Part shown: positions 1 to 45,294 of the stretch, one piece after another
How the letters are laid out: each line of letters opens with the position of its first letter
Numbering within the stretch: the stretch's first letter is position 1
Program-made: the position numbers and the translations under genes
The notes under the pieces: generated by a model
Seen by the model: only the letters and a program-made list of their open reading frames with translations
What the model was told of the DNA's origin: nothing
The model's database searches: none
Origin: Pseudomonadota bacterium
GTDB lineage: Bacteria; Pseudomonadota; Gammaproteobacteria; Burkholderiales; Methylophilaceae
Length of the DNA stretch: 45,294 nt
Direction of reading: 5' to 3'
NCBI GenBank assembly: GCA_029556915.1
Contig: JAKQIT010000144.1
Location: forward strand, 1 to 45,294

Positions 1-1
1 A

Positions 2-106
2 CGACTGTTTGGTAAAACCCCAATGGAAGATATGGCTGCTATGCGAGAATCACTCATCACATTACCCTTCGACCCGGCTTCTAAATATGTAACCGTTCAG
101 CCGTGA
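2..106 (+). CDS. 3' end of an unidentified protein (truncated by the window edge)
   Basis: An open frame enters from the left edge and stops with TGA at 104-106. It gives 34 C-terminal residues that end DPASKYVTVQP. I do not recognise the family, and no motif is visible in so short a tail. It converges on the minus-strand gene that ends at 295. A short GC-rich inverted repeat (tccgcaaagcgga) near 135-150 and the hairpin at 231-256 lie between the two. It could also be a chance open frame, since only 105 bases are visible. Confidence 0.4.
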   Translation, partial: RLFGKTPMEDMAAMRESLITLPFDPASKYVTVQP

Positions 107-230
107 AGAGGAGCTTTGTCCCATATTCTGCTTAATCCGCAAAGCGGACTACCAAAACTCAAACTTTGTGGACTTTTAGGAAGAGTGGACAGAATCTTGG
201 TGCTTTACAACTTATATCAACAGACAAACT

Positions 231-256
231 AAACCCGATCAAAGATGGTCGGGTTT
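231..256 (-). terminator. Hairpin terminator of the NTF2-like gene
   Basis: A 10-bp stem (AAACCCGATC with GGTCGGGTTT, one T-G pair) closes a 6-nt loop. It sits about 40 bases past the stop of the minus-strand gene at 295. Read on the minus strand, it is followed by a moderately T-rich run. It may also stop transcription of the truncated plus-strand gene at 106. Confidence 0.5.
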
Positions 257-294
257 ATCATTTTGCAGAATGCTGCACTAGTCTCTTGAGGAGT

Positions 295-753
295 TTAATT
301 GCCGGCGTTCCAAATGTGAGTGCGAGCTACCCACTTACCATTTCCATCTTTCTTAAAAACACTAGTCGTAATGCCGCTGTAAGTGACTGTTACACCATCC
401 TTTTCAGCACCACTAGCGCTCCACTTTGCGACCTGATATAGCGTTTCATCATCACCATCAACTGTGACGATCTCCAATTGATGATTCTTCAAACCTGCTT
501 CAAAAAAACTTTTAAATAAATTCTGAATCTCTGCACGTCCAGTCAGAACTTTGCCGTTGCCTGGGGAAAGTACAGCGTTTTCTGCATATAAACTCGCAAG
601 TGAACTCGCATCTGAATTATTAAAGGCTTTATTCCAAGTATTGTTTAATGACTCTACCGTTGTTTTGGCAGTCATTTCTTCAGCAAACGCAATACTTGTT
701 GTTACAAGGCTAAAAGTTATTATCGCGAGTGTGTTTTTAATCAGTGATTTCAT
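295..753 (-). CDS. Secreted NTF2-like / SnoaL-like (DUF4440, SgcJ/EcaC type) protein
   Basis: The product is 152 aa. A Sec signal peptide (MKSLIKNT, then a hydrophobic run, cleaved after AFA near residue 24) predicts a periplasmic location. The mature part has the look of a DUF4440 protein. It opens with a helix containing NNTWNKAFNNSDASSLASLYAE, continues with AVLSPGNGKVLTGRAEI and ends in beta strands with WVARTHIWN. Members share the cone-shaped NTF2 fold, and most have no known reaction, so no substrate is claimed. An AAGGA-type ribosome site lies about 9 bases before the ATG. The gene stands alone and ends before a hairpin at 231-256. Confidence 0.75.
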   Translation of the reverse strand: MKSLIKNTLAIITFSLVTTSIAFAEEMTAKTTVESLNNTWNKAFNNSDASSLASLYAENAVLSPGNGKVLTGRAEIQNLFKSFFEAGLKNHQLEIVTVDGDDETLYQVAKWSASGAEKDGVTVTYSGITTSVFKKDGNGKWVARTHIWNAGN

Positions 754-1091
754 ATGGGGTAATCCTTAATTGAAGTGTAAAAAACCATGAAATAAATATT
801 TTTTCATGTCGCTTGCAGCTAATTTGTCCAAGCATCATTAATAACAGAACTTAGCAGTCATCAACTGAAATATGAAGATGATCCAAACTCTAGTTAGGCT
901 CATTATAGTTAGCTGGCTAACTAAATGCAAATTTAATCTTTCAGCTTATGTATTAATTTTCTAAGGATTTGAAGCAATATATCTCTTGCCATTACTTAGC
1001 AGTTATTAATGTTTTGATAGCACGCATTAAAAAATCGCTAGGGACTGGAGTAGGTCGGCTTAAATGATAAGTTTGCTAAATTTTCTCTCGC
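754..1091. other. Intergenic stretch with a small inverted repeat
   Basis: No gene is supported here. The only structure I see is AGTTAGC-TG-GCTAACT at 907-922, a 7-bp dyad with a 2-nt centre. It is a possible operator for the divergently placed gene at 295-753. The rest is AT-rich without convincing reading frames. Confidence 0.4.
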
Positions 1092-1143
1092 TCATGATTT
1101 TACTGAGGGATCAATCATGAGTACCAATAGTGCTGTATTTTGA
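1092..1143 (+). promoter_or_regulatory. Leader hairpin and 8-codon mini-ORF ahead of pqqA
   Basis: TCATGATT (1092-1099) and AATCATGA (1113-1120) form an 8-bp inverted repeat with a 13-nt loop. The right arm contains the ATG of a mini-ORF (1117-1143, product MSTNSAVF). This has a GAGGG ribosome site in the loop. Its stop lies 12 bases before another ATG (1156) that is in frame with pqqA and has its own GAGGTGAG site. The arrangement resembles a translated leader, but regulation is inferred only. Confidence 0.35.
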
Positions 1144-1215
1144 GGTGAGCGCATAATGAACTGGATCGAAAAGATATATCGTCAGTTCAAAACAGATAAC
1201 ACTTTGGAGAATATT

Positions 1216-1287
1216 ATGTGGACAACACCAGCAGCGACTGAAATGCGTTTTGGCTTTGAAGTAACAATGTACGTCATGAATAAGTAA
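1216..1287 (+). CDS. pqqA: PqqA, pyrroloquinoline quinone precursor peptide (orphan copy)
   Basis: The 23-residue product MWTTPAATEMRFGFEVTMYVMNK carries the PqqA signature. The Glu and Tyr of E-V-T-M-Y are the residues that PqqE/PqqD/PqqF cross-link and process into the redox cofactor PQQ, used by periplasmic methanol and other quinoprotein dehydrogenases. A TTGGAG site lies 7 bases before this ATG. An in-frame ATG at 1156, also with a good ribosome site, would add 20 residues (MNWIEKIYRQFK...). Known PqqA peptides are short, so 1216 is preferred. No pqqBCDE genes are in the window, so this is a solitary, probably extra copy that would supply peptide to enzymes encoded elsewhere. A hairpin terminator follows. 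Confidence 0.9.
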   Translation: MWTTPAATEMRFGFEVTMYVMNK

Positions 1288-1306
1288 TTCCTCAGCGGAA
1301 TTCACA

Positions 1307-1328
1307 AAAGGGAGCTTATGCTCCCTTT
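1307..1328 (+). terminator. Hairpin terminator after pqqA
   Basis: AAAGGGAGC-TTAT-GCTCCCTTT is a perfect 9-bp stem with a 4-nt loop, 19 bases after the pqqA stop. It is followed by gtcattt, which is only weakly T-rich. Confidence 0.7.
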
Positions 1329-1444
1329 GTCATTTCTATGACATATTAGATTTATATAGTTATCACTATATGCAAACTTTTTTTGAAGTTACCCACTTCA
1401 AACTTTTATAACAAAGAAATCAAAAGTTTCTTCAGGGGATTTAA

Positions 1445-1609
1445 ATGAATACATATCCAAACTATAGAGATGAAAACCGCGATATTACGCTGTTTGAGAC
1501 TAACAAGTTCCTACGCATACTCTTTACAGTAATGTTTGTTACTGCAGTATTTATTGTACCCGTAGTAACTGCAATCCATTTTCTAGCATCTCCATTGTTA
1601 CAGGCATAG
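1445..1609 (+). CDS. Small single-span membrane protein (54 aa), unknown function
   Basis: The ATG is preceded at 6 bases by a strong AGGGGA ribosome site. The frame encodes 54 residues: a charged, hydrophilic N-terminus (MNTYPNYRDENRDITLF) and then one hydrophobic segment from about residue 22 to 46 (ILFTVMFVTAVFIVPVV). This predicts one membrane helix with a short tail. I do not recognise a family. It lies between orphan pqqA and a decayed receptor tail, and may be a stand-alone small membrane peptide. Support is the ribosome site, the coherent membrane pattern and little else. Confidence 0.5.
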   Translation: MNTYPNYRDENRDITLFETNKFLRILFTVMFVTAVFIVPVVTAIHFLASPLLQA

Positions 1610-1751
1610 TTAATTTTCATAGCAATATAGATCGCAGCTGACGTCTCCGATTGATTAGTTTTACTAATCATAGGCATTGAAACAACCAATTGGATTAATT
1701 GATAAATGAAGCCTAATATGTTTTCTAACAAAACATCAATTTAAGCTAACA

Positions 1752-2034
1752 ATGAACTCATGGACAAAATTTTATCGATGGAAAACAAGTATCACTCGCT
1801 TTCTTAGGATAGATACGCATATTTCTCTTAACAAGAAAACGACTTATCACAAGAAGATTGCTGAAGAACAAAGTTGGCTTGGGATTGGTTAATGTGCGAG
1901 TTCTAGATAATAATCTGGTAAATGAAATCGTTACATCAAATTTTTCTCACGTTCGTATATCTAATGCTTACAAAAACTTAGGAGAGTCTTATGGACTGGG
2001 TAACAGATTGCTATTAAGTGCAAGATTTAAATAA
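1752..2034 (+). pseudogene. Probable frameshifted C-terminal remnant of an outer-membrane (TonB-receptor-like) barrel
   Basis: Two successive frames read as one decayed protein end. Frame one runs from ATG 1752 to TAA 1892 (MNSWTKFYRWKTS... RIDTHISLNKK). The next frame continues from about 1880 to TAA 2034 (GLVNVRVLDNN... YGLGNRLLLSARFK). The alternating strands, the RIDTHISLNK-like strand and the ending LLLSARFK resemble the last beta strands of TonB-dependent receptors, although the final aromatic residue is missing. The single shift near 1880-1892 joins the two halves. There is no upstream barrel or plug in the window. The family call is tentative and rests on pattern only. Confidence 0.35.
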
Positions 2035-2403
2035 GGTAGCAGAGACTCTCTTGTTTAATAAAAGGTTGTTCTATTCAGGAAAAAACACTCATTAGTGCCT
2101 CGCGTATTCATGGTATATAGACTTAGATACACAACAGCTGTCACTGTTGGAATGATGTAATCGCAACATGTTTTCGACATTAATTCGCATGTTTGAGTAT
2201 TTTTGCCTAAGGGTGCTACCGATTATTATTTTAAAGTAGCCACAAATTAGTATTTCTGAGTCATGCATTTCTAAATAAACTACTGCATAGCATTGGCGTT
2301 TAATTACTATCGCTTACAGATGGCTGAAATATCCGCTTAACTGACGTTCAGTTTTATTTAAACATCGCCAGACATCAACCCAAAGTAGACCTTCAATATA
2401 AAG
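2035..2403. other. Intergenic stretch, nothing identified
   Basis: About 370 AT-rich bases lie between the receptor remnant and the pilin-like gene. I see no reading frame with a ribosome site, no RNA gene and no strong hairpin. It may hold further decayed sequence. Confidence 0.4.
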
Positions 2404-3066
2404 TTAAATAGCAATATCTAGTATTGGAACTGGATCATTTGCACCATTTGGAACACATGCAGCAACTGATGCAGTGATTCTGCCTGCAGTAATATCGCCA
2501 TCATCTAATTTTGAATCAATAGTGCGTACTGTGTCGCATGATAGGTTATTTATCTGTATTTCGTTTATTACAGATACTGGCAGGGAGCCTGCAGCTCTAC
2601 GAGCTGTAATAAATACATCAGCCACATTGGAATTATTGCTTCTGGTGAATATCCCATTAATCGTGCCTTTAATCATTCCAGCACGCACTAGATGCTCAGC
2701 TACACACCCGACTTCTGTGGCTGTATCAATGCGGCCATTGCCTATTGATGCTGTATTTACTGCAAGGCTGCAACCAGCACTTACATTAGGAATATCATCA
2801 CCGGCCAGAGGTAAGTCACCAGGTAAATAGTGATACTTATTTTTAAAGCTGGAAGCTGCATCATTCAAGTCTTTAATTAAAGCAATGGTATCTGTAGTTT
2901 CTGAATTACCTATTAATGAGCTGCTGCGTGATGCTACGAATCCTAAGATTAAGCCAATTATCATTACGACAATGGCCATTTCTATTAATGTGAATGCTTT
3001 GAAAGCTTTCAATTTATTTAACGATGATTTCTTTAACAAAAATCGTGACTGATAATGCAGCGCCAT
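2404..3066 (-). CDS. Type IV prepilin-like protein
   Basis: The product has an N-terminal prepilin segment, KAFTLIEMAIVVMIIGLIL, with the conserved Glu at mature position 5. This is a hydrophobic helix that would be processed by prepilin peptidase and inserted into a pilus or pseudopilus. Cleavage would fall after Ala (KA|FTLIE) rather than the usual Gly. The C-terminal part has YLPGD near the start and C..VR.IDSKLDDGD near the end. Both blocks recur in the prepilin at 20603, so the two are paralogues. From the ATG at 3066 the protein has 220 aa and an unusually long leader, overlapping the upstream gene by 53 bp. A TTG at 3012, just past that gene's stop, would give a normal 6-residue leader (MKAFKA) and is an attractive alternative. 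Confidence 0.75.
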   Translation of the reverse strand: MALHYQSRFLLKKSSLNKLKAFKAFTLIEMAIVVMIIGLILGFVASRSSSLIGNSETTDTIALIKDLNDAASSFKNKYHYLPGDLPLAGDDIPNVSAGCSLAVNTASIGNGRIDTATEVGCVAEHLVRAGMIKGTINGIFTRSNNSNVADVFITARRAAGSLPVSVINEIQINNLSCDTVRTIDSKLDDGDITAGRITASVAACVPNGANDPVPILDIAI

Positions 3067-3202
3067 AAGACATAAGTGCTGCCCATAGTGCTAACTTAAC
3101 TAGACCAATGGTTGTTAGCAATACACTACTTGATAGGGCGAGTACCCAAATTGAAAGCATGAAAAATGCTGGCGTTAAAATTAGTGCTAATTTGAAATTC
3201 AT
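3014..3202 (-). CDS. Small two-helix membrane protein between prepilin genes
   Basis: The product is 62 aa and almost wholly hydrophobic. It has two predicted membrane helices, one at about residues 4-22 (LALILTPAFFMLSIWVLAL) and a second at about 29-55, and it ends FVKEIIVK. I do not recognise a family. It lies between two prepilin genes on the same strand, 15 bases after the larger one and overlapping or abutting the smaller. It is probably translated with them and may act in the same pilus-like assembly. That role is inferred from position only. Confidence 0.5.
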   Translation of the reverse strand: MNFKLALILTPAFFMLSIWVLALSSSVLLTTIGLVKLALWAALMSYGAALSVTIFVKEIIVK

Positions 3203-3217
3203 TGAATAACTCCAAGT

Positions 3218-4312
3218 TTATGGACAAGTGTTTTCTATAATTTTTTTATATTTACCATAGAAAGTTACTATGGTTGGATAATTCATAACCCTTCCAATGG
3301 TAGATAATGTGTATGGATTAATAGCTGCTCCAGGTGTTGTGTCGCCATCACTCTTTAAGCGCGTTATGACTTGAACATAAGTAATTGGATCTCCCCACGG
3401 ATTAACTAAATTTATGTTGTTTGCTATCAATAAATTATTAAAATCCCCTTGAGTTGCTGGCGGATTACAATTTACTGTTCCTGGGTTTAACATAAAGCTT
3501 GCTAGAGCATCATTGATACTTTCAACTTGTTCAGCCCACTGCGCCTCTGTGGATTTAAGAGAACCATCTTTAACCAATGGCGCTAGTATTTCAGTAGGAC
3601 TTAATCTTAATAAGACGTCATCAAAACCACCATATACAGCCACATCAATATCAGTATATTCACGATGGTAAAATGTAGCAGGAACTGCAAATCCTGCAGG
3701 GACCGCATTTGCAAGTTCATCTGTCCCGGCAACTGGCAGGTTTGTCTGCGTGCCTTTATTGGTGAATGCGCCTAATCCATTATGACCATGTGAGATTACT
3801 ATTGCAGCATCATTGCCAAGAGGAGTTGCCACCGGATTAGTTGCAGGTGTTCTGGTACTAACTGGCAATGCCCCGGCATCGCCGGTATTAAAGGCAATGC
3901 CTGGATTACTTGATGAAGTGGCAGTAACTACGTTTGCATAAGCCAATGTCCACTGCGGTGAAACGGCATATGAAAATATATTTTCCCATCCATCAAGTGC
4001 AGCACTTTTTGGTAAATTTAGCGCTCGATAGGGCAATAATCCAAAATATCCGGTGCATATGCTTGGTACTGCACCGTTATTTGCTTCAACCCCATTTTCA
4101 TTGATGGCAGGGCATGGTAGGCGTTTATTGGTTCCAAGATACGCGATTAAAGCATCCTTAATCACTTCCTGCTTCTTTTTGGTATTACTGATGCTAGAGC
4201 TTGCAAGTAGGGCATTTGCAGCTGATAACCCCATTGTGGCTAGAATCCCTATTAAAAAGACCACAACGGCCATTTCTACAAGAGTGAAGCCTGGCTGGTA
4301 TTTCGTTCGCAT
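3218..4312 (-). CDS. Large type IV prepilin-like protein (364 aa)
   Basis: The start was placed at 4312 because an AGGGGT ribosome site lies directly upstream, and because this ATG gives a standard short leader, MRTKYQPG, cleaved before FTLVEMAVVVFLIGILA (Gly at -1, Glu at +5). A frame open to 4351 exists but lacks these features. The remaining ~330 residues form a large globular domain rich in Asn, Thr and Pro, with a Cys at NKRLPCPAINENG and Cys residues near the end. It is far larger than a major pilin (about 150 aa). It therefore looks like a minor pilin or pseudopilin that might cap or decorate a fibre. It is the first gene of the minus-strand trio. Confidence 0.75.
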   Translation of the reverse strand: MRTKYQPGFTLVEMAVVVFLIGILATMGLSAANALLASSSISNTKKKQEVIKDALIAYLGTNKRLPCPAINENGVEANNGAVPSICTGYFGLLPYRALNLPKSAALDGWENIFSYAVSPQWTLAYANVVTATSSSNPGIAFNTGDAGALPVSTRTPATNPVATPLGNDAAIVISHGHNGLGAFTNKGTQTNLPVAGTDELANAVPAGFAVPATFYHREYTDIDVAVYGGFDDVLLRLSPTEILAPLVKDGSLKSTEAQWAEQVESINDALASFMLNPGTVNCNPPATQGDFNNLLIANNINLVNPWGDPITYVQVITRLKSDGDTTPGAAINPYTLSTIGRVMNYPTIVTFYGKYKKIIENTCP

Positions 4313-4809
4313 ATTACCCCTATAAAACTGACCTAGATTTGAAGCACACATTTATCTACTAATATTATGCAGTAATTTTAAATAACGTTGCAAACTAGTT
4401 CTTCCTGTAGCAATTTCGGTAAATTAAAGGCAAGTATGAATATCTGGTGCACTACATCGTTATCAAAAAATAATATTGATATAAATAGCTAAGGACAACT
4501 ATTGGCTGGCTGCTAATATTGACGTGCCAAATCTGTATGGGACTTTGTCCCGCTAATTTGCCGAAGGCTTATAAATCCCCTTAGCTGACGGTCGAAAAAT
4601 ACGCTGGGACTTCATAAGATTTAGAACATACTCGCTCGTAATGACATCGAAATTAAACCTAAGAATCGTCATAATGAGCTAATGACATGTGCTAGAGGGT
4701 TTGAAGATGTAGCAATGAATCATAGGTATCTTTGCACTGGCACACCGTATGTTTTACACTGTATCAAGAGTAAGCACCTTACTCAAAAATCATCGACCAG
4801 GAATCAAGC
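4313..4809. other. Intergenic region at the edge of the island
   Basis: Nearly 500 bases separate the prepilin trio from the restriction-like gene. They include a short hairpin GGGACTTTGTCCC near 4539-4551. An open frame around 4640-4800 lacks a recognisable start. I found no copy of the ttcA sequence that flanks the right end of the island, no tRNA and no clear direct repeat. This stretch could contain the left end of the element, but the sequence does not show it. Confidence 0.4.
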
Positions 4810-7446
4810 ATGGCAGTAAGTAATGAACTAACAAAACCAGAAAATGAAAGTGATTTTGAGGCGATGTGTCATGCTCTATACCGTCGGATGTGGAATGACT
4901 CCTCTTGCAGCAGAGTGGGAGGCCCAGGACAGTCCCAGTTCGGAATTGACATCCTCGGCCACGATGGCAAAATAAATGTAGGCATCCAGTGCAAGCACTA
5001 CAACAAAAAGACGTTCACCCTGTCAACCGTAACGGATGATGTCGCTCTAGCAGATGCTGTCGGCCTAGATATTGGCCATATGCTATTCGCGACAACTGCT
5101 GCGAACAAGAGCAAATTGGTGCTGGAAGTTCGTAAGCAGTTTCATGCAGTGCGTGCAGCGATTAACCAGGTCATAAATGCATCGCGTCCAGATGGCAATC
5201 ATAAAGGCGGCGTAGTCTGGCATACGCAAGGCTCAGGCAAGAGCATTACCATGACATGCTTTGCAGCGCGTGTCATGACTGAAGCTGCAATGGAAAACCC
5301 GACCATTGTTGTGATTACTGACCGTAACGATTTAGACGGTCAACTATTCGGCGTATTCTCGCTCTCGCAGGACTTGCTACGTGAGCAGCCAGTACAAGGT
5401 GAAACGCGCCAAGATTTACGTGCAAAGCTAGCCAATCGTCCTTCCGGCGGTATCGTGTTCGCAACCATTCAGAAGTTCATGCCAGGCGAAGATGAAGATA
5501 GCTTCCCTGTATTATCAGACCGCTACAACATCGTTGTAATTGCTGATGAAGCGCATCGAACCCAGTATGGCTTTGAAGCCAAATTCAAGGGCGATGCCAA
5601 AGGTTATCAGGTAGGCTACGCTCAACATTTACGTGATGCTCTGCCTAACGCTACCTTTGTTGCCTTTACTGGCACCCCGGTTTCAAGTGAAGACCGTGAT
5701 ACTCGCGCCGTCTTCGGTGATTACATCCACGTTTACGATATGCAGCAAGCGCGGGATGATGGCGCTACAGTCGCAATTTACTTTGAGTCACGCCTTGCCA
5801 AGTTAGGACTGAATCAAGAAGCGTTACCTGAGATTGATGCTGAAGTAGATGAATTGGCCGAAGATGAAGAAGATGACCAGCAGGCTCGCTTAAAAAGCAA
5901 ATGGGCTGCACTCGAAAGCATTGTTGGTGCTGCTCCACGCATACAGCAAGTAGCCAAAGACCTCGTTGAGCATTTTGAAGAGCGTAACAAGGCACAAAGC
6001 GGCAAGGCTATGGTTGTCGCCATGAGTCGTGAGATTTGTGTACACCTCTACAACGCGATTACCGAACTGCGCCCGGACTGGCATGATGAAGATCCAGAAA
6101 AAGGTGCAATCAAAGTCGTTATGACTGGTTCAGCCAGCGACAAACCATTACTCAGACCGCACGTATACTCCAAGCAAGTTAAAAAACGCCTTGAAAAACG
6201 CTTCAAAGACCCTGACGACCCGCTACAGCTAGTCATAGTACGCGATATGTGGCTGACTGGTTTTGATGCGCCGTGCGTACATACGCTGTATGTCGACAAA
6301 CCGATGAAGGGGCACAACCTGATGCAAGCGATTGCCAGGGTAAATCGTGTATTCCGCGACAAACAGGGTGGCCTGGTTGTAGATTACATCGGCATCGCAA
6401 ACGATCTGAAACAGGCACTCAAAGAATATACCGCTAGTAATGGCCGTGGCCGACCTACGGTTGATGCTCACGAAGCTTATGCAGTGCTGGAAGAGAAACT
6501 CGACGTACTTCGCGCGATGTTGCACGGCTTTGATTACAGCAACTTTCTATCAGGCGGGCATAGTGTTTTAGCAAAAACGGCTAACCATGTACTCGGCATT
6601 AAGGATGGAAAAAAACGCTTTGGCGATACTGCGCTGGCAATGTCAAAAGCATTTACTTTGTGCTGCACTTTAGATGAGGCTAAGGCTGTACGTGAAGAAG
6701 TCGCTTTCTTCCAGGCAGTGAAAGTGCTGCTAACCAAAAAAGAAATCAGCATCAAGAAAAAAACCAACGAAGAACGCGACCTGGCAATACGGCAGATCAT
6801 AGGCTCAGCCGTGGTGTCCGAGGAAGTAGTCGATATATTCGATGCTGCCGGACTGGATAAACCAAATATTGGTATCCTGGATGAAGACTTCTTAAACGAA
6901 GTGCGTAACCTGCCTGAGCGCAATCTTGCTGTAGAAATGCTGGAACGCCTGCTAGAAGGTGAAATTAAAACCCGCTTCGCTACAAACATCGTGCAACAAA
7001 CTAAGTTCTCGGACTTGTTAGCTAACGTGGTTAATCGCTACCAAAACCGCTCGATCGAAACTGCTCAAGTCATTGAAGAGCTCCTCGAAATGGCCAAGAA
7101 ATTTAAAGAAGCGGCCGACAGAGGTGCTGATCTGGGATTGAGTAATGACGAATTGGCTTTCTACGATGCTCTAGCCAATAACGAAGAATCTGTGCGTGAA
7201 CTAGGCGATGAAACGCTAAAGAAAATTGCACATGAACTAGCTGAAAGCTTGCGCAAAAATATAACTGTTGATTGGGCTATTAGGGACAGTGTACGTGCAA
7301 GTTTACGCTTGTTAGTTAAGCGCATACTGCGTAAATACAAGTATCCACCAGACCAACAGAATGAGGCTGTGGAGTTGGTTTTGCAACAAGCTCAAACTTT
7401 AGGTGATGCTTGGGTATATTCAAATAACTTTAGTGAAAATAAATGA
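4810..7446 (+). CDS. Chimeric type I restriction motor: Mrr-like PD-(D/E)xK domain fused to an HsdR helicase
   Basis: The product is 878 aa. Residues 11 to about 105 look like a small PD-(D/E)xK endonuclease, with E17, GID (D47), QCK (Q60, K62) and ATT near 94-96. From about residue 108 the sequence is HsdR: a [12 protein letters not shown] lead-in, Walker A TQGSGKS (139-145), DEAH (246-249), then [20 protein letters not shown] and RVNRVFRDK, and the C-terminal helical region. HsdR subunits usually exceed 1000 aa and carry their own nuclease of about 250 aa before the motor. That part is missing and replaced here. No hsdM or hsdS is nearby, so it cannot be a standard type I system as seen. 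It overlaps the next gene by 4 bp (ATGA). It is either a functional stand-alone defence protein or a deletion fusion. Confidence 0.85.
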
Positions 7447-8288
7447 ATCAATACAGTTTTAATAAGTTACAAAAAAGAATCCGTAGGGAAACTGGTAAAG
7501 CGATAATAGACTTTAACATGATTGAAGATGGAGATTTAGTCATGGTGTGTCTATCTGGAGGTGCTGATAGTTACACCATGTTGGATACGTTGGTGTATTT
7601 TTCTAAAATTGCCCCTATTAATTTCCAAGTAATTGCTGTAAATCTGGATCAGAAGCAACCCGGTTTTCCTGAAGAAGTTTTACCAAATTACTTAAAAAGT
7701 ATTGGAGTAGATTTTAGAATTGTTGAACAAGATACATATAGCGTTGTAAAAGATAAAATACCAGAAGGTAAAACTACATGTTCATTGTGTTCTAGATTAC
7801 GCAGAGGTATTCTTTATAAAACAGCAAAAGATTTAGGCGCCACTAAAATAGCACTTGGGCATCATAGGGATGATATTTTACAAACGCTATTATTAAATAT
7901 GTTTTATGGTGGCAGTTTGAAAGCGATGCCGCCAAAATTGCGATCAGATAATGGAGAAAACGTTGTAATAAGACCTTTGGCTTATTGCGCAGAAAAAGAT
8001 ATAAAGAAGTACTCTGAGATGATGAGTTTTCCGATAATCCCATGCAACCTATGTGGATCACAACCAAATCTACAAAGACAGGTTATGAAAGAACTTTTAG
8101 TTAAGTGGAATAAAGAACATCCTGGAAGAGTTGAAAACATGTTTAGAGCAGTTTGCAACGTAGCACCTTCGCATCTTCTGGATAGAGAAATGTTTGATTT
8201 TTCAACGTTCACTTCGAAATCTAAAGTTGCATACGATACAGATATGGTTGTGAAAGAAGATTTTAAAACAATTAACTTTGTAGATTAG
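7443..8288 (+). CDS. ttcA: TtcA homologue, tRNA 2-thiocytidine biosynthesis protein carried by the island
   Basis: The product is 281 aa and full length. It has [14 protein letters not shown], the PP-loop SGGADS (38-43; most TtcA have SGGKDS), C113-x-x-C116 in [18 protein letters not shown] and C201-x-x-C204. These are the adenylation site and iron-sulfur cysteines of TtcA, which thiolates C32 of certain tRNAs. Its start overlaps the stop of the restriction-like gene (ATGA). Its stop overlaps that of the recombination gene on the other strand by 4 bp, so it is embedded in the island. Its codons are more AT-rich than those of the resident ttcA fragment at 14058-14228. It probably replaces the interrupted resident gene. 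A partner role with the restriction protein is a less likely alternative. Confidence 0.88.
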
Positions 8289-8710
8289 CCGGTTTGATTT
8301 TTCGTATTGTCTGGTAAAGGGTCATTTAACAAGTGATTACCTTTTTCAATCAGAGAAACGTTGTATATCAACTGTGTATGCCTATGCAATAGGGTTTCAT
8401 ATTTAGTAGTTAGCTCTGCTAGTTCAGATTTAAGGCTTTGGATATTTTGTTCATATTCATTGATAGATTTTGGATTGGTTTTATGTGCATTACGACTTTC
8501 TTTTAGACGCCTTTTCGCTTCGTTAAACGATATGTGAATGTTCTCGTTTCGTGAAAGTGATTGGCGGGACCAGGTTGAGTCACCCTTTTTAAGAGTCTTT
8601 TCCAAATGCACCCTTAGGTCCTCCCATGATAGTAATTTACTAGCTGGCCATTTACGCAATATCTGAAGTATTTCGTTTTCGTCTTTTATGGAAATCTTCT
8701 TAGCACCCAT
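8285..8710 (-). CDS. Small coiled-coil accessory protein of the recombinase operon (GinD-like)
   Basis: The product is 141 aa. The N-terminal half is helical and basic, with [13 protein letters not shown] and [11 protein letters not shown] followed by [12 protein letters not shown], which suggests DNA binding. From about residue 83 to 115 a heptad-like run ([21 protein letters not shown]) predicts a coiled coil. It is the last gene of the four-gene operon, 2 bases after the 808-aa gene. Position and build match the fourth protein of GInt elements and are reminiscent of TnpC in Tn554-type elements. It is likely required for recombination, by analogy only. Confidence 0.65.
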
Positions 8711-8712
8711 AT

Positions 8713-11139
8713 CTATTCCTTGCTACATTCACAATTTTCGACTCTTAGTTTATTGGTTAATTCTGAAACGCTGAATGAACCAGTAGGCGCAGAAAAAGTA
8801 ACGATAGTACCAACTTTCACAGACGCATCATTTTCAATAGCAAGTATTTGCTCACAACGTTCTAATGTGTCCTTGAATTGTTGTAAGTATTTCTTAACTG
8901 GGAGGTGCCCATTCCCTTCGGCTATTTTATAGTTAGCTTGTTCAATCATGTGAATGGAGTAATTCCGCATGTCATGAATTATTGGTAATCTTTTTTTATC
9001 ACCTTTTTGCCACACTGATTTATTGCACCGCATGCAGTCACCGAACATCTCGCATGGATTAATTGACCAATCACTTCTACACCCTCCTACTTCAGTGATG
9101 TGCTTTGGCGCCGCATTTTCATATAGAAATATTTTTCGTGCTATAACTTTTACTTTTGGAGGAGCTTCTAATGCGACTGGGCCGATTACGTTAAAATCAA
9201 CATCAGGATCAAAAGTTTCTATAGATTGTGAAATTATTTCGTGTGGGGTGCGAAGGTCGTAATGTTCTGATTGCTTTCCATTTTTCCTACCGGCTAATTC
9301 ATCGATAAATTTTTCATTTGCACCAGCTAATAATGCTTCTGTTTGATGATACTTTCTAGTTTTATGTAGAGTTATCGATGGGTATGATCCATCGCTCAAT
9401 CGAATATTAAGATTGAAAAATAATTTAGCAGGTCCTTGGTTATATTGGCTAAGCCAAGCATTAATGACTTGTCCTGAGAGTGCCTCAGGACGCCACCATT
9501 GAGCTATCTCGTTGCCTGTGCCAATGCCTTTTGTATTATCTGGTAAGAATGAAACTAAAAGTGCGTTATCAAGTTTTGTCGATTTATCTTTTGAGGTGTA
9601 CGGCCAATGCATAAATTTGCTTTGTTTAAATTGCATTAATAAAAAATTATATAGGTCTTTAGATTTGATATAGCAACCTGGTTTAAGCGAGGCGCTAAAA
9701 ATAGGATGAGATATTTTTAGATGGCTGTGTCCTTTTCCAATATACTTTCTGGCCATTACGCAAGTTATATATTTAGTCTTATCAATATTTTGAGGCATAT
9801 TTATGCTTAACTTATATTTTTGACTAGCTTTCTCGAACTCGTCAATCCGAATGTAAGGAGCGTTATGTTTTCTAAAATTTTTGCTTACAAGATTAGAAAT
9901 GTCATTAGGTTCTTTTATAAAAATATGTACTGATAGTTTTGCTAATCGACTTGGGAAGTAATAGTAGGGAGAGTCTGGGCATGCTAGAACAAAAAGTACA
10001 TCTTCTTTTGATAAATACTCCTTATTAAAAATATCTCTTAGGTGTAAGGGGATATATAGCTCGTTTACTTCTGAAAATGAGTTTGGAAATTTCGCTAGAT
10101 AAAATTTAAATGCTTCATGTGCACCTTGTGAAAAATGCAGTATGTTTTCAAACATTTCCTTGGCTAAGTTTGATAGCTTGTGAGGTATCGGCAGGTTCTG
10201 TGATTCATCAATTTTAGGGCGCGTTAATCTAATTCGAGTACGCTCTTTATTATCTTGGTCACTATAAAGTGCATCTCTACTTAATAGTAATGTTTCTGAT
10301 ATTCTCATTGAGACAGTTGTAAAAGAAAGCCCACAAATAGAAGCCATAAAGCTTGTCTTGCTTATTCCGCCATCTATATCAAGAGATTTGAAATAGGCTA
10401 AGCCAACGGCAGCAAGTTCCTCATTAGATATTCGTGATGAGGCTCTTTGATTAAATTCACTATCATCAACAGCGATAGCTTTTTTGCGCGATTTAGCTTG
10501 TATATCGGATACGAAAGAGAATGGTTTGTCTAGAAGATTAAATCCTTTGCCAGAAAATCTGAACGTCTTGGTGTGGTGTCCAGACTGTAACATTCCAGCA
10601 AGAGTTTCTAGTTCTTTGCCGGTGTCATACTTGATGCCTTGGCTGTAATTACTCTCTTGAATACATCTTAAAGCTTGCTGGAAGGTGATGAGTTTTATTT
10701 GGTTAAGATTATTGCTGTCGCAATTTAATACTCGCAGCGCTTTTTCAAGATAAATTAAAGCCAGTGAGATGCATTTTGGTTTTGACCTTAGGTTTCTGTA
10801 GAAAATCATTACGTTGATATAAGCTTTTGCAAACAATAAGTAGTTTTTGCTTGTGATGAAGTTATCTGCGTCAAGCAATCTTGTTGATAGTTTAGTCGTA
10901 GATAGTAAGCCATCTTTTAGAAACTCTTGTTTGAGAAAAAATGATTTTGTTGAGTCGTGACTGTGAGGAATGAAACGTGATGAGTACTCAAAATATGGAA
11001 GTTCTTTTTCAAAGGTATCTGCATGGATGTTGTTAATATTTGCCGTACCAAATGGTAAACCCCAGTTGATGAATTTTTCAAACCTATCTAGAACATCCAG
11101 CTCGGAATGGACAAGGAATAAAGGTAAATTCTCAGCCAT
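8713..11139 (-). CDS. Large tyrosine-recombinase-like protein of the island (GinC-like)
   Basis: The product is 808 aa. The first catalytic Arg of the tyrosine recombinase fold is visible in TTVSMRISETLLL (R279), a typical box I context. Later boxes are diverged, with a region LAGRKNGKQSEHYDLRT that may include the box II equivalent and the Tyr. Near the C-terminus is a Cys cluster, C687, C696, C702 and C705 (CEMFGDCMRC), probably a zinc site. The gene overlaps its upstream neighbour by 8 bp and is followed after 2 bp by the coiled-coil gene, so the four are one operon. It matches the third and largest protein of GInt operons. Whether it cuts DNA itself or is structural is not evident. Confidence 0.7.
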   Translation of the reverse strand: MAENLPLFLVHSELDVLDRFEKFINWGLPFGTANINNIHADTFEKELPYFEYSSRFIPHSHDSTKSFFLKQEFLKDGLLSTTKLSTRLLDADNFITSKNYLLFAKAYINVMIFYRNLRSKPKCISLALIYLEKALRVLNCDSNNLNQIKLITFQQALRCIQESNYSQGIKYDTGKELETLAGMLQSGHHTKTFRFSGKGFNLLDKPFSFVSDIQAKSRKKAIAVDDSEFNQRASSRISNEELAAVGLAYFKSLDIDGGISKTSFMASICGLSFTTVSMRISETLLLSRDALYSDQDNKERTRIRLTRPKIDESQNLPIPHKLSNLAKEMFENILHFSQGAHEAFKFYLAKFPNSFSEVNELYIPLHLRDIFNKEYLSKEDVLFVLACPDSPYYYFPSRLAKLSVHIFIKEPNDISNLVSKNFRKHNAPYIRIDEFEKASQKYKLSINMPQNIDKTKYITCVMARKYIGKGHSHLKISHPIFSASLKPGCYIKSKDLYNFLLMQFKQSKFMHWPYTSKDKSTKLDNALLVSFLPDNTKGIGTGNEIAQWWRPEALSGQVINAWLSQYNQGPAKLFFNLNIRLSDGSYPSITLHKTRKYHQTEALLAGANEKFIDELAGRKNGKQSEHYDLRTPHEIISQSIETFDPDVDFNVIGPVALEAPPKVKVIARKIFLYENAAPKHITEVGGCRSDWSINPCEMFGDCMRCNKSVWQKGDKKRLPIIHDMRNYSIHMIEQANYKIAEGNGHLPVKKYLQQFKDTLERCEQILAIENDASVKVGTIVTFSAPTGSFSVSELTNKLRVENCECSKE

Positions 11140-12682
11140 TTTGTTCTTTGATACTAGAAATTACAGAACTGACGGCATCAATAAGGTAGTCATCTCTTGT
11201 AATAGCCTCAAGAGGAAGTTTCAGTTTTATTAATTTTTTCTTTTTGGAAAGTAAGCTATCCAGAACGGCCTGATGCGCCCCATCTTTAAATGCTTCAAAA
11301 CGCGGACAAATATAACATCCAAATGGGGTAAGTACATTGCATGGCTTAGTCGAGCAAGATCCAACATCTTTATCGATATCTGGATCTAAAATCCGGTGGT
11401 CTAGATCAGGATTTGTTGAGAAGTTTTTGTTAATTACTTTACCTCTGAATGCTGATAGTAAGTTCTCATGATGGCTTGATAATTGATTTTCATAATTAAC
11501 GAAAGCCTCTTCAGTTAAATTGACATAATGTGTTAGTGATCCAGTGGACGTTTGAAATCCAGCCCTTGCTAAAACCTCTAGAGGCGCACCTAACATCGCT
11601 AAATGGGTTAGTTTCGTATGTTTAAACCTTCTAGTAAATAAGTTTAAATCTTGAGGCTCTTCATCAATACCAGCGATATATTTTCGACTATTCATGATTC
11701 GGCTAGTAATATTAATACCATTTTTGTTTACAAGAACCTGCTTTCCCGCACCTTTTCTTGCAATGCAAAATATTGGTAAAGTACGTTCTGGTTCTTTTTT
11801 TGTAATACTCGATATGTATTTTATATGCTCTACTACCGCTCTACCAATTGGCTCAGAAAGTGTGTATTCCATCATGTATTCTCGCGCCGGGGTGGCTTTT
11901 TGTTTAACTATGGGAACATTAACTTGAACTTTAACCAAGTTGCCATTTATATCCATATCAATTTTTAGGTCTCCAAATTCTAATAACTGTAATTGCGACG
12001 GTCGCATTGCTTCAGAAATAATTAATCTCCACATTAAATAATCTTGTGGATTAAATTCACCTGATATGTATAAGCTTTCAACATTTGTAAGGATATTTCT
12101 GGTTTGCTGCATACTGAATGGACGCTCTTGCGGATTGGAATTTTGGATGTTTATAGTGCTTTTGGGCTTGGGTGATTTTGATGATTTTATATAGCTCTTA
12201 AGGTCTAAATCAATTCCTGGGATATTGAGACCAATCCAATACTTTATAAACGATCTAAGCAACTTCTGTGATGAGGGAGATTTATCTTGGTTAAACCAAT
12301 TAAACATTGCTAAATTGATACAGGATATTTGGTTTGGGACTAATTCTTTTATGACTCTTATAAACATCGAGAATTGATTAATCCAACGTTTAACTGTCGA
12401 TATTTTTCTTCTTCCATTTAATGCATGAATGACGACATAGTAAAAAATGCTACTGGTAGCTTTCGTTAAACCAACTGATAATTGGTTTAGTCTTATACTT
12501 GCGTCACCAGCATCTCCCTTTAATGTCATAAGATCGAAGTTGACATCAATTAACTTACCGCTATCAATCGGTCTGATTCTTTTAGGGAAATCTTCAGGAA
12601 TAAGTTCATTGGAATAAACTATAAATGTGTCATATCCGCTAAATTTATTTGAGGCTGTCAAGGATGCGGTCTCTCTCTTCAA
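11132..12682 (-). CDS. Tyrosine-recombinase-like protein of the island (GinB-like)
   Basis: The product is 516 aa. Recombinase features include ISEAMRPSQLQLLEFGDL (box I Arg in AMRPSQL) and a box II-like segment RRFKHTKLTHLAMLGAPLE, in which the usual HxLR is altered. These are followed by LARAGFQTSTGSLTHYV, where the final Tyr sits at the nucleophile position. A C-terminal Cys set, C443, C448, C456 and C459 (CSTKPC, CYIC), parallels the cluster in the 808-aa partner. The gene begins 38 bp inside the end of the upstream integrase gene, which implies translational coupling. It is the second gene of the presumed ginABCD-like operon. Confidence 0.75.
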   Translation of the reverse strand: MKRETASLTASNKFSGYDTFIVYSNELIPEDFPKRIRPIDSGKLIDVNFDLMTLKGDAGDASIRLNQLSVGLTKATSSIFYYVVIHALNGRRKISTVKRWINQFSMFIRVIKELVPNQISCINLAMFNWFNQDKSPSSQKLLRSFIKYWIGLNIPGIDLDLKSYIKSSKSPKPKSTINIQNSNPQERPFSMQQTRNILTNVESLYISGEFNPQDYLMWRLIISEAMRPSQLQLLEFGDLKIDMDINGNLVKVQVNVPIVKQKATPAREYMMEYTLSEPIGRAVVEHIKYISSITKKEPERTLPIFCIARKGAGKQVLVNKNGINITSRIMNSRKYIAGIDEEPQDLNLFTRRFKHTKLTHLAMLGAPLEVLARAGFQTSTGSLTHYVNLTEEAFVNYENQLSSHHENLLSAFRGKVINKNFSTNPDLDHRILDPDIDKDVGSCSTKPCNVLTPFGCYICPRFEAFKDGAHQAVLDSLLSKKKKLIKLKLPLEAITRDDYLIDAVSSVISSIKEQNG

Positions 12683-13967
12683 TTAGCTCTGCAGCTTGAT
12701 CAATGATGTGTCTTTGGCTATATCTGGAAGGCATTGTGGAGGTGTTAGCCCATCGGCCACGTTGAATTAAAATGCTTCTTACATCTTTACCTTTTTCATG
12801 AGCAATGTTAGCTATCTCAGTTAAGTGCGTGTGCCTCAAAGAATGTGGTGTAAACCATGTTGGAAATTCTTTTAACGATTTGAGTTTTGAAATAATTCTA
12901 TTCAAGTTGCGCTGTGAAATTGGTTCTCCAATACTTGGACCACTTTGGCAAACAAATAGATAAGGATGTTCTTTTATATTAGAGCTTAATGAAATCGCAA
13001 GACGTCTTTCATTTGTAATATATTTGATTAAATCCGCGGTTAAGTTCTTGCTAACGGCTAGATCCCCAGAAAGAGTCTTAGATAAAGGCTCTTTAGTCCT
13101 CGGATCTGCATTATCATTTGGTTTATGTCTAACTCTTATTATGTTTATAAATTTGCCAGGACGTATCTCGTAGTTATACTTAATGTCTGCGCAAGTTACT
13201 TTAAGGCATTCGCCTGCTCTCAGTCCAGTTTCATAAAGAAATCTGGCAATTAATTTATCCCTATTACCATGATTGGTATTAGGAAAAATACTGTTAGAGC
13301 TAATTGCTTGTAAAAAAGTCGCTGTTTGATTTGAATCCAAAGAATACACTGGTGCAGGTTTTTTATCTGACTTATAGTTTTTTTCAAAGGCTTCGTAAAT
13401 TATATTTTTATATTTTTCACTTTTAATAAGAGATTTGTCATCTACATTCAGCGCACCTTCAATAAAGTCTTGAGTAAGCCATATTAAATAGTTGCATAAA
13501 TTTCGTAAACGAGCGTTAGATGTGGAAATGTCTACTAAAATACCAGATGGAATGCTATGAAGCTTAGGGTTGTCAATTGAACGAATTCTGGCTAACTCTT
13601 TAGAAGAGAAGTCGCACCAACCACTGAATTCATCAATTTCTCTTCTTGTTAATGCAAGTGAATTATTCTTCACCCGTGTTTCTGGTGCTATCCAATTAGG
13701 GTTTCTTGATTTTTTTATTAGTGACCATTCTAAGTAGAATGCCAAATCTCTAAGGATTGCAAGGTGAGTATTATGGCTTTTTTGGCCTAAATTTCGATAG
13801 ACATATAAAGTGGGCAACTCACATAGTAGACCGCTGCGAGTATCTAAAAGTACGGCTCTTCTGACTGAACGTTTGTTAACTCCAGAGCCGATATCTTCGA
13901 TAATAATTCTTGTTTGCGCTGTAAGGTTTTCAATCATTAAATGTTTACATAAAATACATATGCTCAA
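12645..13967 (-). CDS. Site-specific tyrosine recombinase / integrase (GinA-like)
   Basis: The product is 440 aa and has a complete set of catalytic residues. R250 lies in YETGLRAGECLKV, H375 and R378 in TPHSLRHTH, W406 in RGRWANTS replaces the second His, and the nucleophile is Y416 in SRYSQRH. A SAM-like core-binding region precedes this (about 60-200). It would cut and rejoin the attachment sites of the island. A second ATG at 13937 is an alternative start, and neither has a strong ribosome site. It is the first gene of the operon and lies within 120 bp of the junction with the resident ttcA, the usual place for such a gene. Confidence 0.85.
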   Translation of the reverse strand: MSICILCKHLMIENLTAQTRIIIEDIGSGVNKRSVRRAVLLDTRSGLLCELPTLYVYRNLGQKSHNTHLAILRDLAFYLEWSLIKKSRNPNWIAPETRVKNNSLALTRREIDEFSGWCDFSSKELARIRSIDNPKLHSIPSGILVDISTSNARLRNLCNYLIWLTQDFIEGALNVDDKSLIKSEKYKNIIYEAFEKNYKSDKKPAPVYSLDSNQTATFLQAISSNSIFPNTNHGNRDKLIARFLYETGLRAGECLKVTCADIKYNYEIRPGKFINIIRVRHKPNDNADPRTKEPLSKTLSGDLAVSKNLTADLIKYITNERRLAISLSSNIKEHPYLFVCQSGPSIGEPISQRNLNRIISKLKSLKEFPTWFTPHSLRHTHLTEIANIAHEKGKDVRSILIQRGRWANTSTMPSRYSQRHIIDQAAELIEERDRILDSLK

Positions 13968-14057
13968 ATATATTATAAGGCATAATTTTATTTTTTTTAA
14001 TATAAATTTTATTTAAACTTAACATCATGATTATATTATATTTATTTATATTAAAGA
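13968..14057. other. AT-rich terminal segment of the island with inverted repeat
   Basis: Almost pure A/T sequence lies between the integrase start and the broken ttcA. It contains TTTAATATAAA at 13996-14006 and its reverse complement TTTATATTAAA at 14045-14055, spaced 38 bp apart. These are candidate recombinase-binding sites or part of the promoter of the recombinase operon. Confidence 0.5.
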
Positions 14058-14228
14058 TTACATTGTTGTTGTTGTGCTAATATCTTTGCCACCGCTCATG
14101 CACACCAGTACGGTGTCACCATCTTCAATCATGTTGTAATCGCCAATGGCTTTGCCAGTGGCTGAAATTAAGCTGTTGCGCAGCTTGATAAAGTTATTAG
14201 AGTGGTTGTCAGGAAGGTGTTTTATCAT
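14058..14228 (-). pseudogene. ttcA: 5' fragment of the resident ttcA, interrupted at the PP-loop by the island
   Basis: From ATG 14228 the frame reads 49 codons of normal Ttc[38 protein letters not shown]. The PP-loop is cut after SGGKD, and seven foreign codons (ISTTTTM) and TAA follow. The fragment starts 9 bases after the stop of the pteridine reductase gene, a common partner of ttcA in betaproteobacteria, so this is the ancestral locus. Without the ATP-binding Ser and all cysteines it cannot function. The rest of the resident gene is not in the window. The complete island copy at 7443-8288 may supply the activity. Confidence 0.9.
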
Positions 14229-14237
14229 AAGTTTCTG

Positions 14238-14990
14238 TTATAAATTTAAGCTTCTGCCACCGTCCACCGCCAGCACATGCCCAGTGACAAAAGGTGCATC
14301 ATAAATTAAAAATTTTACCGCTTTTGCAATGTCTTCTGGCTCACCCACGCGCTTAAGTAGCGTTTGGTTGATGACACGCTGACGATACAATTCGTCAAAT
14401 TGTGGGTTATCGTCAGGCCATTGCACAGGCCCTGGGGCAACGGCATTGACGCGTACTTCAGGGCTAAGTTCATGCGCAAGCGATTTTGTAAGCGTCACCA
14501 AGCCAGCTTTTGCCACGCTGTAAACGACGTAGCCTTTTTTTGGGCGTTCAACGTGCATGTCAGTAATGTTAACAATGCAACCGTGGTTTTTGCGCAGCTC
14601 AGGCGCGGCAGCTTGTGATAAAAAGAGCGGTGCCTTTAAGTTGCTACCCATTAAATCTTGCCACTTTGCTTCATCAATATGGCCAATTTCACTCGGATAG
14701 TAGCTTGAAGCATTATTAATAAGAGTATCTAATTTACCAAATTGCCGCACCGTTTCGGCAACTAAATTGGGTAAGCCAGCAACATGCAGTAAATCAGCCT
14801 GAATAATGGCCACCGAATGAGCACGCTGCAAGTTAAGCTCTGCTTGTAAGGCGCGCGCTTCATTAGCTGAGCTACGATAATGAATCATCAAGTTTGCGCC
14901 ATTGGCATGAAGGGTGCGACAAATTGCCGCGCCTACGCGTTTTGCGCCGCCAGTAATGAGGACAACTTGATTATTAAACGATGCTTGCAC
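14238..14990 (-). CDS. Pteridine reductase / FolM-like short-chain dehydrogenase
   Basis: The product is 250 aa, the normal length for a classical SDR. The NADPH motif is TGGAKRVGAAICR (residues 14-26). The TGxxxRxG form is typical of pteridine reductases (PTR1/FolM), which reduce dihydrofolate or dihydropterin. NNASSY (NNAG position) and YSVAKAG (catalytic Y-x-x-x-K) follow, and the protein ends VTGHVLAVDGGRSLNL. It is divergent from the methyltransferase gene at 15048 and lies just before the interrupted ttcA on the same strand. The specific substrate is inferred from family resemblance. Confidence 0.8.
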   Translation of the reverse strand: MQASFNNQVVLITGGAKRVGAAICRTLHANGANLMIHYRSSANEARALQAELNLQRAHSVAIIQADLLHVAGLPNLVAETVRQFGKLDTLINNASSYYPSEIGHIDEAKWQDLMGSNLKAPLFLSQAAAPELRKNHGCIVNITDMHVERPKKGYVVYSVAKAGLVTLTKSLAHELSPEVRVNAVAPGPVQWPDDNPQFDELYRQRVINQTLLKRVGEPEDIAKAVKFLIYDAPFVTGHVLAVDGGRSLNL

Positions 14991-15012
14991 GCTTTATTCC
15001 AAATATGCTTGT

Positions 15013-15039
15013 TTGATGTTAAGGGTTCGCTATTATAAT
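15013..15039 (+). promoter_or_regulatory. Sigma-70-type promoter of the methyltransferase gene
   Basis: TATAAT lies at 15034-15039 with TTGATG at 15013-15018 (15-bp spacer, somewhat short). Initiation 7 bases past the -10 box would fall at about 15046, two bases before the ATG at 15048. No ribosome site precedes that ATG, so the transcript may be nearly leaderless. Confidence 0.45.
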
Positions 15040-15047
15040 CTAAGTCT

Positions 15048-16235
15048 ATGAGTACTTTACCTACACCTTCACCTGAAGCGCAAAAACATAGTAATGCGCT
15101 GATTGCACGCATTAAAAAACGTATTGCTGATGCTGGCGACTGGCTCAGTTTTTTCGACTTTATGCAGATGGCGCTTTACGAGCCTGCTCTGGGTTATTAC
15201 AGCGGCGGGGCTAAAAAGTTCGGCTTGGGAGGAGATTTTGTTACAGCCCCAGAAATATCGCCTTTATTTGCGCACACCTTAGCGCGGCAAGTGGCGCAAG
15301 GCTTGGCGATGGCTTCAAGCCAAAATGCACAGGCAGATATTTTAGAACTAGGTGCTGGAACAGGTAAATTGGCGGCTGACTTATTGCTTGAATTACAAGC
15401 ATTAGCGCAACTTCCAACACATTATTTTATACTTGAAGTAAGTGACCACTTACGCAAAATTCAGTTTGAAACGATAAAAAAATATTTGCCTGAAGGCTTG
15501 GTACAACGTGTGCAATGGATCAATATTTTGCCACAAACATTTACGGGTGTGATGTTAGGCAATGAGGTGTTAGATGCGGTTCCCACGCATATTGTCATTA
15601 CCCAAACGGATGGCATTTATGAACGTGGTGTGGCAGTGGTGCAAGAAAAATTGGTTTGGCAAGACCGTCATTTAGAAGAAAATAGCAGTTTATATGCACG
15701 CCATTTGCTTGAAACTGCAAGCAAACTTAACTTGCCAAACGATTATGTAACAGAAATCAATTTAGCCGCGCGTGGGTTAATAGCGAGCCTTGCTAATATA
15801 CTGCAGCAAGGCGTTATTTTGATGATTGATTATGGTTTTGCTGCACGCGAGTATTATCATCCACAACGCAACCAAGGCACGCTAATGTGCCATTATCAGC
15901 ACTATGCACATACTGACTCTCTAATAAATATAGGTTTGCAAGATATTACCGCGCATGTGAACTTTACTGAGATAGCCGAGATTGGCCTAGCCAATGGACT
16001 CACGCTCAGTGGTTTTTGTAGCCAAGCGCAATTTTTAATGAATTGCGGCGTGTTAGATTTATTGAGCCAAGTATCGCCAACCGATATGGCGCGCTACGCG
16101 CCAATTGCCGCAGCCGCACAAAAATTATTATCACCAGCAGAAATGGGCGACTTATTCAAAGTGATTGCGTTAACAAAAACGATGGATGCGCCACTCATCG
16201 GCTTTGTTAACGGAGATAAATCTCACACTTTGTAA
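15048..16235 (+). CDS. Class I SAM-dependent methyltransferase of the NDUFAF7/MidA (DUF185, COG1565) family
   Basis: The product is 395 aa. DWLSFFDFMQMALYEPALGYYSGG and FVTAPEISPLF are diagnostic N-terminal blocks of the family. They are followed by the SAM-binding loop ILELGAGTGKLAADLL, GVMLGNEVLDAVP, and later VILMIDYGF and HPQRNQGTLMCHYQHYAH. The eukaryotic member methylates an arginine of complex I assembly subunit NDUFS2. The role of bacterial members is less clear. It is divergent from the pteridine reductase gene and followed by trmB. Confidence 0.85.
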   Translation: MSTLPTPSPEAQKHSNALIARIKKRIADAGDWLSFFDFMQMALYEPALGYYSGGAKKFGLGGDFVTAPEISPLFAHTLARQVAQGLAMASSQNAQADILELGAGTGKLAADLLLELQALAQLPTHYFILEVSDHLRKIQFETIKKYLPEGLVQRVQWINILPQTFTGVMLGNEVLDAVPTHIVITQTDGIYERGVAVVQEKLVWQDRHLEENSSLYARHLLETASKLNLPNDYVTEINLAARGLIASLANILQQGVILMIDYGFAAREYYHPQRNQGTLMCHYQHYAHTDSLINIGLQDITAHVNFTEIAEIGLANGLTLSGFCSQAQFLMNCGVLDLLSQVSPTDMARYAPIAAAAQKLLSPAEMGDLFKVIALTKTMDAPLIGFVNGDKSHTL

Positions 16236-16260
16236 TGTTTTATGTGGCGTGACCTTAAAG

Positions 16261-16266
16261 TATAAT
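16261..16266 (+). promoter_or_regulatory. -10 element placed for a leaderless trmB transcript
   Basis: A perfect TATAAT overlaps the first possible ATG of trmB (16265). Initiation 7-8 bases downstream would begin exactly at the second in-frame ATG, 16274. The -35 region is poor (TTTTAT at about 16238). Confidence 0.4.
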
Positions 16267-16273
16267 GCACGCC

Positions 16274-16987
16274 ATGACTGAAACTAACACCACCGAAAAT
16301 TCCCCTGACCAAACAACCCATCACTGTCGTATTCGTAGCTTTGTGCTACGCCAAGGGCGCATGACCAAAGCGCAAGTGCTTGCTTATGAAGCGGGTTTGC
16401 CAACGTTTGGCGTGACTTATGAAGATAAGCGGCTGGATTTAAACGCACTTTTTAAGCGAGAGCAATCCCCTAAAATCTTGGAAATTGGTTTCGGCATGGG
16501 TGAAACCACCGCCAAAATTGCTCAAACTTTGCCAGAAAATGATTTTTTAGCGGTGGAAGTACATACACCGGGGGTTGGCGCATTACTTAAGTTAATTGAA
16601 GAGTCAAATCTCACCAATATCCGCATTATCCAGCATGACGTGGTTGAGGTGCTACAAAACATGTTGCCGGACGCAAGTCTTGATGGAGTGCATATTTTTT
16701 TCCCCGACCCATGGCATAAAAAACGCCACCATAAGCGCAGATTGATTCAGGCAGAGTTTATACAATTACTATGCACCAAGCTAAAAGTGGGTGCTTATTT
16801 GCATGTGGCAACGGATTGGCAAGAGTACGCAGAATGGGTGCTTGAGGTGTTAAGCGCAGAGCCGCAATTACAAAATACAGCTAAAGGCTATGCTGAAAAA
16901 CCTAGCTATAGACCACTCACTAAATTTGAAAATCGTGGTATTAAATTAGGCCACGGTGTTTGGGATATGGTTTTCAAGCGCGCTTGA
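16274..16987 (+). CDS. trmB: tRNA (guanine-N7-)-methyltransferase TrmB
   Basis: The product is 237 aa from this start; an in-frame ATG at 16265 adds three residues but lies inside a -10 box. Motifs are [16 protein letters not shown] at the N-terminus, the SAM loop [43 protein letters not shown] (the TrmB signature) and [11 protein letters not shown] near the end. The enzyme forms m7G46 in the variable loop of many tRNAs. Its last 42 bases overlap the convergent ysxC gene. It follows the NDUFAF7-like gene after 38 bp and may be transcribed from both promoters. Confidence 0.93.
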
Positions 16988-17587
16988 ATCACCGTCAAAT
17001 AGCCATTTTCCAATCACTTTTTCCGCTTCTTCTACCCCTTGTTTTTTCAGGCTAGAAAAAAGTTGAATGCTGCACGCCTTTCCCCAAGTCTCAATCAACT
17101 CTTTGCGCACACGGCTTAAAGTAAGCCCTGCTTCACTGCGTGATAATTTATCAGATTTTGTCAGCAATACATGCACCGGCTTGCCGCTTGGGCAAAACCA
17201 ATCCAGCATTTGGCGATCTAGTGGGGTGAGTGGGTGGCGGCTATCCATGACCAGCACCAAGCCACCTAAACTGCTACGCTCACTTAAATAGCGCGCCAAT
17301 ACGTTTTGCCAATGTGCGCGCATGCTTTCTGGTACTTTGGCGTAGCCATAACCTGGCAAATCGACCAAGTGCTTGTCATTGCCGAGCGTGAAAAAGTTAA
17401 TCAGCTGCGTGCGGCCGGGCTGCTTACTTACAAATGCGAGCCGATTATGATTTGCCAGCGTATTAAGCGCGCTTGATTTGCCCGCGTTTGAGCGACCCGC
17501 GAACGCGACCTCTATGCCTGAAGCTGGCGGTAAATCACGCAAATGGTGCGCGGAGATAAAAAATGTGGCATTTTGAAAAAGAGGCAT
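16946..17587 (-). CDS. ysxC: Ribosome biogenesis GTP-binding protein YsxC/EngB
   Basis: The product is 213 aa, the family length. G1 is GRSNAGKSS, the G2 region is [11 protein letters not shown]3 is [11 protein letters not shown], and G4 is TKSDKLS. This is an essential-type GTPase that acts late in assembly of the 50S subunit in the cytoplasm. The C-terminus overlaps the end of trmB on the opposite strand. The start follows the conserved N-terminus ([16 protein letters not shown]). It is divergent from the cytochrome c4 gene. Confidence 0.93.
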
Positions 17588-17701
17588 AGTTAAGTTTTTT
17601 ATAAAACCAGTTTATTTGGTGTTTCTGAGCCTAGATGCTATCACGGAGTAGGGTTATTTGATAAAATGCGTGCATAATTAAATTGTAAATTTGGAGTTTG
17701 T

Positions 17702-18313
17702 ATGCATATCAATATTGCCCGAGTAAAAGTTGCGCATGCGTTATTGTTAAGTTTATTTGCTGGTTCAGCGCTGGCAGCTGAAAAATCAGCCGTTGAAACA
17801 ACTGCAGAAACTGTTTGTGCTGCTTGCCATGCGGCTGACGGCAACAGTGTTGTTTCAGTCAACCCAAAATTGGCTGCACAGCATCCTGAATATCTTGTCA
17901 AACAACTCACTGAATTTAAGTCTGGTAAACGCGCCAATGCGGTGATGTCAGGCATTGCCACTTCATTAAGTGATGATGACATGAAAGGTTTGGCTGCTTA
18001 TTTTGCCAAACAAAGTTTAAAGCTTGGCCAAGCAAAAAACAACGGTAAAGGCTCTTTAGGCGAGAAAATTTATCGTGGCGGTGTGGTGGCAACTAGCGTT
18101 CCAGCGTGTGCTTCTTGTCACGGCGCAAATGGGGCTGGTATTCCTAAACAGTTTCCACGTGTTAACGGTCAACATGCAGATTACACCTTGGCACAATTAC
18201 GAACATTCCGCACCGGCGAGCGTGCCAATGCCCCAATGATGATGGCGATTGCTGCTAAAATGACCGATGCAGAAATGGGAGCTGTGGCAGATTACATTCA
18301 GGGTTTACGCTAG
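17702..18313 (+). CDS. Cytochrome c4-like di-heme cytochrome c
   Basis: The product is 203 aa. A signal peptide (HALLLSLFAGSALA) directs it to the periplasm. Two repeated domains each bind heme c: CAACHAADG with the distal Met in AVMSGIA, and CASCHGANG with APMMMAIA. The repeated KLAAQHPEYLVKQL / RVNGQHADYTLAQLR blocks are typical of cytochrome c4, which shuttles electrons from the bc1 complex to terminal oxidases. A TTGGAG ribosome site precedes the ATG, and CATAAT at 17673 may be its -10. A strong terminator follows. Confidence 0.92.
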   Translation: MHINIARVKVAHALLLSLFAGSALAAEKSAVETTAETVCAACHAADGNSVVSVNPKLAAQHPEYLVKQLTEFKSGKRANAVMSGIATSLSDDDMKGLAAYFAKQSLKLGQAKNNGKGSLGEKIYRGGVVATSVPACASCHGANGAGIPKQFPRVNGQHADYTLAQLRTFRTGERANAPMMMAIAAKMTDAEMGAVADYIQGLR

Positions 18314-18341
18314 TTATTTAGCTGACATTGAGTAGCAAAAG

Positions 18342-18367
18342 TTTAGGGCAACGTACGTTGCCCTAAA
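18342..18367 (+). terminator. Strong hairpin terminator after cytochrome c4
   Basis: TTTAGGGCAACG and CGTTGCCCTAAA form a perfect 12-bp inverted repeat around TA, followed by tgtttttt. It lies 28 bases after the stop codon. Confidence 0.88.
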
Positions 18368-18422
18368 TGTTTTTTAAAGTGCGAATTTTTTTGCACAATT
18401 ACAACCATCTTCTTTTGTGTTG

Positions 18423-18458
18423 CCCTGCAAGCCAGTATCCATGCGGCTTCCAGAGGCA
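18423..18458 (+). repeat. REP-like palindrome, copy 1
   Basis: CTGCAAGCC (18425-18433), loop AGTATCCATGC, then GGCTTCCAG (18445-18453). The same stem and loop recur at 30264, 38257 and 43795. It is followed by AAAAACTTGTCGTATGAATA, which is partly shared with copy 2. Confidence 0.75.
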
Positions 18459-18479
18459 TAAAAACTTGTCGTATGAATA

Positions 18480-18594
18480 ATGCGCTTAAGCGCATATATT
18501 CTACGGGCATGACCTTTCACTCTTTTCTTACTGCTTTAGCAGTTTAGAAAATAGGGGAAGACCTTTACGGTCTTACGGTTACTCGGGAGTTTTT
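18480..18594. other. Cluster of hairpins between convergent genes
   Basis: After the terminator and the REP copy, the gap holds a 16-bp perfect palindrome ATGCGCTTAAGCGCAT (from 18480), ACTGCT-TT-AGCAGT (18530-18543), AAGACC-TTTAC-GGTCTT (18558-18574) and a CTCGGGAGTTTTT motif. That last motif also follows REP copy 3 at 38303. On the minus strand the hairpin at 18558-18574 could terminate the kinase gene. No coding frame is supported. Confidence 0.5.
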
Positions 18595-18604
18595 AATGCT
18601 TTTT

Positions 18605-20314
18605 TTATGCGGTTTCTGACTCCAATTTTTCTAGCCTAAAGCGCACTTCGCCATCGCGATTATCCACCAAACTCAGCGCATAACCTGCCTGATTTGCTTG
18701 CTGCGCAGCGTGATATAAACCAACGCCCAAGCCATTTTTAGAACTCACATGGGATTTAAACAATAACTGTGCAGTCTCAGCAGGCACGGCAGAGCCGGTA
18801 TCGGTAACCTCTATACAAAAATGCGGTGTGGGTAACAGCGTTACCTTAATTTGCATATTGGCTTCAAGCTTGGCTTTTTCTAGGGCATTTTGTACTAAGT
18901 TATCTACCACGCTATCAAGTACCTCTGGGTCAATATCATCTTTAGGTAACTCGGCAGGCGATTCAAACTGCACTTGATGATGCGTATTAAGTTGTCTAAA
19001 GTCTTTCCACCATGTTGCCACTTTAGCTTGGCTTTTTTTCTCAATGCTGGGTTTTTCAAGTTTAGTGAGCGTGGCGGCTAAACGTTGATTTAAACGCGGT
19101 AGTTGACGCTTAATCAGTTCAACCAGCCTTGCGTCGCCTTCGGCATCATTGGTTTGCTCGGCCGCAGAAGTGAGCGTACCCAGCGATTGCAAAATATTTT
19201 TAATATCATGGGTAAGACGCGAGCCGGTTTCGTAAAAGGTTTGCATGTAGGTGTTTTGGCTAATGGTTTCTTCACGGCGTTTAGCTTCGTAAAACTCACT
19301 CAATATTTGGGTGAGTAATTGCACATGCAAATACATGGCGGGTGAAAGTTGCCAGCGTGAATATAAAGTTAAATGCAGGCGCTCAAAGCTAAAGGTAGAG
19401 ATAAATGCAGACGTGTCGCCAACTTGATGTTTTGCATTTTCAACCTCCCACAGCAAACCACTAACCCAAGGTAAGGCGGCAAATTCTCGCATTGATTCAT
19501 GTAAAAAATCGCCAGATTTTGGCTCAAAATCTGCGTGTGCAGCAATTTTTCTTAACCAAGTTTCAAAAGGTAAGCCCACACTAAGCAAATAGCGCGACAT
19601 CAATAACTCTAGGCCAGAGAAGGTTTCGCTTGGGTTCCACAGCCAGCTCAGTGCAACTAAAGTTACCGCCAAACCTAGCACGACATAAATCAGCAGCTTC
19701 ACATAATGCACTTGCCATGTGACGCCAATGGCAAAGCCACCTAAAATGACAATAATAGTGAGTAGAAAAATGAGCAGCGTATAAAAGAAGTCAATATTTT
19801 GACTTGGCACAACGCCTTTGCCCCTAGCGGATAAGAACAAAATGGTCAGTGGTAAAAAGGGCAATATATAGGTTAATAAAAATGTTGCGGCTTCTAAGTC
19901 TGCTTTAATGTGCAGCAGTTTTGGCACCACCCAAAGTAATAGCACGGTTAGTAAATAGGTAGCTGCCAGTAAATTAGGTAATCTAGATTTTGCTGAATCG
20001 CTAGAAAGAACGCGCCCACCGATTAACGCAAATAAACCTGCTATCCAAAAAGCAGTTGCCCACCAATTAACGTAAAAAAATGCAAATGCAGCGCCTGCTA
20101 CTACGGTGGTAATGGTTGGCCAAGTGAGCTTTTTTCCTTGATGCAATACTGGTTGCCATAGTAAAAAGAAGCCGTAATGGCACAAGAATAATGCACTATA
20201 TAGCTGGCTGGCTTCACCCCAAACCAGCAAAGCATGCAAGGTCAATAGCATGAGTGCCATTAGCCGATTGGTGTCATTCATGATGCGACGAAAGAAATTG
20301 AAGAATACAGGCAT
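18605..20314 (-). CDS. Membrane-bound sensor histidine kinase
   Basis: The product is 569 aa (558 if the ATG at 20281, MNDTNRLMALM, is used). The N-terminal ~230 residues are hydrophobic, with roughly seven to eight membrane helices and no recognisable periplasmic sensor domain. A cytoplasmic linker leads to the phospho-acceptor box GSRLTHDIKNILQSL (His in HDIKN). The ATPase domain follows, with DNLVQNALEKA (N box), DTGSAVP (G1) and GLGVGLYHA (G2). The HDIKN form resembles kinases such as PrsK more than PilS-type HEIRNPL kinases. No response regulator is adjacent. It is divergent from a sigma-54-type prepilin gene, which makes a link to pilus control possible but unproven. Confidence 0.85.
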   Translation of the reverse strand: MPVFFNFFRRIMNDTNRLMALMLLTLHALLVWGEASQLYSALFLCHYGFFLLWQPVLHQGKKLTWPTITTVVAGAAFAFFYVNWWATAFWIAGLFALIGGRVLSSDSAKSRLPNLLAATYLLTVLLLWVVPKLLHIKADLEAATFLLTYILPFLPLTILFLSARGKGVVPSQNIDFFYTLLIFLLTIIVILGGFAIGVTWQVHYVKLLIYVVLGLAVTLVALSWLWNPSETFSGLELLMSRYLLSVGLPFETWLRKIAAHADFEPKSGDFLHESMREFAALPWVSGLLWEVENAKHQVGDTSAFISTFSFERLHLTLYSRWQLSPAMYLHVQLLTQILSEFYEAKRREETISQNTYMQTFYETGSRLTHDIKNILQSLGTLTSAAEQTNDAEGDARLVELIKRQLPRLNQRLAATLTKLEKPSIEKKSQAKVATWWKDFRQLNTHHQVQFESPAELPKDDIDPEVLDSVVDNLVQNALEKAKLEANMQIKVTLLPTPHFCIEVTDTGSAVPAETAQLLFKSHVSSKNGLGVGLYHAAQQANQAGYALSLVDNRDGEVRFRLEKLESETA

Positions 20315-20516
20315 AGAGATTTAGCTCAAGTATGTTTATAATAATGTTGGCTATTGTTATTGTAATAGCAATTTTCACCAAAAAGGTAAAAAGCCACGCG
20401 TGCAAGGTGTTGAAATTTAGACGCTTACGTCATATTTTCGACAGCATATGCAGAAAATTGAGTGAAAATTTCTAATTTTTTACAAAAAATAGCGCGTAAT
20501 GCCGATTAAGCTGAGA

Positions 20517-20532
20517 TGGCATAAAGCTTGCT
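20517..20532 (+). promoter_or_regulatory. Sigma-54 (RpoN) promoter of the prepilin gene
   Basis: TGGCATAAAGCTTGCT matches TGGCAC-N5-TTGCW with the invariant GG and GC at correct spacing. The only mismatch in the core is T for C at the sixth base. Initiation near 20543 leaves a leader of about 60 bases. The AT-rich gap 20315-20516 upstream has room for an activator-binding site, but I recognise none. Sigma-54 with PilR-type activators classically drives pilin genes. Confidence 0.75.
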
Positions 20533-20602
20533 TAAGTTAGGGCGTGTGCGTAGAGTAAAAAAGTATTTACCGAAAAATAAAATATTAAGTTTGGAACAAT
20601 AA

Positions 20603-21253
20603 ATGAAAAAACAACAATCAGGCTTTACTTTAATTGAACTAGCGATTGTGCTGGTAATTATCGGCTTGCTGCTAGGAGGCGTGCTTAAAGGACAAGAGCT
20701 GATCAATAGTGCTAAAGTCAAGAACATGGCAACGGACTTTAAAAATATTCAAGTGTATATCTATGGGTATCAAGATAAATTTAAAGCATTGCCTGGAGAT
20801 GATCATTCAGCTGCAACGCATGTAACTGGAGCTACAAACGCAGCGAATGGTTCGCAAAACGGAATTATCCAAGGGCAGTGGAATACTGCTACTGATGGAG
20901 ATGAATCATGCGTGTTTTGGCAACATGTTCGACTAGCAGGATTAGCTCCTGGCTCAACAGTTGTTAACTGTGCAGCGGGCAATACTTATCAACCTCGTAA
21001 TGCTGATGGCGGTTTAATTGGGTTGCAAAGTGTTTCTGGATTTACAAAAATCACTGGAATGAGCGGTGCATATGCGATTTGTTCAGATGCGATTTTAGGC
21101 AAGTTTGCAAAGCAGCTAGATACGGCACTAGATGATGGTGAAACTTCTACAGGTTCATTTAGGGCCGTGCTGAGTGCGACTGCGACAGGCGCAGGGGTTG
21201 CAAGTGCGGCAGTTGTTGATTCGGATAGTTATACAGGGTGCTTAACTTTTTAA
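20603..21253 (+). CDS. Type IV prepilin-like protein
   Basis: The product is 216 aa. The leader MKKQQSG is cleaved before FTLIELAIVLVIIGLLLGG, a canonical prepilin site with Glu at +5. The globular part has NMATDFKNIQVYIYGYQDKF, LPGDD, CVFWQHVRLAGL, ICSDAILGKFAKQLDTALDDGE and a final CLTF. It shares LPGD and LDDG blocks with the prepilin at 2404-3066. It stands alone between a sigma-54 promoter and a terminator. That separate, activator-dependent expression suggests a pilus or secretion pseudopilus subunit rather than one member of an assembly operon. Confidence 0.88.
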   Translation: MKKQQSGFTLIELAIVLVIIGLLLGGVLKGQELINSAKVKNMATDFKNIQVYIYGYQDKFKALPGDDHSAATHVTGATNAANGSQNGIIQGQWNTATDGDESCVFWQHVRLAGLAPGSTVVNCAAGNTYQPRNADGGLIGLQSVSGFTKITGMSGAYAICSDAILGKFAKQLDTALDDGETSTGSFRAVLSATATGAGVASAAVVDSDSYTGCLTF

Positions 21254-21275
21254 GAAAACATATAAACCCTTCATT

Positions 21276-21301
21276 AAAAGCCCGCATTCGCGGGCTTTTT
21301 T
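21276..21301 (+). terminator. Terminator after the prepilin gene
   Basis: AAAAGCCCGC-ATTC-GCGGGCTTTT is a perfect 10-bp stem with a 4-nt loop and a T tract, 22 bases past the stop codon. Confidence 0.92.
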
Positions 21302-21355
21302 AATTGGTTGTTGTTCTTAATAACTAATTTCAATAAAACTAGGCAATTTAACTAC

Positions 21356-21383
21356 TTGCTTACGTGCCAAATTGTTTTAGAAT
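21356..21383 (+). promoter_or_regulatory. Promoter of the mla operon
   Basis: TTGCTT (21356-21361) and TAGAAT (21378-21383) are separated by 16 bp, giving a start near 21391 and a leader of about 43 bases before mlaF. Confidence 0.5.
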
Positions 21384-21433
21384 GATGGCTTCTTAAAACG
21401 CATACAATAAACATAAGAAATTACATCGCTTTT

Positions 21434-22234
21434 ATGGCTGACAATATCGTCGAAATTGATAATCTATCCTTTGGCTACAAAGGTCGCTTGTTGCACAAAG
21501 GCATCAACATGGTGTTTCCGCGCGGTAAGGTGGTGGCAATCATGGGCGGTAGTGGTAGCGGTAAAACCACATTGCTACGTTTGATTGGTGGTCAAATAAG
21601 GCCAACAAAAGGCGAAGTGCGGGTGAGTGGTGAAGTGGTACACAAGCAAGACCGCAACGGCATTTTTAAACTGCGCCGCCAAATGGGCATGCTATTTCAG
21701 CATGGGGCGTTGTTTACCGATTTAAGCGTGTTTGATAATGTTGCATTTCCTATGCGTGAACTTACCGATTTGCCAGAGTCTATGATACGAGACCTCGTGC
21801 TAATGAAGCTTAATGCAGTAGGTTTGCGTGGGGCGCACACGCTAATGCCACCTGAGCTGTCTGGTGGTATGGCGCGCCGTGTAGCCCTAGCTAGAGCTAT
21901 TGCCCTAGACCCTAGTATTATTATGTACGATGAGCCTTTTGCTGGCTTAGATCCTATTTCAATGGGTGTTATTTGCGGTTTGATTCGTAGCCTTAATGAT
22001 GCGCTGGGCGCAACCTCAATCATCGTGTCACATGATGTGAAAGAAACCTTTCAGATTGCTGATTATGTTTATTTTGTGGCTAATGGCGAGGTGGCGGCTG
22101 AGGGAACGCCGCATGATTTAATGCGATCCACATTGCCTTTTGTGCATCAGTTTGTGCATGGTGAAAAAGATGGTCCTGTGCCATTTCATTATGCTGCGCC
22201 AGATTATCAGCAGGAGTTGATGCAACGTGGCTAA
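21434..22234 (+). CDS. mlaF: MlaF, ATP-binding subunit of the phospholipid transporter
   Basis: The product is 266 aa. Walker A is GGSGSGKTT, the signature is LSGGMARRVALARAI, Walker B is IIMYDEPFAGLDP, and the switch His is in IVSHD. ISMGVI after the D-loop and the overall order identify the Mla/MCE class. It powers lipid movement between the inner membrane and the periplasmic carrier, keeping phospholipids out of the outer leaflet of the outer membrane. First gene of mlaFEDCB; it overlaps mlaE by 8 bp. Confidence 0.93.
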   Translation: MADNIVEIDNLSFGYKGRLLHKGINMVFPRGKVVAIMGGSGSGKTTLLRLIGGQIRPTKGEVRVSGEVVHKQDRNGIFKLRRQMGMLFQHGALFTDLSVFDNVAFPMRELTDLPESMIRDLVLMKLNAVGLRGAHTLMPPELSGGMARRVALARAIALDPSIIMYDEPFAGLDPISMGVICGLIRSLNDALGATSIIVSHDVKETFQIADYVYFVANGEVAAEGTPHDLMRSTLPFVHQFVHGEKDGPVPFHYAAPDYQQELMQRG

Positions 22235-23024
22235 TATTTTTGCAAAATTGGTGCGTGGTTTACGCATGACAGGGCATCGCGTTGTTGAGCAACTATGGCG
22301 ATTAGGTGCGGGAGCACGGTTATTTTTCTTAACTATAAGTTACTCTGGCGAGAGTTTTCGCCGGCCAAGGCTAATCGTACGTGAAATGTATTTTACTGGG
22401 GTTATGTCACTCATCATTATATTGGTATCTGCCTTTTTTGTTGGCATGGTGCTGGCATTGCAGGGCTATAACACTTTGCAAAAATACGGCTCTTCAGAGT
22501 CAATTGGTGTCTTGGTGGCGCTGGCATTGGTGAGAGAGTTAGGCCCAGTTGTCACTGCTTTGTTATTTGCAGGGCGCGCGGGTACGGCTATCACCGCAGA
22601 AATTGGTTTGATGAAAGCCACTGAGCAACTCTCAGCCATGGAGATGATGGCTGTCAATCCGATTTCACGCGTCATTGCGCCGCGTTTTTGGGCAGGTGTT
22701 TTTTCAATGCCCATTTTAGCTTGTCTATTTTCAATGGTGGGCATACTAGGTGGGCACTTGGTGGCAGTTGCACAAATCGGTGTAGATGTAGGTGCATTTT
22801 GGTCGCAAATGCAAGCGAATGTTGATTTTACTGATATTGTAAATATGTTGATTAAGAGTTTAGTGTTTGGTGTGGCTTGTACAATAATTGCGTTGTTTGA
22901 AGGTTATGACTCTCCACCAACCGCTGAAGGCGTTAGTCATGCAACAACACGCACCGTTGTAACATCATCATTAGCAGTACTAGGGCTAGATTTTATCTTA
23001 ACGTCATTTATGCTCATCACTTAA
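22227..23024 (+). CDS. mlaE: MlaE, permease subunit of the phospholipid transporter
   Basis: The product is 265 aa with five to six hydrophobic segments. ALVRELGPVVTALLFAGRAGTAITAEIGLMKATEQLSAMEMM is the MlaE family core, containing the GLMK..EQ coupling region that contacts MlaF. An inner-membrane protein, overlapping mlaF and followed by mlaD after 44 bases. Confidence 0.94.
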   Translation: MANIFAKLVRGLRMTGHRVVEQLWRLGAGARLFFLTISYSGESFRRPRLIVREMYFTGVMSLIIILVSAFFVGMVLALQGYNTLQKYGSSESIGVLVALALVRELGPVVTALLFAGRAGTAITAEIGLMKATEQLSAMEMMAVNPISRVIAPRFWAGVFSMPILACLFSMVGILGGHLVAVAQIGVDVGAFWSQMQANVDFTDIVNMLIKSLVFGVACTIIALFEGYDSPPTAEGVSHATTRTVVTSSLAVLGLDFILTSFMLIT

Positions 23025-23068
23025 AAGTAAAGCAAACAGTAATCAGAAAAATAGGTTGGAGAATATTA

Positions 23069-23605
23069 ATGGATAGATCAACAATAGATTTATGGGTAGG
23101 CGTGCTAGTGGCTTTAGGCGTGGCAGCTTTTTTTGGGCTAGCGATGAAGGTGGGTAATCTTACCAGTAGCAATTTGGGCGAGACTTATACAGTGACAGCT
23201 GCCTTTGAGAATGTAGGTGGTTTAAAACCGCGTGCGCCGATTAAAAGTGCGGGGGTTGTGGTAGGGCGTGTAGATGGCATCAGCTTTGATAGCAAAAACT
23301 TTACCGCAGTGGCTACGCTCAAAATTGATAAGCGCTACCCATTTCCTACTGATACTTTTGCAAACATATATACTGCTGGCTTGTTGGGCGAGCAGTATAT
23401 TGGGCTTGAGGCGGGAGGTGAAGATGCGGTGTTGAAAAATGGCGATAAAATTACGCAAACGCAAGATGCTATCGTACTTGAAAAAATGATTAGTAAATTT
23501 TTGTTTAGCAAAGCCTCGGAAGAGACGCCTACTCAAGCGGGAGCTTCCGCTACTGAAGACACAAGTAAAGCCAAGTCAACCGAATTAGGCGATGCTCCGT
23601 TTTAA
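23069..23605 (+). CDS. mlaD: MlaD, MCE-domain lipid-binding subunit
   Basis: The product is 178 aa. One N-terminal membrane helix (about residues 8-27) anchors a periplasmic MCE domain. It has ENVGGLKPRAPIKSAGVVVGRV at the start and FANIYTAGLLGEQYIGLEAGG, the usual block, near its end. MlaD forms a hexameric ring with a lipid channel on the MlaFE complex. The tail after residue 145 is low in complexity (EETPTQAGASATE). It is preceded by a TTGGAGA ribosome site. Confidence 0.93.
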   Translation: MDRSTIDLWVGVLVALGVAAFFGLAMKVGNLTSSNLGETYTVTAAFENVGGLKPRAPIKSAGVVVGRVDGISFDSKNFTAVATLKIDKRYPFPTDTFANIYTAGLLGEQYIGLEAGGEDAVLKNGDKITQTQDAIVLEKMISKFLFSKASEETPTQAGASATEDTSKAKSTELGDAPF

Positions 23606-23655
23606 TTCGAGTGTTATAAACGATGGTGTAAAATGCCAATATTTTTTTAGTGGCG

Positions 23656-23661
23656 TATAAT
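23656..23661 (+). promoter_or_regulatory. Possible internal promoter before mlaC
   Basis: A perfect TATAAT lies in the 89-bp gap between mlaD and mlaC, 28 bases before the ATG-proximal AAAGGA ribosome site. No convincing -35 hexamer is present. Confidence 0.3.
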
Positions 23662-23694
23662 CGCAACTTCAATATTGAATGAAAAAGGATTCAA

Positions 23695-24312
23695 ATGAAA
23701 TCGATTCTTAAATTTTTAGCAGGTGCAGGCTTAGTTTTAAGTTTATTTTCTGCAAATATGGCCCATGCTGAAATTGGCCCTGATGCTTTAGTGAGGCAAA
23801 CGGCTGATGATGTTATTGCTGTGGTTAAATCAGACAAAGATATTCAAGCAGGCAACAAGCAAAAAATTTATGCCTTGGCTGAAGAAAAAATTATGCCCAA
23901 TTTTGACTTTGACCGAGTAAGTCGCATGGTGCTTGGCAAAAGTTGGAAAGCTGCAACTCCAGAGCAGCAAGCCATTTTTCAAAAAGAGTTTCGTACCTTA
24001 TTGTTGCGCACTTATGCTGTAGCTTTAGGTAAGTATAAAGATCAAACAATAGAGTATAAGCCGCTAAAAGCAGAACCAAATGCAAAAAATGTGACTGTTA
24101 AAACACAGATTTTACAAACTGGTGGCCAGCCTGTAGCCGTAGATTATAGCCTGGTCAAAAACCCAGAAGGTTGGAAAGTCTATGACATTGTGATTGAAAG
24201 TGTTAGCTTGGTAACTAATTATCGTAGTCAATTTAGTAATGAAATTCGCCAAAATGGCATTGACAGTCTAAATAAAAAATTAGCAGAAAAAAATAAATCT
24301 GCGGGAGCTTAG
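23695..24312 (+). CDS. mlaC: MlaC, periplasmic phospholipid carrier
   Basis: The product is 205 aa. A signal peptide (LKFLAGAGLVLSLFSANMAHA) is followed by an all-helix/NTF2-like ABC-toluene-tolerance Ttg2/MlaC domain. Typical blocks are PNFDFDRVSRMVLGKSWK, FRTLLLRTYAVAL and GWKVYDIVIESVSLVTNYRSQF. It carries phospholipid between the MlaA complex in the outer membrane and MlaFEDB. An AAAGGA ribosome site precedes the ATG. Confidence 0.93.
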   Translation: MKSILKFLAGAGLVLSLFSANMAHAEIGPDALVRQTADDVIAVVKSDKDIQAGNKQKIYALAEEKIMPNFDFDRVSRMVLGKSWKAATPEQQAIFQKEFRTLLLRTYAVALGKYKDQTIEYKPLKAEPNAKNVTVKTQILQTGGQPVAVDYSLVKNPEGWKVYDIVIESVSLVTNYRSQFSNEIRQNGIDSLNKKLAEKNKSAGA

Positions 24313-24330
24313 GCTCTCAATGTAAAGGAA

Positions 24331-24636
24331 ATGATGCAAACGCCACAGGCTAAAATTCTGCAAGATTCTCATAAATGGTTCGTTTCAGGGGCTATTTTGG
24401 TAGATAATGCCAACACCATATTGCTTGAAAGTGAGTCGCTAAATTTTAATCAACAGTCACATCAAGTTGATTTTTCTAATGTGACTGAGGTTGATACTTC
24501 AGCCATTAGTTTGATGATGGAATGGCAGCGTCGCGCTTTAAAAGAAAATAGCAAAGTAACTTTTACTAACTTGCCCGTTAATTTGTCCAGTTTAACAGAG
24601 CTCTATGGAGTGGCTGGTTTTATTCCTTTAAGCTAG
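24331..24636 (+). CDS. mlaB: MlaB, STAS-domain subunit
   Basis: The product is 101 aa, a cytoplasmic STAS domain with SHQVDFSNVTEVDTSAISLMMEW (the conserved DTSAI region) and VTFTNLPVNLSSLTELYGV. MlaB binds MlaF and is needed for its assembly and activity. Two adjacent ATGs exist (24331 and 24334), the second better spaced from AAAGGA. Last gene of the mla operon, followed by a terminator. Confidence 0.88.
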   Translation: MMQTPQAKILQDSHKWFVSGAILVDNANTILLESESLNFNQQSHQVDFSNVTEVDTSAISLMMEWQRRALKENSKVTFTNLPVNLSSLTELYGVAGFIPLS

Positions 24637-24663
24637 GGTGTAAAAATTGTTTTTTGTAGTGCG

Positions 24664-24691
24664 TAACGGCTTGTGCATTAACAAGCCGTTA
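24664..24691 (+). terminator. Terminator after the mla operon
   Basis: TAACGGCTTGT-GCATTA-ACAAGCCGTTA has an 11-bp perfect stem with a 6-nt loop, followed by TTTATTTA. It separates mlaB from the next ABC transporter genes. Confidence 0.8.
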
Positions 24692-24715
24692 TTTATTTAG
24701 CGCAAGTAACTTAAT

Positions 24716-25645
24716 ATGAAGACAGCAATCCAGTTTAATCAAATTCATAAGCATTTCGGTAGCCTGCATGCTTTAAAAGGCATAGATCTAACGATTCCCC
24801 AGGGTGAATTTTTTGGCTTACTTGGTCCAAACGGAGCAGGTAAGTCTACACTTATCAACATTCTTGCGGGTTTGCTTAAGCCTACTTCGGGTACAGCGAG
24901 TGTAATGGGACATGATGTGGTAGTTGATTATCAAGCTGCGCGCATGGCTTTAGGTGTTGTGCCGCAAGAGTTGGTGTTTGACCCCTTTTTTAATGTGCGT
25001 GAAATGCTGCGTTTTCAAGCAGGTTACTTTGGGCGTGGGCAGGAAAATGACGCATGGGTAGATGAGATTCTTGAAGGTTTAGGTCTCACGGATAAAGCGC
25101 ATACCAATATGCGCAAGCTATCAGGCGGCATGAAGCGCCGTGCATTGATTGCACAGGCTTTAGCACATAAGCCCCCTGTGATTGTCTTGGACGAGCCGAC
25201 AGCCGGAGTGGATGTTGAGTTGAGGCAGATGCTATGGGAATTTATTAAAAAATTGAATCGTGAAGGCCACACCATAATCCTAACCACCCACTACTTGGAG
25301 GAGGCGGAAACTTTATGCTCGCGCGTAGCGATGATGAAGCAGGGTCAAGTAGTGGCGCTGGATAGCACCGCAAATTTATTAAATAAATTTGCAGGTAAAA
25401 ATTTACGTTTAGTATTGGGTAACTCGCCCTTACCAGCATCATTATTACCAATGCAAAAAAGTGGTGAAAATGGAGTGTATATGTTAGCTTTAGATGAGTT
25501 AAGTCAAATGGAATTTGCGCTAGGTGAATTGCGCAAATCGAATGTGTCAATTGAAGACATGCAGCTCATAGAGCCTGATTTAGAGGATGTATTTCTTTCG
25601 CTAGTAGGTTCAGCATCTGATGGTGCCAAAGAGGTGTGCGCATGA
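24716..25645 (+). CDS. ABC-2 type transporter ATPase (YadG-like)
   Basis: The product is 309 aa. Walker A is GPNGAGKST, then come the Q-loop PQELVFDPFF, the signature KLSGGMKRRALIAQAL, Walker B VIVLDEPTAGVD and the switch TTHYLEEAETLC. A C-terminal extension of about 80 residues is usual in the drug/lipid exporter subgroup (DRA/YadG). It overlaps its permease gene by 4 bp (ATGA). The substrate is unknown. In betaproteobacteria this pair commonly sits between mla and bolA/murA, which suggests an envelope role. Confidence 0.9.
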   Translation: MKTAIQFNQIHKHFGSLHALKGIDLTIPQGEFFGLLGPNGAGKSTLINILAGLLKPTSGTASVMGHDVVVDYQAARMALGVVPQELVFDPFFNVREMLRFQAGYFGRGQENDAWVDEILEGLGLTDKAHTNMRKLSGGMKRRALIAQALAHKPPVIVLDEPTAGVDVELRQMLWEFIKKLNREGHTIILTTHYLEEAETLCSRVAMMKQGQVVALDSTANLLNKFAGKNLRLVLGNSPLPASLLPMQKSGENGVYMLALDELSQMEFALGELRKSNVSIEDMQLIEPDLEDVFLSLVGSASDGAKEVCA

Positions 25646-26418
25646 ATTTAATCAATACCAATAATCGCGGGACTTACACGCTTTTTAAAAAAGAAATTTT
25701 ACGTTTTTGGCGGGTAGCTTTTCAAACCATGGCTTCCCCTGTGCTGACTGCTCTACTATATTTGCTAATATTTTCACATGTATTAGAAGGCAAGGTTCAA
25801 GTGTACGATAGCGTACCCTACACTGCATTCTTGATTCCAGGTTTAATCATGATGTCACTTTTGCAAAATGCTTTTGCGAACAGTTCGTCAAGTCTGATTC
25901 AGTCAAAAGTGATGGGAAATATTGTATTTATTTTGCTCACACCGCTGAGTTACTTACAGTTTTATATTGCGTTACTGGGTGCAGCAATGGTACGGGGTTT
26001 GTTTGTGGGTTTGGCGATTTACTTAGTGGCTTTATTTTTTGTCAAATTACCTATCGCACATTTGGGCTGGATAATCATTTTTGCAATTTTAGGTAGTGCG
26101 TTACTTGGAACGTTTGGCATTATTGCGGGTATCTGGGCTGATAAGTTTGACCAAATGGCTGCATTTCAAAATTTTGTGATTATGCCGCTCACGTTTTTAT
26201 CTGGTGTGTTTTATTCCATTCATTCATTGCCTGTGTTTTGGCAGATGGTGTCAAAATTCAACCCATTTTTTTATATGATAGACGGTTTTAGATATGGTTT
26301 TTTTGGCAAAGGCGATGTTTCGCCATGGATAAGTCTCGCTGTGGTAATTGCATTTTTATTCGCATTAGCATGGGTGTGCCTAAAAATGTTAAAATCTGGC
26401 TATAAATTAAGAGGTTAA
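25642..26418 (+). CDS. ABC-2 type transporter permease (YadH-like)
   Basis: The product is 258 aa. The start was set at the ATG in the ATGA overlap, with GAGGTG 6 bases upstream; a GTG two codons earlier is in frame but less likely. Six membrane helices are predicted. SALLGTFGIIAGIWADKFDQMAAFQNFVIMPLTFLSGVFYSI is the ABC-2 signature region. It forms an exporter with the preceding ATPase. Confidence 0.9.
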   Translation: MNLINTNNRGTYTLFKKEILRFWRVAFQTMASPVLTALLYLLIFSHVLEGKVQVYDSVPYTAFLIPGLIMMSLLQNAFANSSSSLIQSKVMGNIVFILLTPLSYLQFYIALLGAAMVRGLFVGLAIYLVALFFVKLPIAHLGWIIIFAILGSALLGTFGIIAGIWADKFDQMAAFQNFVIMPLTFLSGVFYSIHSLPVFWQMVSKFNPFFYMIDGFRYGFFGKGDVSPWISLAVVIAFLFALAWVCLKMLKSGYKLRG

Positions 26419-26423
26419 ACTGC

Positions 26424-26669
26424 ATGTTAAGTGCTGCACAACTAGAGGAATATATCCGCCAAGGTTTGGCATGCGATTACATTAAGGTGTTAGGTGATGA
26501 CGGCACGCATTTTGAAGCGGTTATCGTCAGTCCAGCTTTTACAGGTAAAAGTATGGTGCAACAGCATCAGCTAGTTTATGGTGCGCTGGGTGATCGCATG
26601 CGTGCTGAAATACATGCACTTTCAATGAAAACTTATAGCCCGCAAAAGTGGGTGGAAATTAATCAATAG
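26424..26669 (+). CDS. BolA/IbaG-family protein
   Basis: The product is 81 aa with a single BolA fold. Visible features are DGTHFEAVIVSPAFTGKSMVQQHQLVYGALGDRM and the terminal HALSMKTYSP. The His in the variable loop and the conserved C-terminal His (EIHALSMKTYSP) are the ligands by which BolA proteins share a [2Fe-2S] cluster with a CGFS glutaredoxin. The next gene encodes exactly such a glutaredoxin. It is close to IbaG, which also precedes murA in enterobacteria. Confidence 0.88.
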   Translation: MLSAAQLEEYIRQGLACDYIKVLGDDGTHFEAVIVSPAFTGKSMVQQHQLVYGALGDRMRAEIHALSMKTYSPQKWVEINQ

Positions 26670-26679
26670 GATATCAAAA

Positions 26680-26991
26680 ATGGATACACAGGCAAAAATT
26701 AAAGAAACCGTTACCAGTAACCCCGTGGTGCTCTATATGAAGGGCAATCCGAAGTTTCCACAATGTGGATTTTCAAATCTAGCTACGCAAATTTTAGATG
26801 CTTGCCAAGCCAAATACGTGACGGTGGATGTTTTGCAAGATCAAGGGATTCGCGAAGGCATAAAGCAATTTGCCAATTGGCCTACTATTCCGCAGTTGTA
26901 TATTAAAGGGGAGTTTGTCGGTGGGTCAGATATTATGCGTGCCATGTATGAAAGTGGCGAACTTCAAACTATGTTGAATGCGACTAAATAA
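26680..26991 (+). CDS. grxD: Monothiol glutaredoxin, Grx4/GrxD type
   Basis: The product is 103 aa. It has MKGNPKFPQCGFSNLA with the CGFS active site, WPTIPQLYIKGEFVGGSDIMRAMYESGEL (TIP and GGSDI glutathione-binding motifs). It carries and transfers [2Fe-2S] clusters and pairs with the BolA-type protein encoded 10 bp upstream. Its TAA is followed at once by the TTG start of murA. Confidence 0.94.
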   Translation: MDTQAKIKETVTSNPVVLYMKGNPKFPQCGFSNLATQILDACQAKYVTVDVLQDQGIREGIKQFANWPTIPQLYIKGEFVGGSDIMRAMYESGELQTMLNATK

Positions 26992-28260
<1,269 letters not shown>

Positions 28261-28263
28261 ATC

Positions 28264-28905
28264 ATGATTACCATTGCGCTTTCTAAGGGTCGTATTTTTG
28301 AAGAAACCACACCATTGCTGGCTGCTGCAGGTATTGTGCCGGCAGAAAATCCTGAGGCTTCACGCAAGCTGATTATTGGCACCAATCGTGAAGATGTGCG
28401 TCTTATCATCGTGCGTGCTACCGATGTGCCCACTTATGTGCAATATGGTGCGGCAGATTTAGGCATCGCGGGTAAAGATGTGCTAGATGAGCATGGTGGC
28501 GAAGGCCTCTATCAGCCACTTGATTTGCAGATTGCAAAATGCAAAATGATGGTCGCGGTGCGTAACGATTTTGATTATGAAGCCAGCATTCGTCAGGGCG
28601 CAAGGCTAAAAGTGGTGACTAAATACGTTAAAACTGCGCGTGAGCACTTTGCCGCTAAAGGCATGCATGTGGATTTGATTAAGCTTTATGGTTCGATGGA
28701 GCTTGGTCCACTGGTTGGGTTGGCCGACGCGATAGTTGACTTAGTGAGTACGGGCAGCACCTTGCGCGCAAACAACTTAAAAGCAGTTGAAGACGTGGGT
28801 GATATTAGCTCCCGTTTGGTGGTTAACCAAGCTTCATTAAAATTAAACCGCGCAAAGCTGCAACCGATTATGGAGGCTATTAAAATCGCCTCTGAGCGTA
28901 AATGA
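28264..28905 (+). CDS. hisG: HisG, ATP phosphoribosyltransferase (short form)
   Basis: The product is 213 aa, the short HisG lacking the C-terminal regulatory domain. [34 protein letters not shown]-like [14 protein letters not shown] and [26 protein letters not shown] mark the family. It catalyses step one of histidine synthesis. Short forms need the HisS-like partner HisZ to be active, and hisZ is not in this window. It begins 4 bases after murA, and hisD follows after 18 bases. Confidence 0.95.
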
Positions 28906-28923
28906 AAAGCGAAAAGAAATAAC

Positions 28924-30225
28924 ATGAACATTAGAAAATTATCTACAAAAGATGCCAGCTTTGATACTGATTTAAAAGCATTGTTGGCCTTTGAGACGGC
29001 CCAAGATGACAGCATAGACGTTGTTGTAGCCAATATTTTAAAAGATGTAAAAACACGCGGTGATGCGGCTGTGCTGGAATATACCAGTCGTTTTGATAAA
29101 ACAAATGCAAGCAACTTAGCAGAGCTTGAAATTACGCAAGCAGAGTTGCAAGCTGCTTTAAATGGTTTGCCAGCTGACCAGCGCGATGCACTAAAAATTG
29201 CCGCAGAGCGTGTGCGTAGTTACCACGAAAAGCAATTGATGCAATCTTGGAGCTATACCGAAGCCGATGGCACATTGCTGGGTCAACAAGTGACTTCATT
29301 AGACCGCGCTGGTTTATATGTGCCAGGTGGTAAAGCGGCCTATCCATCTAGTGTATTGATGAATGCGATTCCTGCCAAAGTGGCAGGTGTTAAAGAACTC
29401 ATCATGGTGGTGCCAACGCCTAATGGTGAGCGCAATCAGTTGGTGTTAGCTGCTGCGGCTGTTTGTGGTGTTGATCGTGTATTTTGCATCGGTGGCGCGC
29501 AAGCGGTGGGCGCATTAGCCTATGGCACGCAAACGGTACCACAAGTGGATAAAGTGGTTGGGCCAGGCAATGCCTACGTGGCAGCAGCTAAGCGCCGTGT
29601 GTTTGGCGTGGTGGGTATTGATATGGTGGCGGGCCCATCAGAAATTTTAGTGATATGCGATGGAAAAACCAACCCAGATTGGGTGGCGATGGATTTATTT
29701 AGCCAAGCTGAACATGATGAATTAGCGCAGGCGATTTTACTATGTCCAGATGCAGATTTTTTAGAAAAAGTAAGTGCCAGCATCCTCAAATTGGTTGAAG
29801 AGATGCCGCGCAAAGATATAATCCGCACTTCATTAACTGATCGAGGCGCGCTAATTAAAGTGCGTGATTTAGACGAGGCAGCCGACATTTGCAATTACAT
29901 CGCCCCTGAGCACTTAGAATTATCCATGGATGAGCCGTTAGCATTTAGCAAAAAAATTAAACACGCTGGCGCGATTTTTATGGGTAAAAATACTTGTGAA
30001 TCTCTGGGGGATTATTGTGCTGGTCCAAACCACGTGTTGCCCACCTCACGCACAGCGCGCTTTAGTTCACCATTGGGCGTTTATGATTTCCAAAAGCGTT
30101 CTAGCTTAATTATGGTGTCAGAAGCAGGCGCACAAGTGCTAGGTAAAGTGGCCGCAACTTTAGCTTATGGCGAGGGTTTGCAAGCGCATGCTAGAAGCGC
30201 AGAATATAGACTAAAAAATAACTGA
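28924..30225 (+). CDS. hisD: HisD, histidinol dehydrogenase
   Basis: The product is 433 aa. [77 protein letters not shown] and [10 protein letters not shown] are all family blocks, including the Zn-binding and catalytic His residues. It performs the last two oxidations from histidinol to histidine. It is separated from hisC by 129 bp that contain a REP-like repeat. Confidence 0.96.
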
Positions 30226-30263
30226 TTTATTGCGTTATTTTTAAGGTTATCAAAACCATCGGC

Positions 30264-30292
30264 CTGGAAGCCGCATGGATACTGGCTTCCAG
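30264..30292 (-). repeat. REP-like palindrome, copy 2 (inverted orientation)
   Basis: CTGGAAGCC, loop GCATGGATACT, then GGCTTCCAG: a perfect 9-bp stem, with the loop the reverse complement of copy 1. It lies inside the histidine cluster between hisD and hisC. Confidence 0.78.
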
Positions 30293-30354
30293 AGCATCAA
30301 AAATGTGTACGCATGAATATAATGCTAAATTTTAGACGATTAAATAGGTAAAAA

Positions 30355-31416
30355 ATGAGTCAATTCTGGAGTGATATTGTTCATCAACTGACGCCCTATG
30401 TGCCCGGTGAACAACCTAAGTTAAGCAATTTAACCAAGCTCAATACTAACGAAAATCCATATCCACCCAGCCCTAAGGTGCTAGAAGCGCTTAAAGCGCA
30501 AGCGGCAGAAACACTACGTTTGTATCCTGACCCCAATTCGGATAAATTAAAAGCAGCCATAGCGGAATACCACGGCTTGAATAGTAATCAGGTGTTTGTA
30601 GGTAATGGCTCTGACGAAGTGTTGGCGCATGTTTTTCAGGCATTGCTTAAGCATGATAAACCGCTTTTATTCCCAGATATTAGCTATAGTTTTTATCCAG
30701 TTTATTGCGGACTATATCAAATTGATTTTGAGACAATCGCGCTTAATGCGCAGTTTGAAATTGATTTAAATGATTATGCTAAACCCAATGGCGGCATTAT
30801 TTTCCCTAATCCTAATGCACCTACAGGTATTCCGTTAGCGTTAGAAAAAATTGAGCAACTATTAAAGTCAAATACAAGGTCAGTCGTGGTGGTAGATGAG
30901 GCGTATGTGGATTTTGGTACTGAATCCGCAGTCCATCTGATCAAGCAATATCCTAACTTATTAGTGGTGCATACCTTGTCAAAATCACGCTCATTAGCTG
31001 GGTTGCGCGTGGGTTACGCACTGGGAAGTCCTGACCTGATTGAAGCCCTAATTCGGGTTAAAGACAGTTTTAACTCGTACCCAATAGATCGTTTTGCTGA
31101 GGCAGGTGCTATTGCGGCGATGCAAGATAAGGCTTATTTTGAAGAGACGCGGCAAAAAGTGATGGCTACGCGCCAAAGCTTAATTAACCAAATGCAAGCT
31201 CTAGGTTTTGACGTTTTGCCATCTGGGGCAAATTTTATTTTTGCAAAACACAAAACGCGTGCTGGCGTAGAATTAACTGCCCACTTACGTGAGCAAGGTA
31301 TTATCGTGCGTCAATTTAAATCACCCAGTCGTATTGCCGATTATTTGCGCATTACGATAGGGACAGATGCACAGTCGGCAACCTTAATTAGCTGTCTAAC
31401 CGCACTGCTAAAGTAA
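30355..31416 (+). CDS. hisC: HisC, histidinol-phosphate aminotransferase
   Basis: The product is 353 aa. [44 protein letters not shown] and the PLP-binding Lys in [17 protein letters not shown] are the class II aminotransferase features. Its final ITIGTD region is also present. It converts imidazole acetol phosphate to histidinol phosphate. It is followed by 170 bp and the hps gene rather than directly by hisB. Confidence 0.95.
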
Positions 31417-31586
31417 TAAAAATTAGCGTCAAAAAGTAGTAAATAAAGTAAAAAAGTGTTTAATTTCTGACTAAACGCATGGTATTATCGCGCAATGTGT
31501 GTTTCTACACAAAAATTATTTTAAATTTGACTTTTTAATCTCAAGTAGATATTCCGAGTTATCTACTTTATAAGGGAGGATGTAGC

Positions 31587-32645
31587 ATGGCACTAACCCA
31601 AATGGCATTAGACTCATTAGATTTTGACGCAACCGTAGCTTTAGCAACTAAAGTTGCCCCGCACGTAGATATTTTAGAAATTGGTACCCCTTGCATTAAG
31701 CACAATGGTATTAAATTACTAGAAACATTACGCGCTAAATTTCCTAATAATAAAATTTTAGTTGACCTTAAAACAATGGACGCAGGTTTCTACGAATCTG
31801 AGCCATTCTACAAAGCCGGTGCAGATATCATTACTGTATTGGGTACAGCGGATATTGGCACAATCAAAGGTGTGATTGATGCAGCTAACAAATATGGTAA
31901 ACAAGCGCAAGTTGACTTAATCAACGTTACAGACAAAAAAGCACGTACATTAGAAGTGGCTAAATTAGGCGCTCACATTATCGGCGTGCATACAGGTTTA
32001 GATCAACAAGCTGCAGGTCAAACACCTTTCACTGATTTAGCTTTAGTTAATAGCTTGAATACAGGCGCTAAAGTTTCAGTTGCTGGTGGCATTAAAGCGG
32101 CTACTGTAAAACAAGTAATTGATGCAGGTGCAAACATTGTGGTTGCGGGTGCAGCAATCTATGGCGCGGCTGACCCAGCCGCTGCAGCTAAAGAAATCAC
32201 TGGTTTGGCACGCGCTGGCGACGTTAAAGAGTCAGCAGGTGGCTTCAACTGGCTACCATGGGTGCTAGCAATTGGTGCTGGTATTTTAGGCTTGTTCTTG
32301 TTAAAAGGTTGCAATAAACCAGCGGAACCAGTAGTTGATGGTGCAGCAGTTGAGCAAACAATGCCTGCAGAGGGCGCAGCGACAGAAGCTGCACCAGCTG
32401 TAGAAGGTTCAGCGCCAGCTGCTACCGAAGCAGCGCCTGTAGAAGGTGCCGCTCCAGCAGCTACTGAAGCAACGCCAACAGAAGGCGCCGCCCCAGCAGC
32501 TACTGAACCAGCAGCAGAAGCAGCGCCAGCCGCTGATGCAAACGTTGTAGAGCAAGTGAAAGATGCTGCCGCTACAGCCGCAGAGGTTAAAACTGATGGT
32601 TTAGTGGGTGCTGCCAAAGAGGCAGCAGGTGATGCAGCGAAATAA
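31587..32645 (+). CDS. hps: 3-hexulose-6-phosphate synthase with an added membrane helix and Ala/Pro/Glu-rich tail
   Basis: The product is 352 aa. Residues 1 to about 212 form an HPS of the OMP decarboxylase superfamily: DILEIGTPCIK, the DxKxxD motif at D60-K62-D65 (VDLKTMDAG), GVHTGLDQQ and VSVAGGIK. It condenses formaldehyde with ribulose 5-phosphate, the entry step of the RuMP pathway. Normal HPS ends near 210 aa. Here GGFNWLPWVLAIGAGILGLF (about 219-238) adds a membrane helix, followed by KGCNKPAEP and a tail with three 13-residue repeats (272-310, EGAAPAATEA type), ending GAAKEAAGDAAK. The start has a strong AGGGAGG site. It sits between hisC and hisB with its own leader and terminator. 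Confidence 0.93.
   Translation: MALTQMALDSLDFDATVALATKVAPHVDILEIGTPCIKHNGIKLLETLRAKFPNNKILVDLKTMDAGFYESEPFYKAGADIITVLGTADIGTIKGVIDAANKYGKQAQVDLINVTDKKARTLEVAKLGAHIIGVHTGLDQQAAGQTPFTDLALVNSLNTGAKVSVAGGIKAATVKQVIDAGANIVVAGAAIYGAADPAAAAKEITGLARAGDVKESAGGFNWLPWVLAIGAGILGLFLLKGCNKPAEPVVDGAAVEQTMPAEGAATEAAPAVEGSAPAATEAAPVEGAAPAATEATPTEGAAPAATEPAAEAAPAADANVVEQVKDAAATAAEVKTDGLVGAAKEAAGDAAK
32400..32516 (+). repeat. 39-bp tandem repeat in the hps tail
   Basis: Three consecutive 13-codon units encode VEGSAPAATEAAP, VEGAAPAATEATP and TEGAAPAATEPAA. The copies are diverged at the DNA level. Copy number may vary between strains. Confidence 0.75.
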
Positions 32646-32675
32646 CTTGTACTAATAAACTCAAATGAGTGTTGC

Positions 32676-32703
32676 AAAAAACCGGTCAATAGACCGGTTT
32701 TTT
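32676..32703 (+). terminator. Strong terminator after hps
   Basis: AAAAAACCGGTC-AATA-GACCGGTTTTTT is a perfect 12-bp stem with an A tract on one side and a T tract on the other. It is 30 bases past the hps stop and would separate hps from hisB. Confidence 0.93.
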
Positions 32704-32796
32704 GTTATTAGGCTGGGTTTTATGCGTAGGATACTCGAAAAATTAATTTTTTAGGTTAGAATGTATCCACATAATTATATAGTAGTTAAAATTCAC

Positions 32797-33384
32797 ATGC
32801 GCAATGCAGAAGTCGTTAGAAATACCCTAGAAACGCAAATTACTGCGAGCATCAATTTGGATGGATCGGGCGTTTCACAATTTACCACGGGTTTAGGTTT
32901 TTTAGACCACATGCTTGATCAAATTGCTCGTCACGGTATGATGGATATTGCTGTGAATGCCAAAGGTGATTTACATATAGATGCGCATCACACAGTGGAA
33001 GATATTGGCATTACGCTAGGTCAAGCTTTTAGCAAAGCTATTGGTGACAAAAAAGGTATCTATCGTTATGGCCACGCTTACGTGCCGCTCGATGAGGCTT
33101 TATCACGCGTGGTGCTGGATATTTCTGGCCGCCCAGGACTAACGTTTAGTTGCCAATTTACCCGCGCTTCAATTGGCGAGTTCGAGGTAGATTTAATTCA
33201 CGAGTTTTTTCAAGGGTTTGTCAACCATGCTAATATCACATTGCATATTGACAACCTAAAGGGTCATAATGCGCACCATCAAGCTGAAACTATCTTTAAG
33301 GCTTTTGGAAGAGCACTCCGCATGGCGGTTGCCCTAGATAGCCGTATGGCAGGTATTATGCCTTCCACCAAAGGTAGTTTATAA
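32797..33384 (+). CDS. hisB: HisB, imidazoleglycerol-phosphate dehydratase (monofunctional)
   Basis: From this ATG the protein is 195 aa and starts [15 protein letters not shown], as in the family. An in-frame ATG at 32761, after a weak AGGTT site, would add 12 residues. Metal-binding motifs are [10 protein letters not shown] and [11 protein letters not shown], with [13 protein letters not shown] and [11 protein letters not shown]. It dehydrates imidazoleglycerol phosphate. It lacks the phosphatase domain found in enterobacterial HisB. It must be read from a promoter after the hps terminator, or by read-through. Confidence 0.94.
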
Positions 33385-33407
33385 AGCAAACTTTGCCTTA
33401 ATTTCGT

Positions 33408-34052
33408 ATGAAAAAAATTAATATTGCAGTCGTTGACTATGGCATGGGTAATCTACGCTCAGTGTCTAAAGCGTTAGAGCATGTTGCGCCGAATAAAACT
33501 GTATTAGTAACTAGCAATTCAGATGATATTGTTAATGCTGAACGCGTGGTTTTTCCGGGTCAAGGAGCGATGCCCGATTGCATTCGAGAGCTTGATGCGC
33601 GTGGCCTGCGAGAGTCTGTGCTACAGGCGGCAAGAAATAAGCCTTTTTTAGGGATTTGTATTGGCCTGCAAATGTTATTTGAGCATTCTGAAGAAGGAAA
33701 TGCTACAGGTCTAGAGGTTTTTAACGGCAATGTTACACGTTTTGCGCCAGCTAAAATGTTTGATGAGAATGGTGAAAAACTCAAAGTGCCACACATGGGT
33801 TGGAATCAAGTCAATCAAACACAAGCACACGCTTTATGGCAAAATATTGCAGATGGAGCACGCTTTTATTATGTGCACAGTTATTACGTGCAACCTACTG
33901 ATATTAGCTTAATTGCAGGTGAGAGTGAATATCCGTTCCGATTTACTTGCGCCATTGCACGGGATAATTTATTTGCAGTACAGTTTCATCCAGAAAAAAG
34001 TGCGCAGTCAGGCTTGCAATTACTCAGCAATTTCGTAAACTGGCAACCTTAA
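33408..34052 (+). CDS. hisH: HisH, glutamine amidotransferase subunit of IGP synthase
   Basis: The product is 214 aa, a class I glutamine amidotransferase. The nucleophile Cys is in FLGICIGLQMLFE, and the His/Glu pair is in VQFHPEKS. VDYGMGNLRSV is the usual opening. It releases ammonia to HisF, encoded two genes downstream, to form imidazoleglycerol phosphate and AICAR. Confidence 0.95.
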   Translation: MKKINIAVVDYGMGNLRSVSKALEHVAPNKTVLVTSNSDDIVNAERVVFPGQGAMPDCIRELDARGLRESVLQAARNKPFLGICIGLQMLFEHSEEGNATGLEVFNGNVTRFAPAKMFDENGEKLKVPHMGWNQVNQTQAHALWQNIADGARFYYVHSYYVQPTDISLIAGESEYPFRFTCAIARDNLFAVQFHPEKSAQSGLQLLSNFVNWQP

Positions 34053-34090
34053 CAAATTTCATTTAACACAATTATACGTTTATATTCATC

Positions 34091-34834
34091 ATGTTAATTA
34101 TTCCTGCAATTGATCTTAAAGACGGCCACTGCGTCAGACTCAAACAAGGCTTAATGGAAGAGTCTACGGTATTTTCTGAAGACCCAGGCGCTATGGCGCG
34201 CCATTGGGTCGATTTGGGCGGCAAACGTCTGCACTTAGTTGACTTAAACGGTGCATTTGCTGGCAAGCCGATTAACGAAGGCGCGATTAAATCGATTGTA
34301 AATGCGGTGAAAGGTGAGATTCCCATTCAGCTTGGCGGTGGAATTCGTGATTTAGAAACCATAGAGCGCTATTTAGACGATGGTATTGACTATGTCATTA
34401 TCGGGACTGCGGCAGTGAAAACACCAGGTTTTTTGCATGAGGCATGTGACGCTTTTCCTGGACAAATCATGGTTGGCTTGGATGCCAAAGATGGCAAGGT
34501 GGCGATTGATGGGTGGTCTAAACTCACAGGGCATGATGTCATTGATTTAGCCAAAAAATTTGAAGACTATGGGGTGAGTTCTATTGTTTATACCGACATT
34601 GGGCGTGATGGTATGCTTACAGGTGTAAATATTGAGGCAACGGTCGCTTTGGCGCAAGCTTTAACCATACCTGTTATCGCAAGTGGAGGGGTAACCAATC
34701 TAGATGATGTACGCAAACTTTGTGCGGTGGCTGATGAAGGCATTATTGGTGCTATTACTGGCCGCGCGATATATGAAGGTTCGTTAGACTTTGCGGCGGC
34801 ACAAAAATTAGCGGATGAGTTAAGTGCTGGCTAA
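34091..34834 (+). CDS. hisA: HisA, ProFAR isomerase
   Basis: The product is 247 aa, a (beta/alpha)8 barrel. [19 protein letters not shown] contains the first catalytic Asp, and [14 protein letters not shown] the second. [20 protein letters not shown] and [10 protein letters not shown] bind phosphate. It opens the ribose ring of ProFAR by isomerisation. It overlaps hisF by 11 bp. Confidence 0.95.
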
Positions 34835-35588
34835 ACGTATTATTCCGTGTTTAGACGTGACTGATGGTCGCGTGGTTAAAGGCGTTAACTTTCTTGAATT
34901 GCGTGATGCGGGCGACCCTGTTGAAATCGCCAAGCGTTATGATGAGCAAGGAGCAGACGAGCTTACCTTTTTAGATATTACGGCAAGTTCGGATAATCGT
35001 GGTTTGTTGTTGAACATCATTGAAGAAGTCGCTTCGCAAGTGTTTATTCCGCTTACGGTGGGTGGCGGCGTGCGTGAGGTGGATGACGTGCGGCGTTTAT
35101 TGAATGCGGGCGCAGATAAAGTGAGTATTAACACTACGGCCGTCTTAAACCCACAAATGGTACAGGCTGCAGCTGCTCGTTTCGGCTCGCAATGTATTGT
35201 AGTTGCAATCGATGCCAAAAAAGTTGAGAATCAACCTTTTGAGTGGGAGGTATTTACCCACGGTGGGCGAAAACCAACGGGCTTAGATGCTGTCAAATGG
35301 GCTGAACAGATGGTGAGCCTTGGCGCCGGTGAGTTGTTAGTGACCAGCATGGACAGAGACGGTACCAAGATTGGCTTTAATAATCCACTCAACCGTGCGA
35401 TTTCAAATGCTGTAGATGTGCCGATTATAGCCTCGGGTGGTGTAGGTAATTTGCAGCATTTGGTGGATGGCATAAAATTAGGCGGTGCGGATGCGGTGTT
35501 AGCTGCAAGTATTTTCCACTATGGTGAATATACTGTACAACAGGCCAAAGAATATATGCGTGAGCATGGAATTGAAGTTCGGCTATGA
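34824..35588 (+). CDS. hisF: HisF, cyclase subunit of IGP synthase
   Basis: The product is 254 aa, homologous to His[20 protein letters not shown] gives the first catalytic Asp and [14 protein letters not shown] the second. LTVGGGVR and [12 protein letters not shown] bind phosphate. It acts as a dimer with HisH. It overlaps hisA and hisI (4 bp, ATGA). Confidence 0.96.
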
Positions 35589-35977
35589 GTTGGTTAGACG
35601 CTGTTAAATGGGATGCTAACGGCCTTGTGCCTGTGATAGCGCAAGCACATGATTCTGGCTGTGTACTCATGTTTGCATGGATGAATCGTGATGCTCTGCA
35701 ACTCACATATGATACTAAGAAGGCTGTGTATTGGTCACGCTCGCGCAATAAACTATGGCGCAAGGGTGAAGAGTCTGGCCATACGCAAATTGTGCATGAA
35801 ATCCGCTTGGACTGCGATGAAGATGTGGTGTTGTTGAAAGTTGAGCAAATCGGTGACATTGCATGCCATACAGGGCGGCATAGTTGCTTCTTCCAAAAAC
35901 TAGATAATAAGCAATGGGTGACAGATCAGCCGGTGATTAAAAACCCGAGTGAGATTTATACGGAAGTTAAAAAGTGA
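35585..35977 (+). CDS. hisI: HisI, phosphoribosyl-AMP cyclohydrolase
   Basis: The product is 130 aa and monofunctional. [35 protein letters not shown] and the metal-binding Cys residues of [12 protein letters not shown] and [10 protein letters not shown] are present. It hydrolyses PR-AMP. HisE is encoded separately by the next gene (4-bp overlap) instead of being fused as in enterobacteria. Confidence 0.95.
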
Positions 35978-36291
35978 ATGATGTGATAAGTCGATTGTCT
36001 GAGTTGCTTGAGCAGCGCAAAAGCGCTGACCCAGCTTCATCATATGTGGCAAAATTATACGCCAAGGGTATGGATAGCATACTTAAAAAAGTAGGTGAAG
36101 AAGCGACTGAAACAGTGATTGCTGCTAAAGGCGGCAATAGGGAAGAGATTGTTTATGAAACGGCAGATTTATGGTTTCATACGCTGGTGATGCTAGCTAA
36201 AGCTGACATCAAACCACAAGAAATATTAGATGAGCTGGCTAGGCGTGAGGGTTTATCTGGCATAGCAGAGAAAGAAAGCAGACCAAAATGA
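35974..36291 (+). CDS. hisE: HisE, phosphoribosyl-ATP pyrophosphatase
   Basis: The product is 105 aa, all-alpha MazG-like. [32 protein letters not shown] and [18 protein letters not shown] contain the EExxE/ExxD metal-binding residues. It overlaps hisI and the HIT gene by 4 bp each, so the end of the histidine cluster is tightly coupled. Confidence 0.95.
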
Positions 36292-36626
36292 GCGCAGATT
36301 GTATTTTTTGCAAAATCGCTAGTGGTGCAATTCCATCCAAAAAAATGTATGAAGATGATGATGTGATTGCTTTTCATGACATTAACCCAGCAGCAAAGGT
36401 GCATTTTTTAATTGTGCCAAAATTGCATGTAGAAAGCTTACAAACTTGCGACACAACGCATCAGTCATTACTAGGAAAAATGTTATTACTTGCACCAAAA
36501 TTGGCAGCCGAGCAAGGGCTAAAAGGGTTTAAAACAGCCATCAATACGGGGCGTGAGGGTGGACAAGAAGTATTTCACTTGCACATGCACGTCTTAGGTG
36601 GATGGAAAACCATACCAAAATTATAG
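36288..36626 (+). CDS. HIT-family protein (HinT-like nucleoside phosphoramidase)
   Basis: The product is 112 aa. It begins [13 protein letters not shown] and ends with the histidine triad HLHMHVLGG, the HINT branch. Such enzymes hydrolyse AMP-lysine or other nucleoside phosphoramidates. In betaproteobacteria it regularly sits between hisE and tatA. It is coupled to hisE through an ATGA overlap. Confidence 0.92.
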
Positions 36627-36636
36627 GAGAGATATT

Positions 36637-36846
36637 ATGGGTTCGCTGAGTATTTGGCATTGGTTAATTGTGTTGCTCATTGTCGTGTTGGTGTTTGGCA
36701 CAAAAAAACTTAAAAATATGGGTGGCGATGTAGGTGGTGCGGTAAACGAATTTAAAAAAGCCATGAAAGACGGGCAAATTTCGGATGAGACGGATAAAAA
36801 AGGCACCACCGTTGAAGGTGAAGTGACCGAAAAAACCAAAAATTAG
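36637..36846 (+). CDS. tatA: TatA, twin-arginine translocase pore subunit
   Basis: The product is 69 aa. The start was chosen at 36637 because AGGAGA lies 7 bases upstream and because the protein then begins [21 protein letters not shown], as expected. An in-frame ATG at 36598 would add a hydrophilic stretch before the helix. [27 protein letters not shown] is the amphipathic helix typical of TatA. It forms the variable-size channel for folded proteins. Confidence 0.94.
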
Positions 36847-36874
36847 TCGGATTAAAATTTACTAATCGGATTTT

Positions 36875-37414
36875 ATGTTTGATGTTTCTTTTTCTGAGTT
36901 GTTGATTATTGGCATTGTGGCTTTACTGGTCATCGGCCCAGAAAAATTACCTAAAGTTGCACGTACGGTAGGCGCATTTACAGGGCGAATGCAGCGCTAT
37001 GTGAGTCAAATGAAAGAAGAAGTGAACCGTGATTTGCGCTTTGAAGAATTGCAAAAGCTGCAACAAGAAATTCAAACGCAAGCCAATCAACTGAAAAACG
37101 TCGCGCAAACGCAGGTCAACGATTTAATACAGACCGTAGAAACCAATTTTTCTGAAAGCAACTTAGCACAAGAGAGTTTAGAAGCTTTTGAACTAACGCC
37201 CGTCGCGGAAAGTTCACGCAAATTATCCCAGTTCAAGAAACGTCCGTCTAAGCCTGTTGATACCCCATTGTTTGCAGATTTGCCAGCAGTACCCACCGTG
37301 AAAAAATCGCCTGCAGCAAAAGTACGCACTTCTAAAACAATAGTTAAAGAGGCCGCCAAAAAGTCAGCAGCAAAGAAAACAGTCAGTAAAAAACCGACGA
37401 CTCAGGTGCAATAA
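36875..37414 (+). CDS. tatB: TatB, twin-arginine translocase receptor subunit
   Basis: The product is 179 aa. MFDVSFSELLIIGIVALLVIGPEKLPKVARTVG is the TatB N-terminus, with a conserved Glu in the helix and the GPEKLP hinge. An amphipathic helix and a long Lys/Ala-rich tail (KKSAAKKTVSKKP) follow. It works with TatC in recognising Tat signal peptides. Confidence 0.94.
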   Translation: MFDVSFSELLIIGIVALLVIGPEKLPKVARTVGAFTGRMQRYVSQMKEEVNRDLRFEELQKLQQEIQTQANQLKNVAQTQVNDLIQTVETNFSESNLAQESLEAFELTPVAESSRKLSQFKKRPSKPVDTPLFADLPAVPTVKKSPAAKVRTSKTIVKEAAKKSAAKKTVSKKPTTQVQ

Positions 37415-37436
37415 TGCATCATAATTTAAGCGCATC

Positions 37437-38177
37437 GTGACACCTACCGAAAATTTTATTTCCCATTTGATTGAATTGCGCAATCGTTTGCTACGCATTG
37501 TTGCGGTTTTGGTTGTGGTATTTATTGCCTTTTTTCCGTTTGCCAATCAAATTTACGCGCAGCTTGCCGCCCCAATGCTTAATAGCTTGCCTGCAGGTGG
37601 GCAGATGATTGCAACTGATGTGACATCCGCCTTTTTTGTGCCCACCAAAGTGGCGATGATTGCGGCATTTGTCGTTTCGCTACCGCACACGATGTATCAG
37701 GTGTGGGCATTTGTGGCGCCCGGTCTATACGCGCATGAAAAAAAATGGATGGTTCCAACGATTGTAGCCAGTTGCCTATTATTTTTAGCCGGAATGGCAT
37801 TTGCTTACTTTTTTGTATTTGGCGTTGTCTTTGCTTTTATCATCAAAATTGCCCCGGCTGGCGTAGCCGTGATGACCGATATTGGCAATTATCTAGATTT
37901 TGTACTCACCTTATTTTTTGCTTTTGGGCTAGCTTTTCAAGTGCCCATTGCGGTAGTAATGGCGGTGCGCTTTGCTTGGGTGAGCGTGGCACAATTAAAA
38001 GAAGCGCGTGGTTATGTGATTGTAGGCGCGTTCATTATCGGCGCGATTTTTACTCCGCCCGATATTCTTTCGCAATTTATGCTGGCTGTGCCGATGTGGC
38101 TACTTTATGAGCTGGGTATTTTGGTGGCAGGTTTTATGCGAAATTCAGATGAAAATACCCTATTACCACCTGCTTAA
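37437..38177 (+). CDS. tatC: TatC, twin-arginine translocase core subunit
   Basis: The product is 246 aa from a GTG start (MTPTENFISHLIELRNRLLRI, with the conserved HLIELRNR). Six membrane helices are predicted. PHTMYQVWAFVAPGLYAHEKK (F-P-x-L-Y-x-x-E) and FIIGAIFTPPDILSQ are family signatures. It binds the twin-arginine motif. A likely client in this window is the Rieske protein at 40550. A terminator follows. Confidence 0.95.
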   Translation: MTPTENFISHLIELRNRLLRIVAVLVVVFIAFFPFANQIYAQLAAPMLNSLPAGGQMIATDVTSAFFVPTKVAMIAAFVVSLPHTMYQVWAFVAPGLYAHEKKWMVPTIVASCLLFLAGMAFAYFFVFGVVFAFIIKIAPAGVAVMTDIGNYLDFVLTLFFAFGLAFQVPIAVVMAVRFAWVSVAQLKEARGYVIVGAFIIGAIFTPPDILSQFMLAVPMWLLYELGILVAGFMRNSDENTLLPPA

Positions 38178-38210
38178 AAAACTTAGAAATCAACACGAAA
38201 TTGGCAAATA

Positions 38211-38237
38211 AAAAAGGCACTTTTAAAGTGCCTTTTT
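38211..38237 (+). terminator. Terminator after tatC
   Basis: AAAAAGGCACTTTTAAAGTGCCTTTTT forms a near-perfect hairpin with a T tract, 33 bases past the tatC stop. Confidence 0.9.
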
Positions 38238-38256
38238 GCATCAAATCAATTGACCA

Positions 38257-38291
38257 CCTCTGTAAGCCAGTCTGCATGCGGCTTGCAGAGG
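38257..38291 (+). repeat. REP-like palindrome, copy 3
   Basis: CCTCTGTAAGCC, loop AGTCTGCATGC, then GGCTTGCAGAGG. The loop is a variant of the one in copies 1 and 4. It is followed by AAAAATCTCTCGGGAGTTTT, which contains the motif seen near copy 1 at 18582. It lies between the convergent tatC and protease genes. Confidence 0.78.
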
Positions 38292-38361
38292 CGCAAAAAT
38301 CTCTCGGGAGTTTTTTTAAGCTAAAATGCGATTAAATTAAGCCGGCAATTTAGCTTTGGAT

Positions 38362-39561
38362 TTACTCGTTATTTTCTACTTTTGGCTTAGGTCGTTTACC
38401 TATCATGACGACCACACTTTTCTCAGCTTCATCTCTAAAAATTTTAACAGTTGCGTTTTTGTTGGGTGGAAGTGCGGCAATAATATTGAGCATGCTCGCA
38501 GTATCGGTAATCAATTGACCCTCAATGCTCAGCAACACATCTCCCGCATGCAACCCAGCCTTGCTGGCAGGGCTATCAGGGATGACGCCAGCCACCAATG
38601 CACCATTAGTACTTGGTAATTTAAAGGACTCTACCAACTCAGGCGATAAATCTTGCGCTTCAATACCAATCCAGCCGCGCGTTACGTCGCCACCTGCCAC
38701 AATTTGGTCCATCACTTGGCGCGCTAACGTGGCGGGAATCGCAAAGCCAATGCCCATTGAACCACCGCTACGTGAATAAATGGCGCTGTTGATGCCCACT
38801 AAGTTGCCTTCAGTGTCAACCAGTGCGCCACCTGAATTACCAGGATTTATCGATGCATCAGTTTGGATAAAGTTTTCAAAAGTATTGATGCCTAAATGAT
38901 TGCGCCCCAGCGCACTGACAATGCCTTGCGTGACCGTTTGCCCCACACCAAATGGATTGCCAATAGCAAGTACGACATCGCCTACATTGAGTTTGTCGGA
39001 GCTGGCAAAAGTAATGGCGGGTAAGTTTTCTGCCTCAATTTTAATCAGCGCTAAATCTGTTTCAGGATCGGTACCCACCACTTTAGCGGACATTTTTCTG
39101 CCATCAGATAAAGCAATTTCAATTTCATCTGCAGTAGCTACTACGTGGTTATTCGTTAAAATAAGGCCCTGCTCGCTCACAATTACCCCTGAGCCTAGAC
39201 TGTTTTCAGGTTGCGCTTGCGAGTCAGGGTCATCAAGTTGATCGCCAAAAAAATGGCGGAACATAGGGTCATCTAAAAAATCTTGATGTGGATTTTCAAC
39301 CACTTTTTTACTGGTAAAAATATTGACTACCGCAGGCATCGCTTTTTTCACGGCTATGCTGTAAGAGCCTGCAACATTAGGGGCAGGTGTAGGTTCAGCC
39401 TGCTTAATTGTCACCGCTTCGATAGGATTGGCAGTGTTGGCGTTAAGTAAATCTACTAATAAATTAGGAAAAAATAACCGTAACACAAACAGTAATCCTA
39501 AACATGCGGTAACGCTTTGTGCAAAAATTAGCCAGAGTTTTTTAGTAAACGAAGATTTCAT
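38362..39561 (-). CDS. DegS/AlgW-like HtrA serine protease, membrane-anchored, one PDZ domain
   Basis: The product is 399 aa. One N-terminal hydrophobic segment (about 8-28) anchors it or serves as a signal. The trypsin-like domain has the triad His in LTNNHVVATADE, Asp in DPETDLALIKIE and Ser in INPGNSGGALVD. A single PDZ domain follows (SKAGLHAGDVLLSIEGQ). One PDZ and the retained anchor point to the DegS/AlgW branch, which senses misfolded outer-membrane proteins, rather than DegP with two PDZ domains. No rseA/rseP is near. It is divergent from the Nif3-like gene. Confidence 0.9.
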   Translation of the reverse strand: MKSSFTKKLWLIFAQSVTACLGLLFVLRLFFPNLLVDLLNANTANPIEAVTIKQAEPTPAPNVAGSYSIAVKKAMPAVVNIFTSKKVVENPHQDFLDDPMFRHFFGDQLDDPDSQAQPENSLGSGVIVSEQGLILTNNHVVATADEIEIALSDGRKMSAKVVGTDPETDLALIKIEAENLPAITFASSDKLNVGDVVLAIGNPFGVGQTVTQGIVSALGRNHLGINTFENFIQTDASINPGNSGGALVDTEGNLVGINSAIYSRSGGSMGIGFAIPATLARQVMDQIVAGGDVTRGWIGIEAQDLSPELVESFKLPSTNGALVAGVIPDSPASKAGLHAGDVLLSIEGQLITDTASMLNIIAALPPNKNATVKIFRDEAEKSVVVMIGKRPKPKVENNE

Positions 39562-39642
39562 TGATGTAAGAAGTGTATTTGCTAAAGCTATAATGTGAGG
39601 CCAGTTATATAAAATTCAATCTGCTTTAAAAAGGAGGTGCCC

Positions 39643-40392
39643 ATGGTGCTTGTTCAAGAACTTGCTCATTATACTCAACAACTCTTACAAATTGAGCGTT
39701 TTAAAGATTATTGCCCTAATGGTTTGCAGGTGGAAGGTAAATCAGAGATACGCAAAATTGTTTCCGGAGTAAGCGCGAGCATGGCTTTACTTGAAGCAGC
39801 ACACAAGGCCAAGGCGGATTTGATTTTAGTACACCATGGTTATTTTTGGAAAAATGAAGATGTACGCGTAGTTGGTATCAAGCGCCGTCGGCTGGCTTAT
39901 TTACTGAAACATGATTTGAATTTAATGGCTTATCATTTGCCTTTAGATGCGCATGCTGAGTTAGGCAATAACGCGCAGCTTGCCCGCATTTTGTGCATTA
40001 CGCCAGTTGGGTTTGCGGGCGAGTCAGGTATTTTGGCTTATGGAAAATTATTGCAAGCCATGCCTTTGCAACATTTTGCGGCACAGGTAGAAATGGCGCT
40101 GCAGCGTAAGCCTTTAGTAATGGGTAATGCGCAAAAGTCTGTGCAAACCGTGGCATGGTGCACAGGTGCCGCGCAAGGGTACATGGAAGAAGCGATAGCA
40201 CTTGGAGTGGACGTCTTTATTAGCGGAGAGGTGTCTGAACAAACCACGCATTTAGCCCTAGAATCAGGAGTGGCATATATCGCGGCAGGGCATCACGCCA
40301 CCGAGCGTTATGGTGTGCAAGCGCTTGGTGCGCACTTAGCAGAAAAATTTAATATCCAGCATGAATTTATAGATATTAAGAACCCAGTTTAA
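39643..40392 (+). CDS. Nif3-like dinuclear metal centre protein (YbgI family)
   Basis: The product is 249 aa. The start was chosen at 39643, 5 bases after a perfect AAGGAGG; a GTG two codons upstream lies inside that ribosome site. [44 protein letters not shown] and [15 protein letters not shown] supply the metal-ligand His, Asp and Glu residues. The family forms toroidal hexamers. Its cellular role is unsettled (GTP cyclohydrolase-related activity has been proposed for some). Confidence 0.92.
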
Positions 40393-40424
40393 TTGTTTTA
40401 TATCAATAAGTTATAAAATATAAC

Positions 40425-40453
40425 TTTAAATTGCTATGAAGAAAATGTATAAT
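40425..40453 (+). promoter_or_regulatory. Promoter of the petABC operon
   Basis: TTTAAA (40425-40430) and a perfect TATAAT (40448-40453) are separated by 17 bp. The start near 40460 leaves a leader of about 90 bases before petA. Confidence 0.55.
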
Positions 40454-40549
40454 GCGCTCAGTTTGAAATCAGCAGTAAAAATTATGAGCCTAGCAGTTTT
40501 TATTTAGCATCGAAATTGAGCGCCTCAAAAAGGCAAGAAAAGGAAAGCA

Positions 40550-41152
40550 ATGTCAAACAATTCGAATGACAAAAATCAAACAAAAGCCGAAATAGATCAA
40601 GAGAAACGCAAATTCTTAATTGCAACTTCTGCGGTTGGTGCGGTTGGTGCGGCGGTTGCTGCTGTGCCCTTTGTGGCCAGTATGACGCCAAGTGAGCGTG
40701 CAAAAGCTGCTGGGGCACCTGTGGAGGTGGATATTAGCAAAATAGCCCCTGGTGAGATGAAAATCGACGAATACCGTGGGCAACCATTATGGATTATTCA
40801 CCGCACTGACGAGCAAATAGCTAAGCTTGCTAATCACGAAGCGCAGTTGTCTGATCCCAATTTAGACGTGCCTCAGCAGCCAGAGTACTGTAAAAACAAA
40901 GATCGTGCGATCAATCCAAAATATGCTGTGATGTTGGGTACTTGTACGCATTTAGGTTGTTCGCCAGGACAAAACTTTACTGTTACCCCGGATTGGGATG
41001 GCGGTTTTATTTGTGCTTGTCATGGTTCCAAGTTTGATTTGTCTGGTCGCGTCTATAAAGGTTCTCCCGCACCAACAAATTTAGTGGTGCCGCCACATCA
41101 ATATTTAACTGAAACCACCTTGTTGATTGGTGTAGATAAGGAATCCGCATAA
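40550..41152 (+). CDS. petA: PetA, Rieske iron-sulfur subunit of cytochrome bc1
   Basis: The product is 200 aa. The [2Fe-2S] ligands are in GTCTHLGC and CACHGSKFD. An N-terminal segment [28 protein letters not shown] forms the membrane anchor and Tat signal. Its motif is K-R instead of the usual R-R. An AGGAAAG ribosome site precedes the ATG. It oxidises ubiquinol on the periplasmic side. It overlaps petB by one base (TAATG). Confidence 0.94.
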
Positions 41153-42426
41153 TGAATAAGTATATGGAACAACTGTTGGGTTGGGTCGATGCGCGCTTTC
41201 CGCTCACAAGTAATATAAAAGCCCACTTAACTGAATATTACGCGCCAAAAAACTTTAACTTTTGGTACTTCTTTGGCTCACTTGCGCTATTAGTGCTGGT
41301 GTTGCAAATAGTGACGGGCATCTTTTTAACCATGCACTATAAGCCAGAGGCGGACATGGCGTTCGCCTCGGTGGAATACATCATGCGCGATGTGCCGTTT
41401 GGTAAGATGATTCGCTATATGCACTCTACGGGAGCTTCACTGTTTTTTGTGGTGATTTACTTACACATGTTCCGTGGCCTTTTATATGGTTCATACCGCA
41501 ATCCGCGTGAGCTTATTTGGTTGTTTGGTATGGGCATATTTTTGGCGCTGATGGGTGAGGCGTTTTTTGGTTACCTGTTACCTTGGGGGCAAATGTCTTA
41601 CTGGGGTGCGCAGGTGATTACCAGTTTATTTGGTACCGTGCCGCTTATTGGGCCAGATATTGCGGAATGGCTGCGTGGTGATTATCTAACCTCAGACGCA
41701 ACACTTAATCGCTTTTTTGCTTTCCATGTTATTGCTTTGCCTTTAGTGTTATGTGGTTTGGTAGCAGCGCATATTATTGCCTTGCACGAAGTGGGCTCAA
41801 ACAACCCAGATGGTGTAGAAATTAAAAAGTTAAAAGATAAAACGACAGGCATTCCGCTAGATGGCATTCCATTTCACCCTTACTACACGGTAAAAGATAT
41901 TGTCGGCGTTGTGGTGTTTTTAATTGTGTTTGCGGCGATTATCTTTTTTGCCCCTGAAATGGGTGGTTACTTCTTAGAGGCCAATAATTTTGTGCCAGCT
42001 AACCCACTGGTAACGCCAGCGCATATCGCGCCTACTTGGTATTTCACGCCGTATTACTCTATTTTGCGTGCAGTGCCACCGATTGGGATTTCGCAGTTTC
42101 CAGGGGTGGTGGCGATGGGATTGTCTGTCGTGGCGTTTGCATTTTTGCCTTGGTTAGACCGTAGCCCAGTAAAATCTATTCGCTATAAAGGCAACTTATA
42201 CAAAGGCTGGTTAGCAGCATTTGTGGTGAGCTTTTTTGTGTTGGGTTATTTAGGCACTGTGCCGGCAGATGTATGGGGACAATTCGGTCCTTGGTTAGGC
42301 AAAGCGGATATAGCCACTGTGATTGCGCGTATTTTTACCGCAATTTATTTCTTGTTCTTTATTTTAATGCCGTGGTATAGCAAAAAAGATAAAACCAAGC
42401 CCGTGCCAACTAGAGTGACAGGATAA
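41152..42426 (+). CDS. petB: PetB, cytochrome b subunit of bc1
   Basis: The product is 424 aa with eight to nine membrane helices. Heme ligands are visible in HSTGASLFFVVIYLHMFRGLLYGSYR and RFFAFHVIALPLVLCGLVAAHIIALHEVGSNNP. The quinol-site motif appears as PTWYFTPYYSILRA (the PEWY-equivalent region is altered to PTWY). Fused b plus subunit-IV form, as in proteobacteria. Second gene of petABC. Confidence 0.95.
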   Translation: MNKYMEQLLGWVDARFPLTSNIKAHLTEYYAPKNFNFWYFFGSLALLVLVLQIVTGIFLTMHYKPEADMAFASVEYIMRDVPFGKMIRYMHSTGASLFFVVIYLHMFRGLLYGSYRNPRELIWLFGMGIFLALMGEAFFGYLLPWGQMSYWGAQVITSLFGTVPLIGPDIAEWLRGDYLTSDATLNRFFAFHVIALPLVLCGLVAAHIIALHEVGSNNPDGVEIKKLKDKTTGIPLDGIPFHPYYTVKDIVGVVVFLIVFAAIIFFAPEMGGYFLEANNFVPANPLVTPAHIAPTWYFTPYYSILRAVPPIGISQFPGVVAMGLSVVAFAFLPWLDRSPVKSIRYKGNLYKGWLAAFVVSFFVLGYLGTVPADVWGQFGPWLGKADIATVIARIFTAIYFLFFILMPWYSKKDKTKPVPTRVTG

Positions 42427-42431
42427 TCATC

Positions 42432-43154
42432 ATGCACATGAAAACTCAAATGAAAAAAGCCTTGTTTGCACTGTTGCTTTTGCCAACATTTAGCTTAGCT
42501 AATACTGCAGTGCATTTAGACAAAGCGCCTATTGATGCGTCTAATCATGCTTCATTGCAGCGTGGTGCGCGTACTTTTATTAACAATTGTTTAAATTGCC
42601 ACAGCGCAAATTACATGCGTTATAACCGCTTGCAAGATATTGGTCTGACTGAAAAGCAAATTAAAGAAAATCTGCTTTTTACAGCCGATAAAATTGGTGA
42701 CCCAATGAAATCAGCCATGAATAAAAAAGATGCTAAAAAATGGTTTGGTGTAGCACCACCTGATTTGTCTGTAGAAGTACGTGCCCGTGGGGCAGATTGG
42801 GTTTATAGCTACATGCGCGCTTTTTACCGCGATGAGACAAGCCCAACTGGCTGGAAAAACTGCGTGTTTGACCCTAACTCATGCAGCGTCGGCATGCCGC
42901 ACGTATTGTACGAACTGCAAGGTGAGCAGCGCATGAACCATGAAACACACAAGCTGGAATTAGTTAAAACAGGAAAAATGTCAGTGGACGAATACGACGC
43001 CATGATTGGTGATTTGACCAACTATATGGCGTTTATGGCTGACCCGACAAAACTACAATATAGTCGTGCTGGCATTTTTGTTTTGCTATTTTTAGGTGTG
43101 TTGCTCGTACTAGCCTATAAACTTAAAAAAGCCTACTGGAAGGATATACATTAA
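42432..43154 (+). CDS. petC: PetC, cytochrome c1 subunit of bc1
   Basis: The product is 240 aa. A signal peptide (ALFALLLLPTFSLA) is followed by heme c binding at NNCLNCHSANYMRYNRL, then FGVAPPDLSVEVRARG and SVGMPHVLYELQGEQ (heme-ligand Met region). A C-terminal membrane anchor (about 212-230, IFVLLFLGVLLVLAYKLKKAYW) completes it. It passes electrons to soluble cytochromes such as the c4 at 17702. Confidence 0.95.
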   Translation: MHMKTQMKKALFALLLLPTFSLANTAVHLDKAPIDASNHASLQRGARTFINNCLNCHSANYMRYNRLQDIGLTEKQIKENLLFTADKIGDPMKSAMNKKDAKKWFGVAPPDLSVEVRARGADWVYSYMRAFYRDETSPTGWKNCVFDPNSCSVGMPHVLYELQGEQRMNHETHKLELVKTGKMSVDEYDAMIGDLTNYMAFMADPTKLQYSRAGIFVLLFLGVLLVLAYKLKKAYWKDIH

Positions 43155-43157
43155 ATT

Positions 43158-43757
43158 ATGATGACTTTATACTCGGGGACAACAGACCCCTACAGTCACC
43201 GTTGCCGCATCGTGCTTTTTGAAAAAGGCATGGATTTTCAAGTGATCGATGTTGATATGGCCAACAAGCCAGAAGATTTGGCAATTATTAACCCGTACAA
43301 TCATGTGCCAGTGTTGGTGGAGCGTGATTTAATTTTGTCTGAAGCCAATATTATTAACGAATATATCGATGAGCGCTTTCCGCATCCTCAGTTGATGCCG
43401 CCTGATCCTGTCATGCGCGCACGGGCAAGATTGTTTTTATACAATTTTGAAAAAGAACTGTTTGATCACATTAAAGATATTGAATCTGATGATGAAGAAA
43501 AGGCAGATAAAGCTCGCAAAACGATTGCCGATAATTTAACGCAACTAGTGCCAATTTTTGGCAGACAAAATTATTTGTTGGGTGACGATTATTCAATGTT
43601 GGATGTTGCGGTAACACCGTTATTGTGGCGTTTGGGTCACTATGGCATCAACTTGCCAAACCAAGCTGCACCCATTTTAAAATATGCGGAGCGTTTATTC
43701 TCTAGACCGCTTTATGCTGACGCGATGACTCCATCAGAAAAGGTTATGAGAAAATAG
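43158..43757 (+). CDS. sspA: SspA, stringent starvation protein A (GST-fold RNA polymerase partner)
   Basis: The product is 199 aa, a glutathione-transferase fold. MTLYSGTTDPYSHRCRIVLFEKGMDF opens the thioredoxin-like domain, then INPYNHVPVLVERDLILSEANIINEYIDERFPHPQLMP, then the all-helix domain. In E. coli SspA binds sigma-70 RNA polymerase holoenzyme and does not use glutathione. It lies 3 bases after petC and precedes sspB, the usual order. Confidence 0.94.
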   Translation: MMTLYSGTTDPYSHRCRIVLFEKGMDFQVIDVDMANKPEDLAIINPYNHVPVLVERDLILSEANIINEYIDERFPHPQLMPPDPVMRARARLFLYNFEKELFDHIKDIESDDEEKADKARKTIADNLTQLVPIFGRQNYLLGDDYSMLDVAVTPLLWRLGHYGINLPNQAAPILKYAERLFSRPLYADAMTPSEKVMRK

Positions 43758-43794
43758 CAAAAAAGATGTTTTTAATCGCATCTTCATAGCACCT

Positions 43795-43829
43795 GCCCTG
43801 TAAGCCAATATCCATGTGGCTTCCAGGGC
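43795..43829 (+). repeat. REP-like palindrome, copy 4
   Basis: GCCCTGTAAGCC, loop AATATCCATGT, then GGCTTCCAGGGC: the longest stem of the four copies. It lies between sspA and sspB, after a short AAGATG...CATCTT hairpin at 43763-43784. Confidence 0.78.
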
Positions 43830-43837
43830 ATTCATTT

Positions 43838-43864
43838 TTGCTCGGCAGTATTTTGGTATATAAA
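43838..43864 (+). promoter_or_regulatory. Possible promoter of sspB
   Basis: TTGCTC (43838-43843) and TATAAA (43859-43864, within TATATAAATA) are 15 bp apart. This would give sspB its own transcript beyond the REP copy. Confidence 0.3.
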
Positions 43865-43909
43865 TAGCGCGTTTTTAGTAAATTTTAATGACGTTTCAAC
43901 ATCAAAATC

Positions 43910-44527
43910 ATGACAACCTACACTTCAACAAAACCCTACATGGTGCGCGCCATACACGAATGGTGCATTGATAACGGACTTACGCCACATTTGCTAGTAG
44001 CGGTGGATGCGCACACTCGCGTGCCGATGGCCTACGTTAAAGACGGTGAAATTGTGCTCAACATCAATTACACCGCCACTAAAGATTTGCATATTGATAA
44101 TGAGGCGATTAGTTTCTCTGCGCGTTTTGGCGGAGTCTCACAAAATCTTTATGTGCCAATGCATGCAGTTAAGGGGCTTTTTGCACGTGAGAATGGTCAG
44201 GGCATGTTCTTTGAAGTTGGTACACCCCCTGAAAATACGACAAAACCTGCTAGTAACTTATTGCATGAAGCAAATACTGCAAAAAGTAAAGCGGACTTAA
44301 AGGCTCTAATTATATTGGGCAAAGAGCGTGGTTATGTGACCTATGCTGAAATTAAAGACCACGTAGCAGATGATGTGCAGGACTCGGAGCAAATTGATGC
44401 CATCATTAGCATGATTAACGACATGGGAATTCAAGTGTATGAAAGTGCCCCAGATAAGCCAGAACCGCCATCTTCAAGCCAAAAAAGACCAATTAGCAAA
44501 AAGCCTACGCTAACTATTGTAAAATAA
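43910..44527 (+). CDS. sspB: SspB ClpXP adaptor with an inserted sigma-70 region 1.1-like domain
   Basis: The product is 205 aa, longer than usual SspB (about 130-165). Residues 7-104 are the SspB substrate-binding fold: TKPYMVRAIHEWCIDNGLTPHLLV, VLNINYTATKDLHI, FSARFGGVSQNLYVPMHAV. It delivers ssrA-tagged and other substrates to ClpXP. Residues about 125-182 (ADLKALIILGKERGYVTYAE, then IDAIISMINDMGIQVYESAP) closely match region 1.1 of the housekeeping sigma factor RpoD. Residues 183-205 form a flexible Pro/Ser/Lys linker ending TLTIVK, which fits the ClpX-binding peptide at the end of SspB (E. coli LRVVK). All three parts are in one frame. No strong ribosome site precedes the ATG. Confidence 0.9.
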   Translation: MTTYTSTKPYMVRAIHEWCIDNGLTPHLLVAVDAHTRVPMAYVKDGEIVLNINYTATKDLHIDNEAISFSARFGGVSQNLYVPMHAVKGLFARENGQGMFFEVGTPPENTTKPASNLLHEANTAKSKADLKALIILGKERGYVTYAEIKDHVADDVQDSEQIDAIISMINDMGIQVYESAPDKPEPPSSSQKRPISKKPTLTIVK

Positions 44528-44528
44528 C

Positions 44529-44556
44529 TTACCTTTTTTCAAAATTTGCGTATAAT
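44529..44556 (+). promoter_or_regulatory. Promoter of the tRNA-tuf cluster
   Basis: TTACCT (44529-44534) and a perfect TATAAT (44551-44556) are separated by 16 bp. The -10 lies inside the palindrome GCGTATAATACGC. The start near 44563 is 12 bases before the first tRNA. Confidence 0.6.
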
Positions 44557-44574
44557 ACGCAACTCAAAATTAAC

Positions 44575-44650
44575 GCCGGGTTAGCTCAGTTGGTAGAGCA
44601 GCGCACTTGTAATGCGAAGGTCATCAGTTCGATTCCGATACCCGGCACCA
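44575..44650 (+). tRNA. tRNA-Thr (anticodon TGT)
   Basis: 76 bases including encoded CCA. The acceptor GCCGGGT pairs with ACCCGGC, the D arm is AGCTCAGTTGGTAGAGC, the anticodon loop is CTTGTAA, and the T arm is CAGTTCGATTCCGAT-type. First of four tRNAs in the order seen as thrU-tyrU-glyT-thrT-tufB in E. coli. Confidence 0.97.
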
Positions 44651-44736
44651 ATTTTCTCAAAGCTTTTACCCATTTATATAGAACGCAGATAGTTTGACAT
44701 CAGGTTAAATTATCAGCATAATAACGGGTTCGGTTT

Positions 44737-44823
<87 letters not shown>

Positions 44824-44879
44824 TTATTGAGTAGCAGCAAGTTGTAAAGAGCCTGTAGGCGTAGGTGTTAAGTGGCTAT

Positions 44880-44955
44880 GCGGGTGTAGCTCAGTTGGTA
44901 GAGCTTCAGTTTTCCAAACTGAATGTCGCGAGTTCGAGCCTCGTCGCCCGCTCCA
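44880..44955 (+). tRNA. tRNA-Gly (anticodon TCC)
   Basis: 76 bases with CCA. GCGGGTG pairs with CGCCCGC (one T-G pair), and the anticodon loop is TTTCCAA with T arm AGTTCGAGCCT. Confidence 0.97.
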
Positions 44956-44970
44956 AACAATTAGCTAGAC

Positions 44971-45045
<75 letters not shown>

Positions 45046-45106
45046 CGCAATTGTTTGAGAAGTATTTGCTTGTGAAATAAATGGTAGTAACACTTTAAAT
45101 TTGTAC

Positions 45107-45132
45107 AAGTTTTATTAATTTTAATAAAACTT
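45107..45132 (+). other. AT-rich inverted repeat between tRNA-Thr and tuf
   Basis: AAGTTTTATTAA-TT-TTAATAAAACTT is a perfect 12-bp dyad in the tuf leader. It may be an RNA-processing or pausing element in the tRNA-tuf transcript. Confidence 0.55.
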
Positions 45133-45166
45133 AAATGTTAATAAAATTTTGTAAAGGACTAAAGCA

Positions 45167-45294
45167 ATGGCAAAAGGCAAATTCGAACGGACCAAACCGC
45201 ACGTTAACGTAGGCACGATTGGCCACGTTGACCACGGCAAGACAACATTAACGGCAGCGATTACGACGGTATTGACTAAAAAATTTGGCGGTGA
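45167..45294 (+). CDS. tuf: Elongation factor Tu (5' part, cut by the window end)
   Basis: The first 42 codons read [20 protein letters not shown] followed by [16 protein letters not shown]. The G1 P-loop GHVDHGKT is complete. EF-Tu brings aminoacyl-tRNA to the ribosome. An AAAGGA ribosome site lies upstream. Placement after Thr-Tyr-Gly-Thr tRNAs identifies the tufB-type locus. Confidence 0.97.

Follow-up and report, generated by a model that had tools for sequence, protein, structure and literature searches.

The sspB gene at positions 43910..44527 on the forward strand of the window (the whole stretch of 45,294 nucleotides analyzed here) encodes, in a single open frame of 205 amino acids plus stop, a full SspB sequence whose tether contains one additional module, a sigma-70 region 1.1 domain, and whose ClpX-docking tail is intact. 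This protein is a genuine variation on a known adaptor, represented by one genome so far, and its added domain could physically tie protein destruction to transcription. The fusion suggests a direct link from regulated proteolysis to RNA polymerase, and a region 1.1 domain housed in a protease adaptor amounts to a natural construct for what the detached domain can bind. It also bears on whether an adaptor gains a new client through a domain in its tether, as the engineered peptides described in PMC12373786 do.

The SspB substrate-binding fold (residues 7-104; 43928..44221, forward strand) is delineated by Pfam, by sequence matches in the PDB, and by the predicted model, with the SspB profile PF04386 matching the 205-residue protein at E 2.2e-35 (122.4 bits against a curated cut-off of 27). 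Among the NCBIfam models, NF008769 (ClpXP protease specificity-enhancing factor) scored 168.2 bits, above its cut-off of 135, and the remaining SspB equivalog models scored under their own cut-offs. The second domain (residues 125-186; 44282..44467, forward strand) is a match to Sigma70_r1_1 (PF03979; E 1.1e-23, 83.5 bits against a cut-off of 22.5) that covers positions 2-63 of the 81 in the profile. A sequence search of the PDB separated the same two parts: residues 7-102 matched SspB chains (best E 8.8e-28, the other SspB matches lying inside residues 4-108) and residues 127-184 matched RpoD chains (best E 2.3e-16, the RpoD and SigA matches lying inside 124-189). The Pfam search found no sigma domain other than region 1.1 in the protein, which sets it apart from group 1 sigma factors. 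A preliminary description of the locus had placed a sigma-70 region 1.1-like domain before the tail, at residues 125-182; the domain itself stood up to the HMM search against Pfam, whose match at 125-186 agrees with that interval, whereas the similarity detected by BLAST is slightly longer, beginning at about residue 115 and spanning residues 115-183 in the alignment with the RpoD of the same genome.

On either side of the module lies linker, comprising residues 105-124 (44222..44281, forward strand) and residues 187-196 (44468..44497, forward strand; delimited by the SspB alignment and the model), and the protein ends in the XB-like ClpX-docking tail KKPTLTIVK (residues 197-205; 44498..44524, forward strand), which the SspB alignment identifies as the tail type of relatives. 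The protein retains every one of the 40 columns that show no variation across 26 other SspBs, the start and the tail among them, and these invariants, together with the PF04386 match and KKPTLTIVK, bear out the SspB fold at 7-104 and the ClpX-binding tail that had been proposed. An XB-like end, L.[ILV][VI][KR], is present in 79 of 80 relatives, the remaining one (L093) running off its contig. The fused protein resembles known SspB (PF04386; 1oul, 1ou9, 8et3) in its predicted fold, invariant residues, disordered linker, tail, and sspA neighbor, and differs in the distance from fold to tail, which is 95 residues, filled by region 1.1, versus 19-40 residues in the 79 relatives (L093, cut by the contig end, being left out of this range). 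In the SspB alignment, the module occupies the middle of the linker, and a roughly normal amount of linker remains around it. The neighbor, an SspA-like gene with GST domains according to Pfam and NCBIfam, occupies 43158..43757 on the forward strand; it matches NF007016 at E 4.1e-60, yet with 202.8 bits against a curated cut-off of 314, and agrees with the earlier statement that SspA is encoded next door.

Both the SspB and the region 1.1 folds appear in predicted models. The AlphaFold2 model of the full-length protein, built on an alignment of SspBs only, had a mean pLDDT of 80.9 and a pTM of 0.51, with 7 of the first 10 ten-residue blocks, corresponding to the SspB fold, above 90, low confidence at residues 109-122 (pLDDT below 50) and in the tail, and a predicted helix-strand-helix-helix-strand domain at residues 124-177. 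In Foldseek searches with the full-length model, SspB structures ranked first (1.2e-12), and the second domain was matched to the Escherichia coli sigma chain 6psq_L (54 columns, rmsd 1.5, E 0.018) and to the Bacillus subtilis sigma 1.1 structure 5mww (E 0.13). Folded alone with RpoD sequences, the module reached a pLDDT of 73.9, and its 16 best Foldseek matches were all sigma chains, as established from entry titles and a PDB sequence search; the best of these had E 2.9e-3, probability 1.00, and TMq 0.60, with none at E 0.001 or below. Structure prediction thus recovered the region 1.1-like fold expected from the preliminary description. Compared with region 1.1 of RpoD (PF03979; 6psq, 5mww), the module is alike in sequence, predicted fold, and most charged positions. 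It differs in that it is not located at the N-terminus of a sigma factor and is accompanied by no further sigma regions, and in that the final 18 positions of the profile are missing, as is the acidic stretch following region 1.1 in RpoD, and the basic residues that open helix 1 are altered (R126S, R127K, and R129D).

Among the genomes examined, the fusion is found only in this one. In the genus (52 genomes, this one included), an SspB match was obtained in 46 of the 51 others, none of the 46 being fused, and none of the genus SspB matches reached beyond query residue 134. In the family, region 1.1 was matched in 58 of 59 other genomes, once per genome and always within a frame of at least 457 amino acids, with no fusion. 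At the level of the order, a region 1.1 match was present in 282 of 300 genomes, with no further fusion among the matches listed; 11 genomes besides this one had more than one such match, all in frames of at least 538 amino acids, the size of sigma factors. Across the class, SspB was detected in 346 of 377 genomes and, among the matches listed, 32 other genomes had SspB frames of at least 185 amino acids; region 1.1 was found at the place of SspB in none of these 32, and four genomes of the genus checked in the same way were likewise negative. Finally, translations and motif counts for the best 80 of 381 relatives on named contigs, with titles that read Methylotenera, Methylophilus, or Methylophilaceae and in some cases only Betaproteobacteria, proteobacterium, or Pseudomonadota, revealed the module in the SspB of 0 of 80. 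The survey of SspB lengths, with 19-40 residues from fold to tail in 79 loci, accordingly yielded no other fused SspB among these relatives. The order and class results rest on the matches listed, and rare fusions elsewhere may have escaped. A search of the literature, consisting mostly of open papers and covering part of the long result lists, found no description of a fusion between SspB and region 1.1.

Several short frames with region 1.1 in other genomes were considered as candidates and rejected. Two of them (in G104 and G263) are rpoD genes at contig ends, that of G535 is a 405-amino-acid sigma-like frame, and that of G320 is rpoD with a frameshift. G320 is a genome of the same order consisting of one contig, in which a frameshift downstream of region 1.1 interrupts rpoD, either through an error or through a real change.

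The module most likely came from the RpoD of this same lineage. Over residues 115-183, it is 72% identical at the protein level to the RpoD encoded in the same genome, and the insert and the rpoD DNA are 76% identical over 165 core bases. Across a 55-residue core, identity to this RpoD is 80%, but of 70 other RpoDs 2 surpass this value (82%) and 27 match it, and in core DNA identity 7 of 70 other RpoDs exceed it. Raw identity does not, therefore, single out the genome's own RpoD, and the origin rests on shared derived residues and on a tree model. Taking as conserved the positions shared by at least 95% of the other genus RpoDs examined, region 1.1 of this RpoD is changed at 5 of 52 positions, whereas each of 21 other RpoDs is unchanged at all 52; outside region 1.1, 11 of 451 positions are changed in this RpoD (0-10 in the others), so that region 1.1 shows an excess of changes (Fisher p = 0.018). 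With 42 genus sequences, the number of changed positions was five in this genome, one in one other, and zero in 40. All five positions are changed in the SspB module too, three of them to the residue found in the genome's own RpoD: S126, V143, and V152 (SspB numbering) are common to these two proteins and absent from all 70 other RpoDs of the family that were compared. In a codon model in which the module was placed on each of 55 branches of a 29-tip tree, attachment to the own-RpoD branch gave lnL -2066.8, versus -2072.9 for the best of 55 other branches, a margin of 6.1 (6.3 before two added starts). The sequence evidence makes an origin of the module from the genome's own RpoD well supported. 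In a tree of the rest of rpoD, this genome falls inside the genus on a long branch, and the module would have been duplicated from rpoD into the sspB linker on that branch leading to this species. The rpoD gene in question lies at 5431-7368 on the forward strand of locus L066 and carries the five altered region 1.1 positions.

Mobile elements were also considered as a source of the module and, on the contigs and records listed, rejected. Among viral contigs, five stretches matched a pattern and two encode a relative, in both cases a full-length rpoD, with an integrase- or recombinase-like frame (labeled from a reading of the translation) near each. Eight phage records matched the domain, and these are annotated as RpoD or sigma factor or are unannotated. 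Plasmid records gave 57 matches, and in the 10 of these that were listed the annotation is RpoD or no gene is named.

With regard to function, the reading we tentatively favor, at somewhat less than an even chance, is that the module gives the ClpXP adaptor a second bait, whose target would be RNA polymerase or some other partner that region 1.1 can bind. The SspB fold would still capture ssrA-tagged or anti-sigma substrates and the tail would dock on ClpX, while the module would bind what RpoD region 1.1 binds, in the likeliest case the RNA polymerase DNA channel at times when the region 1.1 of sigma is absent or displaced, that is, in the core enzyme or in holoenzymes of sigma factors without region 1.1. 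As a consequence, ClpXP would be brought to RNA polymerase, or initiation would be damped by SspB, at a point where SspB already takes part in sigma-factor control. Region 1.1 is described as an acidic DNA mimic sitting in the RNA polymerase channel and, in that account, for group 1 sigma factors only (PMC4598750). Isolated E. coli R1.1 supplied in trans acts on E-sigma70-deltaR1.1 and E-sigma38 in Gp2 inhibition assays, and in the E. coli control reactions given in the same report isolated R1.1 without Gp2 did not antagonize transcription (PMC3778932). Because most charged positions of the module are kept and R1.1 acts in trans, docking on RNA polymerase, competition with sigma, or a decoy role, as put forward in the preliminary description, is plausible.

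The adaptor side of the second-bait proposal has parallels as well. Engineered peptides in which the XB motif of SspB is connected through a linker to a bait direct ClpXP to a target of choice (PMC12373786); these CLIPPER degraders share with the fusion a binding module, a linker, and the SspB ClpX-docking motif, whereas in the natural protein the module precedes the motif, the SspB fold is present too, and the target is a candidate one. SspB of Pseudomonas aeruginosa uses its two ends to bind the AlgU-MucA sigma/anti-sigma complex and ClpX (PMC13251409), and this delivery of anti-sigma factors, like that in the RseA complex (1yfn), places SspB at sigma-factor control. In those systems, binding is by the SspB fold, and no extra domain is mentioned as far as the published description goes. 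Against the second bait stand the missing acidic stretch, the changed basic residues of helix 1, the failure of isolated R1.1 to antagonize transcription when Gp2 was left out, the selection test made without a shared clock, in which neutrality is not rejected, and the restriction to a single genome. That the grafted region 1.1 serves as an integrated bait, bringing RNA polymerase or proteins that act through region 1.1, phage inhibitors included, to ClpXP, strikes us as rather unlikely; if true, it would represent a working region 1.1 outside sigma factors and a physical bridge between ClpXP and the transcription machinery.

Nearly as likely as the second bait is that a piece of rpoD landed by chance in a linker that accepts inserts, where it adopts its fold harmlessly and has no effect beyond, at most, a longer tether. 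The linkers of relatives vary in sequence as well as in length (19-40 residues in 79 loci), the module sits mid-linker with about the normal amount of linker left around it, and it is present in none of the relatives examined. A further genome of the genus has an apparently frameshifted copy of region 1.1 beside an htpX-like gene, which points the same way and suggests that such copying may recur without function. What a passive spacer explains less readily is the sequence of the module. By the Nei-Gojobori method, silent divergence from the genome's own RpoD is beyond the measurable range, and that from other RpoDs is saturated for 57 of 70, the other 13 being at least 1.3 with a median of 2.5 (YN00 gave 0.8-1.6 in the pairs that yielded an estimate). 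Despite this saturation, the module keeps 40 of 49 highly conserved positions, those on which at least 90% of 19 family RpoDs agree; by residue type, the figures are 19 of 21 for hydrophobic, 12 of 16 for charged, and 9 of 12 for polar, glycine, or proline positions. The net charge of the module core is -6, compared with -7 in the core of the genome's own RpoD, and, together with the charged positions retained, this indicates that the surface is largely preserved, not only the fold. The ratio dN/dS was 0.13-0.14 for the SspB copy, about 0.05 for the RpoD copy of this genome, and 0.02 in the background. Under a shared silent-site clock, with equal silent divergence of the two copies since their split, a value of 1 can be rejected for the SspB copy (2dlnL 20.8), which counts against a neutral spacer; without that clock, it is not rejected (2dlnL 2.5). 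Overall, constraint on both the fold and the surface of the module is probable, on the evidence of a single genome.

A regulatory role within the adaptor itself seems improbable. The acidic module would, in that case, pack against the SspB fold or ClpX, thereby tuning adaptor activity, in analogy to region 1.1 keeping free sigma compact (PMC4598750), and its predicted position, tethered between two functional ends, would be suitable for this. However, the module is flanked by low-confidence stretches, the pTM is only 0.51, and the full-length model, for which the inter-domain error is unreported, gives no sign of packing; the SspB part is, moreover, unchanged at the invariant columns (40 of 40). 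We consider it less probable still that the module is a decoy that catches proteins acting through region 1.1, such as a phage inhibitor resembling T7 Gp2, which the tail would then pass to ClpXP. Full inhibition of RNA polymerase by Gp2 requires region 1.1 (PMC3778932), and an arms race could produce the unusual region 1.1 of the RpoD in this genome, with 5 of 52 positions changed and all of them altered in the SspB copy. Yet duplication after those changes accounts for the same pattern, the eight phage records carrying the domain are RpoD- or sigma-annotated or unannotated, and Gp2 binds the beta-prime jaw (PMC3778932).

That an assembly or binning artefact made the fusion is highly improbable: the assembly comprises 165 contigs with 5.65% estimated contamination and the fusion was seen once, but both insert junctions are in frame with SspB-like linker and tail on either side, the silent sites that distinguish the insert from the genome's own rpoD are saturated, and the insert has derived residues in common with that RpoD. 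The genome holds two region 1.1 matches, one in the SspB of the window and one in RpoD on a separate contig, and the genus search returned exactly one SspB and one RpoD match for it. A simple misassembly is unlikely because a stray piece of the genome's own rpoD would be near-identical, and the insert is diverged; with the intact frame and the separate contig, an origin of this kind can be rejected as very unlikely. The preliminary description had named absence in all relatives combined with an assembly error at about 44280 as grounds for abandoning the fusion; the module is indeed missing from the relatives examined, but the sequence speaks against an error, and the comparison with the same-genome rpoD, with its 72% protein identity and saturated silent sites, supports the fusion as originally described.

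The surroundings of the gene have a few further features. The gap between sspA and sspB is 152 nucleotides here and spans 1-201 nucleotides across the relatives in which it is measurable, 78 of 80. Positions 43794-43840 in this gap form a strong predicted hairpin, with -21.5 kcal/mol and z -3.5 when 66 nucleotides are folded, and a T-rich stretch comes after it; scanning the surroundings of sspB for terminators flagged none, this hairpin included. Four tRNA genes lie downstream of sspB. The genome encodes a tmRNA with the tag ANDETYALAA, and in the genus a tmRNA was detected in 15 of 21 genomes at E 1e-40, with the tag ANDETYALAA in 4 (this genome among them) and ANDETYSLAA in 11. The separate small copy of region 1.1 in the other genome of the genus (G078) lies at 6680-6898 on the reverse strand of locus L065 and starts at the stop codon of the htpX-like frame, so labeled from a reading of its translation, with start and stop overlapping. 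Its similarity to region 1.1 extends until about IISMIKDM and then seemingly continues in another frame, so that the copy looks frameshifted; since it retains leucine at the two positions where the sspB copy has valine, it probably stems from a different duplication.
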